From the NCBI RefSeq assembly GCF_000597725.1, contig NZ_JFBL01000003.1, positions 62,001 to 126,000 on the forward strand: a DNA stretch of 64,000 bases, given 5' to 3'. Shown one piece after another: positions 1 to 64,000 of this stretch. The position numbers were made by a program, and so were the translations under genes. This DNA is from Sulfurospirillum arcachonense DSM 9755. GTDB lineage: Bacteria > Campylobacterota > Campylobacteria > Campylobacterales > Sulfurospirillaceae. Each line of letters begins with the position of its first letter. The first letter of the stretch is position 1. The notes beneath the pieces are model-generated. The model was not told the DNA's origin. It ran no database searches and was given only the letters and a program-made list of their open reading frames with translations.

Positions 1-698
1 AAATCTATTACGTATGTATCATAAGTTTCTTTTGTAAGTAAAAGGGCTCGAAGAACTTTAAGTGCAACAGCACGGTTAAAAAACATTACTAAAAGCATAT
101 AAATAGTTCTATTAACTCCTGAAATTGGAATGTTTTCCATATACTCATCACCTCCGTGATTAGCGTGAGTTACAAAAAAGTTTGAAGTGAGTCCACCTTC
201 TCCTGTATTTATTGGAAAATTTCCATTGGTTGCCCCTATAACAAATGCTCTTGTTCCCTCTGGTGATATAGAGCCATCACTCATGGCTGAGCGATAAATG
301 ATTGATTTTGTAACAAAGGGATATTTTCTTTTTTCACCTATAGTAATACTAAAGTCATCGCTTACTTCACTATCATTTAGGACTTGATTTGAGTGTTTTA
401 TAAGAAATTTTGGAAGAGGTTGTGGTTGTCCTGGTGAAAAAGATATATAATTTGGCATATCTCTACTTGCATTATATACCCAGTTGATTTTATCTCTTGA
501 TTCGTAAAAATCTTCATTAGCAAAGTATTGGCGAAATGGTTCACGAATTGCTTCAAGAAAATATCTCATTCTTCCAATAATAGGGTAATTAATAAGAAGT
601 TGATGTTTTCTTTGTACATATTTATCGTGCACAAACCAAGCAAACATAATAATTATAAAAATTGCTGTAGATATTTCAATAAATAATTCAAAAAACAT
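1..698 (-). CDS. FMN-binding glutamate synthase-family protein (partial, C-terminus outside window)
   Basis: This gene enters the window at its 5' end and runs out of the left edge, so only about 232 residues are visible. The ATG at 698 has an AAAGGA ribosome binding site. An N-terminal membrane segment (about residues 5-20) is followed by YPIIGRMRYFLEAIREPFRQ, then INWVYNAS, YRSAMSDGSISPEG and NTGEGGL. These resemble the FMN-domain proteins of the glutamate synthase family (COG0069) that stand alone with a membrane anchor. The FMN and 3Fe-4S motifs would lie in the missing part, so the substrate is unknown; true GltB function is not implied. It is divergent from the hemolysin III gene across 117 bases. 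Confidence 0.75.
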   Translation of the reverse strand, partial: MFFELFIEISTAIFIIIMFAWFVHDKYVQRKHQLLINYPIIGRMRYFLEAIREPFRQYFANEDFYESRDKINWVYNASRDMPNYISFSPGQPQPLPKFLIKHSNQVLNDSEVSDDFSITIGEKRKYPFVTKSIIYRSAMSDGSISPEGTRAFVIGATNGNFPINTGEGGLTSNFFVTHANHGGDEYMENIPISGVNRTIYMLLVMFFNRAVALKVLRALLLTKETYDTYVID

Positions 699-815
699 AT
701 TTAATCCTTTTATAATAATATTTAAATAAATATTAGCACAAATTTAATAAACCAACAGATATATGGCACAATAAAATACTAATTTGTATATAATGAACAA
801 AAATAAGGTAAATAT

Positions 816-1460
816 ATGGAAAAATTAGTAGGAAGATATAGTTTAATAGAAGAAATTATTAATGCAACAACTCATGGGATTGGTATATTATTAAGTATTG
901 TAGGTTTAGCTGTTTTAGTCGCATATGCATCACTTACAGAATCTGCAACAATAATAACAAGTTGTGCGATATTTGGAGCATCATTGATTTTTGCTTATAC
1001 TTCATCAACACTTTATCATGCAATAACTAATGAAAAAGCAAAACAAATTTTTAGGCAATTTGATCATGCATCTATATATCTTTTGATTGCAGGTACTTAT
1101 ACACCAGTTGTTTTAGTACTGTTGGGAAACACTTGGGGTTGGAGTATATTTTTTATTATTTGGTCAGTTGCTATTGTGGGCATTGTTTTAAAGTTCGTTT
1201 GCCCTCATCGATTTAAAAAATTATCCGTTGTACTATATATAACAATGGGTTGGTTTGTCGTAGTTGCTATTAATCAACTTATGGAAAACATGGCAGTAAA
1301 TGGTCTTTGGCTTATGCTCATAGGAGGGCTTTTTTATTCTATTGGTGTTATCTTTTACGTTAGAAAATCAATTCCTTATAATCATGCAATATGGCACATT
1401 TTTGTATTGTGTGGTAGCATCTCTCATTACTTTATGGTGCTCTTTTATGTGCTCCCTTAA
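816..1460 (+). CDS. trhA: Hemolysin III / TrhA family seven-helix membrane protein
   Basis: A 214-residue integral membrane protein of the PAQR-related hemolysin III family (COG1272). The family hallmarks are visible: EEIINATTHGIG near residue 11, a region with SSTLYHA near 62, the FDHASIYLLIAGTYTP block around 82-97, and a C-terminal HAIWHIFVLCGSISHY with paired histidines that probably bind a metal. Seven hydrophobic segments can be counted. Length matches the family norm. Family members have been linked to membrane energetics and lipid homeostasis rather than true haemolysis. A TATAAT-like box lies about 30 bases before the ATG, and a weak AAGG precedes the start. It stands alone. Confidence 0.9.
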   Translation: MEKLVGRYSLIEEIINATTHGIGILLSIVGLAVLVAYASLTESATIITSCAIFGASLIFAYTSSTLYHAITNEKAKQIFRQFDHASIYLLIAGTYTPVVLVLLGNTWGWSIFFIIWSVAIVGIVLKFVCPHRFKKLSVVLYITMGWFVVVAINQLMENMAVNGLWLMLIGGLFYSIGVIFYVRKSIPYNHAIWHIFVLCGSISHYFMVLFYVLP

Positions 1461-1540
1461 TTAGTATAAAATTAAATCAACTAAACAAATAAAAAGTAAT
1501 CTTTAGTTAAAATAGAGTCAAAAACTTAATAGGGCGAGAT

Positions 1541-2647
1541 ATGTTACTTCTTACACCAGGGCCAACACCGGTACCTGAAGATATTAGAATGGCGATGAGT
1601 GGGCCAACAATCCACCACAGAACACCTGAGTTTGAAGAAATTTTTGAAAAAACAAGAGAACTTTTAAAAGAACTTTTTGATATGGAAGAAGTGTTAATGT
1701 TAGCAAGTAGTGGAACAGGTGCGATGGAAGCTACTGTTTTAAATCTTTGTAAAACTAAAGCACTTACTATTAATTCTGGAAAATTTGGTGAGAGATTTGG
1801 AAAAATCTGTGAAGCATATGGTAAAGAGTATAGTGAGCTAAAGTATGATTGGGATACTCCTTCTAATGTTGCAGATGTAGTAAATGCAATTAAAAATGAT
1901 GAAAGTATAGATGCTATTTTCATACAAATTTGTGAAAGTGCAGGAGGTCTTCGTCATCCAGTAGAACAAATCGCAAAAGAAGTAAAAAAAATCAGACCAA
2001 ATATCATGGTAGTTGCTGATGGCATCACTGCAGTTGGTGTAGAAAAAATTGATACTACAAATATCGATGCTTTGATTAGTGGTTCACAAAAAGCTCTTAT
2101 GTTACCTCCAGGATTAGCTTTAATTGGACTTAGTGGTAGTGCCATGAAAGTTATAGAAGAGGGTGGTGTTGGTTATTATTTAAATTTAAAAACTGAATTA
2201 AAAAAGCAAAAACAAAATACAACAGCATATACAGCAGCAACAACTCTTATCATCGGTTTAAAAGCAATGTTAGAAAAATTACATGAAGATGGTTTTGATA
2301 AACTTTATAGTGATACAAAAAAACGTTCACTTGCAACAAAGAAAGCGCTTGAAGCACTTGATTTAAAAATATTTCCAAAAGTTCCTGCAGATGCTATGAG
2401 TGCAGTGTATGATGAAGATGCAGCACAAATAAGAAAAATTTTAAAAACGAAATATGATGTAAATATGGCAGGGGGGCAAGACCATGTTAAAACAACACTA
2501 TTTAGAATTAATCATATGGGACTAGTTGCTCCTTATGAGGCAGCATGGACATTAAATGCTATAGAAATGGCTCTTGATGAAATAGGTCGTCGTCCTTATG
2601 ATGGAGCGGCAAATGCAATTTTTAGTAAAGAATTATATAATGATTGA
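1541..2647 (+). CDS. Class V aminotransferase (alanine/serine-glyoxylate aminotransferase family)
   Basis: A PLP-dependent fold-type I enzyme of 368 residues. It begins LLLTPGPTPVP, the usual start of this family. ASSGTGAMEA near 55-64 is the cofactor phosphate-binding loop, VADGIT near 158-163 holds the PLP-pyridine aspartate (D160), and SGSQKALMLPPG carries the Schiff-base lysine at about K184. Relatives act as alanine-glyoxylate, serine-glyoxylate or serine-pyruvate aminotransferases; the substrate cannot be chosen from sequence. AGGGCGAG precedes the ATG. The gene ends inside the start of hisZ (8-base overlap), so the two are probably translated together. In Campylobacterota this gene often sits before hisZ and purA. 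Confidence 0.85.
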   Translation: MLLLTPGPTPVPEDIRMAMSGPTIHHRTPEFEEIFEKTRELLKELFDMEEVLMLASSGTGAMEATVLNLCKTKALTINSGKFGERFGKICEAYGKEYSELKYDWDTPSNVADVVNAIKNDESIDAIFIQICESAGGLRHPVEQIAKEVKKIRPNIMVVADGITAVGVEKIDTTNIDALISGSQKALMLPPGLALIGLSGSAMKVIEEGGVGYYLNLKTELKKQKQNTTAYTAATTLIIGLKAMLEKLHEDGFDKLYSDTKKRSLATKKALEALDLKIFPKVPADAMSAVYDEDAAQIRKILKTKYDVNMAGGQDHVKTTLFRINHMGLVAPYEAAWTLNAIEMALDEIGRRPYDGAANAIFSKELYND

Positions 2648-3485
2648 TGAACACGAAATACCTACTGGAAGTAGGTTGTATTTTGGGAAAAGTGCTAAAC
2701 TTAAAAGAGAGATTGAAGCCGTATCGAGTGAATTTTTAGGTGAAGCTGGTTTTGAAGAAATTGTAACTCCATTTTTTTCTTATCACCAACACCAGAGTTT
2801 AAATGAAAAAGAAATTATTCGTTTTTCAGATGAACAAAACAATATAGTATCTTTAAGGGCTGATAGTACTTTAGATGTAGTAAGATTGATGACTAAAAGG
2901 CTTGGTAGAAGTACAAAACAAAATAAGTGGTTTTATATACAACCAGTTTTTAGATACCCAAATACAGAGATAAATCAAATAGGAGCAGAGTTTATAGGCA
3001 ATAATGATTTAAGCTCAAGTATAGGTATTTGTGAAAAAGTTTTTACAAAATTTGATTTAAATCCTTTAGTTCATATAAGTAATATAAAGATTCCGAAGAT
3101 AATTGCTGAAGAGTTAAATCTTAGTTTAGATATTTTTGAAAAAGCGGAACTTCAAAAAATCTTGTCTTTAGAAATAGATTGGTTAGAAAAACTTGCTTGT
3201 TTACAAAGACCTGAGGATATTGACAAGGTTATAGAAATAGTGCCGCAAAATATTAAAGTGGAATTAAAAAAGATGAAATCACTTTATGAAAAATTAAATT
3301 ATAAAAATGTTCATTTTTCACCACTTTATTATGTCAATATGCGTTATTATGATGAACTATTTTTTCGGTTTATTGATAAAAACTGTACCCTTGCAAAAGG
3401 TGGAAGTTATGAGAGTGAAGGATTAGAGTCTACAGGATTTGGACTTTATACAGATGCGTTTATAGAAACATTAATAAAAAAATAA
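2640..3485 (+). CDS. hisZ: ATP phosphoribosyltransferase regulatory subunit HisZ
   Basis: A 281-residue protein with the class II histidyl-tRNA synthetase catalytic fold but no anticodon-binding domain. Motif 2-like residues are seen in FSDEQNNIVSLRADSTLDVVR, with FYIQPVFRYPN following; the histidyl-adenylate loop is missing. Length and lack of the C-terminal domain fit HisZ, which activates the short HisG in the first step of histidine synthesis, and not HisS. hisG is not in the window. I chose the ATG at 2640 because translation then begins at MIDEHEIPTG and overlaps the previous stop by 8 bases; upstream starts would overlap the aminotransferase by 50 bases. Confidence 0.85.
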   Translation: MIDEHEIPTGSRLYFGKSAKLKREIEAVSSEFLGEAGFEEIVTPFFSYHQHQSLNEKEIIRFSDEQNNIVSLRADSTLDVVRLMTKRLGRSTKQNKWFYIQPVFRYPNTEINQIGAEFIGNNDLSSSIGICEKVFTKFDLNPLVHISNIKIPKIIAEELNLSLDIFEKAELQKILSLEIDWLEKLACLQRPEDIDKVIEIVPQNIKVELKKMKSLYEKLNYKNVHFSPLYYVNMRYYDELFFRFIDKNCTLAKGGSYESEGLESTGFGLYTDAFIETLIKK

Positions 3486-3524
3486 ATTAAATAAAATAAA
3501 GAAAGATTTCTTCGCAAGGCTATA

Positions 3525-3571
3525 GCTTTAGTGATAGGAATTTTTGCTGAACTTTTGTTCAGTAAAAGGAG
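3525..3571 (+). promoter_or_regulatory. Structured leader of purA (hairpin abutting the ribosome binding site)
   Basis: GCTTTAGTGATAGGAATTT (3525-3543) runs into an 11-bp stem, TTTTGCTGAAC (3542-3552) with GTTCAGTAAAA (3557-3567) and loop TTTT. GGAG follows at once (3568-3571), 8 bases before the purA ATG. A matching element lies in front of the FliJ-like gene at 4932-4977 with the same order and spacing and a different but still paired stem. I infer a cis-acting translational or RNA-stability element. Confidence 0.55.
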
Positions 3572-3579
3572 AAAGTTAA

Positions 3580-4833
<1,254 letters not shown>

Positions 4834-4904
4834 AAAAGCTTTACATGTAAGGATAAATTTCTTACATGTAAAAATCAATACAATATATAAAATGGAGGGA
4901 AACA

Positions 4905-4952
4905 ATGTTATTTACAGAAGTTTCACTTCGTGCTTTAGTGAGAGGAATTTAA
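4905..4952 (+). CDS. Possible 15-residue leader peptide before the FliJ-like gene
   Basis: A tiny frame, MLFTEVSLRALVRGI, opens 7 bases after a strong TGGAGGGA and stops at TAA inside the left arm of the next hairpin. It lies between purA and the FliJ-like gene. The matching leader of purA has similar DNA but no start codon, so the conserved element may be RNA rather than protein. The very good ribosome binding site is the only evidence for translation. Confidence 0.35.
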   Translation: MLFTEVSLRALVRGI

Positions 4953-4977
4953 CTTGAACGTGTTCAAGTTAAAGGAG
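4932..4977 (+). promoter_or_regulatory. Structured leader of the FliJ-like gene (second copy of the purA leader element)
   Basis: GCTTTAGTGAGAGGAATTT (4932-4950) leads into a 12-bp stem, TTTAACTTGAAC (4948-4959) with GTTCAAGTTAAA (4962-4973) around GT. GGAG (4974-4977) abuts the stem, 8 bases before the ATG. The stem sequence differs from that at purA but still pairs, and the flanks GAGAAAGT are the same. Confidence 0.55.
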
Positions 4978-4985
4978 AAAGTCAG

Positions 4986-5402
4986 ATGAATAGTAAATTC
5001 ACTCCTATTGCTAAAGTAAGAAAACAACAACGAGATAAAGTAGAAACGCTTTTAGCAAAAGAAAGATATAAAAAAAGTGAGTTAGAGAAAAAAATTCTTG
5101 ATACTCGTCGCGAAATAGAAGAGATGAAAAGTCCTAAAGAGGGAAGTATCTCTTTAATTTCTGTATTCAGAGAACACTTAGCTATACTTAGACGTGAAAA
5201 AGACAATTTGCAAGAAGCAATGCTAAAAAGCGAGAGTGAAATCATGAGACTTCAAAGTGAATATAAACAAGCCAATACAGAGTACGAAAAAATAAAGTAT
5301 CTTGAAGAGCAAGATTTTGAAGAATGGATGGAAAAGATAAAAAAACAAGAACAGTTAGATATGGATGAAATATCTAATATTTTGTTTAACAACAAGGAGT
5401 AG
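4986..5402 (+). CDS. FliJ-like flagellar export chaperone
   Basis: A 138-residue, highly charged protein that is almost entirely predicted coiled coil: heptad-like runs from about residue 10 to 125, with LEKKILDTRREIEEM and LRREKDNLQEAML as examples. Size, start (KFTPIAKVRKQQRDKVE) and composition fit FliJ, the coiled-coil subunit of the flagellar type III export ATPase complex, but FliJ sequences are weakly conserved. Context supports it: it lies between purA and a MotE-like stator chaperone gene, the same arrangement as Cj1498c-Cj1497c-Cj1496c in C. jejuni (from memory). The stop is 5 bases before the next start. Confidence 0.65.
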   Translation: MNSKFTPIAKVRKQQRDKVETLLAKERYKKSELEKKILDTRREIEEMKSPKEGSISLISVFREHLAILRREKDNLQEAMLKSESEIMRLQSEYKQANTEYEKIKYLEEQDFEEWMEKIKKQEQLDMDEISNILFNNKE

Positions 5403-5407
5403 ATACA

Positions 5408-5941
5408 TTGAAATTTTTGTTTATTATTCTTATTTTTATAACTACAGTTTTTAGTGAAACTATTGATTGTACAAAAGTTTTTGAAGAGAGAAAAGTTGAG
5501 CTTTTAAAAGAAGTTGAAAAAATTGATGAAGCAAGACAATCTTTTGAAGCACTTCAAGCAGCAACTAATGTGCTTTTTGATAAACAAAGAGCAAAACTTG
5601 ATTCTCAAAAAGAAGATTTAAATGCAACGATGCAAGTAATATCTGCTAAAGAAGAAAATATTAAAAATATGCTTAAAAAAAATCAAGAACTTCTTGATGC
5701 CATTAATGGTGCTAAAAATGATAAGATAAGTGATACATATTCAAAAATGAAAGACTCTGCAGCAGCAGGGATTTTAGAAGCATTACCTATAAATGAAGCA
5801 GCAGCAGTAATATTTACGCTTCAAGCAAAAAAAGTATCAAAGATTATGGCAAAAATGGATCCAGTCAAAGCTTCAAAAATTACACAGAGGCTTAGAATTG
5901 GACCACCATTTGATAATGAAAAGGACCAGAATAAGGAGTAA
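5408..5941 (+). CDS. MotE-like periplasmic protein with MgtE-N-type domain
   Basis: A 177-residue exported protein. The start is TTG, supported by AAGGAG 7 bases upstream and by the signal peptide it creates (KFLFIILIFITTVFSE). A coiled coil spans about residues 25-115. A C-terminal helical domain (LPINEAAAVIFTLQAKKVSKIM, then MDPVKASKITQRL) resembles the MgtE N domain found in MotE, a periplasmic chaperone of flagellar stator proteins. The C. jejuni counterpart is, from memory, Cj1496c, a periplasmic glycoprotein. Role in stator assembly is inferred from domain and neighbours. Confidence 0.65.
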   Translation: MKFLFIILIFITTVFSETIDCTKVFEERKVELLKEVEKIDEARQSFEALQAATNVLFDKQRAKLDSQKEDLNATMQVISAKEENIKNMLKKNQELLDAINGAKNDKISDTYSKMKDSAAAGILEALPINEAAAVIFTLQAKKVSKIMAKMDPVKASKITQRLRIGPPFDNEKDQNKE

Positions 5942-5943
5942 AA

Positions 5944-6558
5944 ATGGATTTTTTAACGATTATGGCTTTTAGTGGCGCTCTTTTTATTTTCATGGCAAGT
6001 CCAGGACCTGGAACATTTGCTATTATTGCAAGAGCATTAGGTTCAGGATTTAATCATGCATTTTCCATGTCATTAGGAATAGTCCTTGGCGATTTAATAT
6101 TTTTATTGATGGCTATTTTTGGTCTTAATGCTATTGCTAATATGATGGGTGAGGTTTTTATTATAGTAAAGTATATTGGTGGTATTTATCTTTTGTATTT
6201 AGGATATAAAATTTTTACTTCTAAAGCAAACGAAAATTCTGTAAAAAATGTAAAAAGTATCTCTTATGGAAAAGATTTTATAACAGGATTATTTGTTTGT
6301 CTTTCAAATCCAAAAGTTATACTTTTTTACTTAGGATTTTTACCAACTTTTATAGATTTAAATGCACTGACAACATCAGATATTTGGTTAGTTTCTTCTT
6401 TAGTTGTTAGTATTTTAACCTTAGTTTTAGGTAGCTATGCATATTTTGCTGCTAAAGCAAAAAAGGTAATTAAACGACCAAAAACCCAAAATATTATGAA
6501 TAAACTAGCTGGAAGTGTAATGCTTGGAGCTGGTGGATATTTACTTGTAAAAAATTAA
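5944..6558 (+). CDS. LysE family amino-acid exporter
   Basis: A 204-residue inner-membrane protein with six hydrophobic segments. The LysE/RhtB signature is plain: an early MASPGPGTFAIIARALGSG (about residues 18-36) and GLFVCLSNPKVILFYLGFLPTF in the middle. Members export lysine, arginine, threonine, homoserine lactones or other small amino compounds; the substrate cannot be told. It starts 2 bases after the MotE-like gene with AAGGAG just upstream, so it shares that operon although the function is unrelated. A second LysE-type gene lies at 51514. Confidence 0.9.
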   Translation: MDFLTIMAFSGALFIFMASPGPGTFAIIARALGSGFNHAFSMSLGIVLGDLIFLLMAIFGLNAIANMMGEVFIIVKYIGGIYLLYLGYKIFTSKANENSVKNVKSISYGKDFITGLFVCLSNPKVILFYLGFLPTFIDLNALTTSDIWLVSSLVVSILTLVLGSYAYFAAKAKKVIKRPKTQNIMNKLAGSVMLGAGGYLLVKN

Positions 6559-6662
6559 ATTTTTATCATTCAGTAGTGTTATTTTAGTGACACTACTCTC
6601 ACCTAAACAGATATTTACCTTACTTTAGATAAAATACTGAAAATTCTAACGTAAGGTCTGCA

Positions 6663-7217
6663 ATGAAGATCAGATTACCACATGCACCATATATTGCAAA
6701 TAAAATAGCAATTGATTTACTTAACAGTGGTTTTATAAAACTAATCAGTGGATTAGAACCAGTAGTAAAAGCATCTCAAGAACTAATAGAAGAAGATATT
6801 AATAAAGAGATGGCTCTTGAAGAGAGAGTTGATGAGCTTTTGGATGAAAACGAAGATGATATGGAGTTTATGCAAGTAGACAGACGTAATATGTTTTGGT
6901 TAATTAAGAAAAAATTAGCAAAAGAGTACGACGTAGTTTTATCATATGAAGATAGATATAGTGCTCTTTCACATAAAATTATGGAGCTTCTTTGGAAAGA
7001 TAATTTAGTTGAGTACAATGTTACAGAAAACCGTGTTAAAAACATAATTTATGGAGCTATGGAAAAATATATTGAAAGTTTTCAAGACGTCGAAGAGATT
7101 GTTGCTGAAAAAATCACTCATTATAAGCGAAAACTAATTCCTGGAAGCCCAGAGTATGATTTAGTATTTGAGCGACTTTATGAGGAAGAATTAAGAAAAA
7201 AAGGATTACTTTTATGA
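6663..7217 (+). CDS. DUF507 family protein
   Basis: A 184-residue soluble protein that begins MKIRLPHAPYIANKIAIDLLNSG, typical of the DUF507 family found in Campylobacterota and other deep bacterial groups. It is acidic in the middle (RVDELLDENEDDMEFMQVD) and mostly helical. No catalytic motif is visible and no function is established for the family as far as I know. Its stop overlaps the ATG of carA by 4 bases, an arrangement kept in C. jejuni (Cj1495c-Cj1494c, from memory), which implies co-translation and perhaps a link to carbamoyl phosphate synthesis. Confidence 0.8.
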   Translation: MKIRLPHAPYIANKIAIDLLNSGFIKLISGLEPVVKASQELIEEDINKEMALEERVDELLDENEDDMEFMQVDRRNMFWLIKKKLAKEYDVVLSYEDRYSALSHKIMELLWKDNLVEYNVTENRVKNIIYGAMEKYIESFQDVEEIVAEKITHYKRKLIPGSPEYDLVFERLYEEELRKKGLLL

Positions 7218-8344
7218 GTTTAAAACCTATTTGGATTTATTTAGAGAATGGCATTTATTTAGAAGCAAATAGTTTTGGATATAGTGGAACTAAAGTGGGT
7301 GAAATTGTATTTAATACATCTATGAGTGGATATCAAGAAATTATGAGTGACCCTAGTTATGCTGGTCAATTTATTGTTTTTACAATGCCTGAAATTGGAA
7401 TTGTTGGAACGAATGACAATGATATGGAAAGCAAAACTATTCATGCTAGTGGGATGTTAATTAGAAATTTAAATGAAGAAGCATCTAATTTTAGAGCAAC
7501 TGCATCATTAAGTGAGTTTTTAAATACTCATGAGAGTTTGGGAATTTGTGATATTGATACAAGATATCTTACGAAGATGATTCGTGATGGTGGCCCTAAA
7601 ATGATGATAGCTTCAACAGAAGTTAGCGATAAAGATGAATTACAAAAGATTCTTGAGAATACTCCTAGAATCGAAGAAATTAATTATGCACAAAAAGTAA
7701 GTACAAAAGAAGCTTATACACATACAGATGCTGCTTGGGATGATGTAAAACTTGAGTATAAAACGGCTCAAGCCAATAGTGGTAAAAAAATAGTAGCAGT
7801 TGATTTTGGAGTTAAAAGAAATATTTTAAATGAATTGTGTGAAGTAGGATTAGATGTAGAAGTTGTACCTTCTACTTTTAATGAAGATGAACTTATAAAT
7901 AGATATAAAAGTGGCGATATTAAAGGTGTATTTTTATCAAATGGTCCTGGTGAACCTCTTGTTCTTAAAACTGAAGCAAAAAAAATAAAAAAATTAATCG
8001 ATGCAAAAGTACCTATGTTTGCTATTTGTCTTGGACATCAATTGATCTCAATTGCCCTTGGACATCCTACATATAAATTAAAATTTGGTCAACATGGTGG
8101 AAATCATCCTGTTAAAAATGAAAAAACTAATATAGTTGAAATAACTGCACAAAATCATAATTATAATGTTCCTGATTCTGTTTGTTCTATTGCTAAAGTA
8201 ACACATATGAATCTATTTGATAATACAATAGAAGGGCTAGATTATATAGATAAGCCGGTATTTTCAGTACAACATCATCCAGAAGCTAGTCCTGGACCAC
8301 ATGATAGTAAGTATATATTCAAAGAGTTTGCAGATAGACTCTAA
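7214..8344 (+). CDS. carA: Carbamoyl phosphate synthetase small (glutaminase) subunit
   Basis: CarA releases ammonia from glutamine for CarB, feeding arginine and pyrimidine synthesis. The 376-residue protein has the N-terminal CPSase_sm domain (FNTSMSGYQEIMSDPSYAGQ near residues 33-52, CDIDTRYLTKMIRDGG near 115) and a C-terminal class I glutaminase domain. SNGPGEP and FAICLGHQ, with the nucleophile at about C272, precede the catalytic pair in VQHHPEASPGP. The ATG overlaps the DUF507 stop by 4 bases. carB is not in the window, as is usual in Campylobacterota where carA and carB are separate. Confidence 0.95.
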   Translation: MSLKPIWIYLENGIYLEANSFGYSGTKVGEIVFNTSMSGYQEIMSDPSYAGQFIVFTMPEIGIVGTNDNDMESKTIHASGMLIRNLNEEASNFRATASLSEFLNTHESLGICDIDTRYLTKMIRDGGPKMMIASTEVSDKDELQKILENTPRIEEINYAQKVSTKEAYTHTDAAWDDVKLEYKTAQANSGKKIVAVDFGVKRNILNELCEVGLDVEVVPSTFNEDELINRYKSGDIKGVFLSNGPGEPLVLKTEAKKIKKLIDAKVPMFAICLGHQLISIALGHPTYKLKFGQHGGNHPVKNEKTNIVEITAQNHNYNVPDSVCSIAKVTHMNLFDNTIEGLDYIDKPVFSVQHHPEASPGPHDSKYIFKEFADRL

Positions 8345-8354
8345 GGGATAAATT

Positions 8355-9032
8355 ATAGAAACTATTAACTTTGTAGCTATTATAAGTGTTGCTTTTTTAG
8401 GAAGCCTTGGTCATTGCATTGGAATGTGCGGTGGTTTTGTTGTCGCTTATAGTAGTGCAAAGATTGATTCAAATTCGAATAAATTGACGCAATTTATTTC
8501 TCATCTTTTTTACAATTTAGGAAGAGTTACTTCTTATGTAATGCTTGGAGTCATTTTTGGCTTTTTAGGAAGTGTTATCTCTTTTTCAAAAACTTCTACA
8601 GGTTATCTCTATTTTGTTATTGGCATAATAATGGTTTTAATGGGGCTTTCTCTCATGGGGAAAATTAATTTTTTAACTTCTTTAGAGTGTTCTTTATCTT
8701 CAAATTCTTTTGTTAAAAAACTTTTTTCAAATTTAATTCATTCAAAATCATTTGCTAGTTTTTATGGTTTAGGCCTTTTAAATGGACTGTTACCTTGTGG
8801 ATTAGTATACTTTTTTGCAATTTCTGCAGCGGCTACTAGTTCAGTTTTTTGGGGAGCAATTACAATGTTGATTTTTGGTCTTTCTACAATTCCTACATTA
8901 TTAAGTTTCGGATTTATTATAGGCTTTTTAAAGAGTGGTAATTTTAGAGAAATTATGATTAAAATAGCGTCAATTGTTATTATCCTTTATGGCATTTACA
9001 TCTCTTATCTAGGATACATGGCAGTAATATGA
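8355..9032 (+). CDS. Sulfite exporter TauE/SafE-like membrane protein (probable ATA start)
   Basis: A six-helix membrane protein of the DsbD-like TauE/SafE group (COG2836). The first in-frame ATG (8424) falls inside the conserved block SLGHCIGMCGGFVVAYSS, so translation must begin earlier. The only sense codons between the upstream stop (8349-8351) and that block start with ATT (8352) or ATA (8355); AAGGG (8343-8347) is 7 bases before ATA. Starting there gives 225 residues and a complete first helix. Members near cbb3 oxidase genes are thought to serve metal or heme delivery; that role here is inferred. It overlaps the next kinase gene by 4 bases. Confidence 0.7.
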   Translation: METINFVAIISVAFLGSLGHCIGMCGGFVVAYSSAKIDSNSNKLTQFISHLFYNLGRVTSYVMLGVIFGFLGSVISFSKTSTGYLYFVIGIIMVLMGLSLMGKINFLTSLECSLSSNSFVKKLFSNLIHSKSFASFYGLGLLNGLLPCGLVYFFAISAAATSSVFWGAITMLIFGLSTIPTLLSFGFIIGFLKSGNFREIMIKIASIVIILYGIYISYLGYMAVI

Positions 9033-10264
9033 ATTTAAAAAAATATCAAGAAGCAATAGAACAAAGTAATATAGTTTCAAAAACAGATTTAGATGGAATC
9101 ATTACTTTTGTTAATGATGAATTTTGTAAAATCTCTGGATATAAGAGAGAAGAGTTAATAGGCGAAAATCATAATATCATACGACACCCAGATGTTCCAA
9201 AAGATGTATTTGAAAAATTGTGGAACACTATAAAAGAGAAAAAAGCCTATATATCAACAGTTAAAAATAAAGCAAAAAATGGAAGTACTTTTTATGTTAA
9301 TACTACAGTGATTCCTATGCTTAATGAAAAGGGCACTATAGAAGAGTTTATTGCTATACGATATGATGTTACAGATAGTATTGAGCTGACAGAAAAGTTA
9401 AAACAAAAAGAAGAAGAGTTAGAAAATCTCAACATTACTTTAGAGCAAAGAGTAAAAGAGCAAACTCAGCAACTTTTAGATCTAAATCAAACCTTAGAGC
9501 TTAGAATAAAAGAAGAAGTTGAGAAGAATAGAGATAAAGATAGATTTCTTTTTCAGCAATCTCGTCTTGCAGCGATGGGAGAGATGATAGGAAATATTGC
9601 TCACCAATGGAGGCAACCACTCTCAGAGCTTGGAATCATTCTTTATACAATGAAAAAAATATTTAAAAACACAAATGTAGATGATAAAGAGTTTTTAAAG
9701 AGTTATGAGAGTTCTAAAAAAGTCATTAAAAAAATGTCTGAAACTATTGAAGATTTTAGGAACTTTTTTAATCCTCATCGTCCAATTGAGACATTTTCAA
9801 TTAAAAATGCATTAGATGAAGCAATGCTTATTATGCAAGGAACTTTACAGCGTCATGAAATAACATTAAAAGTAGATTGTTATGATGAAGTTTCTATAAA
9901 AGGGTATTTAAGTGAATTTTCTCAAGTTTTAATAAATCTTTTAAATAATTCAAAAGATGCTTTTAATAAATATTCAGTAGACAATAGAGTGATAAATTTA
10001 GAAATAAATAAGATAGAAGATAATTATGCTATTATTAGCTTCAAAGATAACGCTGGTGGAATAGAAAAAGAGGTGCTAGATAAAATTTTTGAACCATATT
10101 TTACAACAAAACATGCAAGTATGGGGACAGGTTTAGGTTTATATATGAGTCGAATGATTATTCAAAATAGTATGAGTGGAACACTAGAAGCGGAAAATTG
10201 TGATGATGGAATGTGTTTTTATATAAAAGTTCCATGTGTGGATAAGGAGAATATTGATGGGTAA
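9029..10264 (+). CDS. PAS-domain sensor histidine kinase
   Basis: A 411-residue kinase without membrane segments. Residues 5-115 form a PAS domain with NHNIIRHPDVPKDVFEKLW, the pattern of Aer-like redox PAS domains that bind flavin. A coiled coil (120-170) leads to the H-box [17 protein letters not shown], with the phospho-accepting histidine near 192, then the N box LINLLNNSKDAF, DNAGGIE and GTGLGLYMS of the ATPase domain. It overlaps the TauE-like gene by 4 bases and the regulator gene by 8. Lying directly before ccoNOQP, it probably tunes oxidase expression to redox state; this is inference from position. C. jejuni has the same order (Cj1492c-Cj1491c, from memory). Confidence 0.88.
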   Translation: MNLKKYQEAIEQSNIVSKTDLDGIITFVNDEFCKISGYKREELIGENHNIIRHPDVPKDVFEKLWNTIKEKKAYISTVKNKAKNGSTFYVNTTVIPMLNEKGTIEEFIAIRYDVTDSIELTEKLKQKEEELENLNITLEQRVKEQTQQLLDLNQTLELRIKEEVEKNRDKDRFLFQQSRLAAMGEMIGNIAHQWRQPLSELGIILYTMKKIFKNTNVDDKEFLKSYESSKKVIKKMSETIEDFRNFFNPHRPIETFSIKNALDEAMLIMQGTLQRHEITLKVDCYDEVSIKGYLSEFSQVLINLLNNSKDAFNKYSVDNRVINLEINKIEDNYAIISFKDNAGGIEKEVLDKIFEPYFTTKHASMGTGLGLYMSRMIIQNSMSGTLEAENCDDGMCFYIKVPCVDKENIDG

Positions 10265-10934
10265 GTTGAGTAAGTTAACAATTTTATTTGTTGAAGATGA
10301 AAGAGAGTTAAGAAGTGCTTTAGAAGGTGCTATAGGTGATGAGTTTGATAAATTTATAGTTGCTCGTGATGGTGAAGATGGTTTAAAAAAATTTAAAAAA
10401 TATAAACCTGATGTTGTTATAACAGATATTTTAATGCCTATATGTGATGGATTAGAAATGTCTAAAGAGATTAAAAAAATATCTAAAGAGACGCCAATAG
10501 TTGTATTAAGTGCTTTTAGTGAAAAAGAGCGATTACTGAAAGCGATTGATGTGGGAATAGATAAGTATTTGATTAAACCAATTGATCCAGACGAATTAAT
10601 GAGTGCATTAAATATTGTAGCGGATGAAATGCTTTCTTTAGATGAATTAATTGATATTAATGCTGGATATCAATTTGATAAAGTTAGAAAAGTACTTATA
10701 AAAAATGGTAAAACTATTTCTTTGACGAAAAAAGAGCTTTTATTTATATCAATATTAGTCAAAAATCTTGGAGTATTTGTCCTACATGAAGAGATAAAAA
10801 AGTATGTTTGGACAAATAAAAATGTAACAGATGCTGCTATTAGAACATTCATAAAAAGAGTTCGAGAAAAAACAGGAAAAGAATTTATTAAAAATGTTCC
10901 TGGACTTGGTTATAAAATAAATACTGACGTATAA
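10257..10934 (+). CDS. OmpR-type response regulator
   Basis: A 225-residue regulator. The receiver has the acidic pair in LFVEDERELR, the phospho-acceptor aspartate in VVITDILMPICDG, a conserved serine in VVLSAF and lysine in YLIKPID. A C-terminal winged helix (about 145-225) shows SLTKKELLFISILV, VTDAAIRTFIKRVREK and PGLGYKI. I chose the ATG at 10257, which has AAGGAG upstream and overlaps the kinase by 8 bases; the longer frame from 10236 lacks a binding site. It is the cognate partner of the PAS kinase and the last gene before the cbb3 operon. Confidence 0.9.
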   Translation: MGKLSKLTILFVEDERELRSALEGAIGDEFDKFIVARDGEDGLKKFKKYKPDVVITDILMPICDGLEMSKEIKKISKETPIVVLSAFSEKERLLKAIDVGIDKYLIKPIDPDELMSALNIVADEMLSLDELIDINAGYQFDKVRKVLIKNGKTISLTKKELLFISILVKNLGVFVLHEEIKKYVWTNKNVTDAAIRTFIKRVREKTGKEFIKNVPGLGYKINTDV

Positions 10935-10935
10935 A

Positions 10936-10967
10936 ATATACCTACACTTTTAAATGTGTAGGTATAT
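10936..10967 (+). terminator. Strong hairpin after the response regulator
   Basis: A perfect 12-bp stem, ATATACCTACAC with GTGTAGGTATAT, has loop TTTTAAAT and begins 2 bases after the stop. The following bases are only moderately T-rich (CATTTCTTATT), so termination may be partial. It separates the regulatory operon from ccoNOQP. Confidence 0.7.
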
Positions 10968-11104
10968 CATTTCTTATTATAAACTTAAAAATATTTCATT
11001 TAACACAAATTTAATCTTATTAAGCTATATCGTATAGTTTATATATTATAATTTCCTCAATTATGTGATATTTTTGTGACATAAAAAAGAATTAGGAGGG
11101 ATTG

Positions 11105-12571
11105 ATGCAGTCTAGTAATATGATTAACTATGACTATTCAGTTGCAAAGTGCTTTGCAATTGCCACTATAGTGTTTGGCATTGTTGGCATGGCTATTGGT
11201 GTTCTTATCGCTTTCCAAATGGCTTATCCAGAGTTAAATTATTTAGCTGGTGAGTATAGTACATTTGGAAGACTTAGACCACTTCATACTGATGCGGTTA
11301 TATTTGGTTTCATACTAAGTGGAGTTTGGTCTACATGGTACTATATTGGACAAAGGGTTCTTAAAGTATCTATGGCAGAATCACCATTTTTAATGTTTAT
11401 GGGTAAATTACACTTTTGGCTTTATATTGTTGGTGTAGCTGTTGTTGTTGTAACTCTTTTTATGGGTATTACAACTTCAAAAGAGTATGCTGAATTTGAA
11501 TGGCCAATTGATATTGTTATTGTTTTAATATGGGTAATTTGGGGTATGGGTATTTTTGGACTTATTGGAATAAGAAGAGAAAAAACCCTTTATATATCTA
11601 TTTGGTATTTCATTGCAACTTTTCTTGGTGTAGCAATGCTTTATCTTTTTAATAACATGGCAGTTCCAACTTATTTTGTTGCGGGACTTGGTAAGTGGTA
11701 TCACTCAGTTTCTATGTATGCAGGAACAAATGATGCAATGGTACAATGGTGGTATGGACATAATGCAGTTGCATTCGTTTTTACTGTTCCTATTATTGCA
11801 ATGGTTTACTACTTTTTACCAAAAGAATCTGGTCAGCCAGTATTTTCTTATAAATTATCACTTCTTAGTTTTTGGGGATTGATGTTTGTTTATCTTTGGG
11901 CTGGTGGACATCACTTGTTATACTCAACAGTTCCTGATTGGGTACAAACTATGGGTTCAATTTTTTCAGTTGTTTTAATTCTTCCTTCTTGGGGTAGTGC
12001 AATTAATATGCTACTTACTATGAAAGGTGAATGGGGACAATTAAAATCAAATCCATTAATTAAATTTATGATTCTTGCTTCAACATTCTATATGTTTTCA
12101 ACTATCGAAGGTCCTATTCAAGCAATAAAATCAGTTAATGCCTTAGCTCATTTTACTGATTGGATTCCAGGTCACGTTCATGATGGAACATTAGGTTGGG
12201 TTGGTTTTATGATTATAGCATCGCTTCTTCATATGGCACCAAGAATGTTTAAAAGAGAAATTTATAGTAAAAAATTATTAGAAGCACAATTTTGGATTCA
12301 AACTACGGGTATTGTTCTTTATTTCTCAAGTATGTGGATAGCGGGTATTACTCAAGGTATGATGTGGAGAGCAGCAGATCAATATGGTAACTTAGCTTAC
12401 TCATTTATTGATACAGTGAATGTACTTCATCCATATTACACTATTAGAGGTGTTGGTGGATTGTTGTATCTAGTTGGTTTCTTTATGTTTTCATATAATT
12501 TTTATAAAACAATGACTGCAAGTAAAGCAATTGAGGAAGAACCTCAAAGTGCTTCACCTATGGCAGCATAA
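11105..12571 (+). CDS. ccoN: cbb3-type cytochrome c oxidase subunit I
   Basis: Catalytic subunit of the high-affinity cbb3 oxidase in the inner membrane: it reduces oxygen at the heme b3-CuB centre and pumps protons. The 488 residues form about 12 helices. Heme and copper histidines are recognisable in LRPLHTDAVIFGF, WWYGHNAVAFVFT, AGGHHLLYSTVPDW and WIPGHVHDGTLGW. The start is ATG 11105, 4 bases after AGGAGGG; the preceding TTG is less likely. It is first in ccoNOQP and preceded by a 170-base region with a hairpin terminator, so a promoter must lie between 10968 and 11090. Confidence 0.97.
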   Translation: MQSSNMINYDYSVAKCFAIATIVFGIVGMAIGVLIAFQMAYPELNYLAGEYSTFGRLRPLHTDAVIFGFILSGVWSTWYYIGQRVLKVSMAESPFLMFMGKLHFWLYIVGVAVVVVTLFMGITTSKEYAEFEWPIDIVIVLIWVIWGMGIFGLIGIRREKTLYISIWYFIATFLGVAMLYLFNNMAVPTYFVAGLGKWYHSVSMYAGTNDAMVQWWYGHNAVAFVFTVPIIAMVYYFLPKESGQPVFSYKLSLLSFWGLMFVYLWAGGHHLLYSTVPDWVQTMGSIFSVVLILPSWGSAINMLLTMKGEWGQLKSNPLIKFMILASTFYMFSTIEGPIQAIKSVNALAHFTDWIPGHVHDGTLGWVGFMIIASLLHMAPRMFKREIYSKKLLEAQFWIQTTGIVLYFSSMWIAGITQGMMWRAADQYGNLAYSFIDTVNVLHPYYTIRGVGGLLYLVGFFMFSYNFYKTMTASKAIEEEPQSASPMAA

Positions 12572-12586
12572 AAGGAGGAGTATAAA

Positions 12587-13252
12587 ATGTTTCATTGGTT
12601 AGAAAAAAATCCATTCTTTTTTGCAGTAGGTGTATTTGTTGTTATTGCTTATGCAGGAGTCGTAACTGTACTACCAGATTTTATGAATAGTGCAAGACCA
12701 GTAGTAGGTACTAAACCTTATACTGTATTGCAATTAGCTGGTCGTCATGTATATATAAAAGATAGTTGTAATGCTTGTCATTCACAATTAATTCGTCCTT
12801 TTAAATCTGAAACAGACCGTTATGGAATGTATAGTTTAAGTGGAGAATATGCTTATGATAGACCTTTTCTTTGGGGTTCAAAAAGAACTGGTCCAGATTT
12901 AATGAGAGTTGGAAATTATAGAACAACGGATTGGCATGAACATCATATGCTTGATCCTTTAAGTGTAGTTCCAGGCTCAATTATGCCTTCATATAAACAC
13001 ATGTTTAGTAATGTTGCAGATGTTGAAACAGCATATGCAGAGGCACTTACAGTGAAAAAAGTATTTAATGTCCCTTATGATGAAAAAGGTATGCCAAAAC
13101 TTGGAACTTATGATGAAGCTACTAAAATGGCTTTAGCAGAAGCAAAACCTATCGTTGACGATATGAAAAATCCAGAAGTAAAAGAGGCATTTGCTAGAGG
13201 TGAGATTAAAGAAATTGTTGCAATCATTGCATATTTGAACAGCTTAAAATAA
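12587..13252 (+). CDS. ccoO: cbb3-type oxidase mono-heme subunit CcoO
   Basis: A 221-residue membrane-anchored cytochrome c with one N-terminal helix (about residues 11-30) and a periplasmic domain. A single CxxCH motif is present (DSCNACHSQLIRPF, near residue 60) with a distal methionine probably in PGSIMPSYKHM. It passes electrons from CcoP to CcoN. It follows ccoN after 15 bases with AAAGGAGGA, one of the strongest ribosome binding sites in the window. Confidence 0.96.
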   Translation: MFHWLEKNPFFFAVGVFVVIAYAGVVTVLPDFMNSARPVVGTKPYTVLQLAGRHVYIKDSCNACHSQLIRPFKSETDRYGMYSLSGEYAYDRPFLWGSKRTGPDLMRVGNYRTTDWHEHHMLDPLSVVPGSIMPSYKHMFSNVADVETAYAEALTVKKVFNVPYDEKGMPKLGTYDEATKMALAEAKPIVDDMKNPEVKEAFARGEIKEIVAIIAYLNSLK

Positions 13253-13263
13253 AGGTATAAACG

Positions 13264-13485
13264 GTGGAAATGGAATCAATTAGAGAGTTACAAGCTTATG
13301 GTTATGCGTTTGCAAGTTTTGTTTTTGCAATGATCCTTTATGGATATATTTATCATTTGTACACTTCAAAAAAGAAGGGTGGAAAAGATTATGAAAAATA
13401 TTCAAAAATGGCTTTAAACGATAGCATAGAAGATTCTCCAGTTGAGAAAATAGAACCGTCTAACGAAGATAAAGAGGAGCGATAA
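13264..13485 (+). CDS. ccoQ: cbb3-type oxidase small subunit CcoQ
   Basis: A 73-residue protein with one membrane helix (about residues 11-31, YGYAFASFVFAMILYGYIYH) and a charged cytoplasmic tail. Position between ccoO and ccoP and size fit CcoQ, which stabilises the complex. GTG at 13264 is 8 bases after AAAGG and is preferred to ATG at 13270. The stop is directly before the ccoP ATG. Confidence 0.85.
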   Translation: MEMESIRELQAYGYAFASFVFAMILYGYIYHLYTSKKKGGKDYEKYSKMALNDSIEDSPVEKIEPSNEDKEER

Positions 13486-14334
13486 ATGAATTGGCTGAAT
13501 GATAATGTAAACTTGCTGTCACTTATAGGCGCTGCAGCAATTATACTTATAACTGCTTTTGTAGCTGGAAAATATATTAAGCAGATGAAGACAGACAAGA
13601 GTACAGGAGAATTAGCAGAAGAAAATTGGGATGGAATTGGTGAGTATAAAAATCCACTTCCTATTGGTTGGGCTGTTTCGTTTTTGGGATTAATTATATG
13701 GGCAATATGGTATTTTCTAGCGGGTTATCCATTAAATGGGTATTCTCAAATTGGAGAATATAATGAAGAAGTAGCTGCTTATAATACAAAATTTGAAAGT
13801 AAATGGGCAAATCCAGATGAAGATACCCTAATGGGTATGGGTGAAGGAGTGTTTTTAGTACAATGTGCTCCTTGTCATGGTATTACTGGGGATGGTATTA
13901 ATGGAAAAGCAACAGATTTAACTTCTTGGGGTCCTGAAAGTGCTATTGTAAATACAATTGCAATTGGTGCAAAAGGTTCAGGTTATCCATTGGGTGAAAT
14001 GCCTGCTGGTTTATTAGATCCTGAAAGTGCTAAAGCAGTAGCTGCTTATATGGTTGAAAAAATTTCTAAAGCTGGTCCAAGTAAAAATCCTGATTTAGTA
14101 AGTACAGGTGAAGCTCTTTGGGCAACTTGTAGTGCTTGTCATGGAGAAGATGGAAAAGGTATGGCAGGTTCATCACCAGATATCTCAAATTATGGAAAAC
14201 CAGAGTTTATTGTTAATGTATTAAATCGTGGAAAAAAAGGTATGATAGGAAGTATGCCTTCTTTCAATGATGGACGTTTGACTGATATCCAAAAATTTGC
14301 TGTTGGCAAGTACGTTAACTCATTGTCACAATAA
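13486..14334 (+). CDS. ccoP: cbb3-type oxidase di-heme subunit CcoP
   Basis: A 282-residue protein with two N-terminal helices (about 8-28 and 58-80) and two periplasmic cytochrome c domains. Two CxxCH motifs are visible, VQCAPCHGITGDG (near 128) and ATCSACHGEDGKG (near 215). CcoP accepts electrons from soluble cytochrome c. It starts immediately after ccoQ, with GAGGAGCG just upstream, and is followed by a DUF4006 gene 9 bases on. Confidence 0.96.
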   Translation: MNWLNDNVNLLSLIGAAAIILITAFVAGKYIKQMKTDKSTGELAEENWDGIGEYKNPLPIGWAVSFLGLIIWAIWYFLAGYPLNGYSQIGEYNEEVAAYNTKFESKWANPDEDTLMGMGEGVFLVQCAPCHGITGDGINGKATDLTSWGPESAIVNTIAIGAKGSGYPLGEMPAGLLDPESAKAVAAYMVEKISKAGPSKNPDLVSTGEALWATCSACHGEDGKGMAGSSPDISNYGKPEFIVNVLNRGKKGMIGSMPSFNDGRLTDIQKFAVGKYVNSLSQ

Positions 14335-14343
14335 GGGATTACT

Positions 14344-14550
14344 ATGGAAAATACAAATAGAAACGTTTTTGGACTAAATGGTATTACTGGAATGTTGATT
14401 GCAACAGTTTTGTTGTTGAGTATACTTACAGTATTAACTATATTGGGTCTTAAAGCACAACAAGAGGTTGCTAATAAGCCTTATGAGATTACTAATCCAC
14501 AGGCTATCAAGATGATTGATAAAACAAACTCTAATTTAATAAAGAAATAG
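14344..14550 (+). CDS. DUF4006 family small membrane protein of the cbb3 operon
   Basis: A 68-residue protein beginning with NRNVFGLNGITGMLIATVLLLS and carrying one membrane helix at about 14-38. This matches DUF4006 proteins encoded directly after ccoP in Campylobacterota. No function is established that I know of; a role in assembly or stability of the oxidase is inferred from position. It starts 9 bases after ccoP and is followed 9 bases later by another small membrane protein gene. Confidence 0.8.
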   Translation: MENTNRNVFGLNGITGMLIATVLLLSILTVLTILGLKAQQEVANKPYEITNPQAIKMIDKTNSNLIKK

Positions 14551-14559
14551 GAGAGAATG

Positions 14560-14661
14560 ATGGCTGAAAATATGGACAAAATAATCACATTAGCTCTTAT
14601 TGCAATAGCAGTAGTAGCTGCTTGGGCAGTTTTAACACCAAATCATCTATTTATTGGTTAA
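14560..14661 (+). CDS. 33-residue single-helix membrane protein in the cbb3 operon
   Basis: A very short gene with AGGAG 6 bases before the ATG (an adjacent ATG at 14557 is possible). The product has a hydrophilic start, MAENMDK, one helix of about 20 residues (IITLALIAIAVVAAWAVL) and the tail TPNHLFIG. Its stop is 2 bases before the TTG start of the next gene. Size, spacing and position suggest an extra small subunit or assembly factor of the oxidase, comparable in kind to CcoS, CcoQ or CydX, though not a recognised homologue of these. Confidence 0.7.
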   Translation: MAENMDKIITLALIAIAVVAAWAVLTPNHLFIG

Positions 14662-14663
14662 TT

Positions 14664-15272
14664 TTGATTAGTAAATTAAATGATATAAAGCGTAGAGTTT
14701 TTTTACTCTGCGCTTTATTTTTAAGTATAAGTGCAGTTGCTAATGCCTCATTTGTTGTAGTTAATGATGAGATTATTAGCCAAAAAGTTACTCAAAAAAT
14801 CAATACTATGGGAAGTGAGCTTTTTACAAACACGGGTATTAGTGTATATGTAGCTCTTCCTCAAAGTTTAGAAAAAAAGAGTATTTTTGAGTATGAAAAA
14901 GAGATTTCTTTAAAGCTAAGAAAACCTTATGTTTTATTGACTATTGCTAAAAATGAAGAGCAATTAGACATTTTATATACTCAAGGATTAGAAAAAAGAT
15001 TTGATAAAGAAGCAGTTCTTTCGCCATTTCCTTGGAGTGGTACAATCTTACCAATCTTGACTCAAAAAAAAGAGAATGACCAATATAATGCAGCCACATT
15101 AAATGGTTATGCAGACATTGTAGAGCAAATTGCAAAATCTTATAATGTGAAATTGCAAAGTGCTATTGGAAATACAAATAAAAATATTTATCTATATCTT
15201 AAGATTATTATTTATGGATTTTTGTTAATTGTTATTGGCAAATATTTATATAAAAAAATGGGAAAAAGATGA
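14664..15272 (+). CDS. TPM-like exported protein with C-terminal membrane anchor
   Basis: A 202-residue protein. TTG at 14664 is favoured because it gives a signal sequence (KRRVFLLCALFLSISAVANAS) and lies 2 bases after the previous stop. The middle has the look of a TPM domain: INTMGSELFTNTGISVYVALP followed by PYVLLTIAKNEEQLDILYTQG. A membrane helix lies at about 172-192 with a basic tail. TPM proteins act in membrane-protein assembly, including photosystem II repair. Between oxidase genes and fixH, it may help assemble the cbb3 complex; this is inference. Confidence 0.6.
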   Translation: MISKLNDIKRRVFLLCALFLSISAVANASFVVVNDEIISQKVTQKINTMGSELFTNTGISVYVALPQSLEKKSIFEYEKEISLKLRKPYVLLTIAKNEEQLDILYTQGLEKRFDKEAVLSPFPWSGTILPILTQKKENDQYNAATLNGYADIVEQIAKSYNVKLQSAIGNTNKNIYLYLKIIIYGFLLIVIGKYLYKKMGKR

Positions 15273-15763
15273 TTAAAAAAGAAAGAAATTATTGGCCTCA
15301 TGCCATAGTAGTAGTACTTATTTTAATGGTTTTTGCTTGTGCAAGCGTTGTTAAAATAGCCATGGATAATCCTGTACAGATGGATAGTTTTTATCTTGAA
15401 AAGTATCAAAGTGTAGATAACAATATTAATGATATAAAAAAAGAACAGAAGCTATTTGATGAAAACTATGTTTTAAGTTATAAAACAAAAAAATTTAAAA
15501 TGGGTGAGCCAAATAAGTTTTTAATGAGTATAGAAAATAGAGATACAAAAAGCTTAGTAAAAAAAGCAGAAATCAAGCTTGTAGTTACAAGGCCAGAAAC
15601 TAATGAGTTTAATCAAGAAATAACAATTAGAAATTCAAAGAATGGAATTTTTATTTTTGAAGGTATTAAAGCAGATAAACCAGGACGTTGGCAAATTTTG
15701 ACAAAAATAAATATTGGTAATAATCATGGTTTTAATAAATATGAGGTTTATGCTAGTAAATAA
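15269..15763 (+). CDS. FixH-like cbb3 oxidase maturation protein
   Basis: A 164-residue protein with an N-terminal membrane helix (residues 9-30) and a periplasmic beta-rich domain. The region NPVQMDSFYLEKYQSVDNNI and the later PGRWQILTKI fit the FixH/CcoH family, which helps build cbb3 oxidase. It overlaps the previous gene by 4 bases and is the last gene of the cluster; the next operon starts after about 95 AT-rich bases. Confidence 0.7.
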   Translation: MIKKERNYWPHAIVVVLILMVFACASVVKIAMDNPVQMDSFYLEKYQSVDNNINDIKKEQKLFDENYVLSYKTKKFKMGEPNKFLMSIENRDTKSLVKKAEIKLVVTRPETNEFNQEITIRNSKNGIFIFEGIKADKPGRWQILTKINIGNNHGFNKYEVYASK

Positions 15764-15859
15764 AAATATTTTCAATAATACTTTAAAGGTTGATTAAAAT
15801 AATATTATAATATAATAAGTAAAATGCATATGATATTTATTCTTATTGAAGGATAGACT

Positions 15860-16837
15860 ATAAAAAAAGCAATACTTATTTTTATTATTTTTTTAATGGC
15901 TTGTTTTTATTTTTATAATCAGCCAAAAAAAGTTTCTAAAATTTACAAAATTGGAATTCTTTCTCACGCAAGAGTTCTTGATATGTCTTTAAAAGGTTTT
16001 AAAGACGGCCTTAAAAGTTTTGGATACAGTGAAAATCAAAATATAAAATATTATTATGATGGAGCAACCAATGATATTAGTAAGTTGCCAAATGCTTTGC
16101 AAAAATTATTAGATAAAAATGTTGATATGATTTTATCACTTGGAACTCCTGCCTCGATACAAGCTCAAAAAGGTACAAAAATTAATAAGATTCCAGTTCT
16201 ATTTGCTCCTGCAAGTAACCCTATAGCTTCAGGGCTTGTAAAAAGTATAAGTTCGCCTGGCGAAAATGTAACAGGTGTTACTTTTGGATTACAAGAAGTG
16301 AAGAGGTTAGAATGGCTTCTAAAATTTTTACCCCATGTTAAAAAAATATATTATCCTTATAATAGTAAGGATACAAGTCCTGCTGCTACGTTAAAAAGAC
16401 TTCAAAAGTATTTGAAAGGTAGTGATATTGAAATAATTATTGCAGATGTCGCTTCAGAAGAACAAATTAAAAAGTCTTTGAAAAATTTACCTCAAGATAT
16501 AGATGTTGTATACGTAAGTACGGATGCTTTAGTTGCTTCATATTTGCAATATTATTTAAGCGTATTTAATAAACTTAAAATACCTATTAGCGTTCCTCAT
16601 CGTATTGGTGTTGAGCAAGGTGCTTTTATGTCGTATGGATTTAGTTTATATGAATTGGGCTTTCAATCAGCTAGGATTGCTAAAGAAATATTAGAAGGAA
16701 TGAACCCTGGAGATATTCCTGTTGAATATTCTGAATTTAAATTAAGTATTAATATTGATAACATGAAAGAGTTAGGAATAAAAATACCCGAAACTATTTT
16801 AAAGCAGGCAATTATAGTAGGTAAAGATGTTTATTAG
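15860..16837 (+). CDS. ABC-type substrate-binding protein, lipoprotein (probable ATA start)
   Basis: A 325-residue periplasmic binding protein of the ABC_sub_bind family (COG2984, TrpX-like): KIGILSHARVLDMSLKGF near the start, LILSLGTPASIQAQK, VLFAPASNPIASGLV and SVPHRIGVEQGAFMSYGF. ATG 15896 would begin inside the signal peptide. Reading from ATA at 15860, 7 bases after AAGGA and just after an in-frame stop, gives KKAILIFIIFLMAC, a lipoprotein-type signal with the cysteine in place. No permease or ATPase is nearby. The 3' end overlaps the kinase gene by 11 bases, so it probably serves as ligand receptor for that kinase. Confidence 0.75.
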   Translation: MKKAILIFIIFLMACFYFYNQPKKVSKIYKIGILSHARVLDMSLKGFKDGLKSFGYSENQNIKYYYDGATNDISKLPNALQKLLDKNVDMILSLGTPASIQAQKGTKINKIPVLFAPASNPIASGLVKSISSPGENVTGVTFGLQEVKRLEWLLKFLPHVKKIYYPYNSKDTSPAATLKRLQKYLKGSDIEIIIADVASEEQIKKSLKNLPQDIDVVYVSTDALVASYLQYYLSVFNKLKIPISVPHRIGVEQGAFMSYGFSLYELGFQSARIAKEILEGMNPGDIPVEYSEFKLSINIDNMKELGIKIPETILKQAIIVGKDVY

Positions 16838-19154
16838 TATTAAAAAGAGAATGACTATGTCTCTGCTTTTAGCATCAATTGTTCCACTGTTCTTTTTTTC
16901 TGTTATTTTGTTAATTACAGAATACTATATCCAACAAGAACAAACTTATTTATTGCAAAAAGAAAAAAGCATACAAATTTCTGAACATATAAAAGAGTAT
17001 TTTAGCAAATTAGAAAATAATATGAATTTTTTGTGTAAGATGACACCTTTTATTTCGGTAAATCTTGAGAAAAAGAAAGATTTACTCTCAAGACTTATTT
17101 TACAAGAAAATCAATTTGAAAGATTTTCTTTAAGAGATAATAATGCAAAAGAGTTATTTTATACAGATAGACTAGTACCGTATGTAAAAAGTCAAGAACC
17201 TCAATATATCAATAAAAAATTAATTTATAAAGCATTTAGAGATAAAAAAAACTATTTTGATCAAATGCATTTTAGTACGAGCACTTATGAGCCTTTAATA
17301 GATGCTACTTTTTTACTTAAAAATACACAAACATTAAAAATTGAAAATATGTTAGTTGTGACTATGAGAATGAAAAAGATATGGGAATATTTATCTTCAG
17401 TTACACATTTAAGTGGTGAAGATATTTTTGTAACAAATTCAAAAGATATTATCTTAGCACATAAAAATCCTTCTGTTGTTATTAAAAAAACAAGTGCTAT
17501 AAGTGCCTCAAAAAAAGGTTTGATAAAAGATAGAAATAATAATTATGTTTTGCGTAGCGTGAAGAGTTTTAAAATAAAAGGTTTTGAATTTAATGTAATT
17601 GTGCAAAGAAATATAGCTAATGCTTTCTCTAAGTTTTTATATATTTTTCTTTATTCATTTACTCTGAGTATGCTATTGGTAGTATTTATTTTTCTTGTCA
17701 TTAAACATATTGATAAAAGTATAATAAATCCTCTTTTAAGTTTATCAAATGTTGCAACAATGCTTTCACAAGGTAATTTAAGTAAAAAAGCAGATGTCTA
17801 TGGTAATGATGAACTTTCATTTTTAGCAGTGACATTTAATGAAATGAGTGAAAAGATTAGCAAAACAATGAATAGCCTAAAAGATGAAATAAAATTAAAA
17901 ACGGTTATTCAAAATGATTTGGAAAATAGTGAAAAAAGACTTTTAGCTATCATTAACAATACAAATTCTATTATCTACCTCAAAGATAAAAACGAGAATT
18001 ATGTAATGGTAAATGATGAATTTTTAAAATTTGTGAATAAATCACGAGAGGATGTTATTAACCATCATATATCGACAATATTTAGTGGAGATAAACTATC
18101 TAGTTGTTTAGCTAAAGATACTCAAATAAAATTAAATAAAGAAGTTATTATTTCAGAAGAGAAGTTTGTGGGATATAATGTAGAGGAAAGATGTTTTTTA
18201 ATTAATCGTTTTCCTATTTTTGATAATGGTGGAAACCTTATTAATATTGCAGGAGTTGCCACAGATATTACAGAGCTTAAAAAAATTCAAAATAAATTAG
18301 AAGATTTTAATAAAGATTTAGAAAAAAAGATTCTTAAAAAGACACAAGACTTAACAAATGCCAATAAAAAGTTAGAAAAGACTATAAAAAGCCTGCATAA
18401 AACACAAGAGCAACTTATTTTTTCTGAAAAAATAGCTTCTTTAGGACGATTGGTTTCTGGTGTGGCTCATGAAATCAATACACCTTTAGGTATCGCTTTA
18501 ACTGGTTTGAGTTATCTTGATGAAATTACTATTTCTATCAATGAATTACATAATGATGGTAATATGAGTCAAGATGAGTTTGAAAGGTATTTAAAAACAG
18601 CTAAACAATTATCTCATCAATCATTGTCAAATATTGAACGTGCTACACACCTTGTCCAAACATTTAAACAATTATCAGTTACAAATTTTGATGAGGAAAA
18701 AAGAAAGATTAATATATATCAATATACAGAGGGTCTCATTGCAAGTATTGAAGAAGAGACAAAAAACTCAAAAGTTGTTATTCAAAATAATATTTCAAAA
18801 GAGATTAACATTCATACATATGCTGGGGCATATGGACAAGTAATCTCGAATCTTATTACAAATTCATTAACGCATGGATATGGAAATGAAGGAAAAGGAA
18901 CGATAACAATTTCAATTGAAAAACTAGATAAAAATTTAAAAATTATATATACTGATGATGGAATTGGTATTGATAAAGAGCATTTATCTCATATTTTTGA
19001 ACCATTTTTTACGACACAAAGACATTCTGGTGGAACAGGACTTGGTCTTAATATTTTGTACAATATAGTAAGGCAGCAATTAAAAGGTGAAGTAACTTGT
19101 AAAAGTGAATTAGGGCATGGAGTATGCTTTGAAATTGTAATTCCAAATAAATAG
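16827..19154 (+). CDS. Membrane sensor histidine kinase paired with a binding protein
   Basis: A 775-residue kinase. A first helix (about 10-32), a periplasmic Cache-like sensor (about 35-265) and a second helix (about 270-292) precede a HAMP segment (to about 345), a coiled coil, a PAS domain (about 370-480) and another coiled coil. LGRLVSGVAHEINTPLGIA carries the phospho-accepting histidine near 548; DDGIGIDKEH and GTGLGLNIL mark the ATPase domain. No response regulator gene is adjacent, so its partner lies elsewhere. Overlap with the ABC-type binding protein suggests that the bound ligand is sensed through the periplasmic domain. Confidence 0.85.
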   Translation: MFISIKKRMTMSLLLASIVPLFFFSVILLITEYYIQQEQTYLLQKEKSIQISEHIKEYFSKLENNMNFLCKMTPFISVNLEKKKDLLSRLILQENQFERFSLRDNNAKELFYTDRLVPYVKSQEPQYINKKLIYKAFRDKKNYFDQMHFSTSTYEPLIDATFLLKNTQTLKIENMLVVTMRMKKIWEYLSSVTHLSGEDIFVTNSKDIILAHKNPSVVIKKTSAISASKKGLIKDRNNNYVLRSVKSFKIKGFEFNVIVQRNIANAFSKFLYIFLYSFTLSMLLVVFIFLVIKHIDKSIINPLLSLSNVATMLSQGNLSKKADVYGNDELSFLAVTFNEMSEKISKTMNSLKDEIKLKTVIQNDLENSEKRLLAIINNTNSIIYLKDKNENYVMVNDEFLKFVNKSREDVINHHISTIFSGDKLSSCLAKDTQIKLNKEVIISEEKFVGYNVEERCFLINRFPIFDNGGNLINIAGVATDITELKKIQNKLEDFNKDLEKKILKKTQDLTNANKKLEKTIKSLHKTQEQLIFSEKIASLGRLVSGVAHEINTPLGIALTGLSYLDEITISINELHNDGNMSQDEFERYLKTAKQLSHQSLSNIERATHLVQTFKQLSVTNFDEEKRKINIYQYTEGLIASIEEETKNSKVVIQNNISKEINIHTYAGAYGQVISNLITNSLTHGYGNEGKGTITISIEKLDKNLKIIYTDDGIGIDKEHLSHIFEPFFTTQRHSGGTGLGLNILYNIVRQQLKGEVTCKSELGHGVCFEIVIPNK

Positions 19155-19254
19155 AAATTCATATTGAAATATTTTTTAACCTTCTTGAGTAGTCCTAGTA
19201 TAATTTAATAAATATCCTATGTTATAATATAAAACTTTAATTTAAGCGAAACAA

Positions 19255-21588
19255 ATGACCGAAATATTTCCAACTTCAAGATGTGTAAGAGAGTTTTATT
19301 CTCACTTTTATGATAAAGATAGATTGTTACCAAAAGCTATGGGTATAGCAGAGTTTGAATCAAAAGCTATTGTTGTTCCTCACAAAAGCCTAGCCGATGA
19401 AGATACTCGAGTTTTAGTTATGCAAGAGGCTTCTGGTTTTGAAAACTTTGGTGAACTCAAAATTGATAGAGAGTTTCTCTCATTTATAAAAAATTCTTCA
19501 TATCTTTTTCGTTTTTTTGAAGAGTTGTCATTAGAAAATGTGCAGATTGAGGATTTAGAATTAGCCGATACTTATGCACAATTTGAAGAGCATTTGAGTA
19601 TTTTAAAAGAGTTATTGCAAAGGTATAAAACCCTTCTCAATCAAAAAAAACTTTATGACAAAATAACGTTGCCAGAAGTCTATGAGTTAAATGACGAATT
19701 TTTACAATCGAGTGAAGGTTTTATTTTTCATTTAGAAGGCTTTTTAAATAAATTTGAATTAGATCTGTTTTTAAAAGTTGCACAAATAACTTCATTTAAA
19801 ATATCCTTACATGTAACAAAATATAATCAAAAAATGATAGAGCTTTTTGAGGCTTTAGAAATATCTTTACATGTAAACCACTCTTATGTTATTAACCTTA
19901 GTACAAACACTATTGAACAGAGTCAAGTGATAAAATCAAAAGATATAAATTATGATGTGAGAGGATTTAGTTCACGCTCACTTCAAAGCTCATTTGTATA
20001 TGAAAAGATTGCTCAGTTTGTACAAAATGGAATCAATCCAGAGAATATAGCCGTTATAGTTCCTGATGAGAGTTTTGCGGATACACTCAAAGCTTTTGAT
20101 AGTTTTAAAAATTTAAACTTTGCTATGGGTGAGAGTTATATACATAGTAAGCTTTATAAGAAACTTGACGCAGTTGATAAATGTATTCGCCTAAAAGATT
20201 ATGAGCATAAGTTTCGTCTTAATCGTTTGAAAATAGAACAGAGCACTATTGATGATTTTCAAAAACTTTGGAGAAAAAAGTTACAAGCTGATGAAATCAT
20301 CTCTTTGTTAAAAGTTTTTTGTGACCCTCAAAAAGCAGATGAAATTTATGATGAAGAACTTTTTAAATTCTCTAATCTTTTAAAAAACCTTGGAAGTATT
20401 GAACTCCAACAAGCCATAAAACTATTTCTCAATAGACTCTCAAAAAAATCTAAAGATGATGTGATGGGTGGAAAGATAACTGTCATGGGTCTTTTAGAGA
20501 GTCGTGGTATGAGTTATGATGGTGTTATTGTTGTGGATTTTAGTGATGAGTTTGTTCCAAAAAGAAGCCAAAAAGATATGTTTTTAAGCTCTTCTATTAG
20601 AAGCCATGCAAAACTTCCAAATAAAACAGATAGAGAAAATTTACAAAGATATTTTTATTATAGACTTTTAGAAAATGCAAAAGAAGTAGCTATTAGTTTT
20701 ACCAAAAATGACCAAAGTATGGGTTCTCGTTTTTTAGATGAACTTGGTTTACATGTAAAGGTAAATTCTGATGAGATTTCATACTTTAAACCGCTGTTTT
20801 CTAGTAGTAAATTAGCTTCAAGATATGACCCAGAGATAGTAGAAGGAAGTTACGATGTAAGAAGCGGAACGCTTTCTGCGAGTAAGCTAAAAACAATCCT
20901 TACATGTAAACGACAATTTTATTACAAATACATACTCAAATCTCAAGAAGCTAAAGTGCCCAATGATACTATCAATGAAGCAGATATTGGCAATATCTTG
21001 CATGACGCCTTGCATCATGTTTTAAAAGATATGAAAGTAGTAGATGAAGACAATCTGATGATTCTTTTAAGAAGATACTTACAAAGCGAAGAAAAGAGTC
21101 TTATATGGCACTATCATCTTGATATTTGGTTGGATTATCTCAAAGACTTTGCAAAACTTGAAGCCAAAAGATACCTTGAAGGATATAGAATATATTCTCT
21201 TGAAAAGCCATATACGATAGAGCATAGAGGTTTTACCTTAGAAGGAAAGATTGATAGGATAGATATAAAAGATGAGAGATTTTGTGTTATAGATTATAAG
21301 AGTGGAAAAATCCCAAAAAGTACTATTAAAACACTGGATAAAGAGACAAATTTTCAACTGGAGTTTTATTATCTTTTGACAAACCAGATAAAAGAGGTTC
21401 AGAGTGTTTATTATTATGATTTAAAAAAAGCCCAGTTGGTTTGCGAAAATCTTTTTGAAGAGAAGTTAGATAAACTCAATGAGATTTTCCAAGAACTAGA
21501 AAAGCCACTGGTAAATTTTGAAAAATGTGATTCAAAAGCATCTTGTATGTATTGTCCTTTTGTAAAGTTATGTGGAAGGGAAGTGTAA
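19255..21588 (+). CDS. addB: AddB-like PD-(D/E)XK nuclease subunit
   Basis: A 777-residue protein of the AddB/RecC-like group. The N-terminal helicase-like part has lost the Walker motifs. The C-terminal nuclease has FTLEGKIDRIDI then FCVIDYKSGK (near 670-680), the Asp and Asp-x-Lys of the active site. Four cysteines, one in LTCKRQFYYKY (near 550) and three in SCMYCPFVKLCGREV at the end, fit the 4Fe-4S nuclease of AddB. With AddA it resects double-strand breaks for recombination. Its stop overlaps the addA start by one base. Four TACATGTA palindromes lie within the gene. C. jejuni Cj1482c is the likely counterpart, from memory. Confidence 0.85.
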   Translation: MTEIFPTSRCVREFYSHFYDKDRLLPKAMGIAEFESKAIVVPHKSLADEDTRVLVMQEASGFENFGELKIDREFLSFIKNSSYLFRFFEELSLENVQIEDLELADTYAQFEEHLSILKELLQRYKTLLNQKKLYDKITLPEVYELNDEFLQSSEGFIFHLEGFLNKFELDLFLKVAQITSFKISLHVTKYNQKMIELFEALEISLHVNHSYVINLSTNTIEQSQVIKSKDINYDVRGFSSRSLQSSFVYEKIAQFVQNGINPENIAVIVPDESFADTLKAFDSFKNLNFAMGESYIHSKLYKKLDAVDKCIRLKDYEHKFRLNRLKIEQSTIDDFQKLWRKKLQADEIISLLKVFCDPQKADEIYDEELFKFSNLLKNLGSIELQQAIKLFLNRLSKKSKDDVMGGKITVMGLLESRGMSYDGVIVVDFSDEFVPKRSQKDMFLSSSIRSHAKLPNKTDRENLQRYFYYRLLENAKEVAISFTKNDQSMGSRFLDELGLHVKVNSDEISYFKPLFSSSKLASRYDPEIVEGSYDVRSGTLSASKLKTILTCKRQFYYKYILKSQEAKVPNDTINEADIGNILHDALHHVLKDMKVVDEDNLMILLRRYLQSEEKSLIWHYHLDIWLDYLKDFAKLEAKRYLEGYRIYSLEKPYTIEHRGFTLEGKIDRIDIKDERFCVIDYKSGKIPKSTIKTLDKETNFQLEFYYLLTNQIKEVQSVYYYDLKKAQLVCENLFEEKLDKLNEIFQELEKPLVNFEKCDSKASCMYCPFVKLCGREV

Positions 21589-24311
21589 TGAGTATGTTTG
21601 AGCCTTATTTAGCCCTAGAAGCAAGTGCTGGAAGTGGCAAGACGTATGCACTTTCTGTGAGGTATATTTCTCTTTTGTACTTAGGGGCAAGTCCAGCAAA
21701 GATACTCACCCTTACTTTTACGAACAAAGCAGCGGCGGAGATGAAGAGTCGTATTTGTGATGTATTAAAAGAGTTAGAAAACAGAAGTGAGCTTGAAGCT
21801 ATCAGTGAGCAAGTTGGACTTACATGTAAAGAACTTCTTGAGAGAAAAGAAGAGGTATTAGAGAAGTTTTTAAAAGAGGATTTGCTTATCTCTACCATAG
21901 ATTCATTTTTTGCAAAGATTTTAAGAAAGTTTGCTTTGAATGCTGGTTTTATGCCAGACTTTAAGATAGAGACAAATAGCTTAGAAAATGAAGTATTAGA
22001 GAAGTTTTTGCGGATTTGTATACAAGAGAAAAAATACAACTCTTTACTAAAGTTTAGTATCAATGAGCAAAAAAAGCTTTCAGATATTTTTTCACTCTTA
22101 GACGAGTTTTATGACAAAGAGAGTGAGTTTGACCCTAAAAAAATTCAAACTACCTTACATGTAAATCCAAAACAGGTTTTATCAATACTAAATGAGTTAA
22201 AAGAGTTGTTTGCAAAAGAGGGAGCAAAAGAGGGAGTTTTAAAAACTTTTGAGGCTGAGAGTATTTCAGAGGTTGTGAAAAAGAAGTATCTTGCAAAAGA
22301 TGATTTGGCATACTGGCAGTATAAAAAACACGTAACCCCACAGATAAGTGAACTTTTTGATGAGTTAAAAGAGGTTTTATCTACGTACTTAAATGAGCGA
22401 GAAAAATATCTTTTAGGAGAGTTGAGTGAACTTTTTTATATATATAAGTATGCCATTCGTTCGCTTAACAAAGAACTCTCAACTCTAAGTTTTTCAGATG
22501 TCACCAATGCTTTGTACACACTTTTAGAAGATGAGATTTCAAAAGACTTTTTATATTTTAGACTCGATGGCAAGATAGAGCATATCCTCATAGATGAGTT
22601 TCAAGATACAAATATCATGCAGTACAAAATCTTAGCGCCACTCATGAGTGAGATAGTCTCAGGTGTAGGAGCAAGTGAGTTTAAGTCACTCTTTTTTGTA
22701 GGAGATATCAAACAGTCAATCTATCGTTTTCGTGGAGGAGCGAAAGAGCTTTTCAAACACGCTCGTGAAGAGTTTGGTGTCAAAAGAGATGTTTTAGATA
22801 CAAACTATAGAAGTGCAATAAATGTCGTAGAGTATGTCAATGATATCTTTGTTCATGAGATAAAAGGTTATGAAAGACAGCTGGTAAAATCAAAAGAAGA
22901 GGGTTATGTTGAAGTTGGTTTTTCTGAGTCTATTGAAGAGATGGTTTTACAAAAAGTTACATTTTTATTGGATGAGGGAGTAGAAGCAAAAGACATAGCA
23001 ATCCTTACTCATCAAAACAAAGATGCCAAAACACTTAAAAATGTATTGATACAAAATATTAAAGATATCAATGTTCAAACAGAAGCCACCATAAAACTTA
23101 TAAGTGTTCCAATTGTTGGAGCTATTATTGATTTGTTGAAGTATGCCTACTTTAAAGAGGAGTTATATAAACAAAACTTTTTAGTAGCGATTGGTTTTGA
23201 TTGGCGTGAGAAGTTAGATATGAGTTGGCTCAATCTAAATCAGACTCCAATGAAAATGATAATTTCAATCGTAAAAAGATATGAAATTTTTGAAGATGAT
23301 ATGGATATTATCAAACTTATAGAACTAAGTTCAAGGTACAGTGATATAGAATCATTTTTATTTGAGTGTGATGAGTTTGGTGAAGATGCAAAAAGTGAAG
23401 ACAATGATGGTGTAAAAATACTCACTATTCACAAATCAAAAGGTTTAGAGTTTGAACATGTCATTGTAGCTGATAGACTTGGAAGTCCACGTGGAGGTGG
23501 AGGCACTTTATTGTATGAGTATGATGATATAAATTTGGTTGGTATTTATCAAAGGGTAAGCCAGAGAGAATTTATAGATAAAAAATATGAAAATGCTAAA
23601 GCAAAAGAAGATGTTTTAGAAAAAGAAGATGTTTTAAATATGCATTATGTTGCTTTTACAAGAGCAGAGAGTTCTTTGATAGTTTGTGCAAAAGAGCAAA
23701 AAAGTGCTTTTAAACATTTAACTCTAGAAGAAGTTCGTAAGGGAAGTGTACATGTAAAACAAAAGTCTTTTGCATCCCAAAAAGTTTTAGTAAGTATGAA
23801 CCAGACTTTAGAGAGTTATGGAACACAAGAGAGTACAAAAACACTTGAAGAAGACTCTAGTGAAGCTGATCATTTTGCTATTACCTATGGACTTGCGATG
23901 CACTTTTGTTTAGAGATGATGAGCGGGTTTAACAAAGAGTCTTTGGATAAAGCTTTTGTCTGTACATGTAACAAATATCGGGTTGTATTATCTATGAGTG
24001 AATTAGAGAGTATATACAGTAGAATTACTATGCTCATTAACAATGAAGAGTTTTTATCTTTAGTAAAAAACGGAAAGTTTTACAAAGAACAACCTTTAGT
24101 TTATAATGGGGAGAGAAAACAGATAGATTTATTGGTTGAAAAAGATGATGAGGTTATCGTCATAGATTATAAAAGCTCAGCAGATGTTTATGATTCACAT
24201 TTGGCACAAATCGGTATTTATAAAGAGGCAATGTTGAGTATTTATGCTAAAGAAGTCTCTTGTTATTTGGTTTATTTACAAGAAAATGATATAAAACTGA
24301 GAAAAAGCTGA
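21588..24311 (+). CDS. addA: AddA-like UvrD-family helicase-nuclease
   Basis: A 907-residue protein with all UvrD-family motifs: LEASAGSGKTYALS (Walker A, near 10), TLTFTNKAAAEMKSR, HILIDEFQDTNIMQ (Walker B, near 330), FVGDIKQSIYRFRGG, LTIHKSKGLEFEHVIVADR and YVAFTRA. The C-terminal nuclease has GERKQIDLLVE followed by VIVIDYKSS. The start at ATG 21588 overlaps the addB stop by one base; an earlier ATG at 21543 lies inside addB and adds a non-homologous leader. It is the motor subunit of the AddAB resection enzyme. Four TACATGTA palindromes lie within. Confidence 0.9.
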   Translation: MSMFEPYLALEASAGSGKTYALSVRYISLLYLGASPAKILTLTFTNKAAAEMKSRICDVLKELENRSELEAISEQVGLTCKELLERKEEVLEKFLKEDLLISTIDSFFAKILRKFALNAGFMPDFKIETNSLENEVLEKFLRICIQEKKYNSLLKFSINEQKKLSDIFSLLDEFYDKESEFDPKKIQTTLHVNPKQVLSILNELKELFAKEGAKEGVLKTFEAESISEVVKKKYLAKDDLAYWQYKKHVTPQISELFDELKEVLSTYLNEREKYLLGELSELFYIYKYAIRSLNKELSTLSFSDVTNALYTLLEDEISKDFLYFRLDGKIEHILIDEFQDTNIMQYKILAPLMSEIVSGVGASEFKSLFFVGDIKQSIYRFRGGAKELFKHAREEFGVKRDVLDTNYRSAINVVEYVNDIFVHEIKGYERQLVKSKEEGYVEVGFSESIEEMVLQKVTFLLDEGVEAKDIAILTHQNKDAKTLKNVLIQNIKDINVQTEATIKLISVPIVGAIIDLLKYAYFKEELYKQNFLVAIGFDWREKLDMSWLNLNQTPMKMIISIVKRYEIFEDDMDIIKLIELSSRYSDIESFLFECDEFGEDAKSEDNDGVKILTIHKSKGLEFEHVIVADRLGSPRGGGGTLLYEYDDINLVGIYQRVSQREFIDKKYENAKAKEDVLEKEDVLNMHYVAFTRAESSLIVCAKEQKSAFKHLTLEEVRKGSVHVKQKSFASQKVLVSMNQTLESYGTQESTKTLEEDSSEADHFAITYGLAMHFCLEMMSGFNKESLDKAFVCTCNKYRVVLSMSELESIYSRITMLINNEEFLSLVKNGKFYKEQPLVYNGERKQIDLLVEKDDEVIVIDYKSSADVYDSHLAQIGIYKEAMLSIYAKEVSCYLVYLQENDIKLRKS

Positions 24312-24376
24312 AATTAAGCTTTATTGAAGTTTTATTTGTATACAATCTCACTTCAAATAAATAAGAAGGTTTTAGA

Positions 24377-24808
24377 ATGAAATTGACTAAATCAATGAAA
24401 TCTAACGAAGTACAACGCGATTGGATCGTTGTTGATGCTGCTGGTAAGAGATTCGGTAGAGTTCTTACAGAAGTTGCAACGTACTTAAGAGGAAAACATA
24501 AACCATGCTTTACTCCAAATGTTGATTGTGGTGACTTTGTTGTTATTATCAATGCAGAGAAAGTAGAGTTTAGTGGAAATAAATTAGATACGAAAGAATA
24601 TTACAGACACACTGGATATTTTGGTGGTGTTAGAACTGATAAACTAGCAGATCTTTTAGAAAACAACCCAGCTAAACTATATAGATTAGCTGTTCGTGGT
24701 ATGCTTCCTAAAACAAATCTTGCAAAAGATATGATTAAAAAGCTAAAAGTATATGCAGGTAGTGAACACCCTCATACTGCTCAAATTAGTCAGAGTGAAG
24801 GAAAATAA
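24377..24808 (+). CDS. rplM: 50S ribosomal protein L13
   Basis: A 143-residue L13 of the large ribosomal subunit. [50 protein letters not shown] and [13 protein letters not shown] are classic L13 sequence. It starts after AGAAGG and is followed 2 bases later by rpsI, the usual rplM-rpsI operon. The 65 bases after addA include a GTATACAAT that could serve as a -10 region. Confidence 0.98.
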
Positions 24809-24810
24809 AT

Positions 24811-25200
24811 ATGGCAAACGTATATGCAACTGGAAAAAGAAAAAGTGCAATTGCTAAAGTATGGGTAACTCCTGGTACTGGTAAAATTGTTGTTAATGGA
24901 CTTAGCCTTGACCAATGGTTAGGTGGTCACGAGACTATCAAGATGAAAGTTCGTCAACCATTAGTAGTTACAAAACAAGTTGAAAGTTTTGATATTAAAG
25001 CTTCAACTTTAGGTGGCGGATATTCAGCACAAGCAGAAGCACTAAGACATGGTATTTCAAAAGCATTAGCTTCTATGGAATCTGATTTTAGAGCTGAGTT
25101 AAAACCACTAGGTTTACTTACACGTGATTCAAGAAGTGTTGAGCGTAAGAAATTTGGTAGAAAAAAAGCAAGAAAGTCTCCTCAATTCTCAAAGCGTTAA
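24811..25200 (+). CDS. rpsI: 30S ribosomal protein S9
   Basis: A 129-residue S9 of the small subunit. [20 protein letters not shown] at the start, [21 protein letters not shown] in the middle and the basic tail [14 protein letters not shown], whose last residues reach the P-site tRNA, are all present. The start is 2 bases after the rplM stop. Confidence 0.98.
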
Positions 25201-25270
25201 TGGTCCTTTTACAAAACTTTTTAAAAGTTTTTGTGAAAGTCTTAACTGTTTTTATAGACTTTATATTTAT

Positions 25271-25289
25271 GGAAGGGTTTATCCCTTCC
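25271..25289 (+). terminator. Probable terminator of rplM-rpsI
   Basis: GGAAGGG and CCCTTCC pair around TTTAT, 70 bases after rpsI. The bases after it are pyrimidine-rich (AACTTCCCTTATACTCC) rather than a clean T run. An AT-rich, imperfect hairpin (CAAAACTTTT with AAAAGTTTTTG, 25210-25232) lies nearer the stop and may act with it. Confidence 0.5.
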
Positions 25290-25391
25290 AACTTCCCTTA
25301 TACTCCTTATAAATAAATTTAAATTTTGATATAATCCCCTTTAAAAATGTAAATTATTCACGTAATATAATTTATTTCAAAAGAGGATACA

Positions 25392-26552
25392 ATGCAATTT
25401 ACAACCCCCTTAAAAAGTAATAGTACAAAAATAATGCTCATAGGTAGCGGTGAACTTGGTAAAGAAGTTGTCATAGAAGCTAATAGATTAGGCATAGAAA
25501 CTGTAGCTGTTGATTCTTATAACAACGCTCCTGCTCACTTAGTAGCTAATAGAAGTTACGTAATTGATATGAAAGATAAGGAAGAGCTTTTAGAGGTTAT
25601 AAGAAGAGAAAAACCAACTTATATTCTTCCTGAAATTGAAGCATTAAGCATCGAAGCGTTGATTGAAGCTGAAAAAGAAGGTTTTCATGTTATCCCAAAT
25701 GCAGATGCAGTGAAAAAAACAATGAATAGAAAAAATATAAGAGAGTTTGCAGCAAAACAATTAGGTGTAAAAACAAGTGAGTATCTTTTTGTAAAAGACT
25801 ATGAAACTTTATGTGCTGGGGTAGAGAAGATAGGAATTCCTTGTGTAGTAAAACCAGTTATGAGCTCATCTGGTCATGGACAAAGTGTAGTAAAATCTAA
25901 AGAAGATATTCAAAAAGCTTGGGAAATTGCTAAAGAAGCACGTGGAGATTCTAGTGAGCTTATTATTGAAGAGTTTGTAAAGTTTGATTATGAGATTACC
26001 TTACTAACTGTTAGAAATGAAAAAGAGACAGTATTTTGTGAGCCTATAGGACATATTCAAGAAGATGGTGATTATGTTCTTTCATGGCAGCCTATGAGTA
26101 TGAGTGAAACTGCTTTGAAAAAAGCACAAGATATAGCAAAAAGGGTTACTGATGGTCTTGGTGGACGTGGACTTTTTGGAGTAGAATTTTTTGTAAAAGG
26201 TGATGAAGTATATTTTAGTGAATTAAGTCCAAGACCTCATGATACTGGTATGGTTACTCTTATCACACAATCTCAAAGTGAATTTGCTTTACATGTAAGA
26301 GCTATTTTAGGACTACCTTTAGATTATATATTTTATGGTGCTGGTGCAAGTGGAGCTTATAAAAGTGGCGTAGAGTCTGTAACACCAACATTGAATATCC
26401 CTGAAAATGCATTTAGTAAAAATTCATTTGTAAGAGTGTTTGGAAAACCAAATAGTCACGAAGGTAGACGTATGGCGGTTGCTTTAGTTTTAGATGAAGT
26501 TGAAAGTGCAAAGAAAAAAGCGAGAGAAATTGCTTTAGGTATTACTGAGTAA
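25392..26552 (+). CDS. purT: Formate-dependent phosphoribosylglycinamide formyltransferase
   Basis: PurT makes formyl-GAR from GAR, formate and ATP, the folate-independent form of the third purine step. The 386-residue ATP-grasp protein has [77 protein letters not shown] and [27 protein letters not shown] precedes the ATG. It abuts the DUF523 gene with no gap. This pair sits between rpsI and the OmpA genes, where the C. jejuni order I recall has none, so it is one of the inserted modules. Confidence 0.96.
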
Positions 26553-27014
26553 ATGAAACAAAACAAAATTCTTATAAGTGCGTGTTTACTTGGAGAAAAT
26601 GTTAAGTATGATGGTGGACATAATGATATTAGAGCAGATAGTTTTATACAAAAACTTTTAATGGAAAATTTACTTGTTTCTATTTGTCCTGAAGTTGAAG
26701 GTGGACTAGAAACTCCAAGAATCCCTGTGGAGCTTATAGATAATAAAGCTATTAATCAAGAAGGAGAAGATAAAACATCTTTTTTTGAATTTGGTGCACA
26801 AAAAGCGTTAGAGCTTTGTAAGCAACATGATATAAAGTATGCCATCCTAAAATTTCGTTCACCTTCTTGTGGTAGTGATATTATCTATGATGGTACTTTT
26901 ACACACACATTTACAAGTGGAGATGGAATAACAGCAAAATTGCTCAAAGAAAATGGTATAAAAGTTTATAGTGAAAAAAATCTAGAAGAATTAAAAAAAA
27001 TTTTGATTAATTAA
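26553..27014 (+). CDS. DUF523 family protein
   Basis: A 153-residue protein with the conserved cysteine blocks of DUF523: ILISACLLGENVKYDGG near the start, VSICPEVEGGLETPRIPVEL near 42 and ILKFRSPSCGSDIIYDG near 106. The invariant cysteines suggest metal or redox chemistry, but no function is established that I know. The ATG directly follows the purT stop. The gene ends 16 bases before the conserved upstream box of a small RNA unit. Confidence 0.85.
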   Translation: MKQNKILISACLLGENVKYDGGHNDIRADSFIQKLLMENLLVSICPEVEGGLETPRIPVELIDNKAINQEGEDKTSFFEFGAQKALELCKQHDIKYAILKFRSPSCGSDIIYDGTFTHTFTSGDGITAKLLKENGIKVYSEKNLEELKKILIN

Positions 27015-27030
27015 GATAAAATTAGTCTCA

Positions 27031-27084
27031 TTTACTATTTGTTTATAAAAAATTAAATAAGTGTTTAAACAATGATTATATACT
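27031..27084 (+). promoter_or_regulatory. Promoter region of small RNA copy A
   Basis: The box TTTACTATTTGTTTATAA starts at 27031, GTTTA at 27063 and a -10-like TATACT at 27079-27084. The box begins 48 bases before the -10 and GTTTA begins 16 bases before it. Copies B and C show the same distances exactly. The start of transcription is predicted near 27091. Confidence 0.65.
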
Positions 27085-27090
27085 TCTTTT

Positions 27091-27177
27091 ACCAAGACAA
27101 AAACCTCCTTTTTGTAGATAGAACCGAAAAACTTTAATAATCAAGCATCCTAGTTGCCCGGCTAGGATGCTTTTTTT
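27091..27177 (+). ncRNA. Candidate small RNA, copy A, with CCTCC-loop hairpin and terminator
   Basis: An intergenic unit of about 87 bases between DUF523 and DUF364. Hairpin 1 pairs ACAAAAA (27097-27103) with TTTTTGT (27109-27115) around loop CCTCC; the 25 bases from 27097 to 27121 are identical in three copies. Hairpin 2 pairs AAGCATCCTAG (27143-27153) with CTAGGATGCTT (27162-27172) around TTGCCCGG and ends in seven T residues, an intrinsic terminator. The CCTCC loop matches the anti-Shine-Dalgarno core of 16S rRNA. No open frame of note is inside. I infer a trans-acting small RNA; targets are unknown. Confidence 0.75.
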
Positions 27178-27231
27178 ATGTCTATAAATAATTTCATTTT
27201 CACTTTCCAACAAAGCTAATAAAATACTATT

Positions 27232-27984
27232 TTAAATTTTAGAAATATAACAAGGATATGTAAAAATTTCATTAAGATTGTTGTGTAAAAGTGTTGAGTG
27301 ATTTATATTTTTAAGATACAAACTTGCTACATGCGTCAATCCACTATCTTTAAACCAAGAAGGATAAGTACCAGCTGAAAATCCAGTAATTACTTTGATA
27401 GGTACATTTTTGCTAAAATGTAAAATTGCATCGATAGTAGAGCCAAGAAGAGTCGCTCCAGTAATAATGAGAATATCTGCTTGAGAGATAGCTTCATATT
27501 CATAAATATCATTATAGATTTTATTTTCTACATCTGTATGTTGTCTACAAAAGACACTAATATTTTTTCTTTTTTCTTTGAGTGCTTTGACTACAGGTTG
27601 CAGGTGACCAATAAAAATAATTTTTGAATTCTCGTGGGAATTTTTTAAAATAAATTTTGTTAAATTATCTCGTAAATCTTCTTCTAATTTTAGTTTTTCT
27701 TTTGAAAGTAAATATTGTGATATTGCATTCATTGTGCTGAGTGAAAAAGCTCTTTTACCTGCGTCATATACATTACCTTGAATAAGTAAGTTTTTAAGAT
27801 CTCCTGGGCAAAATCTACCAATAGCTCCTTCTGTTTTGGGGGTAAGGCAGACACCTGTCGCTTCATTTAAACCATCGGTAATTTTTGTATATGTAAAGAG
27901 AGCACCCATACCAGATTCAACGAATTGCAGTGAGTTTTCTTCGATACAGCGTAAAGCATTTTCTTGTAGCTTATAAAAAAGCAT
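27232..27984 (-). CDS. DUF364 (Rossmann-like, putative heavy-metal chelation) protein
   Basis: A 250-residue soluble protein. The C-terminal half matches DUF364: IIFIGHLQPVVKALKEK, then ADILIITGATLLGSTIDAIL and IKVITGFSAGTYPSWFKDSG. The N-terminal part fits the DUF4213 domain often fused to it. Structures of the family suggested metal or small-ligand binding, but no reaction is proven. It is divergent from a Fec-type ABC transporter across 163 AT-rich bases, which supports a role in metal-complex handling. AGGAG precedes the ATG. Confidence 0.75.
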   Translation of the reverse strand: MLFYKLQENALRCIEENSLQFVESGMGALFTYTKITDGLNEATGVCLTPKTEGAIGRFCPGDLKNLLIQGNVYDAGKRAFSLSTMNAISQYLLSKEKLKLEEDLRDNLTKFILKNSHENSKIIFIGHLQPVVKALKEKRKNISVFCRQHTDVENKIYNDIYEYEAISQADILIITGATLLGSTIDAILHFSKNVPIKVITGFSAGTYPSWFKDSGLTHVASLYLKNINHSTLLHNNLNEIFTYPCYISKI

Positions 27985-28021
27985 TAAAATTCTCCTATTT
28001 CTTTTATAAATTAGATTTTAA

Positions 28022-28038
28022 AATATATCGCATATATT
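28022..28038. repeat. Inverted repeat in the DUF364 / ABC transporter divergent promoter region
   Basis: AATATAT and ATATATT flank CGC. It lies about 40 bases upstream of the DUF364 start and may be an operator, but the region is so AT-rich that chance is a real alternative. Confidence 0.3.
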
Positions 28039-28086
28039 ATTTTAAGTAGTATTTAATTTTTAAATGTTAGTATAATACGAAATTAA

Positions 28087-28113
28087 TATAATTATTATAT
28101 TTTGATAATTATA
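28087..28113. promoter_or_regulatory. 9-bp inverted repeat upstream of the Fec-type ABC operon
   Basis: TATAATTAT and ATAATTATA are separated by 9 bases, 35 bases before the ATG at 28148. Metal regulators of the Fur or NikR type bind AT-rich dyads of this general kind, so control by metal is plausible. The exact regulator cannot be named from sequence. Confidence 0.35.
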
Positions 28114-28147
28114 ACATATTTATAATATTAATTATAAGGGCTTTTTT

Positions 28148-29188
28148 ATGAAAAAAATATTGATTCTAATGAGTATTTTAGCATTATATGCATGGGCAAA
28201 ACCATATACGGATATGTTGGGAAGAGTAGTAGATATTAAGAAAAATCAAACTTTTGTATTTATTGGGCCAGGAGCTTTAAGACTAGGGGTATATCTTGGG
28301 CTTAAAAATCGAGTAATTGGAATTGAGAGAATTGAGCAAATGAAGCGTAAAATAAATATTCAATCACCATATCGTATGTATTTAGGAGAAAAGTTTACTC
28401 ATAGTCGTCCTCTTATTGGAAATGGTGGTCCTGGAAAGATGCCAAATTTAGAAGCACTTGTAAATGTTAATCCTGATGTAATTTTTACTTCATTTATTAA
28501 AAAAGATCAAATAGAAATTATTAGACAAAAAACTGGTATTCCAGTAGTCGCTTTAAGCTATGGTTCCTCTTATGGTGGTAAAGGAAATAAAAATTTAGAT
28601 GAGATTAAAAACTCTTTATACCTCATATCACAAATAGCTCATGTAGAAGAAAGAGCAAAAGAAATAATAGATTTTATAGAATTTCAAGAAAAAAAACTTT
28701 CTAAAATTAAACCTTCAAAAAAAAGTTTGTATGTAGGTGGTGTTGCTTATAAAGGTATACAACCTATTACAAGTACAGAGGTTGATTATCCTCCTTTTGT
28801 TCTTTTAGGGCAAAAAAATTGTGTTTTCGAAAACAGTACAATAAAAGGGCATCAGTTTATTGATTTTGAAGCACTATTGAAAGCAAATCCAGAAGTAATT
28901 TTTACAGATATGCAAAGCCATGATAAAATAACACAAGATTATAAAAAAAATAAACCAATGTATGAAACACTACAAGCATATAAAAACATGGATGTAAAGG
29001 AAGTTTTGGGATTTAATAATTATAGTACAAATGTAGAAAATCTTCTTGTTATTGCTTGGCAAATTGCTACATATTTAGGTGAGAGTATTGATATAAATAA
29101 GAAAGCTGAAGATATTTATGAAGTATTTTATCCAAAAAATGGAAAAGTACTTTTACATAAACTTGAGTATAATTTAGGAAATGTATGA
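28148..29188 (+). CDS. Fec/Btu-type periplasmic metal-complex binding protein
   Basis: A 346-residue exported protein with signal peptide KKILILMSILALYAWAK and then YTDMLGRVVDIKKN, the usual entry of Peripla_BP_2 proteins. VNPDVIFTSFIKKDQ and ANPEVIFTDMQSHD are the paired helix-strand motifs of the two lobes. Ligands of the family are iron-siderophore, heme, cobalamin or other metal chelates; I cannot choose. It heads a three-gene operon with 4-base overlaps to the permease and on to the ATPase. AAGGG precedes the ATG. Confidence 0.85.
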   Translation: MKKILILMSILALYAWAKPYTDMLGRVVDIKKNQTFVFIGPGALRLGVYLGLKNRVIGIERIEQMKRKINIQSPYRMYLGEKFTHSRPLIGNGGPGKMPNLEALVNVNPDVIFTSFIKKDQIEIIRQKTGIPVVALSYGSSYGGKGNKNLDEIKNSLYLISQIAHVEERAKEIIDFIEFQEKKLSKIKPSKKSLYVGGVAYKGIQPITSTEVDYPPFVLLGQKNCVFENSTIKGHQFIDFEALLKANPEVIFTDMQSHDKITQDYKKNKPMYETLQAYKNMDVKEVLGFNNYSTNVENLLVIAWQIATYLGESIDINKKAEDIYEVFYPKNGKVLLHKLEYNLGNV

Positions 29189-30228
29189 CTCTTTCTAGTG
29201 TATATAAAAGACGAAAAAAAAAGAGAGTAGTTGTTCTTTTAATACTCCTTATTATCCTTTTAATACTTTTGTACTTAAGTCTTATTAGTGGTTCATCTGG
29301 TATAGTTTGGAAAGATAGTACAAAACTTTTTTCTTTAAGCGAACAAGATAAAACTTTTCAAATAATCGTAAATTCAATTCGTTTACCTAGAGCATTAGCA
29401 GGAATAATGGTAGGAGCATTATTAGGGTTAAGTGGTGCAGTAATGCAAGGTATTTTGCAAAATCCGTTGGCTTCACCTTTTACGCTTGGGATTTCTCAAG
29501 GAGCAGGGTTTGGAGCTGCTATTGCTATTATTGTTTTACCAGAATATACTATAGGTAGTAGTTGTTTTGGTGAATTTTATATTGCTATAAGTGCATTTAC
29601 ATCTAGTATGTTATGTACTTTTTGTATTCTTTGGATGAGTTCCAAAGTTGGCATGAATCCAACTAGTATTATTTTAGCTGGTGTTGGATTAGGTTCACTA
29701 TTTCATTCAGGTACAATGTTTTTACAGTATTTTACTGATGAAATGAATGCAGCAGCTACACTTTTTTGGACATTTGGAGATTTGAGTAGGGCAAGAGAGT
29801 TTTCTCTTTATATTTTACTGATGGTTTTTATACCAGCAAGTATCTTTTTTCTAGTATCCCATTGGAAGTTTGATGCTTTGTGTTTTGGTGATGAGAGTGC
29901 CTTTAATAAAGGTGTTAACGTGAATAAATTTCGCATGGTTGCTTTGATTGTTGCATCTTTATGTGCAGCTGTAGGGGTGGCATTTTTTGGAATAATAGGT
30001 TTTATTGGGCTTATTGCCCCTCATATGGTTCGCATGATTATAGGCACAAGTCATAGTATTTTATTACCACTTTCAGCTATTTTTGGAGGAGTTTTACTTT
30101 TAGGAGCTGATTTATTAGCACGAACTTTTTTATATCCTATAGTTTTACCTGTTGGAATTTTAACCTCTTTTATAGGAGCCCCTTTATTGCTTTATTTATT
30201 AGTAACTCTTAAGAGAATAAAAGAATGA
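29185..30228 (+). CDS. FecCD-family ABC transporter permease
   Basis: A 347-residue inner-membrane permease with about 9-10 helices. RLPRALAGIMVGALLGLSGAVMQ, NPLASPFTLGISQGAGFGAA, FFGIIGFIGLIAPHMVR and GADLLAR are standard in FecCD/BtuC proteins; the loop that contacts the ATPase lies in the last two. It overlaps its neighbours by 4 bases on each side, so the three genes are co-translated. Confidence 0.93.
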   Translation: MTLSSVYKRRKKKRVVVLLILLIILLILLYLSLISGSSGIVWKDSTKLFSLSEQDKTFQIIVNSIRLPRALAGIMVGALLGLSGAVMQGILQNPLASPFTLGISQGAGFGAAIAIIVLPEYTIGSSCFGEFYIAISAFTSSMLCTFCILWMSSKVGMNPTSIILAGVGLGSLFHSGTMFLQYFTDEMNAAATLFWTFGDLSRAREFSLYILLMVFIPASIFFLVSHWKFDALCFGDESAFNKGVNVNKFRMVALIVASLCAAVGVAFFGIIGFIGLIAPHMVRMIIGTSHSILLPLSAIFGGVLLLGADLLARTFLYPIVLPVGILTSFIGAPLLLYLLVTLKRIKE

Positions 30229-30986
30229 GTTTAAATGTAAAAGATTTGCATTATACATTGGCAAAGCAAACACTGTTACAAGATATAAATTTTCAAGCCA
30301 AAAAAGGAGAAGTAGTAGGTATTATAGGTCCAAATGGAGCTGGAAAGAGTACTCTTTTAAAACATATAGCAGCTATTTTACCTATAAAAAAAGAACAAAT
30401 AATGCTTGATGGAAAAGACATTTCAAAATTAAAACCAAGAGAAATTTCACGACATATTGCATATCTTTCACAATTTGCTTCATTTCCTCAAATAAGTGTA
30501 CTTGAATCATTAGAACTTGGTAGACGATCTTATAGTGGAATGATGTTAAGCCAATTGGATAAAGAGATGATTTCTCAAAGTATAGAAGAGTTTGACTTGC
30601 ACAAACTTTTGCATAGAAGCATTGATACACTTAGTGGAGGTGAGCGACAAAAAGTTATGATAGCTAGTGCTATGCTACAAGAACCTGATGTGTTATTACT
30701 TGATGAACCTATTTCTCACCTTGATCCTAAAAATCAGCTTGAAATGCTTAGTGCAATCCATAAAGTAACATATGAAAAAAATTTAGTGACATTAGTAGTA
30801 CTGCATGATTTACAACATGCTATTCATTATTGTGACTCCTTATTAATGCTTAAACTTGGTGAAATTAAATATCATATAAAGACAGATATGTTAGAGGAAA
30901 AGATGTTAGAAGAACTTTTTGATATACAAACAAAATTGTACTATGTAAGTGGACATATCTTTGTTTATTATGGTCATCATCATTAG
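30225..30986 (+). CDS. Fec/Btu-type ABC transporter ATPase
   Basis: A 253-residue ATPase with Walker A GIIGPNGAGKSTLLK (near 33-47), Q-loop YLSQFASF, signature LSGGERQKVMIASA (near 138), Walker B PDVLLLDEPISHLDP and H-loop VVLHDLQHA. It powers the permease encoded upstream. The C-terminus has a short His-rich end (YYGHHH). Confidence 0.95.
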   Translation: MSLNVKDLHYTLAKQTLLQDINFQAKKGEVVGIIGPNGAGKSTLLKHIAAILPIKKEQIMLDGKDISKLKPREISRHIAYLSQFASFPQISVLESLELGRRSYSGMMLSQLDKEMISQSIEEFDLHKLLHRSIDTLSGGERQKVMIASAMLQEPDVLLLDEPISHLDPKNQLEMLSAIHKVTYEKNLVTLVVLHDLQHAIHYCDSLLMLKLGEIKYHIKTDMLEEKMLEELFDIQTKLYYVSGHIFVYYGHHH

Positions 30987-31038
30987 TTTAAGAATAAATT
31001 GTAAGACTAAGGGACTCTATTTTTGATATAATTGATTC

Positions 31039-32538
31039 ATGAAAATATTTATATTATGTATGTTTACATGTAGTACTGTTTTTTCTTCTGTATTGCATAT
31101 GTCAATTTCTGCAAGTCCTAGTAGGATTAATCCTATAATTTCTACAGACTCTATTGGTTCACAAATATCAAGGTGGGTATTTAATGGACTTATCTCTTAT
31201 GATAAAAATGCAAAAATAAAAATGGAGTTAGCAAAAAGTTATAAATTTTTAGATGATACTACGTTAGAATTTGAATTAAGGGATGATGTCTTATGGAGTG
31301 ATGGGAAGCCTTTTACTGCAAAAGATGTTTTATTTACCTATGAGACAATTATCTCCCCAAAGATATTTACTCCATATGCAGCAAGTTTTACACACATAAA
31401 ATCAGTAAAAATAATCAATGATTACAAAGTGGTTATTAAATATAAATATCCCTATTTTCAAGCACTTAATATTTGGATGATGGAGATATTACCAATGCAT
31501 ATTTTGCAAAATGAAAAAGATTTAATGACTTCAAAATTTAATCAATCTCCTATTGGTACAGGACCCTATACATTGGAAAAGTTTTCTATTTCTAGTGATA
31601 TAGTAATACAATCAAATCCAAAATATTTTGTACATAAACCTAATATTGATAAGATGATATTTCATTTTTTACCTGATAGATCAGCTCAGTTTTTAATGCT
31701 CAAATCAAAAAAATTAGATGTTGGCAGTTTATCACCTTTGCAATTTGAACGTCAAATAGATGATGACTTTAAAAAGAACTTTAATATTTATGAAGATATA
31801 GCACATGTTTACTCTTATGTTGGCATGAATTTAAAAAATAAAAAGTTTAAAGATAAAAGAGTAAGAGAAGCTCTGAGTTATGCAATCAATAGACAAGAGT
31901 TAGTTGATATACTCTATTTTGGTCATGGCAGAGTTTGTAATGGCCCTTTTCTACCAGGAACAGGTGCGTATAACAAAGATGTAAAAGCACCCAAACAAGA
32001 TATAAATAGAGCCAAAAAACTTTTAAAAGAATTAGGCTACGATGATAAAAATCCTTTTGAATTTACACTAACAACAAATACTGGTTCTTCTGGAGCTTAT
32101 GCGGCTCAAATTTTGCAATATCAGTTAAAAAAAGCAGGGATTATAATGCATCTTAGAGTGATGGAATGGCAAGCATTTTTAAATACTGTAGTTAAGCCAA
32201 GAAAATTTGAAGCTGTTCTTATGGCATGGTCTTTAGGCCTTAAAGCAAATGCTTATAGTATTTGGCATAGTGAATCAAGTAAAAAAGGTGGGTTTAATTA
32301 TATAGGATATAAAAATGAGAAAGTAGATTTTCTCATAAAAAAGGCAGAAAAAATTATCGACCAAGATAAATTTGATGCAATTTATCGAGATATGTATAAA
32401 GAAATTACAGATGATATTCCTTATCTGTTTTTAGTAATTCCTAATTCAATTACAGTAGTCAACAAAAAGATTAAACCAGTAAGTCCATCTATCATAGGTG
32501 TGATGCATAACTTGATAGATTGGGTTAAGAACCCTTAA
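31039..32538 (+). CDS. Family 5 extracellular solute-binding protein (peptide/nickel type), no permease nearby
   Basis: A 499-residue exported protein with a signal peptide (KIFILCMFTCSTVFSS) and the SBP_bac_5 fold: LEFELRDDVLWSDGKPFTAK DV near 75-93 is the family signature, and NRQELVDILYFGHG and GPYTLEKF are also typical. Ligands range from oligopeptides to nickel chelates. No DppBCDF-like genes follow, so it either works with a distant transporter or supports the Fec-type operon 52 bases upstream. The stop is followed by an OmpA gene whose leader has a perfect CATTTTAT/ATAAAATG dyad (32541-32557). Confidence 0.85.
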   Translation: MKIFILCMFTCSTVFSSVLHMSISASPSRINPIISTDSIGSQISRWVFNGLISYDKNAKIKMELAKSYKFLDDTTLEFELRDDVLWSDGKPFTAKDVLFTYETIISPKIFTPYAASFTHIKSVKIINDYKVVIKYKYPYFQALNIWMMEILPMHILQNEKDLMTSKFNQSPIGTGPYTLEKFSISSDIVIQSNPKYFVHKPNIDKMIFHFLPDRSAQFLMLKSKKLDVGSLSPLQFERQIDDDFKKNFNIYEDIAHVYSYVGMNLKNKKFKDKRVREALSYAINRQELVDILYFGHGRVCNGPFLPGTGAYNKDVKAPKQDINRAKKLLKELGYDDKNPFEFTLTTNTGSSGAYAAQILQYQLKKAGIIMHLRVMEWQAFLNTVVKPRKFEAVLMAWSLGLKANAYSIWHSESSKKGGFNYIGYKNEKVDFLIKKAEKIIDQDKFDAIYRDMYKEITDDIPYLFLVIPNSITVVNKKIKPVSPSIIGVMHNLIDWVKNP

Positions 32539-32586
32539 TACATTTTATGATAAAATGACTAAATTAATACATTCTAAGGGTAAATT

Positions 32587-33177
32587 ATGAAAAATATATT
32601 AATCTTATTGGTTCTATTTTTGTCTTTTTCTTTTGCAGGTCAAAATAGTATTTTTAAAACAGTTGAAGGTGCAACAAACTCTGGAATAACAGAAGGATCA
32701 ATGATACCTGATTCAAAAAGACCAGATGGTTTTATTATAAAACATATAAAAAATGATTTTGACAATGATGGCATTCAAGATCAATATGATGAGTGTTTAG
32801 ATACCCCTGAGGGCAAAGTAGTTACAAGTGATGGTTGTATTAAGCTTATCCGTTTAAATGTAAGATTTGACTTTGATAAGTCAAATATCAAAAATGAATA
32901 TAAAGATGAAATTGAAGAAGCTGTAAAATTTTTAAAACAAAATAAAACGTTAACTACTACTATAGAAGGACATACAGATTCAGTTGGAACTGAAAAATAT
33001 AATTATGTACTTTCTCAGTTAAGAGCAAAAAAAGTAGCAATTGCTTTAGGTAATGAGGGTATTGATAATAAAAGAATTGTTACAAAAGGTTATGGTGAAA
33101 CGAAACCAGTTGCTAATAATGATAGTGAAGAAGGAAGAACCCAAAATAGACGAGTTGACATTAGTTTTAACAAATAA
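32587..33177 (+). CDS. OmpA-family outer-membrane protein, short form
   Basis: A 196-residue protein with signal peptide KNILILLVLFLSFSFAGQ, a calcium-binding thrombospondin type-3-like linker (DFDNDGIQDQYDECLDTPEG, near 57-76) and a C-terminal OmpA peptidoglycan-binding domain (RFDFDKSNIKNEY, IEGHTDSVGTEKYN, KGYGETKPVANN, RTQNRRVDI). There is no beta-barrel, so it is probably periplasmic or loosely tied to the outer membrane. ACCCTTA (32531) and TAAGGGT (32576), the latter holding the ribosome binding site, can pair. It is followed 11 bases on by a longer OmpA gene. Confidence 0.9.
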   Translation: MKNILILLVLFLSFSFAGQNSIFKTVEGATNSGITEGSMIPDSKRPDGFIIKHIKNDFDNDGIQDQYDECLDTPEGKVVTSDGCIKLIRLNVRFDFDKSNIKNEYKDEIEEAVKFLKQNKTLTTTIEGHTDSVGTEKYNYVLSQLRAKKVAIALGNEGIDNKRIVTKGYGETKPVANNDSEEGRTQNRRVDISFNK

Positions 33178-33188
33178 AAAGGAAAACT

Positions 33189-34220
33189 ATGAAAAAGATA
33201 TTATTATGTTTAGTAGTTGTTACTACTTTGGCATTTGCAGGACAAGGTGATTATAAATCAGAAATGACGGCTACTGTGGGTGGCGTTAAAGCAGAAGGTA
33301 ATTTAGATTTAGAAAATGCTTTAAATTTAGGTCTTAGATACGGTGTTTATGTAGAAGACACATTTTTTGATATGTTTGAAGTTGGTTTTGAGAGATCAAG
33401 TGATGTTGATTATGACAATTCATCAGAAGATACAGATATTAATAGGTTTTTTGTAAACCTTGTAAAAGAGTATGATGTAGCAAAAGATACAGCTTTATAT
33501 GCATTAGTTGGACTTGGTTATGAAAACTATAGAAATCCTATGTTTGATAACGATGATGATGGATTTTTTCAATATGGTATAGGTGTCAAACAGTGGATAA
33601 CAGATCAATTTGCATTAAAAGCAGAAGTAAGACATGGAATAAACTTTGATGGAGATAATAACCTATTTTATAACTTAGGTTTTGTAATCCCTTTTGGTAA
33701 AAAAGTTAAAGATGAGATGCCAATCAAATCTGAGCCAGTTGTAGAGCAAAAATCTGAACCAGTTGTTATAGAAGAACCAAAAAAAGTTATTTCTGTAGAT
33801 GATGATAAAGATGGTGTTTTAAATGAAAATGATAAATGTCCAACAACAAAAATGGGGAAAATAGTAGATAAAGATGGCTGTGTGAAAATAGTTCGTTTAC
33901 ATGTAAATTTTGCTTATGACAAAGTAGAAATTTCATCTTCATATGTTATAAAGATACAAGAAGTTGCAGATTTTATGAATGAAAATGAAGATTATACAGT
34001 AGTTTTAGAAGGTCATACTGATTCAAAAGGAACAGAGCAATATAATCAAAAATTATCAGAAAAAAGAGCAATGGCTGTTTCAAAAGTACTGGTTGATTTA
34101 GGTATTGCAAAAGAGAGAATATCTACAGTTGGTTATGGGGAATCAAAACCAATTGCAACTAATGAAACAGAGGATGGAAGAGCTAAAAATAGAAGAGTAG
34201 ATGCTAGTTATAATAAATAA
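33189..34220 (+). CDS. OmpA-family porin-like protein (CadF-like)
   Basis: A 343-residue protein with a signal peptide, an N-terminal eight-strand barrel-like region (about 20-175, alternating FFVNLVKEYDVAKDTALYAL and similar), a spacer with the repeat KSEPVVEQKSEPVVIEEPKK (about 178-197), a type-3 thrombospondin-like segment and a C-terminal OmpA domain (VVLEGHTDSKGTEQYN, VGYGESKPIATN, RAKNRRVDAS). In C. jejuni the OmpA gene at this place is the fibronectin-binding adhesin CadF, from memory. Adhesion by this protein is not shown by the sequence; a structural porin role is at least as likely. Confidence 0.88.
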   Translation: MKKILLCLVVVTTLAFAGQGDYKSEMTATVGGVKAEGNLDLENALNLGLRYGVYVEDTFFDMFEVGFERSSDVDYDNSSEDTDINRFFVNLVKEYDVAKDTALYALVGLGYENYRNPMFDNDDDGFFQYGIGVKQWITDQFALKAEVRHGINFDGDNNLFYNLGFVIPFGKKVKDEMPIKSEPVVEQKSEPVVIEEPKKVISVDDDKDGVLNENDKCPTTKMGKIVDKDGCVKIVRLHVNFAYDKVEISSSYVIKIQEVADFMNENEDYTVVLEGHTDSKGTEQYNQKLSEKRAMAVSKVLVDLGIAKERISTVGYGESKPIATNETEDGRAKNRRVDASYNK

Positions 34221-34231
34221 TAAGGATTAAA

Positions 34232-35035
34232 ATGGATTTTAGTATTGATACAATATCATCTTTTATAACTTTATATAGTTTTAGAATTGTTAGTGCTATT
34301 GTTATATTTTATGTAGGGAAAAAAGTAGCTTCAATTGTAACTTCTGTAATTGTTAAAATGATGGCAAAATCTAAGGTAGATGTGACTTTGAGTAAATTTT
34401 TAGAAAATATAGTATATGGTTTACTTATTGTTGTAGTAGTTTTAACTGCTCTTAATACTTTAGGAGTCAACACTACTTCTTTTGTTGCTGTTTTAGCAGC
34501 TGCAGGTTTTGCTATTGGTTTAGCATTTAAAGATACTGTAGCGAATATTGGGGCAGGGGTTTTACTTGTATTTTTTAGACCATTTAAAGTAGGTGATTTT
34601 ATACAAGCCGCAGGTGAAAGTGGTATCGTAGAAGAGATTAACCTTTTTAGTGTGATTATGAAAACAGTGGATAATAAAGAGATTATTATCCCAAACTCTT
34701 CAATCATTGGAGGAAACATAACAAATTTTTCAGCAAAAACTACTAGAAGAGTGGATTTTGTTTTTGGTATTGGTTACGATGATGATTTGAAATTGGCTAA
34801 GGCTACTTTACAAGAGATAATTGACTCTGATGAGAGGGTTTTAAAAGAGCCTGCAACTTTTGTTGCTGTTAGTGAACTTGCTGATAGTAGTGTAAATTTT
34901 GTTGTACGTGCATGGGTTAATAGCTCTGATTATTGGGGAGTTTATTTTGATACAATAGAAAAGGTTAAATTAACTTTTGATGAAAAAAATATTTCTATTC
35001 CATATCCTCAAATGGATATTCATTCAAAAAATTAA
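34232..35035 (+). CDS. mscS: Small-conductance mechanosensitive channel
   Basis: A 267-residue MscS-family channel with three N-terminal helices. The pore helix TTSFVAVLAAAGFAIGLAFKDTVANIGAGVLL (about 80-111, quoted only to mark the Gly/Ala pattern at AAAGFAIGLA) is followed by the beta domain FRPFKVGDFIQAAGESGIVEEI and IIIPNSSIIGGNITNFSA. It lets solutes out on osmotic downshift. AAGGA precedes the ATG; the gene lies 11 bases after the OmpA gene, so it may be co-transcribed. Confidence 0.93.
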   Translation: MDFSIDTISSFITLYSFRIVSAIVIFYVGKKVASIVTSVIVKMMAKSKVDVTLSKFLENIVYGLLIVVVVLTALNTLGVNTTSFVAVLAAAGFAIGLAFKDTVANIGAGVLLVFFRPFKVGDFIQAAGESGIVEEINLFSVIMKTVDNKEIIIPNSSIIGGNITNFSAKTTRRVDFVFGIGYDDDLKLAKATLQEIIDSDERVLKEPATFVAVSELADSSVNFVVRAWVNSSDYWGVYFDTIEKVKLTFDEKNISIPYPQMDIHSKN

Positions 35036-35041
35036 GATATA

Positions 35042-35069
35042 ATACAGCCTTTACATGTAAAGGCTGTAT
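35042..35069. promoter_or_regulatory. 28-bp perfect palindrome covering the ribosome binding site of the HAD phosphatase gene
   Basis: The half-site ATACAGCCTTTACA (35042-35055) is followed by its exact complement. The centre is the TACATGTA palindrome repeated through the window. The likely ribosome binding site AAAGG (35059-35063), 8 bases from the ATG at 35072, lies in the right arm, so in RNA it would be sequestered. It also directly follows mscS and could act as a terminator-like barrier, though no T run follows. Confidence 0.6.
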
Positions 35070-35071
35070 AT

Positions 35072-35695
35072 ATGACAATACTTTTTGATTTAGATGGAAC
35101 TCTTATAGATTCTACAGACGCAATTATAGAAAGTTTTGAAGTTGCGTATGATAGTTTTGGAGAAACTCCTGCTAGTAAAGAAGAGATAAAATCTCTTATA
35201 GGTTATCCTCTTGATATTATGTTTGAAAAATTAGGTATAAAAGGTGATAAATGGGAATATGTAAATGCGTATAAAGAGCACTACAGAGTGATTTCTCGTG
35301 CTAAAACAACTCTTTTGCCATTTGCTCGTGAAGCTGTAGAAGCAGCAGCAAAATTTGCCACCTTAGGTGTAGTAACAACAAAAACAGCAAGATATTCACA
35401 AGAGCTTTTAGAGCATATGGAGATTATGCATCATTTTAAGGTGCTAATAGGTCGAGAGAATGTAGAAAATCCAAAACCTCATGCAGAACCAATTCTTAAA
35501 GCAATACAATACTTAAATGCTTTACATGATTCAACTTGGATGGTGGGAGATACTATTCTTGATTTACATTCAGCTAAGAGTGCAGGGGTGAAATCTGTAG
35601 CTGTATTATGTGGTTATGGAGAGAAACAAGAGTTAGCAAAACATACTGATTTTATAGCGGATAATGCATATGATGCAGTACAACTTATAAAGTAA
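35072..35695 (+). CDS. gph: HAD-family phosphatase, phosphoglycolate phosphatase-like
   Basis: A 207-residue HAD hydrolase with motif I LFDLDGTLIDST (nucleophile D6), motif II GVVTTKT, motif III lysine in NPKPHAEP and motif IV WMVGDTILDLHSAKSAG. A helical cap lies at about 15-85. Family members remove phosphate from phosphoglycolate, a product of DNA repair and oxygenase side reactions. C. jejuni has a HAD gene (Cj1477c, from memory) at the same place, between the OmpA gene and NifJ. The gph symbol is by similarity only. Confidence 0.8.
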   Translation: MTILFDLDGTLIDSTDAIIESFEVAYDSFGETPASKEEIKSLIGYPLDIMFEKLGIKGDKWEYVNAYKEHYRVISRAKTTLLPFAREAVEAAAKFATLGVVTTKTARYSQELLEHMEIMHHFKVLIGRENVENPKPHAEPILKAIQYLNALHDSTWMVGDTILDLHSAKSAGVKSVAVLCGYGEKQELAKHTDFIADNAYDAVQLIK

Positions 35696-35888
35696 ATGTT
35701 ATATTTTTTTCATATAATTAGTATATTATTTCATGATTAAAGCTATATATTTCTTTTTTGTTTAAAGTTATATTAATCAAGAAATAGTAATATATCTGTA
35801 TCATATAGACGTTATATAAAAGTGAATAACTAATGTCTTAAATGAAACTCAAATAAATAAAAATAATTAAAAATTAAGGGGAATTGCA

Positions 35889-38800
35889 ATGTCAAAAGTC
35901 ATGAAAACTATGGATGGTAATGAAGCAGCAGCTTATGCTTCATACGCATTCACAGAAGTTGCAGGAATTTATCCTATCACACCAAGTTCACCAATGGCAG
36001 ATTTTACAGATCTTTGGGCAGCACAAGGTAAAAAGAATATATTTGGAATGCCTGTAAAGGTAGTTGAATTACAAAGTGAAGGTGGAGCAGCTGGTACTGT
36101 TCATGGTTCACTTCAAGCTGGTGCTTTAACTACAACTTATACAGCTTCTCAAGGTCTTCTTTTAAAAATTCCTAATATGTACAAAATGGCTGGACAATTA
36201 CTTCCAAGTGTTATTCATGTAAGTGCAAGAACTTTGGCTACGCATGCATTATCAATTTTTGGTGATCATCAAGATGTATATGCTGCTCGTCAAACAGGTT
36301 ATGCAATGCTTGCAACAAGTTCAGTTCAAGAAGTTATGGATTTAGCAGGTGTTGCTCATCTTGCAGCAATTAAAGGGCGTGTTCCTTTCATGCATTTCTT
36401 TGATGGCTTTAGAACTTCTCATGAAATTCAAAAAATTGAACTAATTGATTATGCTGATTTTAACAGACTTGTTGATCATGAAGCTATTCAAGAGTTTAGA
36501 GATAACGCAATGAACCCAGAAAGTCCAAAAACTCGTGGTACTGCTCAAAATGATGATATATATTTTCAAGGAAGAGAAGCTCAAAATAAATTTTATGATG
36601 CACTTCCTGATATTGTAGCAGATTATATGAGTGAAATTTCAAAAATAACAGGCCGTGAATATAAACCATTTACTTATTATGGGGCACCTGATGCTGAAAG
36701 AATTATTATTGCTATGGGTTCTGTTATTGAAGCTGCAAAAGAGACAGTGGATATGCTTAGAGCAAAAGGTGAAAAAGTAGGACTTGTTACGGTACATCTT
36801 TATCGTCCATTTAGCATAAAATATTTGATGGATGTACTTCCTGATTCTGTTAAAAAAATCTCAGTTCTTGATAGAACAAAAGAGGCTGGTTCTATTGGTG
36901 AGCCATTATATCTTGATATTAGAAGTGCATTTTATGGACAAAAAAGTGCTCCTATCGTAGTTGGTGGACGTTATGGATTATCATCAAAAGATGTAAATCC
37001 TGCTCAAATTGTAGCGGTATATGATGCTTTAAAAGTAGATGAACCTAAAAATAGTTTTACTGTAGGTATTATTGATGATGTTACACATACATCATTAGAA
37101 GTTGGAGAAAATCTTTCATTAGGTCATGAAAGCACTAAAGAGTGTTTATTTTATGGATTAGGTGCTGATGGTACTGTTGGTGCAAATAAAAACTCAGTAA
37201 AAATTATCGGTGATAAAACAGATTTATATGCACAAGCGTATTTTGCTTATGATTCAAAAAAATCAGGTGGTTATACAAGAAGTCATCTTAGATTTGGTAA
37301 AGAACCAATCCGTTCAACATACTTAGTATCAAAACCTGATTTTGTTGCCTGTACAGTTGCTGGATATGTTGATCTGTATGATATGATTGGTGGACTTAAA
37401 GATGGAGGAACATTTTTACTAAACTCTATTTGGTCTGTGGAAGATACGATCGCTAAAATGCCAAATCATATTAAAAAAACACTAGCTGATAAAAAAGCAA
37501 AATTTTATATTATTAATGCAACTAAACTTGCACGTGATATCGGTCTTGGCGGTAGAACGAATACAATTATGCAATCAGCTTTCTTTAAACTTGCAGAAAT
37601 TATTGATTTTGAAGATGCACAAACTTTTATGAAAGAATTTGCTCATAAATCTTATATCAAAAAAGGTGAAAAGATTGTAGAGATGAACTACAAAGCTATT
37701 GATACAGGAGCTAATGGAGTTGAAGAAGTTCCAGTAGATGCTGCTTGGTCAAATCTTGATATAAGTGAATCAAAAGAAGATGCTAAATACATTGGAACTG
37801 ATTTTGTTGAAAAAATTGCTAAACCAATAAATGCTGCAAAAGGTGATAGCTTACCAGTTTCAGTTTTTGATGGTTATGAAGATGGATCATTTGAAAATGG
37901 TACTTCACAATATGAAAAACGTGGTATCGGGGTTATGGTTCCTAAGTGGATTGAAGAAAATTGTATCCAATGTAATCAATGTGCTTTTGTTTGTCCACAT
38001 GCTGTAATTAGACCTTTCTTGATTAATGATGATGAATTAGAAAAAGCTCCTGTTGGTGTTAAAAATCATGTTCTTGATGCAAAAGGTAAAGACTTAAAAG
38101 GATTTAAATATAAAATCCAAGTTTCAACACTTGATTGTACAGGATGTGATCTTTGTGCAGAAGCTTGTCCTACAAAAGAAAAATCTTTAGTAATGGTTCC
38201 ACTTGGAGAGCAAATAGATGCAGGTGAACAAGATAATGCAGATTACTTATTTAATGAAGTAACTTACAAAGATGATATTGTTTCAAAAAGTACTGTTAAA
38301 GGTTCGCAGTTCGCTAAACCTTTATTTGAATTCCATGCTGCATGTCCAGGATGTGGTGAAACTCCATATATTACTCTAATCACTCAACTTTTTGGTGATA
38401 GAATGATGATTGCAAATGCAACAGGTTGTTCATCAATTTATGGTGGTTCTGCTCCAACTACTCCTTATAGAAAAAATGATAAAGGTGAAGGTCCAGCGTG
38501 GGCAAACTCACTTTTTGAAGATAATGCTGAATTTGGTTTAGGTATGGAAGTTGCAATGGAAACTATGCGTCACCGTATTGAAAATATTATGGTTGAAAAT
38601 ATGGATGCCACTCCAAATGCATTAACAGCACTTTATAAAGATTGGATAGAATTTAAAAATGATGGAAAGAAAACTCAAGAAATAAGAGATATTTTAGTAC
38701 CTCAACTAGAAGCAAATAAAAATGTTCCTGGTGTAAAAGAGTTATTATCACTGAAAAAATATATTGTAAGAAAATCACAATGGATCTTTGGTGGTGATGG

Positions 38801-39446
38801 TTGGGCTTATGATATTGGTTATGGTGGGCTTGATCATGTTCTTGCAAGTGGTGAAAATGTAAATATGCTAGTTCTTGATACAGAAGTTTACTCAAATACT
38901 GGTGGACAAAGTTCAAAATCAGCTCGTACTGGTTCTATTGCTCAGTTTACTGCAGCTGGTAAACCTACACAAAAGAAAGATTTAGGTTATATCTCTATGA
39001 CTTATGGAAATATATATATAGCTCAAATTAACTCTAATGCTTCACAAGCACAAACACTTAAAGCAATTGAAGCTGCTGAAGCTTATGATGGACCATCATT
39101 AATCATCGCTTATTCACCATGTATTGCTCATGGTATTAAAGGTGGTATGGGTAATTCAGGTAATCAAGGTGAACTTGCTACTAAATGTGGTTACTGGCCA
39201 ATTTATACATATGATCCAAGACTTGAAGCTGAGGGTAAAAATCCTATTAAAATAACAGGTAAAGAGCCAGATTGGGATTCTTATGAAGATTTCTTAATGA
39301 ACGAAGTAAGATATGCTTCACTTAAAAAATCAAATCCAGAGCATGCACAAGCACTGTTTGATGCAAATAAAAAAGATGCTCAAAGAAGATGGAGACAGTT
39401 AAATCGTTTAGCAAGTGCTGACTTTTCAAATGAGTTAGACGCTTAA
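35889..39446 (+). CDS. nifJ: Pyruvate:ferredoxin (flavodoxin) oxidoreductase, single chain
   Basis: An 1185-residue enzyme that turns pyruvate and CoA into acetyl-CoA, CO2 and reduced ferredoxin or flavodoxin. Domains in order: TPP-enzyme pyrimidine domain with GIYPITPSSPMAD (near 26), CoA-binding domain, an inserted pair of 4Fe-4S clusters (CIQCNQCAFVCPHAVIRP near 696 and CTGCDLCAEACPTKEKS near 752), a proximal-cluster cysteine in CPGCGETPY, and the TPP domain GGDGWAYDIGYGGLDH with SNTGGQSSKSA. AAGGGG lies 8 bases before the ATG. The 193 bases upstream are AT-rich with no clear site. A strong terminator follows at 39453. Confidence 0.97.
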   Translation: MSKVMKTMDGNEAAAYASYAFTEVAGIYPITPSSPMADFTDLWAAQGKKNIFGMPVKVVELQSEGGAAGTVHGSLQAGALTTTYTASQGLLLKIPNMYKMAGQLLPSVIHVSARTLATHALSIFGDHQDVYAARQTGYAMLATSSVQEVMDLAGVAHLAAIKGRVPFMHFFDGFRTSHEIQKIELIDYADFNRLVDHEAIQEFRDNAMNPESPKTRGTAQNDDIYFQGREAQNKFYDALPDIVADYMSEISKITGREYKPFTYYGAPDAERIIIAMGSVIEAAKETVDMLRAKGEKVGLVTVHLYRPFSIKYLMDVLPDSVKKISVLDRTKEAGSIGEPLYLDIRSAFYGQKSAPIVVGGRYGLSSKDVNPAQIVAVYDALKVDEPKNSFTVGIIDDVTHTSLEVGENLSLGHESTKECLFYGLGADGTVGANKNSVKIIGDKTDLYAQAYFAYDSKKSGGYTRSHLRFGKEPIRSTYLVSKPDFVACTVAGYVDLYDMIGGLKDGGTFLLNSIWSVEDTIAKMPNHIKKTLADKKAKFYIINATKLARDIGLGGRTNTIMQSAFFKLAEIIDFEDAQTFMKEFAHKSYIKKGEKIVEMNYKAIDTGANGVEEVPVDAAWSNLDISESKEDAKYIGTDFVEKIAKPINAAKGDSLPVSVFDGYEDGSFENGTSQYEKRGIGVMVPKWIEENCIQCNQCAFVCPHAVIRPFLINDDELEKAPVGVKNHVLDAKGKDLKGFKYKIQVSTLDCTGCDLCAEACPTKEKSLVMVPLGEQIDAGEQDNADYLFNEVTYKDDIVSKSTVKGSQFAKPLFEFHAACPGCGETPYITLITQLFGDRMMIANATGCSSIYGGSAPTTPYRKNDKGEGPAWANSLFEDNAEFGLGMEVAMETMRHRIENIMVENMDATPNALTALYKDWIEFKNDGKKTQEIRDILVPQLEANKNVPGVKELLSLKKYIVRKSQWIFGGDGWAYDIGYGGLDHVLASGENVNMLVLDTEVYSNTGGQSSKSARTGSIAQFTAAGKPTQKKDLGYISMTYGNIYIAQINSNASQAQTLKAIEAAEAYDGPSLIIAYSPCIAHGIKGGMGNSGNQGELATKCGYWPIYTYDPRLEAEGKNPIKITGKEPDWDSYEDFLMNEVRYASLKKSNPEHAQALFDANKKDAQRRWRQLNRLASADFSNELDA

Positions 39447-39452
39447 TAAAAC

Positions 39453-39475
39453 GGAGAGGATTTTAAATCCTCTCC
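39453..39475. terminator. Shared terminator between nifJ and the convergent PIN-PhoH gene
   Basis: GGAGAGGATTT and AAATCCTCTCC pair perfectly around one T. On the + strand it is followed by ATTTTTTCC and on the - strand by a GTTTTATT run, so it can serve both convergent genes. Confidence 0.85.
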
Positions 39476-39483
39476 ATTTTTTC

Positions 39484-40869
39484 CTAATTTTTTTCTACTT
39501 TACCAAACACTTCATCTGCGAAGTGTGAAAATTTTCCTCTAACAGATTTATCTAATTCTATTGCAAAGAGAGGCAATGGGTTTTTTTCATTTTGTGTTTG
39601 CTTTAACAAAGATGTAAGACCATTGTTGTATCTGTTTAAATACATATTATCAATTTGTCTGTTTGAACCAATAACTATAGCTTTACAGTTGTTATCAAGA
39701 CGAGATAATATAAGCTGGGTTGTATTATTTGAGCTATTTTGCCATTCATCCAATATAACTATAGCATTGCTAAGAGTTCTTCCTCTAGCTTCTCCTGGCC
39801 AAAGTTTTTCTATGTGGTATTTTCCCATCATTTCTTCAATTTTACTTTCTATTGCCATTTGCATATCTACATTTTCTTTTTTTCTTAATCTTTTTTTGGC
39901 AATAAACTCAAGTGTATCAAAGAGTGCCATATTGTATATTCTGAACTTTTCATCATTACCCGCTAAATATCCAACATCTGCTCCTTTATCAACACTTTCT
40001 ATAGAGTTTCTTACATAGACAATTTTTTCATAATTTCCTTTATCTATAAGTCTCATTGCAGCAGTAAAAGCCATAAGTGTTTTACCACTACCAGCTCTTG
40101 CATCAACTATATGAATATCATAAATATTACTTAAAATTGATTTCATAAAAAATTTCTGTTTTAAATTAATTGGTTTTACTTCTAAACCTTTAAAATCTTC
40201 ATTTTCATCTATTACATGTATAAGACCACTAGGAGATATAACCGCATATAAAGTATTGCCATCATCTGATACAAATTCATATGAATAATTTCCATATTTA
40301 TACTCTTCATCATAGTCTCTAATATCTTTATTATTGATTGTATTAAAGTAGCTAGAGTCTAAACTAAGAGTTTTAATAAATTGAAATGCTGGAACATCAC
40401 TTCTGTCTTCTCTAAGGCTTTCAACTTTTACATTAGCAAGAAGACCAAACATACGAGCATAGACATCTAAAGAGAGAAAAACAATCTTTTGTCCTTTATA
40501 GTAATCTTGTGATGCCGTAGCTACTTCTACTATACGTTTATCATTTGATTCATCTAAATGATTTGTATCTATATCTGAATCGTATTTTACTTTTGCAAAA
40601 AGATGTAAGTTAATGTCATCTAGTTTCATTTTAACAATACGGCAGTTATTTTTAAAGTCAACTTCACTTACTTTACTCGCAGCTAACATCCTTGCAAAGG
40701 TCCTAGCTTGGAAACCAAGTTCAGTGAAATTTTTCTTAAAATTTTCTAATTCAATTAAAACAGTTTCTGGAATAACAATTATATTATTGCCATTATCTGA
40801 GAGCTCTTTTATCATATGGTTATTATGGAGGATGATATTTGTATCAAGAACGTAAATTTTGCTGGACAT
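39484..40869 (-). CDS. PIN-PhoH fusion protein (PhoH2-type RNA helicase/nuclease)
   Basis: A 461-residue protein with an N-terminal PIN nuclease domain (KIYVLDTNIILHNNHMIKEL, residues 4-23, with acidic residues in FLSLDVYARMFG) and a C-terminal PhoH ATPase (IVDARAGSGKTLMAFTAA near 256, Walker B AIVILDEWQN, then VIGSNRQIDN). Related PhoH2 proteins unwind and cut RNA in an ATP-dependent way and some are paired with small antitoxins. I see no antitoxin-like partner in the 236 bases upstream. AAAGGA precedes the ATG. Confidence 0.9.
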   Translation of the reverse strand: MSSKIYVLDTNIILHNNHMIKELSDNGNNIIVIPETVLIELENFKKNFTELGFQARTFARMLAASKVSEVDFKNNCRIVKMKLDDINLHLFAKVKYDSDIDTNHLDESNDKRIVEVATASQDYYKGQKIVFLSLDVYARMFGLLANVKVESLREDRSDVPAFQFIKTLSLDSSYFNTINNKDIRDYDEEYKYGNYSYEFVSDDGNTLYAVISPSGLIHVIDENEDFKGLEVKPINLKQKFFMKSILSNIYDIHIVDARAGSGKTLMAFTAAMRLIDKGNYEKIVYVRNSIESVDKGADVGYLAGNDEKFRIYNMALFDTLEFIAKKRLRKKENVDMQMAIESKIEEMMGKYHIEKLWPGEARGRTLSNAIVILDEWQNSSNNTTQLILSRLDNNCKAIVIGSNRQIDNMYLNRYNNGLTSLLKQTQNEKNPLPLFAIELDKSVRGKFSHFADEVFGKVEKN

Positions 40870-41041
40870 GCATATCCTTTATAGTTTAATTTATTGTATG
40901 TTTAAATAATTACCTTATAGTAACAATACCTTTTTATTTTTTAGTAAAAAGTTAAAATGAATAAGTTGTTGATGTAAAAGAGTTAGTAAGTAGTGAAAGT
41001 ATTTTGTTATTGTAGTAGTAGACGTATTTTGTTTCATAAAA

Positions 41042-41086
41042 ACTCTTTTTGTCAATTCTATCATTAATAATTATAACAAAAAGAGT
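41042..41086 (-). terminator. Long-loop hairpin downstream of the zinc-finger gene
   Basis: Read on the minus strand, ACTCTTTTTGT and ACAAAAAGAGT pair across 23 bases and are followed by TTTTT, 20 bases after the stop of the 41106-41300 gene. The loop is long, so confidence is moderate. Confidence 0.5.
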
Positions 41087-41105
41087 CTCATAGTTCAAAG
41101 TTATA

Positions 41106-41300
41106 TTATAAATTTATTTGAGTTTTTGCCTCATTATTAGATTTTACAACATCACCACTCCCATGAATAATATGAGGAATACAGTTTGTACATATCTCTA
41201 CAGCTTCCCCACTTTTAGTCGCTTTAATAAACACAGCATCTTTTTCATCTTGACTTGATTTAAAACAAACATTGCATACTTGTATGTTATCAATTTGCAT
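41106..41300 (-). CDS. Small ClpX-type C4 zinc-finger protein
   Basis: A 64-residue protein. ATG 41300 is chosen because AAAGGA lies before it; the longer frame adds a hydrophobic stretch without a binding site. VCNVCFKSSQDEKDAVF then AVEICTNCIPHIIHG gives a CxxC-x25-CxxC zinc knuckle like the N-terminal domain of ClpX, standing alone without the ATPase. In ClpX this domain binds substrates and adaptors, so this could be an adaptor or decoy; its role is unknown. Confidence 0.7.
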   Translation of the reverse strand: MQIDNIQVCNVCFKSSQDEKDAVFIKATKSGEAVEICTNCIPHIIHGSGDVVKSNNEAKTQINL

Positions 41301-41396
41301 TTTTATTCCTTTATTGAAATTTTTTAGATTATACATCAGTAAAATAAAAAATGAAATGAAATAAGTCAAGACAAAGTGATAATAACTATCATAAAT

Positions 41397-42158
41397 TTAT
41401 AAGAAAAATATTAAACTTTTCATTGCTTCTATACTTACATCAAGAGGTTCATTATCCATGATAATAAGAGAATTTTTAACATGATGAATCATTTGAGTAA
41501 GAATAATTTCAAAATTAAAGTTTGAACTGGAGTAAATACTCTCTTTTTCGTTAGCTATATATTGAAGTTTTTGAATAAGTTCCCAAGAAGGTTTTTCACC
41601 ATTTTTTATATTCTCTTGCAATTCTATTTGCCAATTATTTTGCCAAGTTAAAAAAAGATATTTATTATTGATGTCTTTTTTTGTTCTAATTTGCCATCTT
41701 AAAACTTTGAGTGCATAATAGAGAGATTCTAGAGATTTTTTATCATAGGAGAGTGTTGTAACTTGATGAGATTCATTTAATTGATATGCTTTGTACATAT
41801 ATTTATAAATACCTAAGATTAGATAATCGTTGCGATTTTTGATAGGTTTTTCTTTATCAAGAGCAATTTTTAAATATTGGTTATAGTCTGATATGTATTT
41901 ATTTTCATATTTTAAAAAAAGTTTATTTGTATTATTGTTTAGTTCTTGGTATATGTAAGGGGCATATTGTTTGTCAAAACTTTTAGGATTTCTAGCATCA
42001 AGTTTCTTTTTATAGCTAATAAGAAGTTTTACCATCTCGTAATAGTCTTTTTTCAGATGCGTTGCATTATCTGTTTGAAACAGTTCTTTAATTTTTTGTT
42101 GAGAATTTGTGCAACCGGAAAAAATCATAATCATAAGTAATATAGATATAAATTTCAT
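41397..42158 (-). CDS. Hypothetical lipoprotein, possibly from a leaderless mRNA
   Basis: A 253-residue protein not recognised beyond its export signal. ATG 42158 gives KFISILLMIMIFSGC, a clear lipoprotein signal with C16 as the lipidated residue. The rest is helical and rich in Lys, Asn and Tyr, with repeated YKK/YLI patterns suggesting helical hairpins. There is no ribosome binding site; instead TATAAT (42171-42166) stands 7 bases before the ATG, so transcription would begin at or next to it. A start at 42206 would give an odd hydrophilic leader. It is divergent from luxS. Confidence 0.65.
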   Translation of the reverse strand: MKFISILLMIMIFSGCTNSQQKIKELFQTDNATHLKKDYYEMVKLLISYKKKLDARNPKSFDKQYAPYIYQELNNNTNKLFLKYENKYISDYNQYLKIALDKEKPIKNRNDYLILGIYKYMYKAYQLNESHQVTTLSYDKKSLESLYYALKVLRWQIRTKKDINNKYLFLTWQNNWQIELQENIKNGEKPSWELIQKLQYIANEKESIYSSSNFNFEIILTQMIHHVKNSLIIMDNEPLDVSIEAMKSLIFFL

Positions 42159-42186
42159 AGTGAGGATTATATCATAATTTATGTGA

Positions 42187-42192
42187 TATAAT
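42187..42192 (+). promoter_or_regulatory. -10 box of luxS
   Basis: TATAAT lies 24 bases before the luxS ATG with AAGGA between them. No good -35 is seen, as is common in Campylobacterota. It is 16 bases from the divergent TATAAT of the lipoprotein gene. Confidence 0.55.
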
Positions 42193-42215
42193 TCAAATAA
42201 AAACAAGGATATATA

Positions 42216-42719
42216 ATGCCATTATTAGATAGTTTTATGGTTGACCATACAAAAATGCCTGCGCCTGCAGTAAGAGTTGCAAAGACGATGAAAACACCAT
42301 CAAATGATACAATTACTGTATTTGATTTAAGATTTTGTAGACCAAATGAAGATATTCTTTCGAGTGAAGGAATTCATACTTTAGAGCATCTTTATGCAGG
42401 CTTTATGAGAGAGCATTTAAATGGTGATGGAGTTGAGATTATAGATATTTCGCCAATGGGATGTAGAACAGGTTTTTATATGAGTTTACTTGGATCTCCT
42501 GATGAGCAAAGAGTTGCTCGTGCTTGGAAAGAGTCGATGGAAGATATTTTGAATGTACAAAAACAAGAAGATATTCCAGAGCTTAATATTTATCAGTGCG
42601 GAACTTGTGAAATGCACTCATTAGAAGATGCTAAACAAATTGCAAATAATATTTTAAGCAAAGAGATAGGAGTTATGAGTAATCAAGATTTAAAGTTAGA
42701 TCCAAGTAAGGTAAATTAA
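42216..42719 (+). CDS. luxS: S-ribosylhomocysteine lyase
   Basis: LuxS cleaves S-ribosylhomocysteine to homocysteine and DPD, the precursor of autoinducer 2, in the activated methyl cycle. The 167-residue protein has the metal-binding HTLEH (H54, E57, H58), the third metal ligand C128 in [10 protein letters not shown], and the catalytic cysteine C83 in MGCRTGFY. Length is normal. It is a single gene with its own promoter. Confidence 0.97.
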
Positions 42720-42958
42720 TTTATAATTAGTTGAAGAAACTTTTTAGTGACTAAATTTTGTAATTGAATGTAAATTTTAGGGAATATTTTTACGTCATAG
42801 CTGTACTGTCAATGTATATATGCTTTATTTAATATAGATTAAATATGGAAATTGTTAATTTATTCTTTTTATAAGGATAAATTTATTTTACATTTAATAC
42901 ACAATTAATTCACTTTTGTGTAATATACTTTATTCAATAAATCGAAGGAGAAGATGAA

Positions 42959-43300
42959 ATGAAAAGATTATTGGCTTTATTAATTACAGCTTTTATGATG
43001 GTGGGAATGATGAGTTCGTCAGCATTTGCTGATGCAGCTAAAGGACAAAAGTATTACTTGAAATTCTTGAAAAAGAAAACAAGTTTAAAAGGTTCAGAGT
43101 TTGCAGTACAACATACTCAAGAAGAGTGGAAAACTCTTTTTGCAGATGGTGGCGCAAAGTTTATTGCTGAATACTCAACTAAGTATCCAAAGTTAGAAAA
43201 ATTCTTTAATGGTGATAAGTTTAAGAATAAGTACATGAAGCATATTTCAGATTTTTGTATAGAATATGCAAGTGATAGTGGAAACGTTCCATCGTGCTAA
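42959..43300 (+). CDS. Small secreted protein of unknown function
   Basis: A 113-residue protein with a signal peptide (KRLLALLITAFMMVGMMSSSAFA, cut after ADA-type site near 25). The mature part, KGQKYYLKFLKKKTSLKGSE, EWKTLFADGGAKFI and the two cysteines in FCIEYASDSGNVPSC, resembles the fold pattern of small cytochrome-c-like exported proteins in this phylum, but there is no CxxCH, so it does not bind heme c covalently. AAGGAG is 8 bases before the ATG. The 239 bases upstream hold no other gene and no site I can name. Confidence 0.75.
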   Translation: MKRLLALLITAFMMVGMMSSSAFADAAKGQKYYLKFLKKKTSLKGSEFAVQHTQEEWKTLFADGGAKFIAEYSTKYPKLEKFFNGDKFKNKYMKHISDFCIEYASDSGNVPSC

Positions 43301-43731
43301 TTAACAGGGGCTAATTTAGCCCCTTCTTTTTTATAAATTAATTTTTTTCCAAATCCCAATCTATTGTCAGTAAATTTTAAAAACTCTACATGTAAAGTCC
43401 ATAAAGTTGGATTTAATGCTAAAGCATAGGGGAATGTTTTTATATAGAGTGCTTTTTCTTTCGTGTTTGCTATTTTTATAATTCCTGTTAATTGTAACCC
43501 TCTAATCTTACCTATTTCATTTGTTTCAAGAGCGATAGTTGCTGAAAAATTTGGATTTTCTTGTAAATGTTTTATATGTTTTGTAGATTCATCCGAAGCA
43601 ATAATAAATTTGGTTTCTTTAGTTGAAAAAGCGTAGAAACAGCTTGCACTATAGGGTTTGTTTTCATAAGTACTTGCTAGACTGAGTAAATGATGCTCCT
43701 TGATAAATTCAATTATTTTTTCATTTATCAT
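43297..43731 (-). CDS. Pyridoxamine 5'-phosphate oxidase-like flavin protein (YhbP type)
   Basis: A 144-residue split-barrel protein: IKEHHLLSLASTYENKPYSASCFYAF at the start (marked by the HHLLSLAS and KPYSA pieces), IIASDESTKHIKHLQENP and GKIRGLQLTGI follow the PNPOx-like FMN-binding pattern. Relatives bind FMN or heme; the substrate is unknown. Its last codons overlap the end of the convergent secreted-protein gene by 4 bases and contain that gene's terminator hairpin. The start overlaps the DUF1294 stop by 4 bases, so the two minus-strand genes are co-translated. Confidence 0.75.
   Translation of the reverse strand: MINEKIIEFIKEHHLLSLASTYENKPYSASCFYAFSTKETKFIIASDESTKHIKHLQENPNFSATIALETNEIGKIRGLQLTGIIKIANTKEKALYIKTFPYALALNPTLWTLHVEFLKFTDNRLGFGKKLIYKKEGAKLAPVN
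43307..43323 (+). terminator. Terminator of the secreted-protein gene, inside the opposing coding region
   Basis: GGGGCTAA and TTAGCCCC pair around one T, followed by TTCTTTTTT. It starts 7 bases after the stop of the + strand gene and is embedded in the final codons of the flavin protein on the other strand. Confidence 0.85.
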
Positions 43732-44111
43732 TTACTTAAGCTTTGTAACGTATTTTGTATAATTTCTAAATTATTAATGACATATATTATACAAATAATC
43801 CAGATAATAGAGATAATGCTTTGCCACAATAAAAAAACTTTTTTTCTTAGTTTATGTTTTACTAAAATCATTGCTAAAAAAGCACCTATAAAACCACCTG
43901 CTATTGAAAAAAAATGAAGTGAGAGTTCACGAACACGTTTTCTCTCTTTTATAGAATGGTATTTGTCAATAATGAAAAGTAAAAAAGTAAATATATTGAT
44001 TGAAACAAGATACCAAACTATAACAGGAATTGAAGGTATGAAGCTGTTAAATACAAAAGATAAAGCAGCTAAAGAAAACATGAGAATTATACGAAAACCA
44101 TTACAACACAT
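43728..44111 (-). CDS. DUF1294 membrane protein
   Basis: A 127-residue protein with four hydrophobic segments. IDKYHSIKERKRVRELSLH followed by GGFIGAFLAMILVKHKLRKKVFL is the DUF1294 signature. Function unknown. It precedes and overlaps the flavin protein gene by 4 bases. No clear ribosome binding site is seen before the ATG. Confidence 0.75.
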   Translation of the reverse strand: MCCNGFRIILMFSLAALSFVFNSFIPSIPVIVWYLVSINIFTFLLFIIDKYHSIKERKRVRELSLHFFSIAGGFIGAFLAMILVKHKLRKKVFLLWQSIISIIWIICIIYVINNLEIIQNTLQSLSK

Positions 44112-44407
44112 AAAAACTCTTTTTTGTTGAGTATAGCATATTTTATAACCATTGTATGGATATATAATATGTTAATTTTTTCTACATTATTGTTTTGTAG
44201 TAAGAATTATAGAGCTATTTAATGCTTCTTTCAAGACAATTGAACCAAAATAATGCTAATATAACTACTTTTACAAAGAGGTAATTTTATACAAATGTTT
44301 TCGATAGTAATAAAATATATATTTTAGAAATATTTTTATTGAAGAGTTACTATAATTATTGAAAGTATTGGTAGAATTACTTACAAAATTACTTAAGAAG
44401 GAAGATA
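44112..44407. other. AT-rich divergent intergenic region
   Basis: About 296 bases between the DUF1294 gene and the dUTPase gene. I see only AT-rich sequence with possible -10 boxes (for example TATAAT at 44169 and near 44351) and no hairpin or frame worth naming. Confidence 0.5.
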
Positions 44408-45100
44408 ATGACAAACGTTGAGTATGTAAAAGAAATGTTTGCCCTTCAGCAAAAACTAAATGATGAGACTAATGGTATTGGTTGGGAAAATGGATATACA
44501 AAAAATGACCGTATTATAAATTGGAGACGCTGTATTTATATGGAAAGTGCTGAATTAATAGATAGTTTTAATTGGAAGCATTGGAAAGATATAAATAAAG
44601 CAACAGATTGGGATAACGCTACTATTGAAGTAGTGGATATCTGGCATTTTGTGATGAGTTTACTTTTAGAAGATTATAAAGTAAATGATAGAGGAGATTT
44701 AGATAAACTAGTAGACGATGTTTTAGATGTTCAAGGATTTGAAAGATTTTCTAAAGAAGCTGGAAGTCGTGATGCTGCTCAATCTATGGAACTTATAAAC
44801 GATATAGAATCAATTATGCATATGACAACAACTTCTCATATAGATTTATTTGATGGTTTGTTAAAAGAGTATTTTTCTATGTCTTTAAAATGTGGAGTAG
44901 ATTTAAAAACTTTGTATAAATTTTATATAGCAAAAAATGTTTTAAATCAGTTTCGTCAAGACCATGGCTATAAAGAAGGAACATATAAGAAAGTTTGGAA
45001 TGGAAAAGAAGATAATGAAGTTATGCTTGAAATTTTGGATAATGAAAGTTTGGGTTCAAAAGAACTTTATGCTGCGCTAGAAAAGGTATATAAAAACTAA
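44408..45100 (+). CDS. dut: Dimeric dUTP diphosphatase
   Basis: A 230-residue all-alpha enzyme of the MazG-like dimeric dUTPase family, the form used by Campylobacter and trypanosomatids in place of trimeric Dut. It splits dUTP (and dUDP) to keep uracil out of DNA. The metal-binding helices show RCIYMESAELIDSFNWKHWK (near 45-64) and ATIEVVDIWHFVMS (near 73-86), giving the ExxE and ExxD pairs. AAGGAAG precedes the ATG. The last base of its stop is the first of the next ATG. Confidence 0.92.
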   Translation: MTNVEYVKEMFALQQKLNDETNGIGWENGYTKNDRIINWRRCIYMESAELIDSFNWKHWKDINKATDWDNATIEVVDIWHFVMSLLLEDYKVNDRGDLDKLVDDVLDVQGFERFSKEAGSRDAAQSMELINDIESIMHMTTTSHIDLFDGLLKEYFSMSLKCGVDLKTLYKFYIAKNVLNQFRQDHGYKEGTYKKVWNGKEDNEVMLEILDNESLGSKELYAALEKVYKN

Positions 45101-45861
45101 TGCATGAAATGACTTTAACAAAGGCAACAAAAGATTTTTTTTCACAAAAATTTCTTTTTATGTCTTTGACCCCTTTTATAATTCCTATTTTAGTATTAGG
45201 AGCTATTTTTTTATATGGAAGTAATGAACTGTTTGTTCTTTTAAGAGATGGCTCTGTGAGCGGGGACTTTTCTTATATAAATGAGAGTGAATATCCTACT
45301 TTTGCATATCTTTTAAGTTTTAGTGTAGTTCACTGGATTGTGATGACTCTTTTTGTTTTACTTGGTTCTTTTGGTGTAGTTCTTTTTTCTTTAGTAATAG
45401 CAGTGATTACAGTAGGATTATTGACTCCTTTAATTGTAAAAAATGTAAGAGAAAAAAATTATTCACATGTAAAACCTGCTAAAGCAGATAGTATTATTTT
45501 CTCATTATGGCATATATTTAAAATTTTTATGAAATTTTTATTACTCCTTTTATGTTCTTTACCATTTTTATTTATTCCATTATTTAATTTTATGGTTTTT
45601 CAATTACCATTTTTTTATCTTTTTTATAGACTTATGATGTATGATCTTGTCTCAGTAGGAATAAGTGATGATGCGGAAAAAATTATAAAAGAAAATAGAG
45701 TATATCTTTTAATAGTAATGGGTATATTTTTTCTTTTATCTTTGATACCTTTATTGGGGCTTCTTCTACAAGTATTTTTTGTAGTTTATTTAAGTCATTT
45801 TATACTTTCTAAATCACAAGCTATTGTATCTACTAGTAACAATAAGATAGAAAATATATAA
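45100..45861 (+). CDS. EI24/CysZ-like integral membrane protein
   Basis: A 253-residue protein with five or six long hydrophobic segments. The start MTLTKATKDFFSQKFLFMSL and the later FYRLMMYDLVSVGISDDAEKI fit the EI24 domain family, which includes the sulfate permease CysZ. Sulfate transport is possible but unproven. It begins on the last base of the dut stop codon (TAATG). Confidence 0.75.
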   Translation: MHEMTLTKATKDFFSQKFLFMSLTPFIIPILVLGAIFLYGSNELFVLLRDGSVSGDFSYINESEYPTFAYLLSFSVVHWIVMTLFVLLGSFGVVLFSLVIAVITVGLLTPLIVKNVREKNYSHVKPAKADSIIFSLWHIFKIFMKFLLLLLCSLPFLFIPLFNFMVFQLPFFYLFYRLMMYDLVSVGISDDAEKIIKENRVYLLIVMGIFFLLSLIPLLGLLLQVFFVVYLSHFILSKSQAIVSTSNNKIENI

Positions 45862-45934
45862 TTAATTTTTAAATTTATTGGATATTTAATATAAGTTCAG
45901 TATAATACCCGACATTTTATTTTTAGGACTAATT

Positions 45935-46480
45935 TTGAAAAAAGAAATTTTATCATTATTCCTAAGAAGTATTATACTATTTGTACTTTTTAGTAGTGGT
46001 TTACATGCCGCTACATTCTCAGATAAACAACTAGAAACACTAAAAATGGTACATGAGGTAGCCCTTCAGTATCCTAATAATACTGGTGAAACTTTTGAAA
46101 ATACAGCAATGGCAATTTGTCTTACAGAGACAAGTGCAGGTGTATTTAAAGTTGGAGATATAGGAAAAGACCCCAATATATTTAATGCTTCTTTAGGAAT
46201 TATGCAAGTAAGACTTGAAACTGCGAAATTTTTAGCAAACAAACTAAACTGGACAGAAGTTATAAACATGAGTGATATAAAACTTGTCAATAAACTTTTA
46301 GGTGACGATAGATTTAACGTGACTGTTGCAGTCAGATTTATAGTTTGGCTAAATGAGTATACGAAACATAACTACTTTAGAACAGTTAGTAGATATAATG
46401 GTGGAAATTATAACTATCCATATTATCATCGTGTTATGAACAATATGGCTTTAATCAGAAGAACAGTTAAATTAAATTAG
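45935..46480 (+). CDS. Exported lysozyme-fold (SLT-like) protein
   Basis: A 181-residue exported protein. The TTG start is supported by AGGA upstream and the signal peptide it opens (KKEILSLFLRSIILFVLFSSGLHA). The mature part looks like a small lytic transglycosylase: an ICLTETSAG with the candidate catalytic glutamate near 64, ASLGIMQVRLETAKFL near 88, and SRYNGGNYNYPYYHRV near 156, the usual Tyr-Asn-Gly motif. It probably trims peptidoglycan. It lies 73 bases after the EI24 gene. Confidence 0.7.
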   Translation: MKKEILSLFLRSIILFVLFSSGLHAATFSDKQLETLKMVHEVALQYPNNTGETFENTAMAICLTETSAGVFKVGDIGKDPNIFNASLGIMQVRLETAKFLANKLNWTEVINMSDIKLVNKLLGDDRFNVTVAVRFIVWLNEYTKHNYFRTVSRYNGGNYNYPYYHRVMNNMALIRRTVKLN

Positions 46481-46608
46481 CATAATTTATGCATATGGTG
46501 GATTTTAGAATAATACTGATTCTGCCATATAGCATTTTATTTCCATAAATATAACATAATCCAAATTTTCTTCTTTTTGTTATTGAGGTATTTTTTGATT
46601 ACAATTAT

Positions 46609-46636
46609 GCCCTCATCGACTTTTACAAATGAGGGC
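46609..46636. repeat. Inverted repeat between convergent genes
   Basis: GCCCTCAT and ATGAGGGC are separated by 12 bases. It lies between the SLT-like gene and the end of the molybdoenzyme operon. Neither side has a good T run, so it may be a weak terminator for the minus-strand operon. Confidence 0.4.
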
Positions 46637-46654
46637 TTAATAAAAAGAAGAAAT

Positions 46655-47347
46655 TTATAATTTGTGAAGTTTTTTATACCAAAGACTGTGATGTTCCTTA
46701 ACATACTCTTCATCCATTTCACCCGTTTTAAACATTGCTTTATACGCAGCTTTATTTGCTGGATGAGTAGCAAAATAAATATGTATGATAAGAACAACCG
46801 CCAAAACAATAAAGCTTATGGCATGAATAGCGCGTATGAGTGAAGCTGTTTCAGCACTAAAGAGTTCTCTAAAAAGAAGCGAATATCCAGAAATCATTAA
46901 AGCTGCTGTACAAATTGCCATTACCCAAGCACTTGCTTTTTGACCTATATTCATTTTTCCAAATTCAGCATGTTCTAAATCAATATAGTTTTTTTTCATT
47001 TCTATTAATCCATCTACAGAAGCTTGAACACCCCACTTATCTGGCCAAATACTTAATGTATTGATTTTTTTGAGCATTGAAAAAATAAATGGTATTATTA
47101 CAATAGTAAGTAAAAAACCACTGCTTAGATGAATAACTCTTAAAAATGAAATACCTGAAGCTAGGATATGATCTGTTTGTCCATTGCCTGTAAACCAGTT
47201 TATTGGGATACCTACACCATAAGCGATAAAATTAAAACTTTTGGACAAAATAGGCAATCCGGAAATAATTAAAAAAGCCATAAGATGTATCAAATGTTTA
47301 TGAAACCACATTTCTAAAGAATTATATGCTTGTATTTTCTTATTCAT
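46655..47347 (-). CDS. Cytochrome b subunit of a molybdopterin oxidoreductase (FdnI/PhsC type)
   Basis: A 230-residue membrane protein with four main helices. FHKHLIHLMAFLIISGLPIL, HILASGISFLRVIHLSSGFLL, WVMAICTAALMISGYSL and IRAIHAISFIVLAVVLIIHIYFA hold the histidines expected to bind two b hemes in the formate dehydrogenase gamma family. It links the quinone pool to the periplasmic catalytic subunit. It is the third gene of the operon and overlaps the ferredoxin gene by 8 bases. Confidence 0.85.
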   Translation of the reverse strand: MNKKIQAYNSLEMWFHKHLIHLMAFLIISGLPILSKSFNFIAYGVGIPINWFTGNGQTDHILASGISFLRVIHLSSGFLLTIVIIPFIFSMLKKINTLSIWPDKWGVQASVDGLIEMKKNYIDLEHAEFGKMNIGQKASAWVMAICTAALMISGYSLLFRELFSAETASLIRAIHAISFIVLAVVLIIHIYFATHPANKAAYKAMFKTGEMDEEYVKEHHSLWYKKLHKL

Positions 47348-48146
47348 GAATTTCTCCTTCAGCTATTTTTTTCTTTCTTTTGTCTAGCCAGTATATAAGA
47401 TGAGCTGTAGTTCCTATAATCGCAGTAGCAGCAAGTGCCCCACCACCAACTTTTGCATAGTCACGCCATTGTATTGCTGTTCTGTTAGGAGCAGTATCAA
47501 GTTGATACGCTGCTAAATCAGAGGCAGGAACAATTGTAATCCATCTAAGCTCTCCAACAAAGTTATTTATTTTTTCTGCACCATACACAACATACTTATT
47601 TCCTGTTGTGGATGTATAAAGTGCTGCTCTACGATTTGCTTCATTTAGTACTTCATCAGTAGGACCAGAAAACATAGCTTGAGTTGGACATGCTTCTACA
47701 CAACTTTGCTTCATGCCATTTTCAACTCTATCATAGCAGCCATGGCATTTATATGCTTTTTCATTGCTCGTACTATACTTTGGTACATCAAAAGGACAAG
47801 CATCACCGCAGCTTTTACATCCTATGCAAATATCTTCATTGATAACAACTTCACCACCTTTTCTTGTACTTATTGCTCCTGTTGGGCAAATTTCCTCACA
47901 TGGTGAATTTTCACAGTGATTGCAATGATGAAATGCAGTTACTTGTCGTGCTTCTGGATATATACCAATCTCCGTACGTTTAGGACTAAGATGATTTAAA
48001 TGTGCCAAAGTATGTTGTACACTTTTTTCCATGCCAATTGCATTTTCACGTTGAAGACGTAAACGCTCTTCTACTGAACAATTGATCATACAAGCAAAAC
48101 AACGTATACAGGGTGTCGTGTCATAACATTTTATTTGAATACTCAT
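47340..48146 (-). CDS. Four-cluster ferredoxin subunit with C-terminal membrane helix
   Basis: A 268-residue electron-transfer subunit. Four cysteine groups for 4Fe-4S clusters are visible: CIRCFACMINCSVEE, CNHCENSPCEEICP, CIGCKSCGDACPF and CHGCYDRVENGMKQSCVEACP (shown as the CxxC and C...CVEACP parts). A helix near 235-255 (GGGALAATAIIGTTAHLIYW) anchors it, as in formate dehydrogenase beta subunits. It connects the Tat-exported molybdoenzyme with the cytochrome b. The gene overlaps the catalytic subunit by 4 bases. Confidence 0.88.
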   Translation of the reverse strand: MSIQIKCYDTTPCIRCFACMINCSVEERLRLQRENAIGMEKSVQHTLAHLNHLSPKRTEIGIYPEARQVTAFHHCNHCENSPCEEICPTGAISTRKGGEVVINEDICIGCKSCGDACPFDVPKYSTSNEKAYKCHGCYDRVENGMKQSCVEACPTQAMFSGPTDEVLNEANRRAALYTSTTGNKYVVYGAEKINNFVGELRWITIVPASDLAAYQLDTAPNRTAIQWRDYAKVGGGALAATAIIGTTAHLIYWLDKRKKKIAEGEIHE

Positions 48147-50698
48147 ACTGATTTCCTTATGCTAATTATAAAATCTTGACCTGGTTGACCTGCTGTCAAA
48201 GGATTAAATGTAAAATTTGAAATATGATTTGGATTAATTCCCATGTCATCTGTATTATGAAGCTTTTTAGCAACACTATTATAATAACCAGCACCCATCC
48301 CATAGTAAGAAAAAAGAGCATCTGGATGGACTGTTTGGCTAAGTATAACTTTTGTTTTAATGATAAGATTTGGTTTATCAATATTGAAAACTTCTATAAT
48401 ATCACCTGATTTTAGCCCTAATGAAAGACCTTTTTGAGTATTTATAAAGGCTGCATCAGTATTGTTTTCTTGATTTATGGTACTTAGAAGCAGATTGTTT
48501 TTAGTTTGTTGTCCTGTAAAACTTCCTAAAGGATGAAACCCAGTTATTGGTATAAATTCACTATTTGAGAGCTTTTCTTTTTTTTCTATCCAAAATGGTT
48601 TTACAAATACAGGAAGGGGTGAAGATTGCTCAAGTCTATCATACCCTCTGTTTTTTAGAGTGATATACTGCTGTGCTAAAAACATAGAATAAAGTTCAAT
48701 TTTTCCAGTAGGAGTACCTTTGGTCTTAATACCATATTTTTGCTCACCAGTCCATATTTGTCCTTCAAGAATAGATTCAAGTGGCGGTAGCGTTTTTTGT
48801 TCTTTGGCACTCATACCATGTAAACCTGCATACTGTTTTTTCCAAATAGCCATCATGCCTTCTTTATTATATGCATCAAAATGTTTTTCATATAATTGAG
48901 GGTCTAAAACACGTTTTGCCAATTGATTAATAATCCAGTAACCATCTTTAGACTCATAAAGTGGTTCAACCGCTTTACGATTGACACCTATCGTAGGAAT
49001 AGGAGTTTTGTATTTTGTATTTAAAGCTTCATCTCTTTCCATAAAAGTACAATCAGGTAAAATAATATCAGCATACATCGTAGTTTCATTCCAAAAAGGA
49101 GAGATACATACAATGGTTTCTAGTTTATTTAGTGCAGTTACAATTTTTTCACTTCCAGAAGATCCACCAATAATATTTTGACCATAAAATACAGCCATTC
49201 TTTGTTTATATGGTTTTTCACTTAAGATAGTTTCTATCCAGGTACGGCGGTAGTATTTGCTACTCATAAATGCTCGTGAAACATCGTTTTTTATATACCA
49301 CTTTGAAACTGATTTATCTTGAATATGTGGAATATCTTTTATGAAAGATCCTGTTTTAACAGAACGATTATAAAATACTCCTCCTTTTTGACCAAGCGAT
49401 CCCATCAATACATTTATTTGAGTAATTAATATCTTTTCACGCATACTTGAAGCATAACGTTCTGATCTATATCCACGTTCAATAAAACACGCAGGTTTTG
49501 CATCATGAAGTTTTTTTGCACATTCACGGATATTTTTAGCATTTACCGTACTTTGTTTTTCTGCCCATTCGGGAGAAAATTTTTTGCAAGAATCAATCAT
49601 AAGTTGTAAAGCTGTTTTACATGTAATAGTTTGCCCATCAACTTCAACTTCATATTTTCCAAATAAATTACTTTTTTGATTTGCTGATTTAAATTTATTT
49701 CCATCTTTTGTAGAAACTAAATAATCTGTAATAGTAACTTTTTTACCTTTGTGTTCTTTTTCAATATTTTGAGTGATAACAGGTAGTCCTGTAGTAGTAT
49801 TTATAAGCATATCTACATTGGTATATTTTTCCAAATAATTGATGTCATAGTATTTATTTTTAAAAATTTCATTCATAAGCCCAAGTAAAAATGCTGCGTC
49901 AGTACCAGGTCTTATGGATAACCATTCAGTATCACTTTCACCTGCTTCTGATGGCTTACGAGGGTCTACAACAGTAAGTTGCATGCCATTTCGCTTACCA
50001 CGTCCAAACATATTTCCCCATGCGTGACAAACAAGTCCTCCTCCAGGATTCCTTTGAAGCAGTACACCATATTTTGCATTTTCGTAATCAGGACTAAGTG
50101 TTCCTGTTCCTACTGAAGGAATACCAGAATCAAGTTTACCACCAATAATAGAAGTCAATCCAACCGTAAGACCATTGGCAAAACATGTATCGCCATAACC
50201 AACTTTATTGGGCGTTCCATACAATTTAAAGAACTCTGCATCCATTAATGGAGCACTACTAAAACGAGGAAGATATGCGAGTGATTTTTGGTCACCTTTA
50301 GCTGCAAGAGATTTCATTTTGTCTGAAACCATATTAAGTGCTTCATCCCATGAAGCTTGTCTAAATTTACCTTCTCCACGTTTTCCTATACGAATCAGAG
50401 GAGTCTTAATGCGATCAGGATCGTACAGTGTGCCCATAGCAGCTCGTCCACGTCCACAAAGACCACCATATGGAGTATCCATATTTGCTTCCATGCGAAC
50501 TAGTCTACCATTACGTACTGTAGCTATCGCAGGACATTTTTGTGCACACATGCGGCAAAGTAGTGGAACCTTTTTTTCAATTCCAAAATCAGCATTTGTG
50601 ACTGTCTTGGCTTGACTGACAGTTTTTCCACCTAAGGTTACGCCAGCAATTGTTGAAACGCTTCCTTTAAGAAACTTTCTTCTTGAAGTAGTGCCCAT
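48143..50698 (-). CDS. Tat-exported molybdopterin oxidoreductase (polysulfide/thiosulfate reductase-like)
   Basis: An 851-residue catalytic subunit of the DMSO reductase family. It begins with a twin-arginine signal (SRRKFLKGSVSTIAG). CRMCAQKCPAIATVRNGR and GGLCGRGRAAM carry the 4Fe-4S cluster; YGDTCFANG near 175 probably gives the Mo-binding cysteine, and no in-frame selenocysteine codon is present. The C-terminal cofactor-binding domain has GFHPLGSFTGQQTKNN and NPLTAGQPGQDF. Best fit is the PsrA/PhsA branch, with a formate dehydrogenase-type cytochrome as third subunit, as in PhsC. Arsenate, tetrathionate or formate cannot be fully excluded. SD TAAGGA precedes the ATG. Confidence 0.85.
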   Translation of the reverse strand: MGTTSRRKFLKGSVSTIAGVTLGGKTVSQAKTVTNADFGIEKKVPLLCRMCAQKCPAIATVRNGRLVRMEANMDTPYGGLCGRGRAAMGTLYDPDRIKTPLIRIGKRGEGKFRQASWDEALNMVSDKMKSLAAKGDQKSLAYLPRFSSAPLMDAEFFKLYGTPNKVGYGDTCFANGLTVGLTSIIGGKLDSGIPSVGTGTLSPDYENAKYGVLLQRNPGGGLVCHAWGNMFGRGKRNGMQLTVVDPRKPSEAGESDTEWLSIRPGTDAAFLLGLMNEIFKNKYYDINYLEKYTNVDMLINTTTGLPVITQNIEKEHKGKKVTITDYLVSTKDGNKFKSANQKSNLFGKYEVEVDGQTITCKTALQLMIDSCKKFSPEWAEKQSTVNAKNIRECAKKLHDAKPACFIERGYRSERYASSMREKILITQINVLMGSLGQKGGVFYNRSVKTGSFIKDIPHIQDKSVSKWYIKNDVSRAFMSSKYYRRTWIETILSEKPYKQRMAVFYGQNIIGGSSGSEKIVTALNKLETIVCISPFWNETTMYADIILPDCTFMERDEALNTKYKTPIPTIGVNRKAVEPLYESKDGYWIINQLAKRVLDPQLYEKHFDAYNKEGMMAIWKKQYAGLHGMSAKEQKTLPPLESILEGQIWTGEQKYGIKTKGTPTGKIELYSMFLAQQYITLKNRGYDRLEQSSPLPVFVKPFWIEKKEKLSNSEFIPITGFHPLGSFTGQQTKNNLLLSTINQENNTDAAFINTQKGLSLGLKSGDIIEVFNIDKPNLIIKTKVILSQTVHPDALFSYYGMGAGYYNSVAKKLHNTDDMGINPNHISNFTFNPLTAGQPGQDFIISIRKSV

Positions 50699-50888
50699 AT
50701 TTCCATCCTTAAAATAGATTTATAAATTACTTTTAGAAATTTTCTTAAAGAAACTTTATCATAGGAAAGGGTTGAAAGAGGGGGAGAAGAGTGCATTAGT
50801 ATTAAATAAAAATAAAAATACTATTGTTTTTATTCAGTAAATGGGAGAGAGTAATTTTCTCAATTTTGTTCTATATAAGTGAAATTTT

Positions 50889-51431
50889 TTAGGACGGATT
50901 ATATACTATACTTCGGCTTTTAGGGGTTTCAAAAAACTCTATGCGGGAGACATCGACATTTATCTTTTTCATTTTTTCAGCAACAATTCTCATAAGCCAT
51001 GTAGAGATATTTTCACTTGTAGGTACAAAATCTACTATGATATATCCTTCATACATTTCTATAAGGTGTTCAGGTTTATCTCTTAATACATCTAAGTTTG
51101 GTCTTTGAAAGCCATCTTCAAAATCAATTAAATTTTGTTTGTCTGCAAAATCAGGAAGCAGAGTTGCAAAAAGAGGGTCATTGATGTCTATAATAAATTT
51201 ATGATCAAGAGTTTTATCTAAAAAAACTTTAAACCAGTTAAGATGGTGAAAATCTGTAACCATACCGTTTTCAAGTTTGTCACTCTCTAGATATACTATT
51301 AAACGACCTTGATGACCATGTAGATGACGACAAGCTAAACAACTATCCATAGAAAATTCTACATTGAGAGTTTGCGACCAAACCCTATGCCCATAACAAA
51401 AATCAAACTGCTTAGCTATTTCCCACTTCAT
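50889..51431 (-). CDS. queD: 6-carboxytetrahydropterin synthase QueD
   Basis: QueD makes 6-carboxy-tetrahydropterin in the 7-deazaguanine (queuosine) pathway. The 180-residue protein has the zinc histidines in FCYGHRVW and CRHLHGHQGRL, the catalytic cysteine in DSCLACRH, and TDFHHLNWFKVFLDKTLDHKF. ATG 51431 is chosen because AAGGCG lies before it and because the predicted start of transcription (from TATAAT at 51465-51460) falls about one base upstream of the other ATG at 51452. It is divergent from a LysE gene and lies 2.1 kb from queE-queC. Confidence 0.93.
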   Translation of the reverse strand: MKWEIAKQFDFCYGHRVWSQTLNVEFSMDSCLACRHLHGHQGRLIVYLESDKLENGMVTDFHHLNWFKVFLDKTLDHKFIIDINDPLFATLLPDFADKQNLIDFEDGFQRPNLDVLRDKPEHLIEMYEGYIIVDFVPTSENISTWLMRIVAEKMKKINVDVSRIEFFETPKSRSIVYNPS

Positions 51432-51480
51432 TTTACGCCTTATTAAATTCATATTTGGTATTATACCAAATAGAATTTAA
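51429..51480. repeat. 52-bp direct repeat, copy 1 (queD 5' end and promoter)
   Basis: The first 27 bases (51429-51455) are identical to 53474-53500. The next 15 are partly matching, and the last 10 (TAGAATTTAA, 51471-51480) are identical to 53516-53525. Copy 1 is the start region of queD; copy 2 lies just upstream of queE. Confidence 0.8.
51453..51471 (-). promoter_or_regulatory. queD promoter with overlapping 19-bp dyad
   Basis: ATTTGGTAT and ATACCAAAT flank a single base. The -10 TATAAT of queD (51465-51460, minus strand) lies at the centre, so a protein bound to the dyad would block the promoter. The copy upstream of queE has lost most of the dyad. Confidence 0.5.
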
Positions 51481-51513
51481 GTAGGGATATTATGTGTAAC
51501 AAAAGGATTAAAA

Positions 51514-52128
51514 ATGTTTAGTACAGAGTTTTTCTTAACTTCGTTGATAGTTGTACTAATACCTGGAACAGGTGTAATTTATACTCTTTCAACAGGTTTA
51601 TTTGTAGGTAAAAAAGAGAGTATTTTTGCTGCTCTTGGATGCACATCAGGAATTATTCCTCATTTAGTAGCGTCTGTTTTGGGCTTGTCTGCTTTACTTC
51701 ATACCAGTGCTGTTGCATTTAGTATTGTTAAATATATAGGCGTAGCGTATCTTCTTTATCTTGCTTATTCTATGTGGAAAGATACGAGTACTTTGCAAAT
51801 AGATGCTAATACTCAAAAAACTAATTTATTAAAAATAGTTACAAAAGGTTTTTTGATTAATATTTTAAATCCAAAATTATCTATATTCTTTTTAGCATTT
51901 TTACCACAGTTTGTTTCACCACATGCTTCTTCACCTATGACAGAGATGTTTTTTTTAAGTTTTTCTTTTATGTTTATGACTTTTGTAATCTTTGTTTTTT
52001 ATGGTTTATTTGCCAATAAAGCTAGAGTATATGTCATAAATTCTCCAAAAATCATGAGTAGAATTCAAAAAACATTTGCTGCTATTTTTGTTTTATTTAG
52101 TGCAAAACTTGCTATGGCTGAGAGATAA
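51514..52128 (+). CDS. LysE family exporter (second copy in window)
   Basis: A 204-residue membrane protein with six hydrophobic segments and the LysE signature: SLIVVLIPGTGVIYTLSTGL near the start and KGFLINILNPKLSIFFLAFLPQF in the middle. It is only distantly similar to the LysE protein at 5944. Substrate unknown. AAAAGGA precedes the ATG. It is the first gene of the accessory segment lying between queD and queE. Confidence 0.9.
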   Translation: MFSTEFFLTSLIVVLIPGTGVIYTLSTGLFVGKKESIFAALGCTSGIIPHLVASVLGLSALLHTSAVAFSIVKYIGVAYLLYLAYSMWKDTSTLQIDANTQKTNLLKIVTKGFLINILNPKLSIFFLAFLPQFVSPHASSPMTEMFFLSFSFMFMTFVIFVFYGLFANKARVYVINSPKIMSRIQKTFAAIFVLFSAKLAMAER

Positions 52129-52136
52129 AAAAAATA

Positions 52137-52200
52137 ACTGCTCATACACAAATTCTACATTGAGAGTTGAAGCTCAAAGTCTATTGCATAACAAAAACTA
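52137..52200 (-). pseudogene. Decayed fragment of a second queD gene
   Basis: AAATTCTACATTGAGAGTT here is identical to the stretch within queD near 51353-51371, and CATAACAAAAA a little further on matches queD near 51392. The alignment corresponds to the N-terminal QueD region around CYGHRVW. Read on the minus strand the fragment has a stop and frame changes, so it is not functional. The intact queD lies 0.7 kb away. Confidence 0.6.
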
Positions 52201-52367
52201 CTAATTTAATAATTTCATCGAGATAGTATATTACTAAGAGGGTATATAAGCCTCTCTTTGAGAAAAATAAAAGGATGCATAACCTCTATTTTAGGTGTTT
52301 CTGAGCATTTTGTTTTTTTAAGATTTCTTTTAGCAAAATTATTTATTTTTTTGATTATAATTTCTGT
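52201..52367. other. Gene-free region after the queD remnant
   Basis: AT-rich sequence with no frame. AAGAGG and CCTCT (52238-52260) can pair weakly. A TATAAT at 52356-52361 may be the promoter of a short transcript that follows. Confidence 0.4.
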
Positions 52368-52480
52368 GTAGAATAAGGATTTAAGTTAAAAAGGGGTTCC
52401 TGAAAACTTTGTTTAAAACATTGGTCGTGTATTGCAAAAGTTCTCAGAAACATGTTGTACTCTAAAAAAAGAGTACTTTT
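52368..52480 (+). ncRNA. Candidate short transcript with intrinsic terminator
   Basis: TATAAT at 52356-52361 is followed about 113 bases later by GTACTCT (52457-52463), six A residues, AGAGTAC (52470-52476) and TTTT, a small terminator. Between them, GAAAACTTTG and CAAAAGTTCTC can pair. No plausible frame is present. It could be a small RNA or a leader that ends before the small Cys-rich protein gene. Confidence 0.4.
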
Positions 52481-52527
52481 ATACTAACAAAATAAACTTA
52501 GTTTATTGTTAAGCTATAGGAGAAAAA

Positions 52528-52749
52528 GTGTTTAAATATATCATTGTTACGTTGATGGTTTTTCAACTATCTATAAGTGCGCAGGAACAAAAACCAGCAG
52601 AAGAAGATTTACATAGTAGTGTCATATGTGAAGCAAATTTTGATAAATGTATATCGAAATGTGATGAAAATGAACAAGAAGCAAAATGTTCTAATCAATG
52701 TGAGGAAGCATTTAACGAATGCATAACTAAAGGAGAACAAAACAATTAA
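52528..52749 (+). CDS. Small exported Cys-rich protein with symmetric twin CX3C pattern
   Basis: A 73-residue protein starting at GTG, with AGGAG upstream and a signal peptide (KYIIVTLMVFQLSISAQ). The mature part is acidic and has six cysteines spaced C-x6-C-x3-C-x8-C-x3-C-x6-C, a mirror-symmetric pattern in ICEANFDKCISKCDEN and AKCSNQCEEAFNECIT. This suggests a helical hairpin stapled by disulfides, formally like twin CX3C proteins. No homologue is recognised. Confidence 0.65.
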   Translation: MFKYIIVTLMVFQLSISAQEQKPAEEDLHSSVICEANFDKCISKCDENEQEAKCSNQCEEAFNECITKGEQNN

Positions 52750-52792
52750 AAAACATTATCCTTATTCTACATGAAAAATATTGGAGAATAAA

Positions 52793-53212
52793 ATGAATTT
52801 CAAATCATATAAAGAAGCAGTGCTTTCTTATTATGAAGAACTATGGAATGAAAAGAACAAAAGTTATATAGATTTACTTTTTGATGATGAAATTACTTTT
52901 AGAGGTTCGCTAAATGTTGAAACAAAAGGTAAAAAAGAATTTGAAAAATATATGGATAATGTAAATCAAGGTTTGCCTAATTTGTATCATGGTGTTGAAA
53001 TGATGGTTTGTGAGAATAATTTGATTTCTGCAAAGGTTCATTATCATGGTACTCATACAGGAAAGTTATTTAAGCTTGAAGCAACTAATAAAACGATTAG
53101 ATATAGCGGTGCTTCATTTTTTCAATTTCGTAATAAAAAAATTGTTAATATTTGGGTTTTAGGTGATTTAATTAATCTTTATAAGCAGTTAGATGTTAAG
53201 GACATTATATGA
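52793..53212 (+). CDS. SnoaL-like (NTF2-fold) protein
   Basis: A 139-residue protein. ATG 52793 is preferred to TTG 52781 because GGAG lies 6 bases before it. SYYEELWNEKNKSYIDLLFDDEITFRG, DNVNQGLPNLYHGVEMMVCE and ISAKVHYHGTHTGKL follow the SnoaL polyketide cyclase/ester cyclase pattern of NTF2-fold proteins. Members often bind small hydrophobic molecules; no substrate is evident. It overlaps the next gene by 4 bases. Confidence 0.75.
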   Translation: MNFKSYKEAVLSYYEELWNEKNKSYIDLLFDDEITFRGSLNVETKGKKEFEKYMDNVNQGLPNLYHGVEMMVCENNLISAKVHYHGTHTGKLFKLEATNKTIRYSGASFFQFRNKKIVNIWVLGDLINLYKQLDVKDII

Positions 53213-53445
53213 ATTCTGTGATATATGAATTAAGAGCAAACAATATTAAAGATGAAGATATTGAAATAATTATGGATAGGGTAAAAAATAGACTTTCTGA
53301 GGAAAATTTAGATATAGAACTACAAAAATTGGGCTATCCTAAAATATTTACAGTTGACTACGACAATTATGATTATGATAGTTTTGATGACTATGATGAT
53401 TTTGAGTTAATGCAAAAATCTGATAAATATAGTGATTTTGACTAA
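53209..53445 (+). CDS. Small acidic protein of unknown function
   Basis: A 78-residue protein not recognised. The first half is helical (YELRANNIKDEDIEIIMDRVK); the second is an Asp/Tyr-rich tail (DYDNYDYDSFDDYDDFE). It overlaps the SnoaL-like gene by 4 bases, so the pair is co-translated. A strong terminator follows 5 bases after the stop. Confidence 0.65.
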   Translation: MNSVIYELRANNIKDEDIEIIMDRVKNRLSEENLDIELQKLGYPKIFTVDYDNYDYDSFDDYDDFELMQKSDKYSDFD

Positions 53446-53449
53446 TAAC

Positions 53450-53478
53450 AAATGCTATAGAAATTTTCTATAGCATTT
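53450..53478 (+). terminator. Hairpin ending the SnoaL/acidic-protein operon
   Basis: AAATGCTATAGAAA and TTTCTATAGCATTT are perfect complements around one T. The right arm runs into copy 2 of the 52-bp repeat. Confidence 0.75.
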
Positions 53479-53525
53479 TACGCCTTATTAAATTCATATT
53501 AGATATTATGTCGTATAGAATTTAA
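53474..53525. repeat. 52-bp direct repeat, copy 2 (upstream of queE)
   Basis: Matches 51429-51480 with 27 identical bases at one end and 10 at the other. It contains the reverse complement of the first codons of queD (ATGAATTTAATAAGGCG), now without a gene, and lies 13 bases before the queE start. It is therefore a relic of a queD start region. Confidence 0.8.
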
Positions 53526-53537
53526 ATAGAGGTTTTT

Positions 53538-54116
53538 ATGCTAAAAATAGTAGATATTTTTTACTCAATACAAGGTGAAGGAAATTTTAGTGGAGTGCCT
53601 TGTATCTTCGTTCGACTTCACGGTTGTAATCTTGATTGTTCTTTTTGTGATGAGGATTTACATAAGGGAGCCTATGAGAGTAAAACAATTGATGAAATCT
53701 TAGAACACATAAGTCAACACCCTTCAAAATATGTAGTTATCACTGGTGGTGAACCATCTTTAAACGATATCAATGAGTTTATAGATGCTTTACATGTAAA
53801 GGATTATCATGTGGCTATTGAGAGCAACGGATATAAGTTTGAGCATATCAAAAATGCAGACTGGATAACATACTCTCCAAAAGATTGGGACTCTTTACAT
53901 GTAGAAGGTTTTAATGAGTATAAGTTCATAGTAGGAGCAGATTCTGATATAAATAAACTTTTACATGTAAACCAAGAAAAACCAATATATATACAACCAG
54001 AGAATTTTAAAGATAGAGTCAATAAAGAAAATGCAGATTACTGTATAGAACTCGTTAAAAAGCATCCTCAGTTTAAATTGAGTGTGCAGTTACATAAGTA
54101 TTTAGGGGTAGAGTAG
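53538..54116 (+). CDS. queE: 7-carboxy-7-deazaguanine synthase QueE
   Basis: A radical-SAM enzyme of 192 residues that contracts the pterin ring to 7-carboxy-7-deazaguanine. YSIQGEGNFSGVPCIFVRL leads to the cluster motif GCNLDCSFCD (C30, C34, C37, CxxxCxxC). VVITGGEPSLND and AIESNGYKF follow. It is the short QueE form. Three TACATGTA palindromes lie in the gene (53791, 53897, 53961). Its TAG stop overlaps the queC GTG start by one base. Confidence 0.95.
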   Translation: MLKIVDIFYSIQGEGNFSGVPCIFVRLHGCNLDCSFCDEDLHKGAYESKTIDEILEHISQHPSKYVVITGGEPSLNDINEFIDALHVKDYHVAIESNGYKFEHIKNADWITYSPKDWDSLHVEGFNEYKFIVGADSDINKLLHVNQEKPIYIQPENFKDRVNKENADYCIELVKKHPQFKLSVQLHKYLGVE

Positions 54117-54802
54117 TGAGTACAGTTGATAAAAATGGTTCGGCGTTAATAGTTTTTAGTGGAGGACAAGATAGTACGACTTGTCTAGGTTGGGCAAAAA
54201 ATAGATTTGAAGATGTAGAAACTTTGACATTTGATTATGGTCAAAAACATAGAGTTGAGATTTATCAAGCTAAAAAGATTGCAGATGCAATGAATGTAAA
54301 TAACTTTGTATTAAATATCAATGCTTTTTCACAGTTAAATGATTCTGCTTTGATTGATGGGAGTTTAGATATCTCTAGTAGCCATCGAACAAAACCAAAT
54401 CTTCCAGCTTCTTTTGTACCAAACCGTAATGCTATATTTTTTACTTTAGCTCATGCATACGCTCAAAAGCTTGGCATAAACAATATCATAGTAGGGATTA
54501 ATCAAACAGATTATTCTGGTTATCCTGATTGTAGACAAAACTTTATAGAAGCGTTGGAAATCTCTTTGAACCTTGGAAGTGAATCAGATATAAAGTTTCA
54601 CTATCCTTTGATGCATCTTAGTAAGGGTGAGACTTTTAAAATGAGTGAAAATGAAGGTATCTTAGATATGGTCATAGACGAATCACACACTTGTTACAAT
54701 GGTGACCATAACACGAAAAACGAATGGGGATACGGATGTGGAGAGTGTCCAGCATGTATCTTAAGAGCTAAAGGTTGGGAAGATTATAAAGAGCATGTTT
54801 AA
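54116..54802 (+). CDS. queC: 7-cyano-7-deazaguanine synthase QueC
   Basis: QueC converts the carboxylate made by QueE to preQ0 using ATP and ammonia. The 228-residue protein has the PP-loop VFSGGQDSTTCLGW (near 13-26), VPNRNAIFFTLAHAYAQ, and the zinc cysteines in HTCYNGD and YGCGECPACILRAKGW. The GTG start shares one base with the queE stop. queF or tgt are not in the window. Confidence 0.96.
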   Translation: MSTVDKNGSALIVFSGGQDSTTCLGWAKNRFEDVETLTFDYGQKHRVEIYQAKKIADAMNVNNFVLNINAFSQLNDSALIDGSLDISSSHRTKPNLPASFVPNRNAIFFTLAHAYAQKLGINNIIVGINQTDYSGYPDCRQNFIEALEISLNLGSESDIKFHYPLMHLSKGETFKMSENEGILDMVIDESHTCYNGDHNTKNEWGYGCGECPACILRAKGWEDYKEHV

Positions 54803-54937
54803 TTTTAAATTGTATTATAATTATATAGTTAAATGTATTTAATTGAAATAAATTTTTTATGATATAATCCCTATATAAAAGCATTTTAGAAGATTTTTTG
54901 TAAATAATAAATTTCATAAATGTAGAAAAGGATTTTT

Positions 54938-56074
54938 GTGAGTGTAGAAAATATTAAGTTAGTTGCTCCATCTTTTGATTCAACATTAGTTGATGTTTTA
55001 TTAGAATTAAATCATGTAAGAAAGCTTGTACTCTCTGGTTCAACTTATCCAGAAATATTTTTTCAGTTAAAAGAGATTTTTCATATGATGGAGAGTATTG
55101 GCTCTGCAAGAATAGAAGGAAATAGAACAACTATTTCAGAGTATATAGAAGAAAAAATAAACAAAACACAAGACAAGAGTGAGCAATACTCAGAAATTGC
55201 TAATGTAGAAGAAGCGATGAAATATATAGAAGAGAGTATATCTTTTGAGAGTAAAATTACGCATCAATTTATAAGAGAGCTTCATCATTTAACAGTAAAT
55301 AAATTGAGTAAAGAAGGCGATAAAACACCTGGTTCTTACAGAAAAACAAATGTAGGGATTGCATTATCTGAACATAAACCACCAGAGCATTATTTAGTTC
55401 AAGAGCATATGGAAGATTTGTTAAATTTTATAAATGAAGAAACATCAAATAAATATGACCTACTAAAAGTTGCACAAGTACATCATCGTTTTACTTGGAT
55501 ACACCCTTTTGGAAATGGTAACGGTAGGACAGTAAGACTTCTTACTTATGCACTTTTGATAAAGTATGGTTTTAATGTAAAAGAGGGAAGTTTGTTGAAC
55601 CCCTCAGCTGTTTTTTTTAATGACAGAGATAAATACTATGAAATGCTAAGTATTGCAGATAAAATGGATGATGAGAGTATGTTAGTATGGACTGAGTATG
55701 TTCTAAAAGGGATACTTGAAGAGATAGAGAAGATAAATAAACTTACAGATTATAGTTTTTTATCAAAGCATATATTGTTTCCTGCTATTGCTCATGCCAA
55801 AGATAGAGGTCAGATAAATGATAAAGAGTATAAGATTTTGTCAATTGCTATAAAACATCAAATCTTTGCTTCAAAAGATATAAGTGATGCAAAAATAGGA
55901 CTTACTGAAAGGCAGAGAACTTTTACAATCTCTAAACTAAAAGAGAGTGGACTAATCTATCCAGACAAAAAAGGTGGAAGAAAATACTTTATCAATTTTG
56001 TAAGTAGTCATCTGCTTAGAAGCATCATACTTATGCTAGAAAAAGAGAAATTTATCCCTGAGATAAATAGATAA
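54938..56074 (+). CDS. Fic-domain protein (class II, N-terminal inhibitory motif)
   Basis: A 378-residue protein. The Fic motif is HPFGNGNGRTVR (residues 189-200); the usual Asp/Glu before the second Gly is Asn, so metal binding or activity may differ from classic AMP-transferases. SARIEGN (56-62) fits the (S/T)xxxE(G/N) inhibitory motif placed before the Fic domain. A C-terminal winged-helix region (about 290-360, with ISKLKESGLIYPDKKGGR) may bind DNA. The GTG start has AAAAGGA 5 bases upstream. Fic proteins modify target proteins with AMP or related groups; the target is unknown. Confidence 0.88.
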   Translation: MSVENIKLVAPSFDSTLVDVLLELNHVRKLVLSGSTYPEIFFQLKEIFHMMESIGSARIEGNRTTISEYIEEKINKTQDKSEQYSEIANVEEAMKYIEESISFESKITHQFIRELHHLTVNKLSKEGDKTPGSYRKTNVGIALSEHKPPEHYLVQEHMEDLLNFINEETSNKYDLLKVAQVHHRFTWIHPFGNGNGRTVRLLTYALLIKYGFNVKEGSLLNPSAVFFNDRDKYYEMLSIADKMDDESMLVWTEYVLKGILEEIEKINKLTDYSFLSKHILFPAIAHAKDRGQINDKEYKILSIAIKHQIFASKDISDAKIGLTERQRTFTISKLKESGLIYPDKKGGRKYFINFVSSHLLRSIILMLEKEKFIPEINR

Positions 56075-56076
56075 AC

Positions 56077-56991
56077 TTAGGATTTATTTTTTAATTCATC
56101 ATATTTTTCTAAGATGTTTTCTTTTTCCCCAAAGGCTTTTCTATCGTATTGAGTAAGCTTCTTTTCAATGTCGTCATTTAAAGTTATATGTTCAAAAAAT
56201 TCAAATTCTTCTATAAGTGGTTTGAATTTTTTAGAGCCAATACTCCCCAAACAGTGATAAAATAAAAACTCTAACTCCTCTTTTGTAAATTGTGCTCTTA
56301 AAATATTTACATATAATTGTTTATCTTTTATTTGAGAGTTAGCTATAAACTTTAGAATTTGGTAGTTTTGTATAAAGTAAGTTCCCGTGTTTCCTTCATA
56401 GATTTTATTAAAAGCATCATAATCTAAGGTATAGTTTTTTTCTAAAATTAATAAGTAGTTTTTTATTGCAATATAAGCAGAAAACGATCCGTTCATAAAA
56501 ATTCTGTCTCTATCATATCCTTCATTAATATTGTTAATGAAAAGTTCATTAAAACTATTCCTAAATATATTGATTGTTAAATTATTTCTAGTATTATTAA
56601 ACAAATCCATAAGTTGAAAAAAATTATTTTCAAATGTTTGTTGTCTTATAGAAGCATTTTGTATTTTAAAAGACTCACTCTGTTCTTCTTGGGCTATTCT
56701 TGATGCCTTTAATTCTTCTTTAGTATCTTTCAACTCTTCACGTGAAAGTTCTAATTCTTCAGTTTGTATTTTAATAGTATATATAATTGCAAATAAGCTA
56801 AACAAAGCAAATAATGGATTTAGTGTACCACCCATAAAATCACCAAAAGTTCCCCAATCATTTTTTTCTAAGGAAAATCCGCCATGAAAATTTAAAAAAT
56901 AAAAACCCAATGTGATTACAAAAAGAAATATTGCAATGTATAAAATCAAATTTAGACGAGAAAGTTTTTTAGAGTTAGGTTTAGTTGACAT
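56077..56991 (-). CDS. AbiC-like putative phage abortive-infection membrane protein
   Basis: A 304-residue protein with two N-terminal helices (about 11-33 and 50-70) around NDWGTFGDFMGGTLNPLFAL, then a coiled coil (EELELSREELKDTKEELKAS) and the NNFFQLMDLFNNTRNNL segment. This arrangement fits the putAbiC family (PF16872), annotated as putative phage abortive infection proteins on limited evidence. It is convergent with the Fic gene (2-base gap). AAAAGGA precedes the ATG. Confidence 0.7.
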   Translation of the reverse strand: MSTKPNSKKLSRLNLILYIAIFLFVITLGFYFLNFHGGFSLEKNDWGTFGDFMGGTLNPLFALFSLFAIIYTIKIQTEELELSREELKDTKEELKASRIAQEEQSESFKIQNASIRQQTFENNFFQLMDLFNNTRNNLTINIFRNSFNELFINNINEGYDRDRIFMNGSFSAYIAIKNYLLILEKNYTLDYDAFNKIYEGNTGTYFIQNYQILKFIANSQIKDKQLYVNILRAQFTKEELEFLFYHCLGSIGSKKFKPLIEEFEFFEHITLNDDIEKKLTQYDRKAFGEKENILEKYDELKNKS

Positions 56992-57015
56992 TCAAATCCT
57001 TTTAAAAGTTAAATA

Positions 57016-57891
57016 TTATTTTATCCAATACTCTAACAAATTCCTAGCAATTGCTATTTTCCTAGGTGTAGAAATACCAAAGCTTTCATCACCATCAAGT
57101 ATTTGTTTAATATCATCTTTATGTACCCATTTTGCATCTTCTATCTCATGAGGGTCTATGGTTATCTCTTTTGTTTTTGCCTTTACATGTACGCCTATCA
57201 TAAGTGTTGAAGGAAATGGCCAAGGTTGGCTAGCGATGTAAGTTACTTCGCCTCCTGTGATGCCAGCTTCTTCGAAGAGTTCACGCTTAGCTGCTTCTTC
57301 TATGCTTTCTCCACTTTCCATATACCCTGCCAAACAAGAATAGCGGTTTTCTTTGAAGTTCACCCCACGTCCTAAAAGACAATATTCACCATGAGTTACA
57401 AGCATGATAACCACAGGGTCTACACGAGGAAAATGCTCTTTTTTACACGCCACACAATCTCTTCTCCATCCAGCATGCTCCATGAGTGTATTTGCTCCAC
57501 ACTCTGCACAGTGTTTATGAGAAGAGTGCCAGTTTAATACCGAAGAGGCTTGGGCTAAAATACCAAGTGATTTTTCTTTTACATATAAGGCAAATTCTCT
57601 CAATCCAGCAGTCGCTAGATTTGAGGGAAATGTGTTTACATGTAAACAAAAATAGTGGACATTTTTATCTTCTCCAAGTAAGATAATCTCCTCTTTGTTG
57701 TATGTACATGTAAGAAGGTCTTGTTGCGTAAAAAGATATTGTTTGTTTTGAGTAAGTAAGTTGCCTTCAAAAAAGAGTAAAAATTTACTTGATGGTAAGT
57801 TTTGTAGTTTTTGTACTTCTTTTTTATCTCTTCTTGTAGCATCTAGTCTATCAAGAGGGTTTTGTGAGAAAAAAGGGTATAAGTTCTTCAT
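57016..57891 (-). CDS. nudC: NADH pyrophosphatase / RNA decapping Nudix enzyme
   Basis: A 291-residue NudC. A zinc ribbon, HCAECGANTLM with DCVACKKEHFPRVDP, precedes the Nudix box GYMESGESIEEAAKRELFEE (G-x5-E-x7-RE-x2-EE), followed by SQPWPFPSTLMIG, the SQPWPFPxS motif that marks NADH pyrophosphatases. It hydrolyses NADH and removes NAD caps from RNA. The N-terminal domain is of usual length. Three TACATGTA palindromes lie within. Confidence 0.95.
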   Translation of the reverse strand: MKNLYPFFSQNPLDRLDATRRDKKEVQKLQNLPSSKFLLFFEGNLLTQNKQYLFTQQDLLTCTYNKEEIILLGEDKNVHYFCLHVNTFPSNLATAGLREFALYVKEKSLGILAQASSVLNWHSSHKHCAECGANTLMEHAGWRRDCVACKKEHFPRVDPVVIMLVTHGEYCLLGRGVNFKENRYSCLAGYMESGESIEEAAKRELFEEAGITGGEVTYIASQPWPFPSTLMIGVHVKAKTKEITIDPHEIEDAKWVHKDDIKQILDGDESFGISTPRKIAIARNLLEYWIK

Positions 57892-57922
57892 AGATAATGT
57901 ACCTTGGCAATTTTTTTATAAG

Positions 57923-57976
57923 TTTACTATTTATTTAATAAAAGTTAATAGAGTGTTTAGACTATAGGTATATAAT
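57923..57976 (+). promoter_or_regulatory. Promoter region of small RNA copy B
   Basis: TTTACTATTTATTTAATAAAA begins at 57923 (first 15 bases conserved), GTTTA at 57955, and a consensus -10 TATAAT at 57971-57976. Distances of 48 and 16 bases to the -10 equal those of copies A and C. The predicted start is near 57983. Confidence 0.7.
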
Positions 57977-57982
57977 TTTATT

Positions 57983-58057
57983 ACCAAGACAAAAACCTCC
58001 TTTTTGTAGATAGTATGCAAAAGCGTTCGAGATGCCCACCTCGGACGCTTTTTTTTT
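57983..58057 (+). ncRNA. Candidate small RNA, copy B, with CCTCC-loop hairpin and terminator
   Basis: About 75 bases in the divergent gap between nudC and the YgjP-like gene. Hairpin 1 (ACAAAAA 57989-57995, loop CCTCC, TTTTTGT 58001-58007) is identical to the other copies. Hairpin 2 pairs AAGCGTTCGAG (58021-58031) with CTCGGACGCTT (58040-58050), one G-T wobble, around ATGCCCAC and ends in nine T residues. The linker between hairpins is shorter than in copies A and C. Best promoter of the three. Confidence 0.78.
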
Positions 58058-58128
58058 GCCTATTAAGGATATACATATAAAACTTCTTTTTTCATGCTTA
58101 TCAAATAAAGCATAGTATATAATTCCTT

Positions 58129-58623
58129 ATGAAATATATTAGCCATTACCCACAACAATTACAAGATCAAATTCAACATCTTATAGATAATGATAAACTT
58201 GGTATTTATTTAGAGAAAAAATATCCAAAGAAACATAGTATAAAAACTGATAAAACTTTGTACTCATATGTTATGGATTTGAAAAATGAGTATTTAAAAA
58301 AGTTTCAAATCTCAAAAGTACTCTATGATGGCAAGATAAATGATGTGAGTCAATCTTTGGGAACACATACTTTTATCTCACGGGTTCAAGGTGGAAAGTT
58401 AAAAGCAAAAAACATTATAAAAGTAGCTACTATTTTTAAAGATGTTCCTGAGGAGTTTTTAAAAATGATAGTTGTTCACGAACTTGCACATTTTAAAGAG
58501 AAAGAGCATAACAAGGCATTTTACAAGTTTTGTGAGCATATGCAAAAAGATTATCATCAAGTAGAGTTTGATGTACGAGTATATCTTCTTCATCTTGATA
58601 TATTACAAAAGAGGAAAATATGA
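58129..58623 (+). CDS. YgjP-like (M48-type) metallopeptidase
   Basis: A 164-residue protein with the zinc motif VVHELAHFKEKEHNKAFY (HExxH near 122, third ligand in the following H), which is the DUF45/YgjP family pattern. GTHTFISRVQGGKLKAKN in the middle is also typical of it. A proteolytic role is inferred; substrates are unknown. It overlaps the next gene by 4 bases. No ribosome binding site is obvious before the ATG. Confidence 0.82.
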   Translation: MKYISHYPQQLQDQIQHLIDNDKLGIYLEKKYPKKHSIKTDKTLYSYVMDLKNEYLKKFQISKVLYDGKINDVSQSLGTHTFISRVQGGKLKAKNIIKVATIFKDVPEEFLKMIVVHELAHFKEKEHNKAFYKFCEHMQKDYHQVEFDVRVYLLHLDILQKRKI

Positions 58624-59105
58624 AAAAAATATATATAGCAGGTTTTGATGTTTTTAAGCCTGATAGCTTAGAGATAGGCAAAAAATATAAGCTTACATGT
58701 AAAGAGTTTGGATATGAAGGATTGTACCCTTTGGATAACCAAATAGATGAGTCGTGGAGTAAAGAAGTTGCTAGGGATTTTATTTATAAAAAAAATATAG
58801 AACTCATAGAAAAATCAGATCTAGTTGTAGCCAATGGAAATCCTTTTAGAGGGGATGAGCTTGATAGTGGAACCGCTTTTGAGATAGGTTATGCAATTGC
58901 TTTGAAAAAACAAGTAGTTATTTATATGGAAGATACAAGAGATTATAAACAAAAGTGTACATGTAAAGATGAAAATAGAGATAATGTTGATAAAAATGGT
59001 ATGTTTATAGAAGATTTTAATTATCCATTAAATTTAATGTTTTTAGATTGTAATATCGTACAAGGTGGGTTTCAAGAAGCTATTCATTTTTTAAAAAACA
59101 AGTAA
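58620..59105 (+). CDS. Nucleoside 2-deoxyribosyltransferase-like protein
   Basis: A 161-residue protein: KKIYIAGFDVFKPDSLEIGK at the start, then IELIEKSDLVVANGNPFRGDELDSGTAFEIGYA (near 60-92; the key acidic residues are in RGDELDSGTAFEIG), the active-site pattern of nucleoside 2-deoxyribosyltransferases, which swap bases on deoxynucleosides. RCL-like nucleotide hydrolase activity is an alternative. It overlaps the metallopeptidase gene by 4 bases; the pair is flanked by small RNA copies B and C. Confidence 0.8.
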   Translation: MKKIYIAGFDVFKPDSLEIGKKYKLTCKEFGYEGLYPLDNQIDESWSKEVARDFIYKKNIELIEKSDLVVANGNPFRGDELDSGTAFEIGYAIALKKQVVIYMEDTRDYKQKCTCKDENRDNVDKNGMFIEDFNYPLNLMFLDCNIVQGGFQEAIHFLKNK

Positions 59106-59159
59106 TTTACTATTTGTTTATAATAAGTTAATACAACGTTTAAGTTAAAGATATATACT
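59106..59159 (+). promoter_or_regulatory. Promoter region of small RNA copy C
   Basis: TTTACTATTTGTTTATAA begins at 59106, right after the stop of the deoxyribosyltransferase-like gene; GTTTA at 59138 and TATACT at 59154-59159 keep the 48- and 16-base spacing of the other two copies. Confidence 0.65.
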
Positions 59160-59165
59160 TTTATT

Positions 59166-59247
59166 AACCAAACAAAACAAAAACCTCCTTTTTGTAGATA
59201 GAACTTAATATAACGTTCAGAGTTGCCCGCTCTGAACGTTTTTTTTT
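59166..59247 (+). ncRNA. Candidate small RNA, copy C, with CCTCC-loop hairpin and terminator
   Basis: About 82 bases. Hairpin 1 (ACAAAAA 59177-59183, CCTCC, TTTTTGT 59189-59195) is identical to copies A and B. Hairpin 2 pairs AACGTTCAGAG (59212-59222) with CTCTGAACGTT (59230-59240) around TTGCCCG, a perfect 11-bp stem of different sequence from the other copies, and ends in nine T residues. Confidence 0.77.
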
Positions 59248-59369
59248 GCCAAAATTTTTGAACTTTAGATTATATCTGTCCTCCCTAAAACATTCCTCTA
59301 TGTACTAGCACACTTTTTACCCTCTTTGAAATGCTAAAATCAAGATAATATAATTTAAAAGGAGCATGT

Positions 59370-60809
59370 ATGCTTGGTGAAATTAATACATTTTTAAATG
59401 ATTTAATTTGGGGGAATATCCTTATATATTTATTACCTATTTTAGGTATCTTTTTTACTGTGAGTTCGCGGTTTGTCCAATTTCGTTATTTCTTTAAAAT
59501 GTGGCACATTTTAAAAGAGACTGACCACGATAAAGAAGGGCACATTAGTTCTTTTCAGGCGTTGATGCTTTCAGTGGCTGGTCGTGTTGGTGGTGGTAAT
59601 ATTGCAGGTGTTGCGGTTGCTATTACTTTAGGTGGTGCTGGATCTGTTTTTTGGATGTGGGTTATTGCCTTAGTTGGTATGGCAACGAGCTTTTTTGAGT
59701 GTTCTTTAGCCCAACTTTACAAAGAAAAAGATGGTTTTGATGAGAATATTTATCGAGGTGGACCAGCATATTATGCTACTAAAGGGTTGGGGCAAAAATG
59801 GCTAGGTGCTGTTATATCTATTTTACTTATTATCACTTTTGGTTTTGCCTTTAATGCAACACAATCATTTATAATTTCAAGCTCATTCGCATCTTCATTT
59901 GGTTTTCCAACATGGATTACAGGTTCGATATTAACTCTTATTTTTGGTATTACTATTTTTGGTGGTGTTCAAAGAATTGCACGTATCTCTGAGATAATTG
60001 TTCCTATTATGGCTATTGGCTATCTTCTTATTGCTATTGTTGTTATTGCGTTAAATATTGCAGAAATTCCTGCACTTGTTTCTATGATTGTAACAGAAGC
60101 ATTCAACCCAAGCTCGGCAATTGGTGGTGGCTTTGGTGCTGTAATTATTCAAGGTGCAAAACGTGGTATGTTCTCAAACGAAGCTGGTCTTGGTTCTGCT
60201 CCAAATGTTGCAGCAGTTGCATATGTAGCACATCCAGTACAACAAGGTATTGTTCAATCTTTTTCTGTATTTATTGATACAATTATCCTTTGTTCTTGTA
60301 CAGCTTTTATTATTTTACTCTCAGGTGTTTATACTCCAGGAGCTGAAGGTGTTCAAGGTATACTCTTAACACAAAATGCACTTATTGAACATATTGGACC
60401 ATTAGGTGGGTATTTTGTAACTTTTGCTCTTTTATTATTTGGTTTTTCTTCTATGCTTTATAACTATTATTTGGCAGAAAATAGTTTAAACTTTTTTGAA
60501 AATCATAATCGTACAATTTTTAATGTATTTAGAGTTGTATGTATAGCGCTTATTGTTTGGGGATCATTTCAAGATTTAAGTTCAATTTTCTCTTTTGCAG
60601 ATTTGAGTATGGGACTTTTAGCTATTACAAATATGATAGTTATTGCACTACTTTATAAACCAGCACTTGCTCTTATTAGAGGGTATGATGCGCAGTTAAA
60701 AGAAGGCATTAAACCAGTGCTTCGTTATGATAATTATGATGAGTTTAAAGTTCATCCTGAACCGTGGAAAGAAATTGTTGATGATATCAACGTAAAAACT
60801 AAAAAATAA
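59370..60809 (+). CDS. Alanine/glycine:cation symporter (AGCS family)
   Basis: A 479-residue transporter with about 11 helices that imports alanine or glycine with sodium. NDLIWGNILIYLLPILGIFF at the start, SVAGRVGGGNIAGVAVAITLGG (near 68-89), GGPAYYATKGLG and KRGMFSNEAGLGSAPNVAA (near 265) are the family signature. AAAGGAG precedes the ATG. It is a single gene with a good terminator after it. Confidence 0.95.
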   Translation: MLGEINTFLNDLIWGNILIYLLPILGIFFTVSSRFVQFRYFFKMWHILKETDHDKEGHISSFQALMLSVAGRVGGGNIAGVAVAITLGGAGSVFWMWVIALVGMATSFFECSLAQLYKEKDGFDENIYRGGPAYYATKGLGQKWLGAVISILLIITFGFAFNATQSFIISSSFASSFGFPTWITGSILTLIFGITIFGGVQRIARISEIIVPIMAIGYLLIAIVVIALNIAEIPALVSMIVTEAFNPSSAIGGGFGAVIIQGAKRGMFSNEAGLGSAPNVAAVAYVAHPVQQGIVQSFSVFIDTIILCSCTAFIILLSGVYTPGAEGVQGILLTQNALIEHIGPLGGYFVTFALLLFGFSSMLYNYYLAENSLNFFENHNRTIFNVFRVVCIALIVWGSFQDLSSIFSFADLSMGLLAITNMIVIALLYKPALALIRGYDAQLKEGIKPVLRYDNYDEFKVHPEPWKEIVDDINVKTKK

Positions 60810-60818
60810 AGTATTTTT

Positions 60819-60853
60819 GCACACTTTTTTACAAGAGTGTGCAAGTTTTTTTT
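60819..60853 (+). terminator. Intrinsic terminator of the symporter gene
   Basis: GCACACT and AGTGTGC pair across 10 bases and are followed, after AAG, by eight T residues. Confidence 0.9.
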
Positions 60854-60914
60854 AACTTTGGCTTTACTATAATAGTATATCAATTATAAGGATATATGAA
60901 TCAAAAAACAAATT

Positions 60915-62042
60915 ATGTTTAATAAAGAAGGTGTTCCTTTTTTTATTATTATGTTTCCTTTTTTATGTTTAATCTTTTTCTCTTTTTTTACAGCTTCTTA
61001 TTATTTAAAACTTTCAGAAGAAGTAAGTACTTCTACTCAAATGATTTACAAACAAAAAAATCTTAGTCAAGAAAATATCAACCAACGTATAGAACAAATT
61101 CACATACAAAAAAAAGAACAATTTATTAATTATCTTTGGATTATAACTCTGAGTGTTTTAGTTTTTATGCTTCTTTTTTCTTTAGTGATGAATAATATTG
61201 TTCATGATATTATAAAACGTTATAAAGAAAAAGTTCATGCAAAGGAAGATTCTTTACGAGAGTTAAATCGAACTTTGACTTTTCAAGTGGCAGAAGGTAT
61301 TAAAAAAGGAAAAGAAAAAGATAAAACTATTTTAAGAGAGTCTCGGTTAGCTATACTAGGTTCTATGCTTTCTATGATTGCTCACCAATGGAGACAACCT
61401 TTAAGTGAACTCTCTGGTATATTAATGCAAATCGAGATAGCTACGAGATTTAAAAAATTGACCAATGAAAAACTTTTTAGTTCACTCGAACGCAGTAATG
61501 AGCGAATAGAGTATATGTCTAATACTATTGATGATTTTAGGCATTTTTATAAACCTGATAAAAAGAAAGAGTTGTTTTGGCTTGGAGAAGCATGTCAAAA
61601 AGCACTCAACCTGATAAATGCAGCATTAATAAATGCAGATATCAGAGTAGTTACTCGTATAAAAAAAGATGAACAATTTATGGGTTATCCTTCAGAGTTT
61701 GCACAAGCCATTTTAAATATTTTGAGTAATGCTAAAGATGTTTTAGTAGATAGAAAGATTGAAAATCCAACTATTACACTTTCATTAAATACTACAGATA
61801 CTCACATTGTTGTTGTCATTCAAGATAATGGTGGTGGTATTGAAGAAACAAGTATGGACAATATTTTTGATCCATATTTTAGTACTAAAGATGCGTCAAA
61901 AGGTACTGGTCTTGGACTGTATATTGCTCAAATTATTATAGAAAAAAATTTAGGTGCTAAGTTGCTAGTATCTAATGGTGATTTTGGAGCTGTATTTACA
62001 ATAGTGTTTGAAAGGATAGAAGATGAATGCAATTTTTCTTGA
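60915..62042 (+). CDS. Membrane sensor histidine kinase
   Basis: A 375-residue kinase with two helices (about 6-25 and 76-98) around a 50-residue periplasmic loop, a coiled coil, the H-box [19 protein letters not shown] (His near 157), [20 protein letters not shown] and [10 protein letters not shown]. The H-box matches that of the kinase at 9029, so the two are paralogues with different sensors. The start is unclear: the only AAGGA is 22 bases before ATG 60915, an 8-codon frame (60896-60922) overlaps that ATG, and an ATC at 60900 in frame would give [10 protein letters not shown]. It overlaps the regulator gene by 20 bases. Confidence 0.85.
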
Positions 62043-62703
62043 AGAGTTACGTACTATTCCTATCTTATGTGTTGAGGATGAAGATGGAATTCGTCAAGTT
62101 ATTGTAGAAACTTTGAAATATTATTTTGAAAATGTGTATGAAGCAAGAGATGGTGATGAAGCGTATGATAAATATTTAGAACATAAACCTAAAATTATTT
62201 TATCAGACATTCAAATGAAAAATTGTGATGGAGTAGAGTTTGTTAGCAAGATTAGAAAACATGATTTACATACCAATATCATAATGCTAACAGCTTATTC
62301 AAATGAAGAGTATTTAATGGATTTAATTAATTTAAATATAAATCACTATATTTTAAAGCCATTAAATTTAAAAAAACTAGACGAGGCATTGTTAAAGTAT
62401 TTAAATAAAGAGCATAAGCCAATAACTTTGTTAAATGATTTTGTTTTAGATTTAGAAAAACGAGAATTAATCTATAAAAACATACAAACAATAACTTTAA
62501 GAAAAAAAGAAAAAGAGTTTTTAAAACTATTATATGAAAAAGATAAAAGTGTATTAACTTATGAGCAAATAGAGAATGCATTATGGCTAGATAGAGAAAT
62601 GACAGCATATGCTTTAAAGTCTTTTATAAAAGAACTTAGAGCTAAATTACCAGTAAATATCATTAAAAATATCCCACAAGAAGGCTATATTTTAAAGAAA
62701 TAG
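62023..62703 (+). CDS. OmpR-type response regulator
   Basis: A 226-residue regulator with receiver motifs ILCVEDEDGIRQV, the phospho-acceptor in IILSDIQMKNCDG, MLTAYS and YILKPLN, followed by a winged helix (LRKKEKEFLKLLYEKDKSV, YALKSFIKELRAKLP, PQEGYILK). It resembles the regulator at 10257 in length and in the TxxA(I/L)+SFIK pattern. It is encoded 20 bases inside the kinase gene, in another frame, so expression is coupled. Confidence 0.9.
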   Translation: MNAIFLEELRTIPILCVEDEDGIRQVIVETLKYYFENVYEARDGDEAYDKYLEHKPKIILSDIQMKNCDGVEFVSKIRKHDLHTNIIMLTAYSNEEYLMDLINLNINHYILKPLNLKKLDEALLKYLNKEHKPITLLNDFVLDLEKRELIYKNIQTITLRKKEKEFLKLLYEKDKSVLTYEQIENALWLDREMTAYALKSFIKELRAKLPVNIIKNIPQEGYILKK

Positions 62704-62733
62704 TAAAAATATATTAAATAATAAAAATTATCA

Positions 62734-62762
62734 TTGACAAATAATTATTATTTAGTTATAAT
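62734..62762 (+). promoter_or_regulatory. Consensus promoter with Fur/PerR-like box before desulforubrerythrin
   Basis: TTGACA (62734-62739) and TATAAT (62757-62762) are separated by exactly 17 bases, a full consensus rarely seen here. Between them AAATAAT-T-ATTATTT (62739-62753) is a perfect 7-1-7 dyad like Fur and PerR boxes. A bound repressor would cover the -35 to -10 spacer. PerR is the more likely regulator for a peroxide-reducing protein. Confidence 0.65.
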
Positions 62763-62771
62763 TTCACATAT

Positions 62772-62807
62772 ATAACATAAAACAGTTTATTTACTGTTCT
62801 ATGTTAT
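62772..62807 (+). promoter_or_regulatory. Leader hairpin followed by T run (possible attenuator)
   Basis: ATAACATA with TATGTTAT and, inside, ACAGT with ACTGT form a two-part stem with loop TTATTT. AATTTTTT follows. It starts a few bases after the predicted transcription start and ends about 20 bases before the ribosome binding site. Confidence 0.5.
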
Positions 62808-62836
62808 AATTTTTTACTAATTAAAAAGGAGCTTAA

Positions 62837-63496
62837 ATGCGTCAATATGAAAGTTATAAATGTCCAAAATGTGGTAATGTTATCGAAGTACAAAATGTAG
62901 GTGGAGGTACTCTAGCCTGTTGTGGTGTTGAGATGGAATGTATTACAGAAAATCTAACAGCAGTAAACCTAATGAAAGCATTTGCTGGTGAATCTCAAGC
63001 TAGAAACAAGTATGAGTATTTTGCAAGAGTGGCGCAAAAAGAGGGTTATAGAGATATAGCTGAGCACTTCCAAAGAGCTGCAAACAATGAAAAACATCAT
63101 GCAAAAATGGAGTATCAACTACATAATAAAATGGTTTATGGACAAGAGAGTGGTTTTGGAAACACACTAGAAAATCTTGCAGCAGCTAGAGATGGTGAAA
63201 GCTATGAAAATGTAACTATGTATCCTGATTTTGAAGCAATTGCAAAGGCAGAAGGATATAAAGATGCAGCAACACTTTTCAAAGGAATTGGAAAGATTGA
63301 AGTTGAACATGAAAATATGTATAAAATGCTTTTAGCAAGACTTGAAGCTGGAGAAGAGTTTGTAAGTGAAGATGGTGAAGAAGCTTGGATCTGTGAAATA
63401 TGTGGACATATCCATTATGGTAAAAAAGCATTGAAAAAATGTCCTGTATGTGCACATGGACAAGAGTACCAATCAAGATTTAATACTAAAAAATAA
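62837..63496 (+). CDS. rrc: Desulforubrerythrin (Rrc-like) peroxidase
   Basis: A 219-residue protein with three iron domains: an N-terminal desulforedoxin-like site (YKCPKCGNV and LACCGVEM; Cys 9, 12, 28, 29), a central rubrerythrin di-iron four-helix domain (AGESQARNKYEYFA near 50, ANNEKHHAKMEY, KIEVEHENMYK) and a C-terminal rubredoxin (WICEICGHIHYG and KKCPVCAHG). This is the architecture of C. jejuni desulforubrerythrin, which reduces hydrogen peroxide. AAAAAGGAGC precedes the ATG. The upstream promoter carries a PerR/Fur-like box. Confidence 0.93.
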   Translation: MRQYESYKCPKCGNVIEVQNVGGGTLACCGVEMECITENLTAVNLMKAFAGESQARNKYEYFARVAQKEGYRDIAEHFQRAANNEKHHAKMEYQLHNKMVYGQESGFGNTLENLAAARDGESYENVTMYPDFEAIAKAEGYKDAATLFKGIGKIEVEHENMYKMLLARLEAGEEFVSEDGEEAWICEICGHIHYGKKALKKCPVCAHGQEYQSRFNTKK

Positions 63497-63515
63497 TCAC
63501 TTAAGATAAAAAAAT

Positions 63516-63550
63516 ACTCCTGTAATTAGATATAATCCTTTTACAGGAGT
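63516..63550 (+). terminator. Inverted repeat serving terminator, promoter and ribosome binding site together
   Basis: ACTCCTGTAA (63516-63525) and TTACAGGAGT (63541-63550) are exact complements followed by TTT. The 15-base loop holds TATAAT (63531-63536), a likely promoter for the next gene, and the right arm holds its ribosome binding site AGGAG. Confidence 0.6.
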
Positions 63551-63554
63551 TTTG

Positions 63555-64000
63555 ATGCATTTAAAATATAAAATTATTTCAGTAATAGCAGGTTTGTTAT
63601 TGTCTGTTTCCATTGTAAGTTCTATTATTAACTACCGAATAGATGTTCTCTCAACGCAGGATCAATTAAAAAATATTTCTTTACCCCTTTCTATTGACAA
63701 TATCTATACTGAAATACAACAACGAATAATTGAACCTTTGATAGTTTCTTCATTAATGGCAAATGATACTTTTTTAAAAGATTGGGTAATTTATGGTGAA
63801 AAAGATATCAAATCGATACAAAAATACCTTCAAGAATTGCAAAAAAAATATCAAATTTTTACTTCATTTTTAGTCTCAGACGATACAAAAAATTATTATC
63901 ATTCAAAGGGAATTATTGATAAAATTAATAAAAATAATGTTGAGGACGATTGGTATTTTAATTTTAAAAAAAGTCCTGATTTATACGAAGTTAATTTAGA
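63555..64000 (+). CDS. Membrane sensor protein with Cache-like domain (partial)
   Basis: The first 148 residues of a gene that leaves the window. ATG 63555 has AGGAG 5 bases upstream. A membrane helix (about 8-26, SVIAGLLLSVSIVSSIINY) is followed by a periplasmic part with IVSSLMANDTFLKDWVIYGE, YLQELQKKYQIFTSFLVSDD and NNVEDDWYFNFKKS. This pattern is seen in sensor domains of diguanylate cyclases, kinases and chemoreceptors in this phylum; the output domain is not visible. Confidence 0.75.
   Translation, partial: MHLKYKIISVIAGLLLSVSIVSSIINYRIDVLSTQDQLKNISLPLSIDNIYTEIQQRIIEPLIVSSLMANDTFLKDWVIYGEKDIKSIQKYLQELQKKYQIFTSFLVSDDTKNYYHSKGIIDKINKNNVEDDWYFNFKKSPDLYEVNL

Follow-up and report, generated by a model that had tools for sequence, protein, structure and literature searches.

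The terminator hairpin at 27143-27172 is best read as the 3' end of a small RNA of approximately 75-90 nt that has its own promoter and two siblings nearby, and that may be switched on by a regulator to block translation under envelope stress; we put the probability of this reading at roughly two in three. The window, that is the whole 64-kb stretch analysed (positions 62001-126000 of the contig, in a 2.66-Mb genome), holds every one of the exactly three copies found in this genome. As far as sequence comparison goes, these copies appear to be siblings within one family of small regulatory RNAs that has apparently not been described before, and the comparisons demonstrate a gene family with a private 11-bp-repeat promoter, a predicted single-stranded CCUCCUUUU stretch, a covarying stem and a fixed GCCC loop. 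No description of these RNAs in Sulfurospirillum was found in the literature searched.

Three sibling RNA genes in the window

In all three copies an AT-rich upstream block precedes the -10 box, which is followed by ACCAAGACAAAAACCTCCTTTTTGTAGATAG, a linker that varies and the terminator (Table 1). The start of copy 1 is placed approximately 7 nt after the -10 box by inference, and its end at the T run. The three terminator hairpins of the preliminary description were all present, each followed by a T run, and all three copies fold computationally into the hairpins as drawn (z from -4.2 to -5.2). The statement that their stems are unrelated was too strong for copies 1 and 2, which are identical at 8/11 stem positions; each of the three differences between them is compensated or wobbled on the opposite side. 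A scan of the 64-kb window with Rfam 15 gave zero matches above the gathering score for any family.

Table 1. Positions in the window of the three RNA genes, their parts and the neighbours of copy 1
Feature	Position	Strand	Details
Promoter, copy 1	27031..27084	+	TTWA repeats at 27031, 27042, 27053 and 27064 (11-bp spacing); -10 TATACT 27079-27084; pattern search
sRNA, copy 1	27091..27179	+	~89 nt; covariance model match 27089-27178, 94.9 bits; fold z -4.17
Anti-Shine-Dalgarno seed, copy 1	27104..27113	+	CCTCCTTTTT; ACCTCCTTT equals the 16S rRNA 3' end of this genome
Terminator hairpin, copy 1	27143..27172	+	AAGCATCCTAG-TTGCCCGG-CTAGGATGCTT, then T run; loop TTGCCCGG 27154-27161; GCCC 27156-27159
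Promoter, copy 2	57923..57976	+	Four 11-bp repeats; -10 TATAAT 57971-57976
sRNA, copy 2	57983..58058	+	Seed 57996-58005; model match 83.3 bits; fold z -4.68
Terminator hairpin, copy 2	58021..58050	+	AAGCGTTCGAG-ATGCCCAC-CTCGGACGCTT, one G-U pair; loop ATGCCCAC
Promoter, copy 3	59106..59159	+	Four 11-bp repeats; -10 TATACT 59154-59159
sRNA, copy 3	59166..59248	+	Seed 59184-59193; model match 76.2 bits; fold z -5.17
Terminator hairpin, copy 3	59212..59240	+	AACGTTCAGAG-TTGCCCG-CTCTGAACGTT; loop TTGCCCG
rplM and rpsI	24377..25200	+	Left-hand neighbours, conserved in Campylobacter too; tblastn synteny
DUF364 gene	27232..27984	-	Convergent to copy 1
SBP_bac_5 solute-binding protein	31039..32538	+	Pfam PF00496; orthologue directly after the sRNA in ~27 relatives
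Two OmpA-family genes	32587..34220	+	Right-hand end of the conserved locus; Campylobacter has a CadF-type gene there

Covariation of the stem and constancy of the loop

Relatives were gathered through the exact upstream block CAAAAACCTCCTTTTTG alone, the loop playing no part in their selection. Among the 29 distinct RNAs chosen by this CCTCC block, 10/10 terminator pairs had changed on both sides, with 83 double-changed cells observed compared with 24.0±5.9 after shuffling and a covariation score of 0.472 compared with 0.191. As aligned, 96% of cells were paired, against ≤53% when the two sides were slid. The three copies alone, offered earlier as evidence of covariation, were thin, and it is this wider set that confirms it; compensatory changes at all ten pairs bear out the claim of selection on the RNA stem structure. 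The loop likewise proved conserved as described, GCCC being present in all three copies and in 28/29 relatives.

A covariance model (R2) built from the 29 RNAs and run on 399 genomes of the order found the family in 41/44 Sulfurospirillaceae genomes, with 1-9 copies each, and gave no significant match in other families. Weak matches in those families (E > 0.001) look like chance, except the Campylobacteraceae ones, and 20-mer matches in Clostridium, Aquificota, Lactiplantibacillus, Lachnospiraceae, TA06 and one viral contig, which lacked the rest of the unit, were rejected as chance. The model yielded 124 distinct members from about 40 Sulfurospirillaceae genomes. GCCC occurs in the terminator loop of 121 of these 124 (L173 included), a count that is biased upward because R2 itself favours GCCC, whereas the 28/29 count is unaffected; the exceptions are L028 (ACCC), L129 (GCC) and L115 (TTTCC). 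The base preceding GCCC is T in 118 of the 120 GCCC-anchored members (0.12 bits), and the stem columns of the same members carry approximately 0.5-1.5 bits.

In a diverged subfamily (L155:12055-12146, L163:1503-1594 and L179:1553-1644) the CCTCC seed is replaced by the hairpin ACAAAACAAAAACGCCAATTTGTTTTGT, and the terminator loop is TTGCCCC. CCTCC is lost altogether in these three RNAs (CGCCAA) and GCCC is retained; here the loop outlives the seed.

A counterpart upstream of cadF in Campylobacter

Many genomes of a second family (f11) contain the 15-mer AACCTCCTTTTTGTA, usually as a single occurrence, and it is nearly absent from the remainder of the order. In f11 it forms part of a compact unit, preceded by a -10 box and followed at short distance by a terminator, and the gene order in genera g28 and g37 of that family is RplM-RpsI-(RNA)-OmpA. 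The position of a CadF-like OmpA gene and the match to the published cadF start of Campylobacter lari indicate that f11 is probably Campylobacteraceae. That start was mapped by primer extension in 5'-TTTTATAATTTCAAAG-3' (PMC2751783), and TTTTATAATTTCAAAG is, letter for letter, the -10 region of several f11 loci, which suggests that the published cadF transcript may start at the sRNA promoter. In C. lari the promoter upstream of cadF is active and its transcripts read through into cadF (PMC2751783).

The cadF upstream region of C. lari and its relatives resembles the Sulfurospirillaceae loci in its syntenic rplM-rpsI-(RNA)-ompA/cadF arrangement, the 15-nt AACCTCCTTTTTGTA, the -10 box and the upstream TTTA spacing, but differs from them in being single copy and in its drifting terminator loop, and it is not described as an sRNA in the literature searched. 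CJnc170, CJnc230, CJnc20 and CJnc30 could not be matched to the rpsI-cadF locus in the literature outside supplementary tables. The Campylobacter rpsI-cadF intergenic regions L363-L370 likely hold a short RNA with the same seed around position 1500. Campylobacter terminator loops drift even within one genus (ACCCAA, CCCA, TTT, ATTAAA and GCTAA); since the f11 search required CCTCC, fixation of the seed there is partly by construction, whereas the loop drift is unaffected. Loops drifting in other genomes had been named beforehand as evidence against the reading of GCCC as a seed, and such drift is what the Campylobacter counterparts display, although the loop is fixed within Sulfurospirillaceae. 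The fixed GCCC loop is therefore special to Sulfurospirillaceae.

Role of the GCCC loop

The further claim that GCCC acts as a second seed was not borne out, as GGGC was not enriched at translation starts (31/1147 genes, compared with 51 inside genes) and no target stood out. Duplex prediction gave no clear candidate, its ranks reflecting only strong Shine-Dalgarno sites. GGGC near strong Shine-Dalgarno sites was rejected as a conserved target, most matches in this genome (IMPDH, a cupin, a ferredoxin-type subunit and others) being a dispersed intergenic repeat, GGGCTTTGCTC..AAAAAGGAG. All searched genomes of genus g4 have the sRNA but not this repeat, whereas some other families have the repeat but not the sRNA. 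This repeat (..CTTTAGTnnnAGGAATTTTnnCTGGGCTTTGCTCAGnAAAAAGGAG) is sometimes tandem (~80-bp) and is positioned to supply the Shine-Dalgarno site of the next gene; it was seen in the window's own genome at L209:5600-5690, L213:2330-2430, L214:7540-7640, L239 and L242, with arrays in genomes G004, G007 and G042. A second seed is nonetheless plausible.

Alternatively, the loop could be a protein-binding or stability element, or a favoured terminator apex, and not a base-pairing seed, as would fit the lack of GGGC enrichment at start sites, the position of GCCC within a terminator, and the ability of UU-GCCC-GG to close to a tetraloop in several members. We consider this somewhat unlikely. A sample of 464 kb of this genome held 50 strong terminator-like sites, of which only the three sRNA copies had GCCC loops, and in 400 kb of a related genome the count was 0/25, so that a general terminator preference is not seen; the varied loops tolerated by the Campylobacter counterparts also argue against this alternative. 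Moreover, members differ in the size of the loop and in the pairs that close it (TTGCCCGG, ATGCCCAC, CTGCCCA and TTCGCCCAA) yet retain GCCC, which argues against a non-seed role.

A private promoter and its probable regulator

The promoter of the family consists of four TTWA repeats at -48, -37, -26 and -15 from the -10 hexamer, with an exact 11-bp period in 112 distinct promoters. With the promoter profile the repeats of the three copies scored 33-40 bits (39.9 bits for copy 1), whereas the highest score of any site outside the family was 14 bits across 464 kb of the same genome. Campylobacter sigma-70 promoters generally show a weak periodic AT signal where the -35 box would be (PMC3847290); the sRNA promoter is far more specific than this signal. 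In six whole genomes, 16/17 matches to the four-repeat pattern were these sRNAs, and the sole other match lay before an operon of htrA, a response regulator and an ArsS-family kinase, the gene order of C. jejuni htrA-cprRS. In 17/17 assessable Sulfurospirillaceae htrA promoters, two repeats stood at distances from the -10 box that match those in the sRNA promoters; these htrA promoters are orthologous and hence not 17 independent events, and the figure for genes in general was 14/1142. Only 2/10 Campylobacter htrA promoters fitted the pattern. In the window's own genome the regulator gene follows htrA, and an ArsS-family kinase accompanies the htrA-adjacent regulator where the kinase gene was read. 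According to a review (PMC7887314), CprRS regulates the cell envelope and its response regulator is essential. Taken together, these sites make the two-component system beside htrA the probable reader of the sRNA promoters.

Several further sites were noted. The htrA upstream regions L403-L420 carry a TTTAC repeat pair with 11-bp spacing, 15 nt before the -10 box, typically as ATTTAC-N5-GTTTAC. Genome G015 has three sRNA copies, yet HtrA was not matched there at E <= 1e-60, which counts against the proposed link. Outside the sRNAs, the highest full-profile score in the genome sample belonged to a promoter on the minus strand of L217 (~14851-14970), which is among the 14/1142; the gene behind it presumably encodes a PEB4-type (PEB4/SurA-like) periplasmic folding factor, as recognised by eye from the start of its product. 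A histidine kinase and OmpR-type response regulator pair lies at 60915-62703, two genes downstream of copy 3; this response regulator (62023-62703) was rejected as a linked partner, being no recurring neighbour of the sRNA family.

A different reader, the HP1043/CosR orthologue (consensus TTTAAG-N5-TTTAAG), would be a candidate in place of the CprR-like regulator, as HP1043/CosR also reads 11-bp repeats, and the sRNA promoters share this period and the promoter-overlapping position with HP1043 sites (PMC5253667, PMC8345958). We regard this as unlikely, because the G of TTTAAG, which is important for HP1043 binding, is unconserved in the sRNA repeats, and the site common to the htrA-regulator operons points to the adjacent regulator.

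The anti-Shine-Dalgarno seed

The 5' part of the RNA carries CCUCCUUUU, which matches the 16S rRNA 3' tail; ACCUCCUUU is identical to the tail of this genome, which reads ATCACCTCCTTTCTA. The seed CCTCCTTTT is kept in 113/124 members, and the predicted median chance of being unpaired over the 124 members is 0.97 for CCTCC and 1.00 for GCCC. The CCTCC element thus stands as the seed-like anti-Shine-Dalgarno sequence it had been taken for, predicted to be single-stranded and equal to the 16S tail. The 5' hairpin ACAAAAA/CCTCC/TTTTTGT was rejected as a conserved structure, as it is lost in genus g2 and some members of g4 with CCTCCTTTT kept; because this AU hairpin is lost in other genera, the conserved element is a linear single strand. 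A conserved unpaired stretch complementary to the Shine-Dalgarno sequence, here with the tail match ACCTCCTTT, is the mark of the anti-Shine-Dalgarno class of trans-acting sRNAs.

Neighbouring genes and the possibility of a leader

Gene order in the window is RecB-RplM-RpsI-PurT-DUF523-(copy 1)-..-SBP5-OmpA-OmpA. A gene for DUF364 (putative heavy-metal chelation) and a FecBDE-type ABC transporter (27232-30986) separate copy 1 from the SBP5 gene. The short RNA could be simply the terminated product of a leader attenuator, the element being a 5' leader whose transcription stops early, ahead of the gene that follows. SBP_bac_5 begins approximately 10-280 nt past the terminator in ~27 loci, and the cadF mRNA of C. 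lari starts at this promoter, so read-through does occur (PMC2751783). Set against this are the convergent DUF364 gene that copy 1 faces, the differing neighbours of many copies, the constancy of seed and loop where the downstream gene changes, and the lack of any alternative antiterminator pairing in the folds of the three copies; as a general account, a leader attenuator thus seems decidedly unlikely. At the ancestral locus, where SBP5 or cadF follow closely, a leader or attenuator role is for that reason a serious rival or addition to the sRNA function. That recent duplication or gene conversion, and not selection, keeps the loops alike is highly improbable, since, although copies within one genome are paralogues, GCCC and CCTCC are constant against a background of differing stems, linkers and flanks, with 55 distinct 8-nt stem bases among the 124 RNAs; these counts already suggest that old paralogues have changed their stems and kept their loops.

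Comparison with known small RNAs

The csRNAs of Streptococcus are several similar short sRNAs with an anti-Shine-Dalgarno stretch unpaired between stem-loops and a rho-independent terminator, and their promoters carry 11-bp direct repeats, TTTAAG-N5-TTTAAG, approximately 10 nt before the -10 box (PMC3091779). The present RNAs resemble these members of the CiaRH regulon in their several copies, the predicted unpaired anti-Shine-Dalgarno stretch and the 11-bp repeats, the four TTWA repeats having the same period just upstream of the -10 box. They differ in belonging to another phylum, in having four repeats and in the fixed GCCC terminator loop, and the csRNA family RF02379 scored 20.3 bits (E 1.7), below its gathering score of 57 bits. 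CiaRH also controls htrA.

LhrC1-5 of Listeria monocytogenes are multicopy, LisRK-dependent and induced by envelope stress, and they contact targets through one loop, an unpaired segment and the loop of the terminator (PMC4132741). By analogy, our RNAs may share with LhrC a multicopy organization, a putative response-regulator promoter and loops as contacts. However, LhrC repeats one motif, UCCC, at three sites (loop A, the single strand and the terminator loop), whereas two different motifs, CCUCC and GCCC, are found here, and no sequence kinship was seen.

RepG of Helicobacter pylori has a C/U-rich terminator loop that pairs with a homopolymeric G-repeat, its gene adjoins hp1043, and its homologues are reported only in related gastric Helicobacter (PMC8295292). 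The earlier comparison with RepG holds as an analogy only, in that both come from Campylobacterota and have a C-rich terminator loop, used for pairing in RepG. In contrast to the loop of RepG, the present one is a short fixed UGCCC(G/A), and no homology was found by model R2, which gave no significant match outside Sulfurospirillaceae in 399 genomes of the order. By analogy, the best reading is that the family would function like the csRNAs and LhrC and not like RepG; by the tests run it is a member of none of them.

Proposed mechanism and significance

We propose that an OmpR-type response regulator, most likely the CprR-like one beside htrA, switches the copies on under envelope stress. CCUCCUUUU would then pair with A-rich Shine-Dalgarno sites (AAAAGGAGG) and block ribosome binding, and the GCCC loop may, in Sulfurospirillaceae only, provide a further contact that either discriminates among targets or hastens initial pairing. 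RNAs of this class are not expected to have Hfq as a partner, so that its task would fall to stable stem-loops and C-rich loops; Hfq is absent in C. jejuni (PMC3847290). At the Campylobacter rpsI-ompA locus, terminator read-through would also yield the cadF mRNA leader.

A wider evolutionary account can be offered tentatively. The ancestor of the Campylobacterales may have had an envelope-stress sRNA that mimicked the 16S tail and answered to the htrA two-component system. In Sulfurospirillaceae this RNA would have been amplified into a multicopy family and gained the fixed GCCC loop as a second recognition element on an otherwise free terminator, while its Campylobacter counterpart doubles as the cadF leader; the circuit of regulator, htrA and anti-Shine-Dalgarno sRNAs under 11-bp repeats would in that case have arisen independently in this lineage and in streptococci.

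In Campylobacterota of the C. jejuni type, Hfq is absent and sRNAs are reported to be largely species-restricted (PMC3656092, PMC3847290). The present family spans two bacterial families at a syntenic locus, with a seed equal to the 16S tail. It provides a natural experiment, in which one loop is fixed in Sulfurospirillaceae and free in Campylobacteraceae, and it offers a testable regulator.
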